A stretch of 22,398 nt of DNA. It comes from a virus. The DNA lies in the IMG/VR virus record IMGVR_UViG_3300027743_000021, positions 1 through 22,398 of that record, one strand, 5' to 3'. Under the pieces are notes generated by a model. It was not told the origin of the DNA and did no database searches. It was given only the letters and a program-made list of their open reading frames with translations. Position 1 is the stretch's first letter, and the number at the start of each line of letters is the position of its first letter. The translations under genes were made by a program, and so were the position numbers. Positions 1 to 22,398 of the stretch are shown here, in pieces.

Positions 1-48
1 AATGACGCGGCGCGGAAAGAGGCGGCGGATAAGAAAGCGAAAGAATGA
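1..48 (+). CDS. Portal protein, 3' end (second copy of the circular overlap)
   Basis: These are the last 15 codons and the TGA stop of the portal gene found in full at 20772-22319. The fragment exists only because the circle was cut inside the gene. The stop overlaps the next start in an ATGA at 45-48. Confidence 0.9.
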   Translation, partial: NDAARKEAADKKAKE

Positions 49-127
49 CCAACCAATTCCCGAAGTCCCCGAAGCGCGTCAAGATCGAGTGGGCGCTGGC
101 CTTCCTCGGGTTCACCGCGCTCATCGC
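1..127. repeat. Terminal direct repeat, left copy (circular overlap)
   Basis: Bases 1-127 are identical to 22272-22398. The repeat starts inside the last 16 codons of the portal gene and ends inside the next gene, so both genes read through the joint without interruption. A length of exactly 127 equals a commonly used assembler k-mer, so I read this as the overlap of a circular assembly and not as a biological terminal repeat. The unique genome is 22,271 bp. Confidence 0.95.
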
Positions 128-368
128 TGAGCTATTCCAGACGCCCGAGGACAAGCAGCGCAACGCGGTGATCGACGTTCTGAGCGACCTGAACGTATTC
201 GAGGAATGGGATTGGGTACCTGAGCCGGATGCATGCGATTGGTGCATGGACATGGCCGCCAACGGCCCCTACCCGATGAGCATGCGGATGGAAAGCCACG
301 ATCATTGTCGCTGTGAACCGTGGCCGCACCGCACGACCGTAGCCGTTCCGGAAACGGCTTACGATTAG
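45..368 (+). CDS. Small MuF/SPP1-gp7 C-terminal-like head protein
   Basis: 107 aa. It directly follows the portal gene with an ATGA overlap, the usual place for a Mu gpF / SPP1 gp7-type minor head protein. Only the tail end of that family is recognisable: Cys64-x2-Cys67, then a Gly/Pro-rich stretch, then His85-x2-Cys88-Arg-Cys90. This is the CxxC...HxxCRC pattern, probably metal binding, that closes many MuF-like proteins. The N-terminal half has a hydrophobic helix (residues 15-31) and no typical MuF domain. Full-length MuF proteins are usually several hundred residues, so this is either a reduced relative or a free-standing C-terminal module. A role in head completion is inferred from position and motif. 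Confidence 0.6.
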   Translation: MTNQFPKSPKRVKIEWALAFLGFTALIAELFQTPEDKQRNAVIDVLSDLNVFEEWDWVPEPDACDWCMDMAANGPYPMSMRMESHDHCRCEPWPHRTTVAVPETAYD

Positions 369-397
369 TAATCCCGGCCTAAAAGGAGGGCCGTAAA

Positions 398-688
398 ATG
401 AACGACCTAATGACACCGTTGCTCGCGCTCGTTGCCATGCTCACCAATGGGGGTGGAATCCTCATCCTCATCATTATCGGGGTGACGCAGGCGGTCAAGG
501 AATTCGGTATCAAGGACAAGGCGGCCTTGGCAATCAATCTGGCCGTCGGCGCAGTCATGGGGGCGGTCATCGGCATCGCCTCGACGGGCATCCCGCTGGC
601 CTTCACCGGCTGGGCCGTGCTCGTCCTGTTCTGCCTGCTGTGTTCCCTCGTGGCCTCGGGCATCTATAAGCTGGTTCCGAAAGAGTAG
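398..688 (+). CDS. Putative holin (three membrane segments)
   Basis: 96 aa. It has three predicted membrane segments at about residues 7-30, 41-62 and 67-90. The N-terminus is short and the C-terminus is charged (KLVPKE), which suits a class I-like holin that would open the inner membrane for the endolysin. The ribosome site is strong (AAAAGGAGGG, 7-8 nt before ATG). It is the last gene of the late operon, directly before a terminator. The endolysin itself lies far away on the other strand (6866-7738). The holin call rests on topology and position only. Confidence 0.6.
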   Translation: MNDLMTPLLALVAMLTNGGGILILIIIGVTQAVKEFGIKDKAALAINLAVGAVMGAVIGIASTGIPLAFTGWAVLVLFCLLCSLVASGIYKLVPKE

Positions 689-702
689 CATTCCCGGAAA
701 CG

Positions 703-731
703 AAAAGGCTCCCCCGACGGGAGCCTTTTTT
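703..731. terminator. Bidirectional rho-independent terminator
   Basis: A perfect 7-bp stem, GGCTCCC (707-713) pairing with GGGAGCC (719-725), has a 5-nt loop. It is followed by six T on the + strand, and by four T on the - strand because AAAA precedes the stem at 703-706. It separates the end of the late + operon from the end of the - strand operon (stop at 781), so it can stop transcripts from both sides. Confidence 0.92.
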
Positions 732-780
732 GAAACCTCGGTTTACATATTTTTCCGGAACACCCTTTCTCCTTTCTATT

Positions 781-1551
781 CTACCCGGCAGCGCCGGGAA
801 CCTTCGTGCCGAATTCGGCGGTAGCCTTCTCCGCCGCCGGGCCGGGTTCGTCCGCCGGAATGCGTCCTTTGAGGCTTTTCCACCGGTGGAACAGGTACAA
901 CTGCGTCCACCTGGACACGTCCTCCAGCGGATCCCCCGGTTTCAAACAGGACAGGTTCAGGATGTTGACGGCTTCCTTGTCGTGCTTCGTTTCCGCGATG
1001 TTCGCCACGCGTTCGACCATTTCGCGGGGCCACTTCGAGCCGGTGGATTGCATCGGCTGTTCGGGTTCCTCGTGGTACTCTCCCTCTACCGGCATTTCCT
1101 CGGCCGGGGTCGGCTCGTATCCGGCCAGCTTCATAATCCACGAGAAGGATAGGCGGAAGGCTTTGCCTGTGGCGCGGGTGGTCGCCATCGACCGGCGGGC
1201 GTAGCGCGGGCGGCTCATCCAGGTCGGCTCGTCCGTTCCGCACAGGGCGGATGCGCCGCCGACCTGCTGGCCGTCCTTCGTCCGGATCAGCTTGACCGTG
1301 GCGAGGTAGTCACCATCTTCGGTGAGGGTTACGCTTTCCTCAATCGGCACGACGCCCAGCATGGCCCCGAGGGTAGTCCAGCCGTCCACGAAGACATACT
1401 TGCGGTCTTTGATGACCTTGTAGAGTTGGCGGGTGTTGATGAGGTCTGCCAACCCTTTGGCGAGGATGGTGGCGTTGGCTATGACCTGCGATGGGGCCAT
1501 TTCCACCTGCCCCACCATTACGATTGCGGTTCCTTTCGGTTCGTCAGTCAT
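781..1551 (-). CDS. Putative single-strand annealing (Erf/Rad52-like) protein
   Basis: 256 aa from the chosen ATG, which has a near-ideal site (AAGGAG, 6 nt spacing). A longer form starting at 1650 (289 aa, AAGGA at 8 nt, overlapping the upstream gene by 20 bases) is possible, and the extra 33 codons look codable. Visible: an N-terminal helical part, a beta-rich core with an FVDGWTTLGAMLGV segment, then RSMATTRATGKAFRLSFSWIMKLAGYEPTPAEEMP-type sequence at about residues 125-155 (only key residues cited: S-M-A-x-T-R-A-x-G-K-A and T-P-x-E-E-M). From memory, conserved Ser/Ala-x-x-Arg-Ala-x-x-Lys/Arg-Ala helices also occur in phage Erf/Sak-type recombinases. That resemblance is my inference and is not firm. 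It would anneal ssDNA during replication or recombination. Confidence 0.45.
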   Translation of the reverse strand: MTDEPKGTAIVMVGQVEMAPSQVIANATILAKGLADLINTRQLYKVIKDRKYVFVDGWTTLGAMLGVVPIEESVTLTEDGDYLATVKLIRTKDGQQVGGASALCGTDEPTWMSRPRYARRSMATTRATGKAFRLSFSWIMKLAGYEPTPAEEMPVEGEYHEEPEQPMQSTGSKWPREMVERVANIAETKHDKEAVNILNLSCLKPGDPLEDVSRWTQLYLFHRWKSLKGRIPADEPGPAAEKATAEFGTKVPGAAG

Positions 1552-1630
1552 GGTCTTCTCCTTGTGTGATCTGTGCGAGGCCGTGAAAGCCTCGTGAGCG
1601 TCTTCCATCTGGGCGGCGCGGATCCGTTCC

Positions 1631-2140
1631 TCAGTGGTCGGTATAGGCATCGTCGCCATCCTTTCCATATTGGGGAGGTTCGCCGTTCGGTTTTGATTCG
1701 CGCTCCTGCGTTGCGTCAAAATCCGGGAGTTTACCGAATGTTCCGAAGCCCGGCTCACTCATTACTTCCTCGGCGGGGCCATGATCGAAAGGGCCATATA
1801 GGGGCGGAGGATCCGGCATCGGGGGCATGTGCGGAAGGGCTTCCTGCTTGGCCGGAGGCGCTATAACCCCGATGTCAATGAGGCATTCCCGCGCCTGCGA
1901 TCGGCTGTCATCGTCGTTTGACGTGTCCGCGATGATTTGCAGCGTCGTCACGAGCGCTTCCTTTTTCTTGATGATGTTGTAGAATTGCGAAAACTCGGGT
2001 TTCTTGTCCATGGTCACTCCTATTCTGTGGGCCAGCCAGTAGGTGAAGTGCTTCCAATACTCGGCCCGCGGGTGATGATCCTGCGCCAACGTCATGGCGA
2101 TGTTTGCGACTTGCAGCAGGACGATTGGTAGGTTATTCAT
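1631..2140 (-). CDS. Hypothetical protein, first gene of the leftward operon
   Basis: 169 aa. No family recognised. The first two thirds look alpha-helical and basic; the last 60 residues are Pro/Asp-rich and probably disordered. I keep the ATG at 2140 because a GATAAT -10 box lies exactly 6 nt upstream, the same spacing seen at three other starts in this genome, which suggests a leaderless mRNA. An alternative ATG at 2011 (126 aa) has a strong internal AGGAG with 5 nt spacing and could give a second, shorter product. The gene precedes the putative annealing protein, so a replication or recombination accessory role is possible. Confidence 0.65.
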   Translation of the reverse strand: MNNLPIVLLQVANIAMTLAQDHHPRAEYWKHFTYWLAHRIGVTMDKKPEFSQFYNIIKKKEALVTTLQIIADTSNDDDSRSQARECLIDIGVIAPPAKQEALPHMPPMPDPPPLYGPFDHGPAEEVMSEPGFGTFGKLPDFDATQERESKPNGEPPQYGKDGDDAYTDH

Positions 2141-2152
2141 GCCAGTATTATC
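2141..2152 (-). promoter_or_regulatory. Leftward promoter -10 box for the 2140 gene, probable leaderless start
   Basis: On the - strand GATAAT (5 of 6 to TATAAT, at 2152-2147) is followed by six bases and then the ATG at 2140. A start site 7 nt after the -10 would fall on the A of ATG. No good -35 box is visible, and the phased operator lies about 21 bases further upstream, so the promoter may need an activator or be weak. Confidence 0.55.
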
Positions 2153-2173
2153 CTACGGTTCGGGCGGAGAAAG

Positions 2174-2201
2174 ATGAGAATCAGGTGAGAATTCCATGAG
2201 A
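2174..2201 (+). promoter_or_regulatory. Operator A, 11-bp-phased ATGAGA repeats
   Basis: Three tandem units begin at 2174, 2185 and 2196: ATGAGAATCAG, GTGAGAATTCC and ATGAGA. The period is 11 bp, one helical turn. The site lies between two divergent starts, 11 bp upstream of the -35 box of the rightward promoter. It matches the reverse complement of 3141-3168 in 22 of 28 positions, and 7946-7967 in 19 of its last 22. The likely ligand is the phage RHH protein encoded at 7735-7932 (inference). Confidence 0.75.
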
Positions 2202-2212
2202 AAAACCCGGGC

Positions 2213-2242
2213 TTGACACCGGCGCAAGAAGTGTGCAATAAT
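2213..2242 (+). promoter_or_regulatory. Strong sigma70-like rightward (early) promoter
   Basis: A perfect -35 TTGACA at 2213-2218, an 18-bp spacer, then a -10 AATAAT at 2237-2242 (5 of 6). The expected start site, 7 nt on, falls on the A of the ATG at 2249. It would drive the small leader ORF and the methyltransferase gene, perhaps also the early genes beyond. This is the best consensus promoter in the window. Confidence 0.85.
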
Positions 2243-2248
2243 TCAGGC

Positions 2249-2362
2249 ATGAAAGCTACCCGCGCAATCGGTAAAATCGTCCCTTGTTTCCAGGCCTTTG
2301 CCCCGTCACCGTCGCGGGTAGCTGAGGCTGAGGTCTGGAAAGAGAGGACGATTTTTTTATGA
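2249..2362 (+). CDS. Small leader ORF overlapping the methyltransferase start
   Basis: 37 aa, starting exactly where transcription from the TTGACA promoter should begin, so it would be translated from a leaderless mRNA. Its TGA stop overlaps the next ATG in an ATGA at 2359-2362. That next gene has only a poorly spaced purine-rich site (AGAGG, more than 10 nt away), so it may depend on coupling to this ORF. The peptide is basic at the N-terminus, has one Cys and matches no family known to me. It could be a real micro-protein, a leader peptide, or merely an untranslated leader. Confidence 0.4.
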   Translation: MKATRAIGKIVPCFQAFAPSPSRVAEAEVWKERTIFL

Positions 2363-2796
2363 CGTATACAAAAGGCAATAAAGGTGATGGGCGGCATTAT
2401 TGGCTTACTCCCCCCGAGATGTTCGAATCAATCCAAGAAGAATTTGGAATAAACTTCGATCCATGCCCGTTTCCAAGGCCAGAAGGATTTGACGGCTTGG
2501 AGATTGAGTGGGGAGGATCCTCTTATGTAAACCCGCCGTTCGGCGGATATATGGATCAAAGAAAGAAAAAGAAAATAGGCCCGACTGCGTGGGCGCGTAA
2601 GGCTATTATAGAATTCAAAAAGGGTAAGAAGGTTGTGTTTGTCTACCCAATAGACAAGTGGGTTTTGATGATGATTGAGGCCGGCGCGGAAATACGAAAT
2701 CTCGGGAATGTAAAATGGCTGGCCACAGAGGACGGGCAACCCGGTAAAGGCACCGGCCGCTGGGTTGCGGAGTTTATATTGGATCCACACAAATAG
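2359..2796 (+). CDS. dam: Phage Dam-type DNA N6-adenine methyltransferase
   Basis: 145 aa, the normal compact size for phage Dam-family (PF05869-type) enzymes, which transfer a methyl group from SAM to adenine in DNA. Visible: W-x-TPP-x-x-F at residues 15-22, FDPCP at 33-37 and the catalytic NPPF at 58-61 (the D/NPPY/F motif), followed by a Trp/Lys-rich helix and a VFVYP strand near 93-97. It is more AT-rich and Lys-rich than the structural genes, which hints at separate acquisition. It likely protects phage DNA against host restriction, or marks the nearby origin. The target sequence cannot be read from the protein. Confidence 0.85.
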   Translation: MTYTKGNKGDGRHYWLTPPEMFESIQEEFGINFDPCPFPRPEGFDGLEIEWGGSSYVNPPFGGYMDQRKKKKIGPTAWARKAIIEFKKGKKVVFVYPIDKWVLMMIEAGAEIRNLGNVKWLATEDGQPGKGTGRWVAEFILDPHK

Positions 2797-2806
2797 TCCG
2801 CGCAGA

Positions 2807-2878
2807 CCCCACCCAGCCGCGCGGACGGTACGCGAGTGCCGCGCGGTGGCAAAAAGCCTGGCAGCCTGGCTGGTGGGG
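2807..2878 (+). other. Highly structured GC-rich element
   Basis: CCCCACCCAGCC (2807-2818) pairs with GGCTGGTGGGG (2868-2878) with one bulged base. Inside are two copies of the self-complementary CCGCGCGG (2817-2824 and 2839-2846), and GCCTGGC occurs twice between 2856 and 2870. No T-run follows, so it is not a standard terminator. It may be a structured RNA, an mRNA-end stabiliser or part of the origin. Confidence 0.5.
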
Positions 2879-2903
2879 CGATGCGATTGAAAGACGGACG
2901 CAG

Positions 2904-3105
2904 TTATCCACAGGCCATCCACAGCCACCCCTTGCGGGCCAAGAACTATCTACCGGCCGGCAAACAATGTCCTTCGTTATCCAAATAACCCATACGTTAT
3001 AGTACGTTCCGCGCGTTACGCGTTGCGCCTCGGCTCGCCGCTGCAGATCACCCGGCAAAGAACACGCCGGGGCGCGGCTCGCCTTCGGCGCTGGTTTTCA
3101 ACCAG
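2904..3105. other. Candidate replication origin with DnaA boxes
   Basis: Part of a 440-base stretch (2797-3238) with no convincing gene apart from a possible 20-codon leader at 3180-3242. A perfect DnaA box TTATCCACA (2904-2912) is followed 11 bp later by CCATCCACA (2915-2923), with a near-match TTATCCAAA at 2977-2985. There are small inverted repeats, GTTAT-CCAA-ATAAC around 2976-2989 and CTGGTT-TTC-AACCAG at 3091-3105, and five CGTT motifs between 2975 and 3024. The phage has no polymerase or helicase gene, so recruiting host DnaA would fit. The origin function is inferred. Confidence 0.5.
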
Positions 3106-3140
3106 ACGGGTAATAGCGAGGCAATATACCCTGTTTATTC

Positions 3141-3168
3141 TCTCATCTGTTTCTTATCTGATTCTCAT
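3141..3168 (-). promoter_or_regulatory. Operator B, reverse-oriented phased repeat
   Basis: Read on the - strand this is ATGAGAATCAG, ATAAGAAACAG, ATGAGA: three units at 11-bp period, identical to operator A in 22 of 28 positions, with all differences in the middle. It lies between the candidate origin and the first small early gene. Unlike sites A and C, no convincing promoter is seen beside it; a TATATT -10-like box lies 13 bases to its left on the - strand. Confidence 0.72.
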
Positions 3169-3238
3169 AAATCTCCCGGATGTCAGGTGTATTCTTATTG
3201 CAGATAAGCGCATCATCTACCGGAAAGGAATGGATACC

Positions 3239-3409
3239 ATGAATACAAAAGATGCCCGCGCCGAATTTATCTATTATCGAGACCGGTGGGAAAACGCAAT
3301 GGATAGTATCCGCGACGCAAAGCCCGAAGATAAAAAACGCGCCGAAAAGACGGCGGAGTATTTCAGACGCGAACTCGAAAGGGCGAGAAAAGAGTATACC
3401 GGAAAATAG
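3239..3409 (+). CDS. Small charged helical protein
   Basis: 56 aa, almost entirely charged and alpha-helical (many Lys, Arg, Glu, Asp), probably one long helix or helical hairpin. No family recognised. The ATG at 3239 follows AAGGA at 9 nt; an in-frame ATG at 3230 is too close to that site. A 20-codon ORF (3180-3242) ends on this start with an ATGA overlap and may be a leader. It is the first gene after the candidate origin and operator B, so early expression under the RHH regulator is plausible. Confidence 0.6.
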   Translation: MNTKDARAEFIYYRDRWENAMDSIRDAKPEDKKRAEKTAEYFRRELERARKEYTGK

Positions 3410-3416
3410 CCTTCTC

Positions 3417-3447
3417 CCCCTTGTCCACCCTCAAAAGTGACAAGGGG
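3417..3447 (+). other. Intercistronic hairpin
   Basis: A perfect 9-bp stem, CCCCTTGTC (3417-3425) with GACAAGGGG (3439-3447), and a 13-nt loop, in the short gap between two small genes. No T-run follows, so an RNA stability or processing element is more likely than a terminator. Confidence 0.6.
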
Positions 3448-3480
3448 CTTGGATCCAAACATTCCGAAAGGACGTGTGCC

Positions 3481-3684
3481 ATGACTCGCAACGAAATGAT
3501 CGAAGCCCTCGCAGAGTGGGGCATCCCGGCCGAGAATATGGCCCTGCTGTCAGACGCGGCGCTAAAGGCGATGTACGATCGGTACATGCCGCCCGTCACG
3601 GATGAGCAGCTAAAGCAGGCGTTTGGGGCGATGCTGCCGAAGGAGAAGGAAGATGCAGATTTACATAGCTTACTGCAACGATAG
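3481..3684 (+). CDS. Hypothetical small protein
   Basis: 67 aa. The ATG at 3481 is preceded by AAGGA at 8 nt, better than the upstream in-frame codon. The N-terminal half (NEMIEALAEWGIPAENM.. to LSDAALKAMYDRYMP) has the look of a short SAP/HeH-type helix-extension-helix module, a fold often used for DNA binding, but the match is by eye only. The C-terminus overlaps the next gene by 32 bases in another frame. Confidence 0.6.
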   Translation: MTRNEMIEALAEWGIPAENMALLSDAALKAMYDRYMPPVTDEQLKQAFGAMLPKEKEDADLHSLLQR

Positions 3685-3877
3685 GCACATTGATCCGGTT
3701 ATCCGCGTGTTCAAGTCGTTCAAATCTGCCTTGGAATTTGCCAAGGAGTTCGTGAAGGAGAATGCTAGATTTCCAGAGGACGTGAAAGAGGAACGGGTTG
3801 CCGGATGGCTGTATTATTGTCAGTATAGCTGTGAAGGCGATTCCGTTCACGTCGAGGCGGGGGAGTTGTTGCCATGA
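3653..3877 (+). CDS. Hypothetical small alpha/beta protein
   Basis: 74 aa. The ATG at 3653 follows a strong AAGGAGAAGGA. A beta strand (QIYIAYCND) precedes a long amphipathic helix (about residues 20-40) and two C-terminal strands with WLYYCQYS and DSVHVEAGEL. The compact order, with conserved-looking aromatic residues, suggests a folded domain, but no function is recognised. It overlaps the next gene by ATGA, so the two are probably translationally coupled. Confidence 0.62.
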   Translation: MQIYIAYCNDRHIDPVIRVFKSFKSALEFAKEFVKENARFPEDVKEERVAGWLYYCQYSCEGDSVHVEAGELLP

Positions 3878-4086
3878 CTCTCCCCATGCCCAACCATGAC
3901 GCGAAGGAAGCGGCGGAACGGCTGGCGGTGGAACGCATGGCAGCCGCCCTGAATGAACATATCAAGGATTGCATCTATGCCAGGTTCGACGGCGTGTACT
4001 GCATGGGCTGTAATTTTTACAAGGATCATGCGGCCCTGGAGCACTATCGCCGTCTCATCCCCGCCGAGCAGGAGGCGAAGAAGTGA
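3874..4086 (+). CDS. Hypothetical small Cys-rich protein
   Basis: 70 aa. A charged helix (residues 8-33) leads into a cluster C-x9-C-x2-C near residues 35-48, followed by His residues at about 54 and 59. This could hold one zinc ion, but the pattern matches no named family. The start overlaps the preceding stop (ATGA) and the stop overlaps the next GTG start. Confidence 0.58.
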   Translation: MTLPMPNHDAKEAAERLAVERMAAALNEHIKDCIYARFDGVYCMGCNFYKDHAALEHYRRLIPAEQEAKK

Positions 4087-4286
4087 AACCAGTGACGGAA
4101 ATGACTTGGGAAGAATTGTGGAATAACGCATTCAATTCAAAAGCCGGTCAGGACGAAATAATGGCCCGGCTCCGTGAGCGGGATGCGGCGAAGGAATGGG
4201 GCGAACGATACCCGGCTTCGGTTGGCGGTGGCGATGGTAATCGTCTACTTGCCGCCATGCTCGCATCCCGTAAACCGCAGGGGTAG
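4083..4286 (+). CDS. Hypothetical small protein, GTG start
   Basis: 67 aa, starting with GTG in a GTGA overlap with the preceding stop; GGCGAAGAA upstream is a weak ribosome site. Trp-rich N-terminus (MTWEELWNNAF), then a charged helix (EIMARLRERDAAKEWGERY). No family recognised. The overlap architecture supports its being real. Confidence 0.5.
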   Translation: MKPVTEMTWEELWNNAFNSKAGQDEIMARLRERDAAKEWGERYPASVGGGDGNRLLAAMLASRKPQG

Positions 4287-4317
4287 CACCGGGCGTCTCC
4301 CGGCTCAGGAACCGGGG

Positions 4318-4404
4318 ATGCCTATTGATCGAGGGAAGACCTGCTGGACCTGTACCGCTTCCCCGAACCCGGATCGTCATAAGCAAGAGACCGAAAGGAG
4401 CTAA
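4318..4404 (+). CDS. Possible micro-protein with a CWTC motif
   Basis: 28 aa between two better supported genes. ATG at 4318 with AGGA 7 nt upstream; it ends two bases before the next start. It contains Cys-Trp-Thr-Cys and a downstream His, which could bind metal. It is very short and may be spurious, but otherwise 4287-4406 would be one of the few gaps in this tightly packed block. Confidence 0.3.
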   Translation: MPIDRGKTCWTCTASPNPDRHKQETERS

Positions 4405-4406
4405 GG

Positions 4407-4688
4407 ATGTTGAAAATTAAAATGATACCGTGTACATGCCGCGGTCACGCCATTCAGGTTGCTTGGTTTTCCGAAGATAAAGACCCTGATTACCAAGATA
4501 TTTACCTAACCTTTTTTACGTCATATCATCCCTATTACAGTCTATGGGACAAAATAAAACTTGTGTGGAAAATCCTTATTCATGGTGAGACGGAGGGCAA
4601 TGATATTACCCTGACAAACGACGACGCGAAAGTGCTGGTCGCAGAGATAAATTGTGCGTTGAAGGAAGTTACCCCCGCTCCGCAATGA
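4407..4688 (+). CDS. Hypothetical protein, AT-rich gene
   Basis: 93 aa. Excellent ribosome site (AAAGGAGCTAAGG before ATG). It starts with a Cys-x-Cys-Arg-Gly-His stretch (CTCRGHAIQVAWF) and has several aromatic beta-like segments (IYLTFFTSYHPYYSLWDKIKLVWKIL), then a helix after a TLTNDDAKVLVAEI stretch. The look is of a small beta-sheet protein with a C-terminal helix. Base composition is clearly more AT-rich than the capsid genes. Function unknown. Confidence 0.65.
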   Translation: MLKIKMIPCTCRGHAIQVAWFSEDKDPDYQDIYLTFFTSYHPYYSLWDKIKLVWKILIHGETEGNDITLTNDDAKVLVAEINCALKEVTPAPQ

Positions 4689-4717
4689 TACGGATCGCGG
4701 GTCAGAGAGGAGATGCG

Positions 4718-4897
4718 ATGAACTGGATACTCAGGAAAATATGCGTGATGTATTACGAGTCTTTCATCCGGTCATTCCAATCATGGGTGGATGAGAAGTA
4801 CGGATACCACACTAACTATGTATTATTTATCAGGCATGGATTATTGAGAATGATGCACGAATTCGTGGAAGATATTGAGAAGGGAGAACGGCGATGA
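4718..4897 (+). CDS. Hypothetical small aromatic-rich protein
   Basis: 59 aa. The ATG at 4718 follows GAGAGGAGA. Helical, aromatic and basic, with MNWILRKICVMYYESF and FIRHGLLRMMHEFVEDIEKG. Its hydrophobic stretches are too broken for a clear membrane segment. The stop overlaps the next start (ATGA at 4894-4897). No family recognised. Confidence 0.55.
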   Translation: MNWILRKICVMYYESFIRSFQSWVDEKYGYHTNYVLFIRHGLLRMMHEFVEDIEKGERR

Positions 4898-5835
4898 GCA
4901 ACGAACTGGTAGCGGCTGTTCAGAAATACGTTGATACCGTTTTGGAAGCCAGCAACGAGGACGAGGGCAACTTTTACGTCGGCGATAATCTGGCGTACGA
5001 AGAAATGGTTGCCGCCCTCCGCGCATCCCCTGCGGCCCCCGAGGCTCCAATCATAGTTACATTATGCGGATCGACGCGCTTCAAAAAAGAGTTTGAGGAC
5101 GCTAATAAATCCGAGACGCTTGCTGGGCGGATCGTTTTATCATGCGGTGTATTTGGGCATGATCCAGACGAGCCAGAACTTTCCGACGAAGCAAAAAATG
5201 AACTGGACGAATTGCATAAGCGGAAGATTGATCTCTCCGATGAAATTTTGGTAATCAATGTGGGGGGATATATCGGGAAGTCCACTCGCGGGGAAATTGA
5301 ATATTCCAAGGCGCACGGGAAGCGTATTCGATATTTGGTTCCTGCGGCCCCCGAGGGCGGGGAGAAGTGTACCTGCGGACATGCAATTAAGGACCATTCG
5401 CAAAGCAGGGCAGATACCAACTATCAAAAAATTTGTACCCTATGCTCATGTAAAAATTTTACGTTGCTCCCCGCCTCCCCCGAGCCGACGCGGAGGGAGT
5501 TGGGGGAAAAGCCAGAATGCGATTGTGCCCCCTCGTATGAAGAGGAGGGTGGAGTATTGCGGCATGGTTGCCCGGTGCATGATCCTAAGAATTACCGTCC
5601 CGCCCAACCTGCCGCACAGAGCGCGGAGCCAAACCTGACGATAGACTTGACGGCAATATTGCCTGATATGCCAGAGTCTAAATACGTCCTCATGGCGCGA
5701 TATGTGGCGGCGCTGGAGGTGGTTGGGATGTGCGTGGAGGCGTTGCGGCGTGTAGCAAACAAATACGGGATGGATGATGGTGACCGCGCCGCCATCGCCG
5801 CCGCCTCTGCTATTCTGAAAAGGGAGGCAAAGTGA
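4894..5835 (+). CDS. Modular protein: nucleoside deoxyribosyltransferase-like domain plus Cys/His modules
   Basis: 313 aa. Residues 1-45 form a helical N-terminal part. Residues 53-148 look like a nucleoside 2-deoxyribosyltransferase/DUF4406-type Rossmann domain: CGSTRFKKEF (58-67), GRIVLSCGVFGHD, LHKRKIDLSDEILVINVGGYIGKST (about 107-131) and EIEYSKAHGKRIRYL. Two Cys/His modules follow, C159-x-C-x-H-x3-H with C181-x2-C-x-C186, and C209-x-C211 with C226-x2-H229. The last 70 residues are helical. Short AP/SP-rich linkers (near 45-52, 149-155 and 192-199) join the modules. The first domain may act on nucleotides or on nucleotide-derived signals; catalysis is unproven. The start overlaps the previous stop and the stop overlaps a GTG start. 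Confidence 0.7.
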   Translation: MSNELVAAVQKYVDTVLEASNEDEGNFYVGDNLAYEEMVAALRASPAAPEAPIIVTLCGSTRFKKEFEDANKSETLAGRIVLSCGVFGHDPDEPELSDEAKNELDELHKRKIDLSDEILVINVGGYIGKSTRGEIEYSKAHGKRIRYLVPAAPEGGEKCTCGHAIKDHSQSRADTNYQKICTLCSCKNFTLLPASPEPTRRELGEKPECDCAPSYEEEGGVLRHGCPVHDPKNYRPAQPAAQSAEPNLTIDLTAILPDMPESKYVLMARYVAALEVVGMCVEALRRVANKYGMDDGDRAAIAAASAILKREAK

Positions 5836-6068
5836 CAGACGTAAATGCCGTTCTTCCAGATGGCAATAAATGGGCTGGCCCGATAGATAAATTATCGGAT
5901 TATCTTCTCTACCACAAATTGGTTGTCGATGAATGCGTCCGGCTGACCGCCGAAAAGCATAGAAAATTCTACGATGGAATGGATTACCGGGAAGAATGGA
6001 AAATGGGAATACCGGCAGACGAAACCGCCGACGCAAACGTTGACGCTACAGATTGGGAGGAAGAATGA
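5832..6068 (+). CDS. Hypothetical small acidic protein, GTG start
   Basis: 78 aa, GTG start in a GTGA overlap with the preceding stop; GGGAGG lies just upstream with good spacing. A central helix (YLLYHKLVVDECVRLTAEKHRKFYD) is followed by an acidic, probably disordered tail ending in WEEE. No family recognised. The stop overlaps the next start (ATGA at 6065). Confidence 0.6.
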   Translation: MTDVNAVLPDGNKWAGPIDKLSDYLLYHKLVVDECVRLTAEKHRKFYDGMDYREEWKMGIPADETADANVDATDWEEE

Positions 6069-6373
6069 GCGACAAACCGACACAGTATAAAAATTGGCGT
6101 GAGTGGTGGGATATGTCACCAGAAGCCAACCCGATACCACTCATTCCGTCTTATGAAGCAGTATCACAAGTCACTTGGATTGCGGCTCAACGCGCCCGCG
6201 ACTTGGAGGTAAAGGCGCTGAGGGAGGCGCTGGAAGATGCCACAAAGTCGTTGGAGACAATAGCAAATAGAGCGGGCAAACGGGATGAGCTACTTGAACA
6301 TATTCAGCAAATACGAGGATACGCCAATTCTCGCGCTATATCTGCCCGCACCGCGCTTGGCGTGAAGGGGTGA
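6065..6373 (+). CDS. Hypothetical protein with coiled-coil segment
   Basis: 102 aa from the ATG at 6065, which follows GGGAGGAAGA. The N-terminal 40 residues are Trp/Pro-rich (NWREWWDMSPEANPIPLIPSY). Residues 45-85 form a long charged helix, likely a coiled coil (LEVKALREALEDATKSLETIANRAGKRDELLEHIQQI). No function recognised. It is coupled to both neighbours by 4-base overlaps. Confidence 0.6.
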   Translation: MSDKPTQYKNWREWWDMSPEANPIPLIPSYEAVSQVTWIAAQRARDLEVKALREALEDATKSLETIANRAGKRDELLEHIQQIRGYANSRAISARTALGVKG

Positions 6374-6639
6374 GTTATGGGATCTGCGAAATCTGCGGAA
6401 AGTGGCGGGAATTGGAGCGTAATCACGTCATCATTCATCGTGCCAAAGGGTACTCACGTTGGCTCGATGATCCTCGGAATATCGAATTGGTCTGCCATGC
6501 CTGCCACATATATCCTGCACACACTCACCAGCACAAAGTTGAAGTCTGGCGACGAAGAGTGGAAAATGGTATTACTATGCAAGCTTGGTGGGAAAGCCTG
6601 CCATTCGAGCTTACAATAGGGAGAGCGAGGCCGGGATGA
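6370..6639 (+). CDS. HNH-like small nuclease or zinc protein
   Basis: 89 aa, GTG start (GTGA overlap). It carries CEIC at about residues 6-9, an ERNHVIIHRAKG segment, an asparagine in DDPRNIELV, and CHACH. This C-x2-C...NH...N...C-x2-C-H order is that of small HNH endonucleases, which nick or cut DNA using one metal ion in a beta-beta-alpha fold. HNH genes in tailed phages often sit near the terminase and aid packaging; this one sits in the early region instead, so it may act in DNA degradation or be a relic. Activity is inferred. Confidence 0.65.
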   Translation: MSYGICEICGKWRELERNHVIIHRAKGYSRWLDDPRNIELVCHACHIYPAHTHQHKVEVWRRRVENGITMQAWWESLPFELTIGRARPG

Positions 6640-6869
6640 AACCTAAAGTATACGGGGTTACACACGCAAGCGCATCTTATGAGCCGAATTATCTGATGCG
6701 GATAAAATTGGAACTTGCCGCCGATCCTGGATTTGACGTTATGCCGTTGCTGAAAAGCAGTGACTGGGGAGACTTATTCCCCGGAAACGTCATCGTGAAA
6801 TGTCAGCATTGTGGTCAATGGGCTGCTCGTAAAGCCGATTGCCACAAATGCGGCGCACCTGTGGATTAG
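6636..6869 (+). CDS. Small protein with C-terminal zinc ribbon
   Basis: 77 aa from the ATG at 6636, in an ATGA overlap with the preceding stop. The first 50 residues are unassigned; the end has C-x2-C-G then about 10 residues and C-x2-C-G, a classic zinc-ribbon pair. It ends head-on against the endolysin gene: its TAG (6867-6869) and the endolysin TAA (6868-6866) share bases, with no terminator between. Function unknown. Confidence 0.62.
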   Translation: MKPKVYGVTHASASYEPNYLMRIKLELAADPGFDVMPLLKSSDWGDLFPGNVIVKCQHCGQWAARKADCHKCGAPVD

Positions 6870-7738
6870 GGGTACAGCTTGTGATCCACAGCCAACGTCT
6901 TTAGAATAGCGTCCTTGTCGGCCTTATCCCACGGATCAGGGGGAATGGGCGCTTCCTTGCCAACCCATACGTTGTAAGCCGCCTCATCCCCGTTGAATAT
7001 GCTGTAATCGTAGTGATCCTTGGCACCGGGCAGGTATATCCCGGATTGCATCTGCCAGAATGACCATTCCTCGGGCTTCAACCCGGGCGGTCGGTTCCCG
7101 GCCCACGCGATCGGTGAGCCTTCCGGCGTCCACTTCTCCCATTCCTCCCACGTCTCCATAACCACGCTTTCGGCCTTTAGGGACGGATATGCTGCAATCC
7201 ACGGCTTACGGGCGCGGAAGGGCCAATCCTTCAACTTGCAGGCCGATTCCGGGAACCATGCGTAAGTGTAAAGCTCCAACTGACGGAGCATGGCGAGGTC
7301 TTTGTGTTCCAGCATGTAGTTTGCAGCGTTCAGGTTCTTGGCCGGGGCTGCCTGGGGGACGTCCGCCCAAGGGATTTCCCCCCGGGAGGCCTTCGCCCAT
7401 GCCGCCCAATCCCCCCATGTTTGCTCCCAATCCAGTAAGCCGACCTCTACCCCCAGCCGCTTCAACTGGCCGGCGAACCGCTGTACTTGCGCCTCGAGAG
7501 GCTGAACCGGATCGGCCCAATGATAAAGGGACACGTCCCAGCCGGCGGCGCGGAAGTAGTTAGCGTACCATTCGACGGTGTCGAAGGCCTTGTTATTCAT
7601 CCAGCGATAGTCCAGCCCGCCCCCCATGCTGGCCTTTATGCAGGCGTGCCGGAAGCCGTGGTCGTACATGGCCTGCAGGGGGAGGGAGAAGCCCGGATAG
7701 TAGTTTCCTGAGTAGAGGTCGATGGCGTAGATATTCAT
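6866..7738 (-). CDS. GH25-family muramidase endolysin
   Basis: 290 aa from the ATG at 7738. The GH25 (lysozyme 1,4-beta-N-acetylmuramidase) pattern is seen in order: an N-terminal IYAIDLYSGNY with Asp7, FRHACIKAS (31-37), GWDVSLYHW (66-74), the acidic pair Asp103/Glu105 in LLDWEQ, a PWIAAYP strand, and near the end WSFWQMQSG plus DYSIFNGDEAAY. It would cut the peptidoglycan glycan backbone to release progeny. No signal peptide, so it should need the holin. The last 25 residues are a short Pro/Asp-rich tail, not an evident wall-binding domain. The start overlaps the RHH regulator stop (ATGA at 7738-7735), an unusual pairing. Confidence 0.88.
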   Translation of the reverse strand: MNIYAIDLYSGNYYPGFSLPLQAMYDHGFRHACIKASMGGGLDYRWMNNKAFDTVEWYANYFRAAGWDVSLYHWADPVQPLEAQVQRFAGQLKRLGVEVGLLDWEQTWGDWAAWAKASRGEIPWADVPQAAPAKNLNAANYMLEHKDLAMLRQLELYTYAWFPESACKLKDWPFRARKPWIAAYPSLKAESVVMETWEEWEKWTPEGSPIAWAGNRPPGLKPEEWSFWQMQSGIYLPGAKDHYDYSIFNGDEAAYNVWVGKEAPIPPDPWDKADKDAILKTLAVDHKLYP

Positions 7739-7932
7739 TTCGTCAAAATCCTCATGTTTTGGAAGGGGCAAACCGGGGCGTTTTCTTTCGTGAATTGCAC
7801 GGCAGCAAATCGTACCAGAAAACGGATAGCTTCCGCGCCGCTCATACCTAATTTAGCAGACACGATAGCAATATTTTCTTTATCCTCTGATTTTATCTTG
7901 AATGTGAAGGTCGTGCCTTTTTTGAATGTCAT
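7735..7932 (-). CDS. Ribbon-helix-helix (Arc/CopG-type) regulator
   Basis: 65 aa. A beta strand (TFTFKIK, residues 8-14) is followed by helix 1 (SEDKENIAIVSAKLG), a turn with Met-Ser-Gly, and helix 2 (AEAIRFLVRFAAVQF), the standard RHH layout in which dimers put paired strands into the DNA major groove. I choose the ATG at 7932 because a TACAAT -10 box lies exactly 6 nt upstream; an ATG at 7947 would add five residues. Operator C begins at the upstream ATG, so autoregulation is likely. The C-terminal 20 residues are extra and unassigned. It is translationally coupled to the endolysin. Confidence 0.75.
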   Translation of the reverse strand: MTFKKGTTFTFKIKSEDKENIAIVSAKLGMSGAEAIRFLVRFAAVQFTKENAPVCPFQNMRILTK

Positions 7933-7947
7933 ATGTACATTGTACAT
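7933..7947. promoter_or_regulatory. 15-bp perfect palindrome over the RHH promoter and start
   Basis: ATGTACA-T-TGTACAT, two 7-base arms around a single base. On the - strand it includes the TACAAT -10 box (7944-7939), placed exactly 6 nt before the ATG at 7932. A symmetric site here could bind a dimeric repressor and block the promoter. It abuts operator C. Confidence 0.55.
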
Positions 7948-7967
7948 CAGATTAGAGTTCCATGAGA
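7946..7967 (+). promoter_or_regulatory. Operator C, phased repeat between divergent starts
   Basis: Matches the last 22 bases of operator A in 19 positions, including the shared TTCCATGAGA end. Two units at 11-bp spacing are clear (ATTAGAGTTCC, ATGAGA); the third is degenerate. It lies 9 bp upstream of the -35 box of the rightward promoter, nearly the same geometry as operator A (11 bp), and upstream of the RHH gene on the other strand. Confidence 0.75.
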
Positions 7968-7976
7968 GTTTGCCTA

Positions 7977-8005
7977 TTGTAATTCGGACATTCCGGGTAT
8001 ATTAT
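7977..8005 (+). promoter_or_regulatory. Rightward promoter, probable late promoter
   Basis: -35 TTGTAA (7977-7982, 4 of 6), a 17-bp spacer and -10 TATTAT (8000-8005, 5 of 6), with exactly 6 nt to the ATG at 8012. Everything from 8012 round to the terminator at 731 reads in the same direction, so this is the natural start of the late operon. The run of TA repeats around the -10 should melt easily. Confidence 0.72.
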
Positions 8006-8011
8006 ATATAT

Positions 8012-8209
8012 ATGACCAAGGTTATCAATATTCCCGAGGATACCCCCGAAGCTCGGATTGTTGACATTCGAATAATCGTTGAATGCGCCCAATGCGGTAA
8101 ACATTGGGCGTATTCTGCCGCCCAGCAAGGCGCAATCTCCATGATCTGCCTTGACTGTGCGAACAAGAGGCCAGCTAAACTGCACGAAACCTATCCGAAT
8201 TCACCATAA
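8012..8209 (+). CDS. Small zinc-ribbon protein, first gene of the late operon
   Basis: 65 aa. C-x2-C (about residues 25-28) and C-x2-C (about 46-49) form a zinc-ribbon pair. No ribosome site precedes the ATG; instead the -10 box is 6 nt away, so a leaderless mRNA is expected. As the first product of the rightward promoter next to the RHH gene, it could be a regulator of late transcription, but only its place suggests this. Confidence 0.62.
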   Translation: MTKVINIPEDTPEARIVDIRIIVECAQCGKHWAYSAAQQGAISMICLDCANKRPAKLHETYPNSP

Positions 8210-8213
8210 TCTA

Positions 8214-8245
8214 CCGGCTCAGCCGGGAGCGGGTACATGACCCGC
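8214..8245 (+). other. Two tandem hairpins before the scaffold gene
   Basis: CCGGC-TCA-GCCGG (8214-8226) and GCGGGT-ACATG-ACCCGC (8229-8245) lie directly upstream of the AAAGGAG ribosome site of the scaffold gene. They may mark an mRNA processing or protection point that separates the regulator from the capsid genes. Confidence 0.5.
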
Positions 8246-8258
8246 AAAGGAGTCTCTC

Positions 8259-8696
8259 ATGGCTGACAAGAAAGAAGAACAGCAGGAAATCCAGGGCGAC
8301 CGTGAAAATCGGGCGAAGACATTCACCCAGGACGAAGTGAACGCAATCGTTCAGCGGCGCATCGCGGAAGTCGAGAGGCGCGAGGAAGCGCATCGCATCA
8401 CGCTACAGGCTGACTTGGACGCCAAGACGGCTGAGATCCAAAAGCGCAACGAGCGGGAAGTGGAAGCCTGCAAGGTGGAGATTGAAACGCTGAAAGGCGA
8501 CCTTGACGATGCTGTTGTCGCGGCCTTCGACGCGCTGCCCGAGAGCATGTCCGCGCCCGACAAACGTGACTGGCTGAAGAAGGTGAGCGGCCTGATGCCT
8601 GCTCAGCCTCCGAGCAAGATGCCGCCCACGCCGGTCGGGAAGAAGAAAGTGGAGGGGCAGTTTGTGCCCGTCCCCTCGAAAGTCAAGCCGTTCTAA
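8259..8696 (+). CDS. Capsid scaffolding protein
   Basis: 145 aa. Highly charged and helical, with a KTFTQDEVNAIVQRRIAEV segment at residues 20-38 typical of phage scaffold proteins of the DUF4355 type, then a coiled coil to about residue 90 and a Pro/Lys-rich tail ending in KVKPF. It would guide procapsid assembly and leave before DNA filling. Position two genes before the capsid gene and the AAAGGAG site both fit. No protease gene is seen, so capsid maturation probably does not use a phage-coded protease. Confidence 0.8.
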   Translation: MADKKEEQQEIQGDRENRAKTFTQDEVNAIVQRRIAEVERREEAHRITLQADLDAKTAEIQKRNEREVEACKVEIETLKGDLDDAVVAAFDALPESMSAPDKRDWLKKVSGLMPAQPPSKMPPTPVGKKKVEGQFVPVPSKVKPF

Positions 8697-8741
8697 CTAT
8701 GCCGCGTCCGCTGTCCATGCGGAACGGCGGAGGAATATCCA

Positions 8742-9155
8742 ATGGCAAACATCACGAAAGCGACCGCCCCGTACCTGGTGGATCGGCGGATCGAGCCGAA
8801 GGCGGGTAGCTGGCCGGCTGCGGAAATCATCCCCGTCGGCTCGCCCTGCTATGTCCACACGGACGGGAAGGTTTACAAGTCCATCACCACGACCACTTCT
8901 CCCACCCTTGTCACCCTCGCCGCGTACGACGGCTTCTCCATCCTTGGAGCGAAGGCCATCGGCGACCCGGTGACGCTGGAGGGGCCGGGAACGCGGGTTC
9001 ACATCACCGAAACGACCGGCATCATCATCGGGAATGGCTACTGGATCAGCGCGACCGCTGCGGCTATCTCGGACGCAATCGTGCTGGCCGGTGATCGCCC
9101 GTTCGCCGTCGGTGTCAGCGCGACTGACATCGAAATCTGCCGGAATCCCGGCTAA
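8742..9155 (+). CDS. Putative capsid decoration (cement) protein
   Basis: 137 aa, beta-rich, Gly/Thr/Ile-rich, with no long helices, and coded between the scaffold and the major capsid gene. This is the usual place for a small head decoration protein that stabilises the shell. Ribosome site GGAGG at 7 nt. Motif-level support is weak; assignment is by position, size and composition. Confidence 0.55.
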   Translation: MANITKATAPYLVDRRIEPKAGSWPAAEIIPVGSPCYVHTDGKVYKSITTTTSPTLVTLAAYDGFSILGAKAIGDPVTLEGPGTRVHITETTGIIIGNGYWISATAAAISDAIVLAGDRPFAVGVSATDIEICRNPG

Positions 9156-9167
9156 GGAGAAACGACA

Positions 9168-10223
9168 ATGCCTCAGGGAATTTACTCCGTAGCCGATCTT
9201 CAAGCCGTCAAGTTTTCTTCGGCGGCTTCCGTGGGCCTCAACACAATCTCCACCGTGTTGAACGCGCAACTCGCCTATGACAACGCTCAGGTGCAAAAGA
9301 TGATTGCCGACTTCGCTCAGCCGACCACGGCTCAGCAGGCAATCTGGGGGACGCAGACCACCGGCGAGATGGACTGGATCGACGAACTCGGTCGTCCGGC
9401 CAAGTACAAGCAGAACCCCGGCATCACCGCTGCCTTCCCGGTTCATAAGTTCTCGTTTGGGCTGGGCTGGACTGAGGACTTCTTCCTGCGCGCCAAGGCT
9501 TCCGAGATTGCGGATATGTATCTGCGCGGCCGGGATGCGTACTACAAGTCCCTGTCGTCCGCGATGATGAAGGCGCTCGCGCGTGGTACGAACTACACCT
9601 TCGTGGACAGTCTGAGCAACGGCGTTTCGCTGGCTGTCAAGCGCGTCTGGAACAACGACGGTGTTGTTCCGCCTCCCTCCCCGGCTGGCGCGACGTTCGC
9701 CGGGACGCACACTCACCTCGGAACCGGCACGGCGGCGATCACCAACGCCTCTGTGCAGGCTGCGGTGGATAACGTCGAGGAACACGGGAACACCCGCAAC
9801 GTGCGGATTTATATCGCACTTGCGGACAAGGACGACTTCATCGTCCTCACCGATTTCACGAAGCTCACCCAGAGCTTCGTCCTGCCGACCACGCTCGGTT
9901 CAGAAGAAACGGTTGAGCGGGCCACGAACAGCGACCTTGAAGATCAGAAAATCGGATACTGGAAAGGCGGCGAGGAAGTCTGGGTCAAGCCGTACATCAA
10001 GGCCCACTACACGCTTGTAGTGGCAACCGGCATGGACGAGAAGCCCCTGATGTATCGTCAGCCGGAGGAACCGGCCCTGCAAGGGCTGCGCCTGACTTCC
10101 TCGTATCCTGGCTTCCCGCTGTACGCCAAGGAAATGACGGCGGAGTTCGGGTTCGGCGTGTGGAACCGAGGTATGGCAGCTTGGGACTTCGAAGACGCCG
10201 GCGCGTGGGCCGACATGGTCTAA
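9168..10223 (+). CDS. Major capsid protein (HK97-like fold)
   Basis: 351 aa. Forms the icosahedral shell. It has an N-terminal helical arm (residues 1-50), a central region rich in aromatic beta strands (FPVHKFSFGLGWTEDFFLRA), a long helix (ADMYLRGRDAYYKSLSSAMMKALARG) suited to the spine helix of the HK97 fold, and a C-terminal domain ending near WADMV. It starts 12 bases after the decoration gene with an AAGGAG site. A strong hairpin lies just downstream at 10261-10294. The family name is inferred from order, length and helix pattern. Confidence 0.85.
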   Translation: MPQGIYSVADLQAVKFSSAASVGLNTISTVLNAQLAYDNAQVQKMIADFAQPTTAQQAIWGTQTTGEMDWIDELGRPAKYKQNPGITAAFPVHKFSFGLGWTEDFFLRAKASEIADMYLRGRDAYYKSLSSAMMKALARGTNYTFVDSLSNGVSLAVKRVWNNDGVVPPPSPAGATFAGTHTHLGTGTAAITNASVQAAVDNVEEHGNTRNVRIYIALADKDDFIVLTDFTKLTQSFVLPTTLGSEETVERATNSDLEDQKIGYWKGGEEVWVKPYIKAHYTLVVATGMDEKPLMYRQPEEPALQGLRLTSSYPGFPLYAKEMTAEFGFGVWNRGMAAWDFEDAGAWADMV

Positions 10224-10260
10224 AGCGGTATGCCGTAACCCCTCGGGGTGCGGTGAATGG

Positions 10261-10294
10261 GGGGCCGGGGTTTCATCTCCTTCCCCGGCTCCCC
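10261..10294 (+). other. Strong GC hairpin after the capsid gene
   Basis: GGGGCCGGGG (10261-10270) pairs with the C-rich arm at 10283-10294 (CCCCGGC-T-CCCC, one bulge) around a 12-nt loop. There is no T-run. It sits in the 86-base gap between the capsid and connector genes, where phages often lower downstream expression. Attenuation or 3'-end protection of capsid mRNA is the inferred role. Confidence 0.65.
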
Positions 10295-10309
10295 GGTACC
10301 GGAGGTTGA

Positions 10310-10720
10310 ATGCCAAGTACGATGCTGACCTACGTTATCGCAAGCCTGCCAGCGCCAACCAAGGCTCTGCTTGGAACGCCGGACGAAACGGCGCTTGCCC
10401 CCGTTCTGGCTGACGCTATCAAGGAATACGACAACGCCTACACGACTGAGGCCCAATGCACCGATACGGTGCGTTTCAACGCTATCGGGCTGGCCTACTT
10501 CTGGCAATGGGCGCTGTTGCGTATTCAGTCCGCCCGCTTCGATCCTGTGCAAGGCACGTCAAGTGAGTTTGAGAAGCACGTTGCGGAGTTCACGCGCCTA
10601 CGGGACTGGTACTGGAACCGTGTGCCGGGCGGCATGGCGTCCGCCCCGGGCATCATCCTGACCACGATCACGGGCGAGCAAGACCCATACGTCTATCCGC
10701 GTTACGAGGACAGGGTATGA
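10310..10720 (+). CDS. Head-tail connector, adaptor type (gp6-like)
   Basis: 136 aa, mostly helical, with a hydrophobic, Trp-rich middle (AIGLAYFWQWALLRIQ) and a C-terminal YVYPRYEDRV. It directly follows the capsid and precedes the gp10-like gene, matching the slot of the HK97 gp6 / SPP1 gp15 head completion proteins that bind under the portal. The stop overlaps the next start (ATGA). Called by position and helical character. Confidence 0.6.
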   Translation: MPSTMLTYVIASLPAPTKALLGTPDETALAPVLADAIKEYDNAYTTEAQCTDTVRFNAIGLAYFWQWALLRIQSARFDPVQGTSSEFEKHVAEFTRLRDWYWNRVPGGMASAPGIILTTITGEQDPYVYPRYEDRV

Positions 10721-11100
10721 AGATGCCCGCTGGCCTCACCGGCGTCAATGAGAGCATCGTGTCCATGAAGAAAGTGGATACGGCTCTCAAATCCGGCGCG
10801 TCTCAGAACATCATGGAGATAGCCAAGCGCGTGGCGGAGGAAGCTGGTATCCGCTGCCCCATCGACAAGGGAAACATGCTCTCCAGCATCGAGTATCGCA
10901 AGGTGGACGAGCAGACGGCGGAAGTGACTGTCGGCGGCGGGTTCTGGGGAGGCGTGGACGTGGACTATCCCGCCTTCGTGGAGTTCGGGACATGGAAGAT
11001 GGACGCACAACCCTTCGTGAGACCTGCCGTTGATTTCGTCGTCAAGGATGTCGGCTTCAAAGGCACGTTGCAGCTGTTCGTCAACAAGGCGGTAAAGTGA
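10717..11100 (+). CDS. HK97 gp10-like tail/neck protein
   Basis: 127 aa. The C-terminal half shows the recognisable gp10 signature: YPAFVEFGT (about residues 86-94) then M-x-A-Q-PFVRPAVD (about 97-108). The N-terminal part is helical, with IAKRVAEEAGIRCPIDKGNMLSSI. This family sits between head and tail or helps finish the tail. ATGA overlap with the connector gene. Confidence 0.8.
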   Translation: MKMPAGLTGVNESIVSMKKVDTALKSGASQNIMEIAKRVAEEAGIRCPIDKGNMLSSIEYRKVDEQTAEVTVGGGFWGGVDVDYPAFVEFGTWKMDAQPFVRPAVDFVVKDVGFKGTLQLFVNKAVK

Positions 11101-11110
11101 TGGAGGCAAA

Positions 11111-11305
11111 ATGGTAAACGTGACGATGGCGGACATTGGGCAGGAGCTTTCCGAGATTTTCGGAGAGAACATGACATACTTTTCATTCACCCTTGACGTG
11201 GAAAATCCCGATAGGCCGCACGTCATTATCAAGAAGGCGATAACCAAAGAGCAAGGCGAGAAGTTTATCGCCGTGTTGAAAAAGTTTGCCTGGAAGGAAG
11301 AATGA
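11111..11305 (+). CDS. Small protein inserted in the neck cassette
   Basis: 64 aa between the gp10-like gene and the tail terminator, two genes that are usually adjacent. A weak GGAGG site precedes ATG, and the stop overlaps the next start (ATGA at 11302). Helix-strand-helix appearance, with DVENPDRPHVIIKKAITKEQG and a basic tail. No family recognised; it may be an added regulator or a morphogenesis helper. Confidence 0.55.
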   Translation: MVNVTMADIGQELSEIFGENMTYFSFTLDVENPDRPHVIIKKAITKEQGEKFIAVLKKFAWKEE

Positions 11306-11667
11306 GCATGTTCTCCACGCTTGACACGCTGCTTGCTTCGGGCGGAGCCTTCACGGTCTACTCTCCGCTCGTGCCGCGCGTGGATATGTCGCCTACCCTG
11401 CCATATGTGGAATACAAACGCATCGGCGAGAATTCTGATCACTATCTCAGCGGAGTGCGCGTGTACTCCACCGCGCGGATAGCGGTTGTGATGTGCGCCG
11501 CGACCGAGGCGGGTCTGCTCGTGTTGATCGGGCAGGTACAGGCGAAGCTGGACTACAACCGAACCAACTTTATCCTATCGTTCCCCGCTCTTGGGCCATA
11601 CGGGGAAGGCCATGAGGACAATCCGGTAATGTTCTACGCCAAGTCCGATTGGTTCATTCTGTACTAA
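11302..11667 (+). CDS. Tail terminator protein (DUF3168-like)
   Basis: 121 aa. Directly before the major tail protein, the standard slot for the tail terminator (lambda gpU / HK97 gp10-neighbour type) that caps the tail tube and joins it to the head. An N-terminal helix, a SPLVPRVDMSPTLPYVEY segment, then a beta-alpha-beta core with RIAVVMCAATEAGLLVLIGQVQ. Size is normal for the family (about 120-140 aa). Confidence 0.65.
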   Translation: MSMFSTLDTLLASGGAFTVYSPLVPRVDMSPTLPYVEYKRIGENSDHYLSGVRVYSTARIAVVMCAATEAGLLVLIGQVQAKLDYNRTNFILSFPALGPYGEGHEDNPVMFYAKSDWFILY

Positions 11668-11679
11668 AGGAGCAATAAC

Positions 11680-12408
11680 ATGCCTACTGGATATACCAAC
11701 ATCGGAACAATTCTGAAGATCGACGGGGCGGCTGTCGCGGCTGTGTCCGCCATGCCCGACGGGCTGAACGTCTCAGGCCCGGGTGCGCTGGACACGACCG
11801 TCCTTGCGCCGACCGGGAAATTCAAGACGAACATCCCGGATGGCGTGCTCGGGGTGGAGCCTTTCACCGTGGAAGTCGTGGCGGCCAACGGGTCGATGAA
11901 GACGTTCACGGATTACGCTGTTGCCTGCGCCCTGCATGACATCCAGATCGACACGCCCACCGGCGAAAGTTTCTACATGGATGCCGCCCACACGGGCAAG
12001 GGCTGGATCAGCGACGTGAAACTGAGCGGCGCTGCGGGCGCTTCCTCGCCTGGCTGCGAGAAGATCACCTTCACCATCCACCCGACCGGTATCCCGGTCT
12101 TCGCCGCAACAGCCGGCGCGTGGTACACGGGTGTCACGACCCTCGGAATCGCGGGCGGCGACTTCGGGCTGGTCGTGGGCGGCTCGCCTGTTCAACTGAC
12201 CGTGATCGCCACCTACGGCACTTCGGGCTTTTCCATCGTCGCGCCCGTGGCCGATCTGTCCTTCGTGTCCGGCACGCCTGCGAACGCGACCGTCGGGGCG
12301 AACACGGGTATCGTGACGTGGATTTCCAACGGCGGGGCGACCACCATCACCTGCGCTATCACCGCCGCGCCGACCATTGACACCATGTGCATCTGCACCA
12401 CCGCGTAA
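11680..12408 (+). CDS. Major tail (tube) protein with C-terminal Ig-like domain
   Basis: 242 aa. Residues 1-150 have the beta-rich tail-tube look (TNIGTILKIDGAAVAAV..., PDGVLGVEPFTVEVV..., then DVKLSGAAG and EKITFTIHPTG). Residues 160-242 form a separate Thr/Gly/Val-rich beta domain like bacterial Ig-like (Big_2) domains (VQLTVIATYGTSG..., ATVGANTGIVTWISNGGATTITCAI), often shown on the tail surface. Good AAAGGAG site. A strong hairpin follows at 12429-12454. Confidence 0.78.
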   Translation: MPTGYTNIGTILKIDGAAVAAVSAMPDGLNVSGPGALDTTVLAPTGKFKTNIPDGVLGVEPFTVEVVAANGSMKTFTDYAVACALHDIQIDTPTGESFYMDAAHTGKGWISDVKLSGAAGASSPGCEKITFTIHPTGIPVFAATAGAWYTGVTTLGIAGGDFGLVVGGSPVQLTVIATYGTSGFSIVAPVADLSFVSGTPANATVGANTGIVTWISNGGATTITCAITAAPTIDTMCICTTA

Positions 12409-12428
12409 AAGTGCTTCGACAAAGCGCC

Positions 12429-12454
12429 GGGAGGGGCAGACCATCGCCCCTCCC
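12429..12454 (+). other. Strong hairpin between tail tube and tail chaperone genes
   Basis: A perfect 9-bp stem, GGGAGGGGC (12429-12437) with GCCCCTCCC (12446-12454), and an 8-nt loop. No T-run, so it probably reduces rather than stops transcription, or protects the tail tube mRNA. This would help make much more tube protein than chaperone. Confidence 0.72.
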
Positions 12455-12477
12455 CCATGACTGTGAGAGGTGAGAAG

Positions 12478-12894
12478 ATGACGAAGGGTAAGAAAACCGA
12501 ACTCGCACGGCTCGACCGGGCTTCCTTCCTCGCGGCTTCCCATTTACGCCGGGAGGATGTTGCGCTTCCGGATGTTGGCGTTGTATCCATCAAGGAATTC
12601 ACCGCCCCGCAGCGTCTGGCGTACTTGAAATATCTGGAAATTGGCGCGGACGGCCTGCCGAAATTCCCTCCCGAGAAACAGGTCAACCTCAGCAAATTCA
12701 TTCTATCTCTCGGGTGTATCAACGAAGACGGATCGCCAATGTTTGCCTCAATGGATGAGGTTCCTGAAATGCGGGCGGACTACTACGAGATCATCGGGAA
12801 GGCCATTCTTCAACTGTCTGGCATCATCCCGGCGGATGAGGTTATCGACAACCTCCCAAACGTGAAGAAGACGGATACAGCGCCCTCTCCCTAG
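12478..12894 (+). CDS. Tail assembly chaperone G
   Basis: 138 aa. It has the usual size and place (tail tube, then G/GT, then tape measure) of the chaperone that coats the tape measure before tube assembly. A basic N-terminus leads into a helical body with FTAPQRLAYLKYLEI and LSKFILSLG. ATG at 12478 with a GAGAGGTGAGAAG site is preferred to the in-frame ATG at 12457. Near its 3' end it carries a slippery heptamer that lets some ribosomes continue into the T frame. Confidence 0.85.
   Translation: MTKGKKTELARLDRASFLAASHLRREDVALPDVGVVSIKEFTAPQRLAYLKYLEIGADGLPKFPPEKQVNLSKFILSLGCINEDGSPMFASMDEVPEMRADYYEIIGKAILQLSGIIPADEVIDNLPNVKKTDTAPSP
12855..12861 (+). other. Programmed -1 frameshift site CCCAAAC
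   Basis: CCCAAAC read as C-CCA-AAC in the G frame is a perfect X-XXY-YYZ slippery heptamer in the correct phase. A stem GCGCCC (12880-12885) with GGGCGC (12900-12905) follows, with the G stop codon in its loop region. The -1 frame is open across the junction with no stop until 13250. Confidence 0.9.
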
Positions 12895-13250
12895 AGTTGG
12901 GGCGCGACCTGTCTGGCATGGGATCATCGGAATACCTCGCATGGCATGAATATCTCAGCCGGGAGGGATGGAGCAGAGACAAGGCGGAAGAACGGTCTAC
13001 CAGGCTGGAGGTTCTATTGGCTACCCTACTTGCCATGACCGCCAATTTCAACAGGAACCCAAAGGACACCCCCAAGCCTTTCGAAGTGTACGACTTTGCC
13101 CCCTGGTTGCGCCCGGATAACGCTCAGACCGAGATTTCAGACAAGCCGGTCAGTCAGGAAGAAAGCAAGTTGGAAGCAGAACGGATTGACGCGGAGGTTG
13201 CGAAGTCGATGGAAAACATGAAGGCCGTCCTCGCGAAGATGAAAAGGTGA
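12861..13250 (+). CDS. Tail assembly chaperone T extension (made as G-T by -1 frameshift)
   Basis: Codons downstream of CCCAAAC in the -1 frame, 129 residues after the shift; the fused G-T protein would be 257 aa (128 from G plus 129). T contains helices such as WHEYLSREGW and RSTRLEVLLATLLAMTANFN, then a charged C-terminal coil. The T domain of such proteins binds the tail tube subunits while G binds the tape measure. A separate start (TTG 12897 or ATG 12918) has no good ribosome site, so I favour synthesis only as a fusion. Confidence 0.85.
   Translation, partial: REEDGYSALSLELGRDLSGMGSSEYLAWHEYLSREGWSRDKAEERSTRLEVLLATLLAMTANFNRNPKDTPKPFEVYDFAPWLRPDNAQTEISDKPVSQEESKLEAERIDAEVAKSMENMKAVLAKMKR
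12880..12905 (+). other. Frameshift-stimulating stem-loop
   Basis: Outer stem GCGCCC/GGGCGC, with an inner CTCT/AGAG pairing, begins 18 nt after the slippery site, somewhat further than the common 5-9 nt. It contains the TAG stop of G at 12892-12894. Confidence 0.55.
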
Positions 13251-13253
13251 GCT

Positions 13254-15326
13254 ATGCCTGACCTGCAACCTATCGTCCAGCGTATCAGTACGAAATACGA
13301 CCCGACCGGGATTTCGGCTTTTCTGGGCCATCTCGGGAAGGTACCCATTCTTGCCGGCCTTGCTGTAGCCGCTATCGGTGCAATCTCCGGCGCTCTGGTG
13401 GTGTGTGTCAATAAGACAATCGCATGGGGCAAGGAGCTAGACAGCACAATGGATCTGCTCGGCGTGACCTCGAAAGAGGCCGCAGGGCTGAGCCTCATCG
13501 CCAAGGTAACAGGCACGTCAATCGAGACTCTAACCAAGGGGCTGAACATTATGGGTAAGGGGTTGGTTGACGTGGGGGGAGGATTGGGAACTACCGGCAA
13601 GGAACTCAAAGCCATCGGGATCGACATTTACGACGTAAACGGCAAGCTGAAATCAACGCCCGCCCTGCTGCAGGAAGTGGCGGACTACATGAGCAAGATG
13701 AGCGACGGTACGGCCAAGACCGCTCTTGAAATGAAGCTATTCGGACGGTCGGGTACCGAGGTGGATGAAATTCTCCGCCAAGCCGCAAACGGCGGGATGC
13801 AGAGGTATATCGATCAGGCATCCAAGATGGGGCTCGCGCTTTCTGCGGATCAGGTGAGCCGGATAGAACAACTCGGGTTCAACATGAATATGCTGAAGGA
13901 GCAGTTCACGGGGATCGCCGTTGTCCTCGGGATCGCTTTCATCCCTATGCTTCAATCCGCTGTGACGTGGTTGGGTAATCTAGTGGCTGGCCTCCTGCCG
14001 GCCATAACTCAGATGGGGGCATTCCTCGGGCTGATGTTCGGGGGTTCCGGAAGCACAAGCCTCGTTGGAATGACCGGCGCGGGCGGTGCGCCGACATACT
14101 CAGTTGAAAATCAATGGCGTATCGCGCACGGGTACCAGCCGCGCGCGGATCGGGAGGCGAGCGGTGTGCTTCCGGCTTCTTCTACGTCCGCCCAAGCTCC
14201 ATACATGCAGGGCTTGTCTGGCGATTATGCTCAGCACGTCGTTCTCACCCCGTGGCAGGAGGCGTTGCTTGACCTGCGGGATACTGTCGTCCATGATTTC
14301 TGGCCGTGGTTCTCAGGATTGGATTGGGCCGGGACACTTACGACCCTCGGGAATATCGCCGGGTGGATTTCGGAAAATGTTCCCAAGGCATCCAACGCCG
14401 CGATTACCGGCGTAAACATGATGGGCGTGATGGCCACGAACACCATAAACGCCGGATGGGATGCCGTTGGCTGGTTCCAGACGAACATCATTGACCCGTT
14501 CAATGAAGCTAAAGACGAACCCTATTATGAGAAAATGGGTTGGGACGTATGGCTAACCAATAACCTCATTACTCCGATAAACAACTTCGTGCAGGATACA
14601 AAGTTGCCGACTTGGGATGAACTTATATTGGGTCTGAAATTGGCGTTTCACCATCTTGGGTTTGGGATCGGGAATGCTATCGTGAACTTTCTCTATAAAC
14701 TGGAGGAGATGTATAACAACGCCATCGGTTGGGTAAACAGAATTCTCGGCGTGCAAATACCCACGGTGTCTTCGCATGTTGTTGTACCCAAACCCTACGC
14801 TGAGGGCGGCATTCTGGGGGGCAAGTGGGCGCTCGTAGGCGAAGAGGGCTATGAACTCATCGGTCCGGACGGGCGGGTGTACCCGCATGGCGAGACTAAG
14901 CGCATGCTCTCGAAGGGGCTGAGGAACGTACAGGGTTTTGCGGGTGGGACGAATGACGGGCCGAATCCGTGGGACGTGGGGGTTGCCATTGGCGGAGCTA
15001 CTGGCGGCGGCTTTGATCCTGCTTCGGCTGCGAGCGCCCTATCCACGATCGGCGGGGCAACTGGCAACACGTCTATCAATCCCGGCGCGCTGTCGGCGGT
15101 AACAGCGTCAAAGGTTTTGTCGGCAATTGGGAACGCTACCATGTCGGCTGACCAGGCATCCGGCGCGGCTATTGGTATCCAGCAATCCATGAAGGACTTT
15201 ACCATGTCGCAGTTGAGCACGCAGATGACGCAGCGCGATATGCTGGCGGAATTGCGTAAGCTGAATGAACAAATTCCCGCTCTCATGATGTCCCTGTCGT
15301 CTGAATTCAAAAAGGTGATGGTGTGA
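13254..15326 (+). CDS. Tape measure protein
   Basis: 690 aa. The longest structural helix-rich protein apart from the tail tip; sets tail length and helps DNA enter the cell. Hydrophobic segments lie at about residues 30-52 and 215-265. The C-terminal part has the GGILGGKWALVGEEGYELIGPDG-type motif (key residues G-G, LVGE-x-GYEL and PDG) common in tape measures, then Gly/Ala-rich sequence and a final coil. It starts right after the chaperone stop with AGGTGAG. At about 0.15 nm per residue the tail would be near 100 nm (inference). Confidence 0.92.
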   Translation: MPDLQPIVQRISTKYDPTGISAFLGHLGKVPILAGLAVAAIGAISGALVVCVNKTIAWGKELDSTMDLLGVTSKEAAGLSLIAKVTGTSIETLTKGLNIMGKGLVDVGGGLGTTGKELKAIGIDIYDVNGKLKSTPALLQEVADYMSKMSDGTAKTALEMKLFGRSGTEVDEILRQAANGGMQRYIDQASKMGLALSADQVSRIEQLGFNMNMLKEQFTGIAVVLGIAFIPMLQSAVTWLGNLVAGLLPAITQMGAFLGLMFGGSGSTSLVGMTGAGGAPTYSVENQWRIAHGYQPRADREASGVLPASSTSAQAPYMQGLSGDYAQHVVLTPWQEALLDLRDTVVHDFWPWFSGLDWAGTLTTLGNIAGWISENVPKASNAAITGVNMMGVMATNTINAGWDAVGWFQTNIIDPFNEAKDEPYYEKMGWDVWLTNNLITPINNFVQDTKLPTWDELILGLKLAFHHLGFGIGNAIVNFLYKLEEMYNNAIGWVNRILGVQIPTVSSHVVVPKPYAEGGILGGKWALVGEEGYELIGPDGRVYPHGETKRMLSKGLRNVQGFAGGTNDGPNPWDVGVAIGGATGGGFDPASAASALSTIGGATGNTSINPGALSAVTASKVLSAIGNATMSADQASGAAIGIQQSMKDFTMSQLSTQMTQRDMLAELRKLNEQIPALMMSLSSEFKKVMV

Positions 15327-17575
15327 CCGTCCTGACTTGGGATGTCGAAGGCTGCTTTCCTCCTACCGCGTATGTGCCGAACGCGCATACGAAGGGTCTC
15401 TGGCATCTGGAGGCCAACTCGAATGACTCGTCCGGCAACGGGAAGCATGGAACGGATACCAATATCGCCTACGCAGCCGCGAAGATCGGCAACGGGGCAC
15501 ATTGGACGGTAGGAAACGGGGGAATATCCATTCCGGTCAATACGATGGGGACGCTCGGAGTGGGCGACTTCGCTATGGCGTGCTGGTTCTACGGGGCCAA
15601 TCCGGGGGCGGGAAATTTCCCGGTCCTTCACGGCTCGTATGACGTTTCCCCGTATAAAGGCCCGGTAGTATATTTTGACCCGCTTGGCGTTCTTACTGCG
15701 AATGATGGAATATCGTTTCAGGTCGATCCAGCCAATAGGCACAGGGTTACTACCCCGTCTGCGTCTTCGCTGTATGGAAAATATACATTCATAGTATTCA
15801 CCCGCATATCAGGCGTGTGTTACGTTTATTATAACGATGCGCTGGTTCTGTCTTTCGCGGATGCCACAAATATTCCCGCCGCCGCAACTGCTTATATCAA
15901 CGGCATCAATACCTCTGCTACTGTATCTTGGAAATCCGGCCTCATAGGCGACGAATACATCTGGGAGGATCAGGGCTGGACGCTCCCGATGGTTCAGGAA
16001 GCCTACGGGTGGAGGTCGGTGAAGACGGACGCCAAGAACGTCGTAACCGCCCAGCACGGCTACACCGGCAACAACCCCACCGACCGCATCGCTGGGCCGG
16101 GCAGCCTGCAGATGACGCTCAACAACGCCCCGGACAACACGGGCGCTGCAGAGGGCTACTATTCACCCGGACATGCTTCCTGTCGCCCCGGGTTCGATCT
16201 AGGGGCGCTGTTCCGCCTGAAAATAAGCGACGGGACGACGACCAAGTACCAATTGCGCTCAAAAGCGAAGAAGATCACACCTGTACCAGGTGTGCACGGT
16301 TCCCACGAGACGCCCGTGATGTGCTCGGACTACTTCGATGACCTGTCCGAAGCTCCGCTCCGGCAAATAGCCGTTCTGGCTGGCAAGCGTATCGACGAGG
16401 CTATTACGGCTGTGCTTGCGGGCATGGCGCATGCGCCCCGGCACACGTCTTTCGCCGTTGGGCTGGAAACATACACCCACCTCCTGACCGGGATGAGCGA
16501 TAACAAGTCGGCTCCCTTGACGGCCCTACAGCGTTCCTGCCAGACCGACCTGTCCTATCTTTTCCTCGTCGGGGATGGTACGGATGGTGAGACGCTGAAA
16601 TGGGACAACCGGCATTCACGCCTGTCCGCCGTTTCCGAGGCCACATTCGCCGACACGATGAGCGGGGTGGTAGTCCAGCGTGACCGGGCGAAGCTGATAA
16701 ACGATGTCACGACCGTAGCCCATCCCCCAAAGCTGGACACGGTTGCAGTCATTCTTGCCAAGACGGACGACCTTGAATTCACCCTTGAACCGGGCGCGAC
16801 GAACGCCAAGACTATGACGCTCGCCTTCACGGATCCCGACATGCAGGGGCGCAGGGTGGATATGGTTGCAGGTTCGCAGCCCGTCGGCTGGCCTGTGGCC
16901 GGCACGGATTACAAGATGGGGTCAACGTCCGGCGGGTCTGACCTGAACGCCAACCTTGTCATAACCCCGGTGTGGGGGGCGAACACCATCCAAGTAACAT
17001 TCGCCAATACCGCCGCGGTGCGTGGATACGTGAGCATCTTCCACGCGCGCGGGATAGGCATCTACGACAATACGCCGGTCGAGAAGAATAGTCAGGACGC
17101 GGACAGCATCGACACCCACGGCTCCCATCCTGCCCGGTATGATGTGCCGTATTCGGACAGCGAGAGCTTTGTGAAAGACCTTGGGAAGGTGCTGTTGGCG
17201 AATAATAAAGACCCGCGCAACTACATCAAGTCCGTAACCTTCCACGCTCACGACCCTAATAATCATCTGTTCGCCACCTATGCCGCGACGCTGGATGTCG
17301 GGTCGATGATCACCGTCGCGGAAACTGTGACGGGCATCGTCGGGGATTACTTCGTCGGGTCTATCAAATGGGAATGCAGGGAAGGGAATTCTATCGACGT
17401 GACGCTGGGAGAGTTGGAACCGGCTATCGGCAACTGGTCCTTCCGCCTCTGCGCCGCCGCCGACGACGTGACCGATCCAGCTATAAGCATCCTTGCTCTC
17501 TACCCGGAAAGCGATACGGTGAACTTCACGCCAACCGATCCATATGGCAATCCGTTTCACAGGCTGTATATCTGA
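15323..17575 (+). CDS. Tail tip/distal tail protein with N-terminal LamG-like domain
   Basis: 750 aa, GTG start in a GTGA overlap with the tape measure stop. Residues about 25-230 resemble a LamG/concanavalin-like jellyroll: KGLWHLEANSNDSSGNGKHGT, repeated G-x-W strands, and a GDEYIWEDQGW end. The remaining 500 residues are a beta-rich tail protein with SLQMTLNNAPD and long mixed segments, placed where the distal tail or baseplate hub protein belongs. The LamG-like part could bind glycans on the host surface. No peptidase motif was seen. Confidence 0.72.
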   Translation: MTVLTWDVEGCFPPTAYVPNAHTKGLWHLEANSNDSSGNGKHGTDTNIAYAAAKIGNGAHWTVGNGGISIPVNTMGTLGVGDFAMACWFYGANPGAGNFPVLHGSYDVSPYKGPVVYFDPLGVLTANDGISFQVDPANRHRVTTPSASSLYGKYTFIVFTRISGVCYVYYNDALVLSFADATNIPAAATAYINGINTSATVSWKSGLIGDEYIWEDQGWTLPMVQEAYGWRSVKTDAKNVVTAQHGYTGNNPTDRIAGPGSLQMTLNNAPDNTGAAEGYYSPGHASCRPGFDLGALFRLKISDGTTTKYQLRSKAKKITPVPGVHGSHETPVMCSDYFDDLSEAPLRQIAVLAGKRIDEAITAVLAGMAHAPRHTSFAVGLETYTHLLTGMSDNKSAPLTALQRSCQTDLSYLFLVGDGTDGETLKWDNRHSRLSAVSEATFADTMSGVVVQRDRAKLINDVTTVAHPPKLDTVAVILAKTDDLEFTLEPGATNAKTMTLAFTDPDMQGRRVDMVAGSQPVGWPVAGTDYKMGSTSGGSDLNANLVITPVWGANTIQVTFANTAAVRGYVSIFHARGIGIYDNTPVEKNSQDADSIDTHGSHPARYDVPYSDSESFVKDLGKVLLANNKDPRNYIKSVTFHAHDPNNHLFATYAATLDVGSMITVAETVTGIVGDYFVGSIKWECREGNSIDVTLGELEPAIGNWSFRLCAAADDVTDPAISILALYPESDTVNFTPTDPYGNPFHRLYI

Positions 17576-17586
17576 GAGGTGATGAC

Positions 17587-18024
17587 ATGGCAAATGTATA
17601 CGCATTCTGCAACGGCGGCGATTGGGGTGTGATATGCCCGCGCTGCGGAAACGCCGTCAAGAGCAGGATTGGGATCAATAAGGTTATTTGCATCGTCTGT
17701 TGGCCGGGTATTATGGCTACCGCTTTGCAGGAAGTGACCACGGTGACGAACGGCATCACGCAGAAAATCCTACGCCCCGTTCCTGACCTTGCGGCCCGGC
17801 AGGAAGCGACTATCGCGGCCCGCCAAGCTCAGGAGGAATACAACGTCATGTTCCCGCCGAACGTGCAAGCCATCGCGGACATTATCAACGCCGAGCCGGA
17901 TATAAACTGGAAGAATTGGTATCCGGATCGGGATGAAGTGAAGGCGAAGACGAAAGGGAACGCATACGGTCAATCGTTGGCGGACATGCAGCACGAGCAT
18001 GACCACCACGGAGCGAGGCCATAA
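17587..18024 (+). CDS. Tail-region protein with N-terminal Cys-pair motif
   Basis: 145 aa. CPRC (about residues 18-21) and CIVC (about 35-38) form a zinc-ribbon pair at the N-terminus. The middle is a helical stretch with AARQEATIAARQAQEEYNVMFP, and the end is His-rich (HEHDHHG). ATG at 17587 with GAGAGGTGATG upstream. Function unknown; a tail tip accessory is likely from position. The stop and next start share a base (TAATG). Confidence 0.6.
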   Translation: MANVYAFCNGGDWGVICPRCGNAVKSRIGINKVICIVCWPGIMATALQEVTTVTNGITQKILRPVPDLAARQEATIAARQAQEEYNVMFPPNVQAIADIINAEPDINWKNWYPDRDEVKAKTKGNAYGQSLADMQHEHDHHGARP

Positions 18025-18650
18025 TGGCATACGATAATACTCACGTCTGGGTAGTCTACAACGTCCTGACCGCTCCTCAAATGACGCAGATCAGCGACAA
18101 CATCGATTGGCTGCATACTCAGCTAACCTCCGCCGCCGGGGTGAACGGGGTATCGTCCTTCTACCCGTCTCCGCTCCAGATAGACAGCAGCAATCAGGGT
18201 GCCGTGACGGCCAATCGCGTATACGCCACCCGTATCCATCTTGAGGCACAATGCAAGGTGGATGGATTTTATGGGTACGGTGGGAACGCCACAAATACCC
18301 GGTGGGGAGCTGGTATCTACGATGTCGCAGGGACAACTCTGCTTTGCTCGGGCGTGACGGCGCAATTGGCAGCCGTTGCCATTCCCATCACTTGCGCGGC
18401 GACGCTGATACCGGCTGGAACCTACTGGCTGGCGATGACGGGTGATGCGCAAGGGCTTCTGGCGGCGGCTCGCATAGCTATCGGCAATAATCAACTTGCC
18501 ACTATGAATTCTCCCGACGTGACTTTCGGATATTCCGCCACGGCCAGTGCCGCTGGCGTTCTGCCGGCTACCATCGCCCTTCCGCTGACAGCAGTAAGCA
18601 CTCAGGGAGCGGCAATGGCCATCTGGGCCATTCACACCACGACGTACTAA
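18024..18650 (+). CDS. Putative receptor-binding/tail fibre protein
   Basis: 208 aa. The N-terminal 40 residues (MTQISDNIDWLHTQLTSA) resemble the attachment part of small fibre proteins. The rest is a Gly/Ala/Thr-rich beta domain with RWGAGIYDVAGTT, IPAGTYWLAMTGDAQG and similar repeats, the look of a carbohydrate- or surface-binding jellyroll. Placed at the end of the tail block, as expected for receptor-binding proteins. Called by position and composition. Confidence 0.6.
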   Translation: MAYDNTHVWVVYNVLTAPQMTQISDNIDWLHTQLTSAAGVNGVSSFYPSPLQIDSSNQGAVTANRVYATRIHLEAQCKVDGFYGYGGNATNTRWGAGIYDVAGTTLLCSGVTAQLAAVAIPITCAATLIPAGTYWLAMTGDAQGLLAAARIAIGNNQLATMNSPDVTFGYSATASAAGVLPATIALPLTAVSTQGAAMAIWAIHTTTY

Positions 18651-18668
18651 GTCTAGGAGAGCGATACG

Positions 18669-18968
18669 ATGGCGACGAAAGGACAATTTGACCGCATGGA
18701 AGCCAAAATCGACAACCTTTCCGCTCAGATGGCTAAGCTCGTAACGGATTTCGCGGTCGTGAAGAAATGCACGGAGGATAATGATCTCGTGTTACACGGG
18801 CCGGACAAGCGGAGCGGGCTGGTGGGGGAATTCGGTCGTCTGTCCACCCAGCAAAAGCTCGTGGTGGGTATCATGGCGACCATCGGCACGGCCACGCTCT
18901 CCGGGGTGGTGATGCTTATCATCCAGGCCATCTCCGTCGCCAATGCTCTGGCGCAAGTGGTGAGGTGA
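18669..18968 (+). CDS. XhlA-like membrane protein with coiled coil
   Basis: 99 aa. A charged coiled coil at residues 5-40 (FDRMEAKIDNLSAQMAKLV) is followed by a single membrane segment at about 65-92. This order is that of XhlA-type haemolysin/holin accessory proteins, which anchor to the membrane and help lysis. Preceded by TAGGAGAGCG. It lies before the terminase genes, apart from both the other holin and the endolysin, so a structural role is not excluded. Confidence 0.55.
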   Translation: MATKGQFDRMEAKIDNLSAQMAKLVTDFAVVKKCTEDNDLVLHGPDKRSGLVGEFGRLSTQQKLVVGIMATIGTATLSGVVMLIIQAISVANALAQVVR

Positions 18969-18971
18969 CCC

Positions 18972-19328
18972 ATGGGCTTCAAAAAAGGATTTGACCCGAA
19001 ACGCAATTTGAAGGGCAGGCCGCTCAAAGGTATCACGATTGCGGACCTGTTCGCGCAGGAAGGCGACCGGGTGGATAAGGCTTCCAAACTTACCAATCGC
19101 CAACTCCTCATTCATAACATGTACATGGCGGCCATCGCGGGCGACCCTGCGTTCGCGCGTCAATGCCTGGAGCGCGAATACGGAAAGGTGCTGGAGGAAA
19201 TCCAGCTCACAGGCGGGCGCACGAAGCCGCTCGACCTGTCGAAGCTGTCCGAGAAGGAATTGGGCGTGCTGATGACGCTGCTCAACAAGGCGGAACCGGA
19301 TGACCCTGATACTCCCGACGCGGAATGA
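18972..19328 (+). CDS. terS: Terminase small subunit (DUF5681-like)
   Basis: 118 aa. The N-terminal GFKKGFDPKRNLKGRP is the typical start of DUF5681 proteins, often coded right before terminase large subunits; it is basic and likely binds DNA. Then helices, including LLIHNMYMAAIAGDPAFARQCLEREYG. The small subunit would recognise the phage packaging site. The following terminase start lies inside its last 29 bases. Confidence 0.72.
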   Translation: MGFKKGFDPKRNLKGRPLKGITIADLFAQEGDRVDKASKLTNRQLLIHNMYMAAIAGDPAFARQCLEREYGKVLEEIQLTGGRTKPLDLSKLSEKELGVLMTLLNKAEPDDPDTPDAE

Positions 19329-20775
19329 TGTAAGCGCGGAGTTCTGCCGCCGCGACTTCTACCGGTTCGTGACGGAGGCCTTCCCCTACGTCCTGCCCGG
19401 CGTGAAGTTCGTACCCGGTTGGCATATCAAAGCCGTCTGCAAATACCTGCAAGCCGTGGAGGACGATACCCTCAAACCCCGGACGCTGGTAATAAACATC
19501 CCGCCCGGCCACATGAAATCCTTGCTCGTCAACGTTCTGTTCCCCGCGTGGGTGTGGACGCGCGACCAACGCAAGCGGTTTATCTGCATCACTCACTCGG
19601 AGGTATTCGCCACTCGGGACAGCCTGCTCTGCCGCAACCTTGTCACGTCGGAATGGTACTCCGCTCTGTTCCACCTGGCGCTTGCGGAAGGCGACCAACT
19701 GAAGACGCGCTACTCGAATACCAACGGCGGGTTCCGGCACGCTTACGGATTGTCCGGGATGACTGGAGACCACGGTGATTATCTTCTACTCGATGACCTG
19801 CTCGATATTGAAGACCGATACAGCGAAGCGGAAATCAAAACAGTCAATGACCTGTACGATAATATCCTTCCAACACGAATTGATCCGCGAAACGGAAAGA
19901 AAATCCTTATCATGCAGCGGCTCGGGCAAGCCGACCTTGCGGGTCATATCAAGAGGGTAGGGGAGCCTGCGGAGTTCCTGGTGCTTCCTGTTGAGTTCGA
20001 GGGCGAGGTTTTCAAGAGTTCCATAGGCTTCAAAGACCCCCGCAAGAAGAAAGGGGAGCTGCTATGGCCGGATATGTTCGACGGGGCATGGTTGATGCGC
20101 TCCAAGGCGCTCATGTCAGATATGGACGTGGCGGGGCAGTTCCAGCAGCGCCCCTCCCCGATTTCGGGCAACTTCTGGAAGAGGGAATGGTTCAAGAATC
20201 GCCTTTCCAATACCTCGATCCTTGGCCGATTTATTTCGTGGGATACGGCGGCAAGCATCGAGGACACCGCCGCCTACTCTGCCTGTGTGGTGGGGGAAAT
20301 CATGGCCGACTACCGGCTATTCATACGGTACGTCAGGCGCGGTCGGTGGATCTTCCCCGAGCTTCAACGGAACATCGAGGACATCGCGCAGATGTATAAA
20401 TTCTCCCTGCGGAATATCTGCGTGGAGAGCAAGTCATCTGGCCAGTCAGTCATGCAATCTCTCAACGCTGGATCATCCGTGATACATAAGCTGGAGGTAG
20501 AATTGGGGATAGATCCGGGCGAACTCTTGAAGCCGGTCAATCCTCAGAACGACAAGGATGCTCGCTGCCAGTTGATTTCCAACTTCTTGGAAAAGGGGAT
20601 GGTTGTCCTGCCCGTGCCGGATGATACGAATAAAGAATGGCTGAACCTGTTTGAAGAGGAAATATTCGAGGTTCCGAATTCCGCATACCGCGACCAATCA
20701 GATGCGTTCTCGCAATTGGTCTGGTTCTGCTCCAATTATCTGGAAACTGGCCTAACCGGCCGAGGTGTCCAATGA
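19300..20775 (+). CDS. terL: Terminase large subunit
   Basis: 491 aa. An ATPase/nuclease motor that packs DNA through the portal. Walker A IPPGHMKS at residues 67-74, Walker B YLLLDDLL at 161-168, an FQQRP motif at 281-285, and the RNase H-like nuclease start SWDTAAS at 313-319 with Asp315, followed by VESKSSGQS (375-383) and DQSDAF near the C-terminus. Close to the usual length. The start at 19300 overlaps the small subunit gene by 29 bases, with only a weak GGAACC site. The stop overlaps the portal start (ATGA). Confidence 0.95.
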   Translation: MTLILPTRNDVSAEFCRRDFYRFVTEAFPYVLPGVKFVPGWHIKAVCKYLQAVEDDTLKPRTLVINIPPGHMKSLLVNVLFPAWVWTRDQRKRFICITHSEVFATRDSLLCRNLVTSEWYSALFHLALAEGDQLKTRYSNTNGGFRHAYGLSGMTGDHGDYLLLDDLLDIEDRYSEAEIKTVNDLYDNILPTRIDPRNGKKILIMQRLGQADLAGHIKRVGEPAEFLVLPVEFEGEVFKSSIGFKDPRKKKGELLWPDMFDGAWLMRSKALMSDMDVAGQFQQRPSPISGNFWKREWFKNRLSNTSILGRFISWDTAASIEDTAAYSACVVGEIMADYRLFIRYVRRGRWIFPELQRNIEDIAQMYKFSLRNICVESKSSGQSVMQSLNAGSSVIHKLEVELGIDPGELLKPVNPQNDKDARCQLISNFLEKGMVVLPVPDDTNKEWLNLFEEEIFEVPNSAYRDQSDAFSQLVWFCSNYLETGLTGRGVQ

Positions 20776-22319
20776 CCTACATCCCGAACGTTCAACCGCT
20801 CGTTACCAACCGCCTGCTGTTGGATTGGTACGCGCTGTATAACAAGTGCGAATTGTATTACAGCGGGAATGGTGTGTACGACGATACCAGCATGGCGGCC
20901 TACGGCCTTTCCAAGTGGCTGGAGGCTATCAAGCCGCTCCGGCAGGTATCCAACCGGTCGGTGGAGTTCTACGCCACGAAGATGCTGGTAGGAAATGTTC
21001 AGATTGTCACGGGAGAGGAAGGGGATACGCACCCGCTACTCGACGCTCTCAATCAGGTGCTGACGTGGAGCAACTTCGATGAGATGAAGCAGCTCTACAC
21101 CCGCGACCTGTCGAAGTTGGGGGATCTGTTCCTAAAGGTGCAGCTTGGGTACGCCGATCAGCCGCCCGTGAAGGAAGGCCAGAAGCCGCCCAAGCCGGTA
21201 GCGGACAAGGTATACATCCAGCAGGTGCCTTCGGAAAACGTGGTCAAATTCGAGGAAGACGAACGGGGCTACCTTATCAGCATCCGCATCGAAACGCCCA
21301 TCGACGTGGATGATCAAAACCAGACCATCTACCGCACCGAATACTACACGAAGAAGTCCGAAGACGCGACGATGGCCTACTACTCTGTTTGGGAAAGCAA
21401 CCTGCAATATCCCACGCCTTTGGATGAGTACGGCGAGCCGAAAGAGTGGGGGCCGCTGGCACAGTTCGGGATAGACTTCGCGCCCTTCGTTCACGATAAG
21501 TTCAAGAATACCGGGGCGCTGCGCGGGACGGGCTGCTTTACCCACACGCTCGACAAGCAGGATGAGGCCAACCGGCAGGCTACCAGGCTGGCACAGATGG
21601 TATTCAAGAAGGCCGGCGGAACCACCTGGTTGCGGCAGAACGCTTTCGACAAGGACAACCGGCCGCTCGCGCCGGCTCCGATCCTCGACGCCGCGGGCAA
21701 GCCGACCACGACCGTCTCGCTGACCGATGACATCATGCCGCGGCTGCCCTCCGGGACTACGTTGGAAAGCACCGTCCCTAACATCGCGTGGGAGGCGATC
21801 CGCAACATCGCCAACGACATGGTGGAGGAATTGAAGGAGGACATGCCGGAATTGCGATACTACTCCCAGACCGAAGGGGCGAATATGTCCGGAAAGGCGC
21901 TCTCCTACACGCTGGCCCCCGCTCTCGACCGCGCGCGTGAGGCGGGTACCAACTTCGCCACCGGCCTGACCCGGGCCTTGAAGATGGCCCTCACGATGGG
22001 GCAATTCGCCAAGGTGCTGCAAGTGGCGGGATCATACGACGCGGGCGACTTCGACCACACAATCACCGTACCCGACCCGTTTCCTCCGGATGATGCGGAG
22101 CGGGCCATCACCACGAAGGCTTGGAAGGATGCCGGGCTTGACCTGCCAACCTCCATGGAAATGGCGGGATGCACCCCGAAGCAAATTGAGAAGGCGCAAA
22201 AGGCCGCCGATGAGGCCATGAAAGCTAAGGCGAAGGTTGCCGTGGATATGATCAACAAGATCGGCGCACAGAATGACGCGGCGCGGAAAGAGGCGGCGGA
22301 TAAGAAAGCGAAAGAATGA
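20772..22319 (+). CDS. Portal protein (SPP1 gp6-type)
   Basis: 515 aa. Forms the dodecameric ring for DNA entry and exit. It follows the large terminase with an ATGA overlap and precedes the MuF-like gene. N-terminal helices (LLLDWYALYNKCELYYSG, VSNRSVEFYATKMLVG), a beta-rich wing with VPSENVVKFEEDERGYLISIRIETP, a long stem helix in AWEAIRNIANDMVEELKEDMP, and a very charged Lys/Ala-rich C-terminal tail from about residue 470. Length is normal. The last 48 bases are repeated at the window start because the genome is circular. Confidence 0.9.
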   Translation: MTYIPNVQPLVTNRLLLDWYALYNKCELYYSGNGVYDDTSMAAYGLSKWLEAIKPLRQVSNRSVEFYATKMLVGNVQIVTGEEGDTHPLLDALNQVLTWSNFDEMKQLYTRDLSKLGDLFLKVQLGYADQPPVKEGQKPPKPVADKVYIQQVPSENVVKFEEDERGYLISIRIETPIDVDDQNQTIYRTEYYTKKSEDATMAYYSVWESNLQYPTPLDEYGEPKEWGPLAQFGIDFAPFVHDKFKNTGALRGTGCFTHTLDKQDEANRQATRLAQMVFKKAGGTTWLRQNAFDKDNRPLAPAPILDAAGKPTTTVSLTDDIMPRLPSGTTLESTVPNIAWEAIRNIANDMVEELKEDMPELRYYSQTEGANMSGKALSYTLAPALDRAREAGTNFATGLTRALKMALTMGQFAKVLQVAGSYDAGDFDHTITVPDPFPPDDAERAITTKAWKDAGLDLPTSMEMAGCTPKQIEKAQKAADEAMKAKAKVAVDMINKIGAQNDAARKEAADKKAKE

Positions 22320-22398
22320 CCAACCAATTCCCGAAGTCCCCGAAGCGCGTCAAGATCGAGTGGGCGCTGGCCTTCCTCGGGTTCACCGCGCTCATCGC
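22272..22398. repeat. Terminal direct repeat, right copy (circular overlap)
   Basis: Identical to bases 1-127. It contains the last 48 bases of the portal gene and the first 83 bases of the MuF-C-terminal-like gene, which share the 4-base ATGA overlap. Joining the two copies gives a continuous circle. Confidence 0.95.
22316..22398 (+). CDS. 5' end of the MuF C-terminal-like gene (second copy of the circular overlap)
   Basis: The first 83 bases of the gene found in full at 45-368, cut by the end of the window. It is present only because of the circular overlap and is not a second gene. Confidence 0.9.
   Translation, partial: MTNQFPKSPKRVKIEWALAFLGFTALI

Follow-up and report, generated by a model that had tools for sequence, protein, structure and literature searches.

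Three intergenic sites in a phage genome carry nearly the same phased repeat, which raises the question whether they form one class of control site and which protein would read them. The window, that is the whole stretch of DNA analysed (22,398 nt; IMG/VR record IMGVR_UViG_3300027743_000021), is a complete circular phage genome of 22,271 bp with the terminal 127 bases identical at both ends.

One box at three sites

The sites were found where the initial annotation had placed them, at 2174-2201 (+) for A, 3141-3168 (-) for B and 7946-7967 (+) for C. A and B agree in 22 of 28 positions, A and C in 19 of 22 and B and C in 16 of 22. The intergenic position of all three was upheld, as were the divergent promoters described on both sides of A and of C. 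One site had been assigned to the neighbourhood of the origin; B lies downstream of a gap holding a perfect DnaA box (TTATCCACA, 2904-2912).

In the whole genome the pattern RTRAGA-N5-RTRAGA with at most one mismatch gave five matches, all of them in A, B or C, with 0.72 expected; this number was reached in 0 of 100 shuffles. The consensus with up to two mismatches returned only A, B and C in the window and the reversed control returned no match. A matrix search of the full circle, which the initial annotation had proposed, was performed with a matrix of the three sites. These scored 35.8, 35.3 and 32.8 and the best non-overlapping place of the whole circle 4.9; hence coding DNA holds no comparable match.

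The natural unit is found on the opposite strand and consists of YTCTCAT plus 4 bp, arranged as direct repeats with a period of 11 bp. Read in this way, A points to the left, B to the right and C to the left towards the RHH gene. Three units each are present in A and B, two units plus a conserved spacer in C. Coordinates of the boxes, promoters and genes are given in Table 1.

Table 1 Boxes, predicted promoter elements and genes around A, B and C
Feature	Position	Strand	Remarks
Box A	2174..2202	(-)	TTCTCAT-GGAA-TTCTCAC-CTGA-TTCTCAT; 25.4 and 21.7 bits (matrix of other phages)
Box B	3140..3168	(+)	CTCTCAT-CTGT-TTCTTAT-CTGA-TTCTCAT; 26.2 and 23.1 bits (matrix of other phages); towards early operon
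Box C	7951..7968	(-)	CTCTCAT-GGAA-CTCTAAT, then CTGA spacer; 21.9 bits (matrix of other phages)
-10 GATAAT	2148..2153	(-)	Leftward recombination operon; ATG 2140 follows after 6 nt; 21 nt from box A
Divergent promoter TTGACA-N18-AATAAT	2213..2242	(+)	6 nt before ATG 2249
-10 TATTCT	3190..3195	(+)	Poorest of these matches (4/6); 21 nt from box B
-10 TACAAT of RHH gene	7939..7944	(-)	6 nt before ATG 7932; 6 nt from box C
Divergent promoter TTGTAA-N17-TATTAT	7977..8005	(+)	6 nt before ATG 8012
phrog_19042-like early protein	781..1551	(-)	E 3e-17; leftward operon from A
169-aa protein, first gene of leftward operon	1631..2140	(-)	Open frame
37-aa leader frame	2249..2362	(+)	Overlaps dam-like gene by ATGA; strong hairpin inside
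Phage DNA adenine-methyltransferase-like gene	2359..2796	(+)	phrog_111, 2e-11
Early operon of small genes	3239..6869	(+)	Presumably driven from B; HNH at 6370-6639
GH25 lysin	6866..7738	(-)	PF01183, 6e-8; shares operon with RHH gene
65-aa RHH-like protein	7735..7932	(-)	RelB/DinJ- and CopG-like N-terminal motif; stop overlaps lysin start
Small Cys4 zinc-ribbon-like protein	8012..8209	(+)	First gene of rightward late operon

The box in other phages

Scanning of IMG/VR for ATGAGA-N5-RTRAGA-N5-ATGAGA yielded 67 stretches, among them several low-complexity arrays and two contigs with many dispersed copies. Further records were added by a second, free-gap scan with TTCTCAT-N4-TTCTCAT-N{8,34}-TATAAT. 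The phage records referred to below are G001 (IMGVR_UViG_3300044712_002507), G002 (3300042691_020140), G003 (3300044712_002610), G005 (3300020042_009526), G006 (3300012667_000859), G007 (3300047546_001733) and G008 (3300032288_003761). The shared box is YTCTCAT-STRA-TTCTCAT, with up to about 17 copies per genome in the other phages, and its reversed 18-mer is absent from all studied phage records. Another pattern, ATCAGNTNAGAN5ATGAGA, was discarded after 54 matches in viral contigs, which by our own estimate is about chance level.

The box-carrying phages form groups with almost no genes in common. G002, G006, G007 and G008 are kin. What G001 has in common with them is limited to PolA and a weakly matching Cas4-like nuclease. 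The window has one small enzyme-like domain in common with G001 and no clear match to any other of these phages. Close relatives of the window were found neither by TerL, MCP or RHH in viral contigs nor by MCP in genome contigs, nor among named phages (searched with MCP, portal, lysin, the 781-1758 gene and RHH) and plasmids (RHH). The matches obtained were remote only: terminases, a capsid protein at 24%, and L064, whose TerL matched at 36% and portal at 34%.

A matrix was built from 48 18-mers of G001, G002, G006 and G007, with the sites of the window left out. On the window it ranked B first, followed by A and C (Table 1), and gave the next place 4.8 bits; the spacers and the weights are independent of the window in this comparison, the letters of the arms not fully so, as the search pattern was derived from it. 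The mean of the maxima in 500 first-order Markov genomes was 10.1 bits; none of these genomes reached the score of the best 18-mer of A or of B, and three reached that of C. A, B and C are one and the same box, confined to these three intergenic places of the genome and phased by the helical turn.

Phasing to the -10

Arrays of the box were chained, and for each the best -10 with a match of at least 5/6 was taken from the region 3-45 nt further downstream. With the near-duplicate G008 left out, a -10 was obtained for 64 arrays from the six remaining records of other phages. The distance from box to -10 was 10 nt in 17 cases, 21-23 nt in 34, 32-34 nt in ten and 43-45 nt in two, with one outlier. 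For the 64 arrays R(11) was 0.91 with a Rayleigh p of about 1e-23, a value to be taken as a guide only because the sites within a phage are not fully independent. G001 has 13 of 14 arrays at 10 nt, always with a perfect TATAAT; distances are mostly 10, 21, 22 and 32 nt in G002, 22-23 and 32-34 nt in G006, and 22 and 32 nt in G007. In the window, A and B are both found at 21 nt. With these two included, 56 of 66 arrays lie outside all frames longer than 80 aa, and 42 are within 200 nt of a start on the same strand. A good -35 is usually missing at the 10- and 22-nt positions; at the 34-nt position, seen in G006, a consensus TTGACA-N17-TATAAT follows. An activator that touches RNA polymerase needs such phasing and a repressor does not. 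Thus, the ladder of distances indicates an activator as reader of the box.

Promoters and transcription units of the window

At A and C a -10 hexamer stands exactly 6 nt before the ATG of four genes that have no Shine-Dalgarno sequence, namely GATAAT at 2140 (-), AATAAT with TTGACA at 2249 (+), TACAAT at 7932 (-) and TATTAT at 8012 (+). AAGGAG-type sites precede most other genes. Genome-wide, a -10 occurs 5-7 nt before 11 of 762 ATGs, these four starts included. The -10s assigned leftward at A and C thereby gain support independent of the box. On account of this rarity the four starts resemble leaderless divergent promoter pairs, and A and C each look like the partition between two divergent promoters of leaderless type. 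The end of box A lies about 10 nt upstream of the -35 of the rightward promoter at 2213..2242.

Five transcription units are predicted, their limits being taken from the gene order. Beside A start the leftward recombination genes (2140 to 781) and the leader with the dam-like gene (2249 to 2796), beside B the early operon (3239 to 6869), and beside C the RHH-lysin unit (7932 to 6866) and the late operon, which runs from 8012 onward through zero. For the 169-aa protein at the head of the recombination genes no family match was obtained. A start of all five predicted units beside A, B or C is supported. With one class of site at every predicted start, a single DNA-binding factor could coordinate all of them, and control of the phage in one circuit by the shared box class is plausible.

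C departs from the spacing of 10+11n nt by its distance of 6 nt to the -10 of the RHH gene. At so short a distance it covers the spacer between -35 and -10 of the RHH promoter. As far as the predicted promoter is correct, C sits across the RHH-lysin core promoter, in a repressing position.

Which protein reads the box

From the arrangement of boxes and promoters we infer activation at A and B and repression at C; the binder, too, is inferred. A, B and C would belong to one class of control box, direct repeats of YTCTCAT every 11 bp, that is also used by unrelated phages. The protein would occupy the repeats side by side along one face of the DNA and, with the last unit 10, 21-22 or 32 nt upstream of the -10, would help RNA polymerase to start. 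In the window this would switch on the leftward recombination operon from A and the rightward early operon from B, and binding at C, over the core promoter, would hold the RHH-lysin operon down. The binder may be a host-encoded, winged-helix and tandem-binding activator of the PhoB/OmpR type, borrowed by the phage, with the RHH protein as the main alternative. A host factor is favoured by the box-carrying phages themselves, for which no protein family common to all was found. We regard the boxes as a shared promoter control class with such an activator as the most likely binder, and would give this assignment an even chance. Points against it are that C stands at 6 nt, that the -10 at B matches only 4/6, and that a recognisable RHH gene is present in two of the four box-carrying groups, besides the outcome of the search for bacterial counterparts given below.

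Direct-repeat binding is typical of the PhoB/OmpR family (PMC7380067), and the site of PhoB consists of two 11-bp direct repeats (PMC3978041). The phage box resembles the Pho box in its asymmetric 7-bp direct repeats, which stand in tandem at a step of 11 bp upstream of a -10 without a good -35. It differs in the arm, which is TTCTCAT in the phages and CTGTCAT in the Pho box. The 10-nt step of G001 corresponds to the layout of pstS in E. coli. Binding of host PhoB to Pho boxes in cyanophage promoters was demonstrated by EMSA (PMC10976474). There, as proposed here, the site of a host response regulator is located in phage promoters; but in cyanophages few phage genes and phosphate stress are concerned, here many or all early promoters. 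PF00486 (Trans_reg_C, the DNA-binding domain of response regulators) was absent from six phage records.

Bacterial counterparts of the box were sought as well. The exact 18-mer occurred in 0 of 400 Chloroflexota and 0 of 300 Bacillota genomes, and neither phylum was kept as a candidate host or source of this 18-mer. In Bacilli, a scan with the 10-nt gap fixed in advance detected TTCTCAT-N4-TTCTCAT-N10-TATNNT upstream of OmpR-type response-regulator, PepSY, SecA, Spx and DedA-like genes of Paenibacillus, Bacillaceae and Macrococcus, the gene names being assigned by eye from translated frames. The position before these genes suggests that arm and geometry are used by a real bacterial regulator. 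The spacers are mostly S-T-R-A in the phages and different in the Bacilli boxes. Together with the 0 of 700 genomes this means that no known host regulon has the exact box. ArlR was considered as reader because spx is a target in Macrococcus, and was set aside after its motif was not found in the literature searched, which also contained nothing usable on a regulator of TTCTCAT direct repeats.

According to the initial annotation, the phage's own RHH protein could read all sites and one protein could thereby set early, late, lysis and replication timing. The shared class of site at all predicted unit starts agrees with this; as reader the RHH protein is a candidate, a recognisable RHH gene being present in the window and in one other of the four box-carrying groups. 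The gene at 7735-7932 (-) is an open frame that begins beside C, as described, but its assignment to the RHH fold relies on weak matches, all below the cut-offs (RelB_DinJ with E 0.026, phrog_12301 with 0.09, CopG-like with 0.2), and on a hallmark spacing judged by eye. The Pfam profiles RHH_1 and RelB miss it, and a single-sequence AlphaFold model (pLDDT 57) was too poor for use.

A reading in which this protein binds A, B and C, with repression of its own RHH-lysin promoter at C and control of the promoters of the early and recombination genes, is less probable than a host activator. The RHH protein is the sole recognisable regulator among the gene products scanned in the window, and C over the -35/-10 spacer of its gene is the usual place for autoregulation. 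RHH proteins are able to form arrays on 10-bp direct repeats, as ParR does (PMC5016525). G005, which also carries the box, encodes two RHH proteins in an operon downstream of it; one matches Pfam RHH_1 and is the best phmmer match to the window protein among the frames of the box phages (E 0.74). In the other two groups, G001/G003 and G002/G006/G007/G008, however, the box is repeated, and searches with phmmer, a pattern, Pfam RHH_1 and a three-sequence profile detected no RHH; these tests are of limited reach, as Pfam RHH_1 and RelB also overlook the protein of the window. Furthermore, activation, as implied by the 10+11n phasing, is an uncommon role for a small RHH protein.

With the operators of RHH proteins (Arc, CopG, ParR-parC) the boxes share the array of short sites spaced by roughly one turn of the helix beside an RHH-like gene; they differ as direct repeats phased to the -10, and in most phages carrying them the tests made detected no RHH. 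The half-sites of Arc-type proteins and CopG are inverted. The initial annotation had drawn a likeness to Arc, a repressor; the boxes, by contrast, are direct repeats, and their strict 10+11n spacing points to an activator.

It is unlikely that each phage encodes another activator for the box, such as a protein like CII or a small one not recognised so far. Enrichment of the box in phages, its absence from the 700 bacterial genomes and, in G007, a CII(CP76)-like protein besides matches to other HTH families speak for it. Direct repeats near the -35 are also known from lambda CII. On the other hand, the groups have no family in common except PolA and the Cas4-like nuclease, and the window shares neither; a shared phage regulator was dropped as reader for want of a candidate among the box-carrying phages. 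Chance or recent copying of functionless repeats is very improbable: the 22 of 28 positions shared by A and B alone are, by our own estimate, near what an all-pairs search of the genome could give, but the match to the independent matrix, the strict placement to the -10 and the intergenic location argue against it.

Significance of a possible shared early-promoter box

We lean slightly towards the view that the phased YTCTCAT box is an early-promoter code common to several unrelated uncultured phages, in which a single activator, probably derived from the host, acts as master switch of infection. If unrelated phages have one activator box in common at all or most early promoters, infection would depend on the state of a single regulator, which may be a host signalling system. 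The box would serve as a tag that predicts early promoters, their direction and the targets of the regulator in uncultured phages, and the host regulator would become a testable target.

Stoperators of mycobacteriophage L5 are dispersed, asymmetric single 13-bp repressor sites with their orientation fixed to transcription, many of them inside transcribed regions. The boxes are likewise dispersed and asymmetric with an orientation set relative to transcription, but each comprises two to four units, placed upstream of a -10 at set helical intervals. Their ladder of 10, 21, 32 and 43 nt is a natural test set for the reach between activator and RNA polymerase.

Results and discussion

For the non-coding gap beside box B, one of the three control boxes of YTCTCAT direct repeats, a candidate function is suggested by its sequence. 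A perfect DnaA box was located at 2904-2912 and TTATCCAAA at 2977, and the gap is a candidate replication origin adjoining the box.

Features of the window and of a further box-carrying phage
Feature	Location	Remarks
Non-coding gap, 344 bp	window 2797-3140	adjoins box B
ATG starts with a -10 hexamer 6 nt before, without Shine-Dalgarno sequence	window 2140(-), 2249(+), 7932(-), 8012(+)	
Leader of the dam-like gene	window 2243-2362	37-aa frame, ATGA overlap with dam
Two small ribbon-helix-helix-type (RHH) genes, tandem, overlapping each other	L386:6786-7218	phage G005

The leader of the DNA adenine-methyltransferase-like (dam-like) gene contains an imperfect, strong hairpin (-50.6 kcal/mol, z -3.8), which ends in a T run immediately upstream of the dam ATG. 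An Rfam search of this leader gave no matches. The hairpin may be an attenuator. In contrast to the four ATG starts listed, most other genes of the window have AAGGAG-type sites. These four are probably leaderless promoters located at regulatory points.

Among the other phages with the same box, G002, G006, G007 and G008 are related (records of 54-76 kb) and carry a gene for a BMP-like substrate-binding lipoprotein; G007 additionally matched Mom-type DNA modification (PF25680) and ThyX. Phage G001 encodes QueC, QueD-like, FolE and radical-SAM proteins, a set probably responsible for preQ0 DNA modification. Its 110-aa protein (18840-19172) matched the product of window 4894-5835 (E 3e-26).

In Paenibacillus/Bacillaceae and Macrococcus contigs (within L244-L348), TTCTCAT-N4-TTCTCAT-N10-TATNNT was found 5' of genes for OmpR-type response regulators, PepSY-domain proteins, SecA and Spx. 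These genes are candidates for a conserved response-regulator regulon, whose regulator is possibly ArlR-like.

Scattered tandem arrays of the TTCTCATAT type, with mirrored copies, were observed at several loci of one MAG, Bacteroidales RGIG4882 (L255, L260, L292, L293). They resemble a mobile element or a repeat element.

Follow-up and report, generated by a model that had tools for sequence, protein, structure and literature searches.

Studied bacterial oriCs carry 5–19 DnaA boxes (PMC4285127). In Rep/iteron plasmid origins of the pRA2 type (PMC1950889) a single TTATCCACA box lies beside the control region of a circular replicon. In E. coli, ribonucleotide reductase (RNR) is under DnaA control, and the DnaA regulon proposed for Caulobacter includes dnaB (PMC8203912). 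In phages, DnaA boxes occur together with direct and inverted repeats in the injection stop region of T5 (PMC13250531), and a phage origin with DnaA boxes called by Ori-Finder has been reported (PMC11512268). Literature queries that paired DnaA boxes with phage replication, or with the box sequence, gave nothing.

The locus analysed here, a noncoding gap in the genome of a small tailed phage, resembles the bacterial oriC in having the TTATCCACA box, a helically phased neighbour and an AT-rich patch nearby. However, it has one strong box as against at least five, it has no dnaA or dnaN neighbours and no significant skew switch, and the cluster of 5–19 boxes of an oriC-type, DnaA-only origin is not found in it. 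It also shares with the pRA2-type origins the single box beside the control region of a circular replicon, but no Rep protein was detected in the phage and the gap is without iterons.

The window, that is the whole stretch of DNA analysed, is 22,398 bases long and comprises the entire virus record IMGVR_UViG_3300027743_000021. A 127-bp direct terminal repeat is present at its ends, which gives a genome of 22,271 bp, circular or circularly permuted, and justifies speaking of a circle for this phage. The window covers a complete, circular genome of a tailed phage with a G+C content of 56% (mean A+T 44%), containing genes for the major head protein, tape measure, portal and terminase large subunit along with genes for a holin-like protein, a GH25 lysozyme and a Dam-like methylase. 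The closest named relatives of the terminase share only ~35% identity with it. Searches for relatives using TerL, MCP and the 781–1551 protein among viral contigs, and using MCP among genome contigs, returned no close ones, and the window DNA had no match among phage records. No syntenic relative with the same gap was found; the gap is not common to any of 33 relatives of the methylase or of 80 relatives of the 781–1551 protein.

Scans of the phage with PHROG, Pfam and NCBIfam profiles revealed no polymerase, helicase, primase or initiator family. DNA polymerase A, DNA polymerase B, DnaB and phage integrase had no match in the genome, and neither did the Rep3 and AAA_25 profiles in six frames. 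An earlier note on this DNA had stated that the phage shows no polymerase, helicase or primase gene; the profile scans confirm this at the family level, for Rep genes as well. Judged by its gene content, the phage would have to borrow the fork enzymes of its host.

The longest noncoding gap of the genome (Table 1) falls in the early/regulatory region of the map; the Dam-like methylase gene borders it on the left, and a run of small early genes follows on the right. Open reading frames within it match no PHROG family, in agreement with the earlier description of a 440-base stretch without a convincing gene; the gap measures 434 bp. The right ~100 bp of the gap (3138–3230) belongs to the promoter and operator of the next gene, which leaves ~2797–3110 as the stretch that calls for explanation.

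Table 1. Coordinates of the features discussed in the text (window numbering).
Feature	Position	Strand	Remarks
phrog_19042 protein	781–1551	-	probable recombination/ssDNA-annealing type, from gene neighbours
Operator A, three heptads every 11 bp	2174–2202	+	just upstream of near-consensus promoter 2213–2242
Dam-like DNA adenine methyltransferase	2359–2796	+	left border of gap
Longest noncoding gap of the genome	2797–3230		from gap list; candidate control/replication region
GC-rich imperfect hairpin CCCCACC...GGTGGGG	2807–2879		between methylase stop codon and doublet; z -1.9 (+ strand), marginal
Perfect DnaA box TTATCCACA	2904–2912	+	sole exact copy in genome
Doublet TTATCCACAGGCCATCCACAG, 21-mer	2904–2924	+	perfect box plus degenerate box
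Degenerate second box CCATCCACA	2915–2923	+	two mismatches; 11 bp downstream, same strand
AT-rich patch	2960–3009		62% A+T against genome mean of 44%; possible unwinding element beside boxes
CGTT cluster, n = 5	2975–3024	+	at 2975, 2995, 3005, 3014 and 3021; last four spaced ~10 bp
Weak box TTATCCAAA	2977–2985	+	one mismatch
Operator B, ATGAGAA/ATAAGAA/ATGAGAG every 11 bp	3140–3168	-	upstream of small gene starting at 3230–3239
Presumed ribbon-helix-helix (RHH) regulator, 70 aa	7735–7947	-	weak RelB/DinJ similarity, E 0.031
Operator C, two heptads	7951–7968	+	upstream of presumed RHH gene
Terminase large subunit	19.3–20.8 kb		

The gap contains one exact DnaA box, one box with one mismatch and two with two mismatches. 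The perfect box of the earlier note is present and unique in the genome, and the near-match reported at 2977 is also found. The second box, said to lie 11 bp further on, has the claimed spacing but is degenerate. An exact box appeared in 8 of 3000 dinucleotide shuffles of the gap, whereas an exact box with a same-strand neighbour (two mismatches or fewer, within 20 bp) appeared in none of the 3000. The 21-mer doublet was absent from shuffles of the window even when 3 mismatches were allowed. The doublet is not a chance occurrence.

Recurrence of the doublet in other genomes points in the same direction. The viral search word TTATCCACAGGCNATCCACAG, with 20 fixed bases and N at one position of the 21-mer, gave 21 exact matches among the collected viral sequences, and the reversed-word control gave none. 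These matches typically lie inside gene-free arrays of TTATCCACA; at least two exact copies are present within 1 kb in 15 of the 21, and the arrays are often phased at 11 bp or its multiples. One match is in coding DNA, presumably by coincidence. By contrast, viral DNA retrieved through protein similarity (861 kb) contained 7 exact boxes against 6.3 expected, with the doublet in one locus. Gene-free arrays of 3–8 exact boxes occur at nine loci in unrelated phages (at 2509–2675 in one of them, L035), among them T7-like phages that encode a polymerase. Phages sharing the doublet or the box in such gene-free, often 11-bp phased arrays include T7-like phages (Molineuxvirinae VLCpiA2a and PmP19; Berlinvirus P483 and A7), T5-like phages, Lactococcus groups (949-like) and Arthrobacter phages. 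Unlike these arrays, several of which belong to phages with their own polymerase and helicase, the present gap has a single exact box in a genome without replisome genes. In two of the array-bearing viral records, a DnaB-type helicase is encoded as well as DNA polymerase A. Since arrays are also found in phages with their own replisome, boxes alone do not indicate a DnaA-driven origin.

A search of 84,980 genomes of bacteria and archaea gave 11 occurrences of the exact 21-mer, five of them upstream of dnaB or RNR genes: the gene is dnaB in three Paracoccus, that of a class I RNR in a MAG of the Chromatiaceae, and that of an RNR relative in a further gammaproteobacterial MAG. The presence of such a genomic context in three independent lineages makes a DnaA role likely, and the 21-mer upstream of these genes is likely to be a DnaA-regulated promoter element. 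The solitary bacterial doublets look like promoter sites rather than origins. The phage has the identical solitary 21-mer as the upstream regions of Paracoccus dnaB and gammaproteobacterial RNR (nrdAB), but it is followed by neither a replication gene nor a clear promoter, the next gene starting ~310 bp away. The doublet contains a consensus box, is non-random and recurs both in the box arrays of phages and in dnaB/RNR promoters; it is predicted to be a DnaA element, very likely bound by the DnaA of the host.

A second AT-rich patch (3120–3169, 66% A+T) overlaps operator B. The clustered CGTT motifs pointed out earlier are indeed present, and five copies in 50 bp were reached in none of 1000 shuffles, a post hoc statistic because the cluster had been noticed before the test. 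The cluster was judged too short to count as iterons; only two-copy direct repeats are present within 2100–3300, and no repeat family in the gap reaches three copies. As to the several inverted repeats of the earlier note, repeats do exist but they are imperfect, and folding is only marginally above shuffles: the gap as a whole reaches z -1.6 as RNA and -2.4 as DNA, hairpin 2797–2886 reaches -1.9 (+ strand) and hairpin 3005–3115 reaches -1.3 (+ strand) and -2.4 (- strand), both marginal. The gap has no IHF consensus, no Rfam match and no promoter of 9/12 or better, the best score inside it being 8/12 at 2974–3003. BLAST of the gap against plasmids gave chance-level pieces only, and a 27-mer from the CGTT region had no match.

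Because no polymerase, helicase, primase or initiator is recognisable in the phage, initiation by host DnaA is the most likely use of the doublet, and we tentatively regard the gap as a plausible candidate for a DnaA-dependent origin of replication. Host DnaA would nucleate at the strong box and its helically phased weak partner, with a second weak box 60 bp away, and might then open the adjacent AT-rich patch. It would also bring in the host replisome, with loading of the helicase, perhaps assisted by a not-yet-recognised phage protein bound nearby. The heptad operators would serve ordinary transcription control of early genes and stand outside this initiation device. The location of the sole exact box in the longest gap, the lack of any phage replication family and the AT-rich patches (62–66%) near the boxes make such an origin plausible. 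It is only plausible, however, given one strong box, no iterons, no IHF consensus, no Rep and no relative sharing the gap; there are too few boxes to call an origin from sequence alone. Of the earlier proposal of a host-DnaA-dependent origin, DnaA binding is well supported by the recurrence of the doublet, but the origin, with its one strong box, is only a candidate. That a complete 22-kb tailed phage without an initiator replicates from a minimal two-box site for host DnaA, placed in its only large noncoding gap, with all fork enzymes coming from the host, appears unlikely to us.

The GC-skew check suggested along with that proposal counts neither way. Detrended GC skew has its minimum at 1141 and its maximum at 6883, but it tracks gene orientation, and at fourfold-degenerate sites of + strand genes no significant switch is seen (P 0.39). 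As the skew follows gene direction, it argues neither for nor against an origin at the gap.

It is also conceivable, though somewhat unlikely, that the gap is a DnaA-responsive regulatory or titration site, at which bound DnaA adjusts transcription of adjacent genes or is simply sequestered. Replication would then begin at some other place, by recombination or from a transcription-primed start, for instance. The solitary doublets upstream of bacterial dnaB and RNR genes, whose control by DnaA is known or proposed (PMC8203912), the box arrays of phages with complete replisomes and the recombination-type protein encoded at 781–1551 are all consistent with this reading. However, no good promoter adjoins the boxes, the distant next gene is not a replication gene, and a single strong box would be a poor titrator. 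An improbable alternative is an origin of the plasmid kind, where a phage initiator that has escaped recognition binds the CGTT cluster and DnaA only assists, as in Rep-plus-DnaA origins. The cluster, with its ~10-bp steps, does lie beside the doublet and overlaps the AT-rich patch, and many early phage genes are without an assigned function; the failure of the Rep3 and AAA_25 profiles, the want of a repeat family in the gap and the post hoc nature of the cluster statistic weigh against it.

Presence of DnaA boxes among the repeats of the T5 injection stop region, and of box arrays near the genome ends in some phages, raises the question of whether the gap is a packaging or injection site (pac/cos-like or similar to the T5 injection stop) with boxes incidental to replication. 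The terminase genes are distant, however, and the circular assembly puts no terminus in the gap, so that this seems very improbable. Finally, chance might have placed a single box-like sequence without any DnaA-binding function in a long intergenic region. A shuffled genome is expected to contain 0.08 exact boxes, and the second box and the third are degenerate, but the doublet is never reproduced in gap shuffles and the exact 21-mer recurs in DnaA contexts against an empty reversed-word control, which leaves this explanation quite improbable.

If DnaA does start this phage, it would be a very small DnaA-dependent replicon with one strong box and no Rep, and a good test of how few elements suffice for an origin and of the way in which DNA is copied in small tailed phages that lack replication genes. 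Even if the gap is no origin, the 21-base doublet, present in unrelated phages and in dnaB/RNR promoters, would be a reusable DnaA element. At the same time, phages with complete replisomes carry more boxes than this one, which cautions against reading phage DnaA boxes as origins.

Homologues of the 781–1551 protein are encoded on Thiothrix and Leptospira plasmids, beside Gp157-family or PD-(D/E)XK nuclease genes. Another 80 homologues come from viral loci, and in some of these a helicase, exonuclease or Prim-Pol gene is close by. In phages as in these plasmids, the homologues belong to recombination modules. The family has a conserved motif, YARRSMAxTRA. Its gene context suggests that the protein likely has a recombination or ssDNA-annealing role, and phrog_19042 is possibly a single-strand annealing protein family; the predicted structure was unusable (pLDDT 36). 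The Thiothrix plasmids carrying a homologue (21.6 and 26.6 kb) were considered as phage-plasmid relatives and rejected, since Rep genes are present; terminase, capsid and portal genes are missing from their annotation, and they lack an exact DnaA box. Elsewhere in the phage, the first half (VTLCGSTRFKKEF...) of the 313-aa product of 4894–5835 (+) resembles by eye a nucleoside 2-deoxyribosyltransferase-type domain, for which Pfam and PHROGs gave no match in this product.

The pattern ATGAGAA-N4-ATGAGAA, with heptads every 11 bp, has only three occurrences in the genome, namely operators A, B and C, and the phased heptads recall tandem-heptad RHH operators. The single-sequence model of the 7735–7947 protein (pLDDT 54) is too weak for a fold search, so the RHH assignment rests on the weak RelB/DinJ match. 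Location of operator C upstream of this gene suggests autoregulation, and the three operators together suggest one autoregulated repressor of early transcription, presumably this protein. Operator-like repeats do lie at the right edge of the gap, as had been claimed for operator B. However, the further proposal that an RHH protein could govern initiation is not borne out: the operators are beside gene starts, none overlaps the boxes, and B is 217 bp from the doublet. Control of the CopG/RHH kind would place an operator over the initiation site or a Rep promoter, which is not the case for operator B, and no Rep gene is present downstream of it.

Just downstream of operator A, a promoter (TTGACA-18-AATAAT with TGn, 11/12) is located at 2213–2242. 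It is followed, before the methylase ATG, by a very stable hairpin of ~80 nt (z -5.0) with seven T at its end. One arm of an 11-bp perfect inverted repeat (2254–2264/2313–2323) lies in the loop of this hairpin, which makes a pseudoknot possible within 2213–2358. This region is a candidate for a ~110-nt small RNA or an attenuator under operator A.
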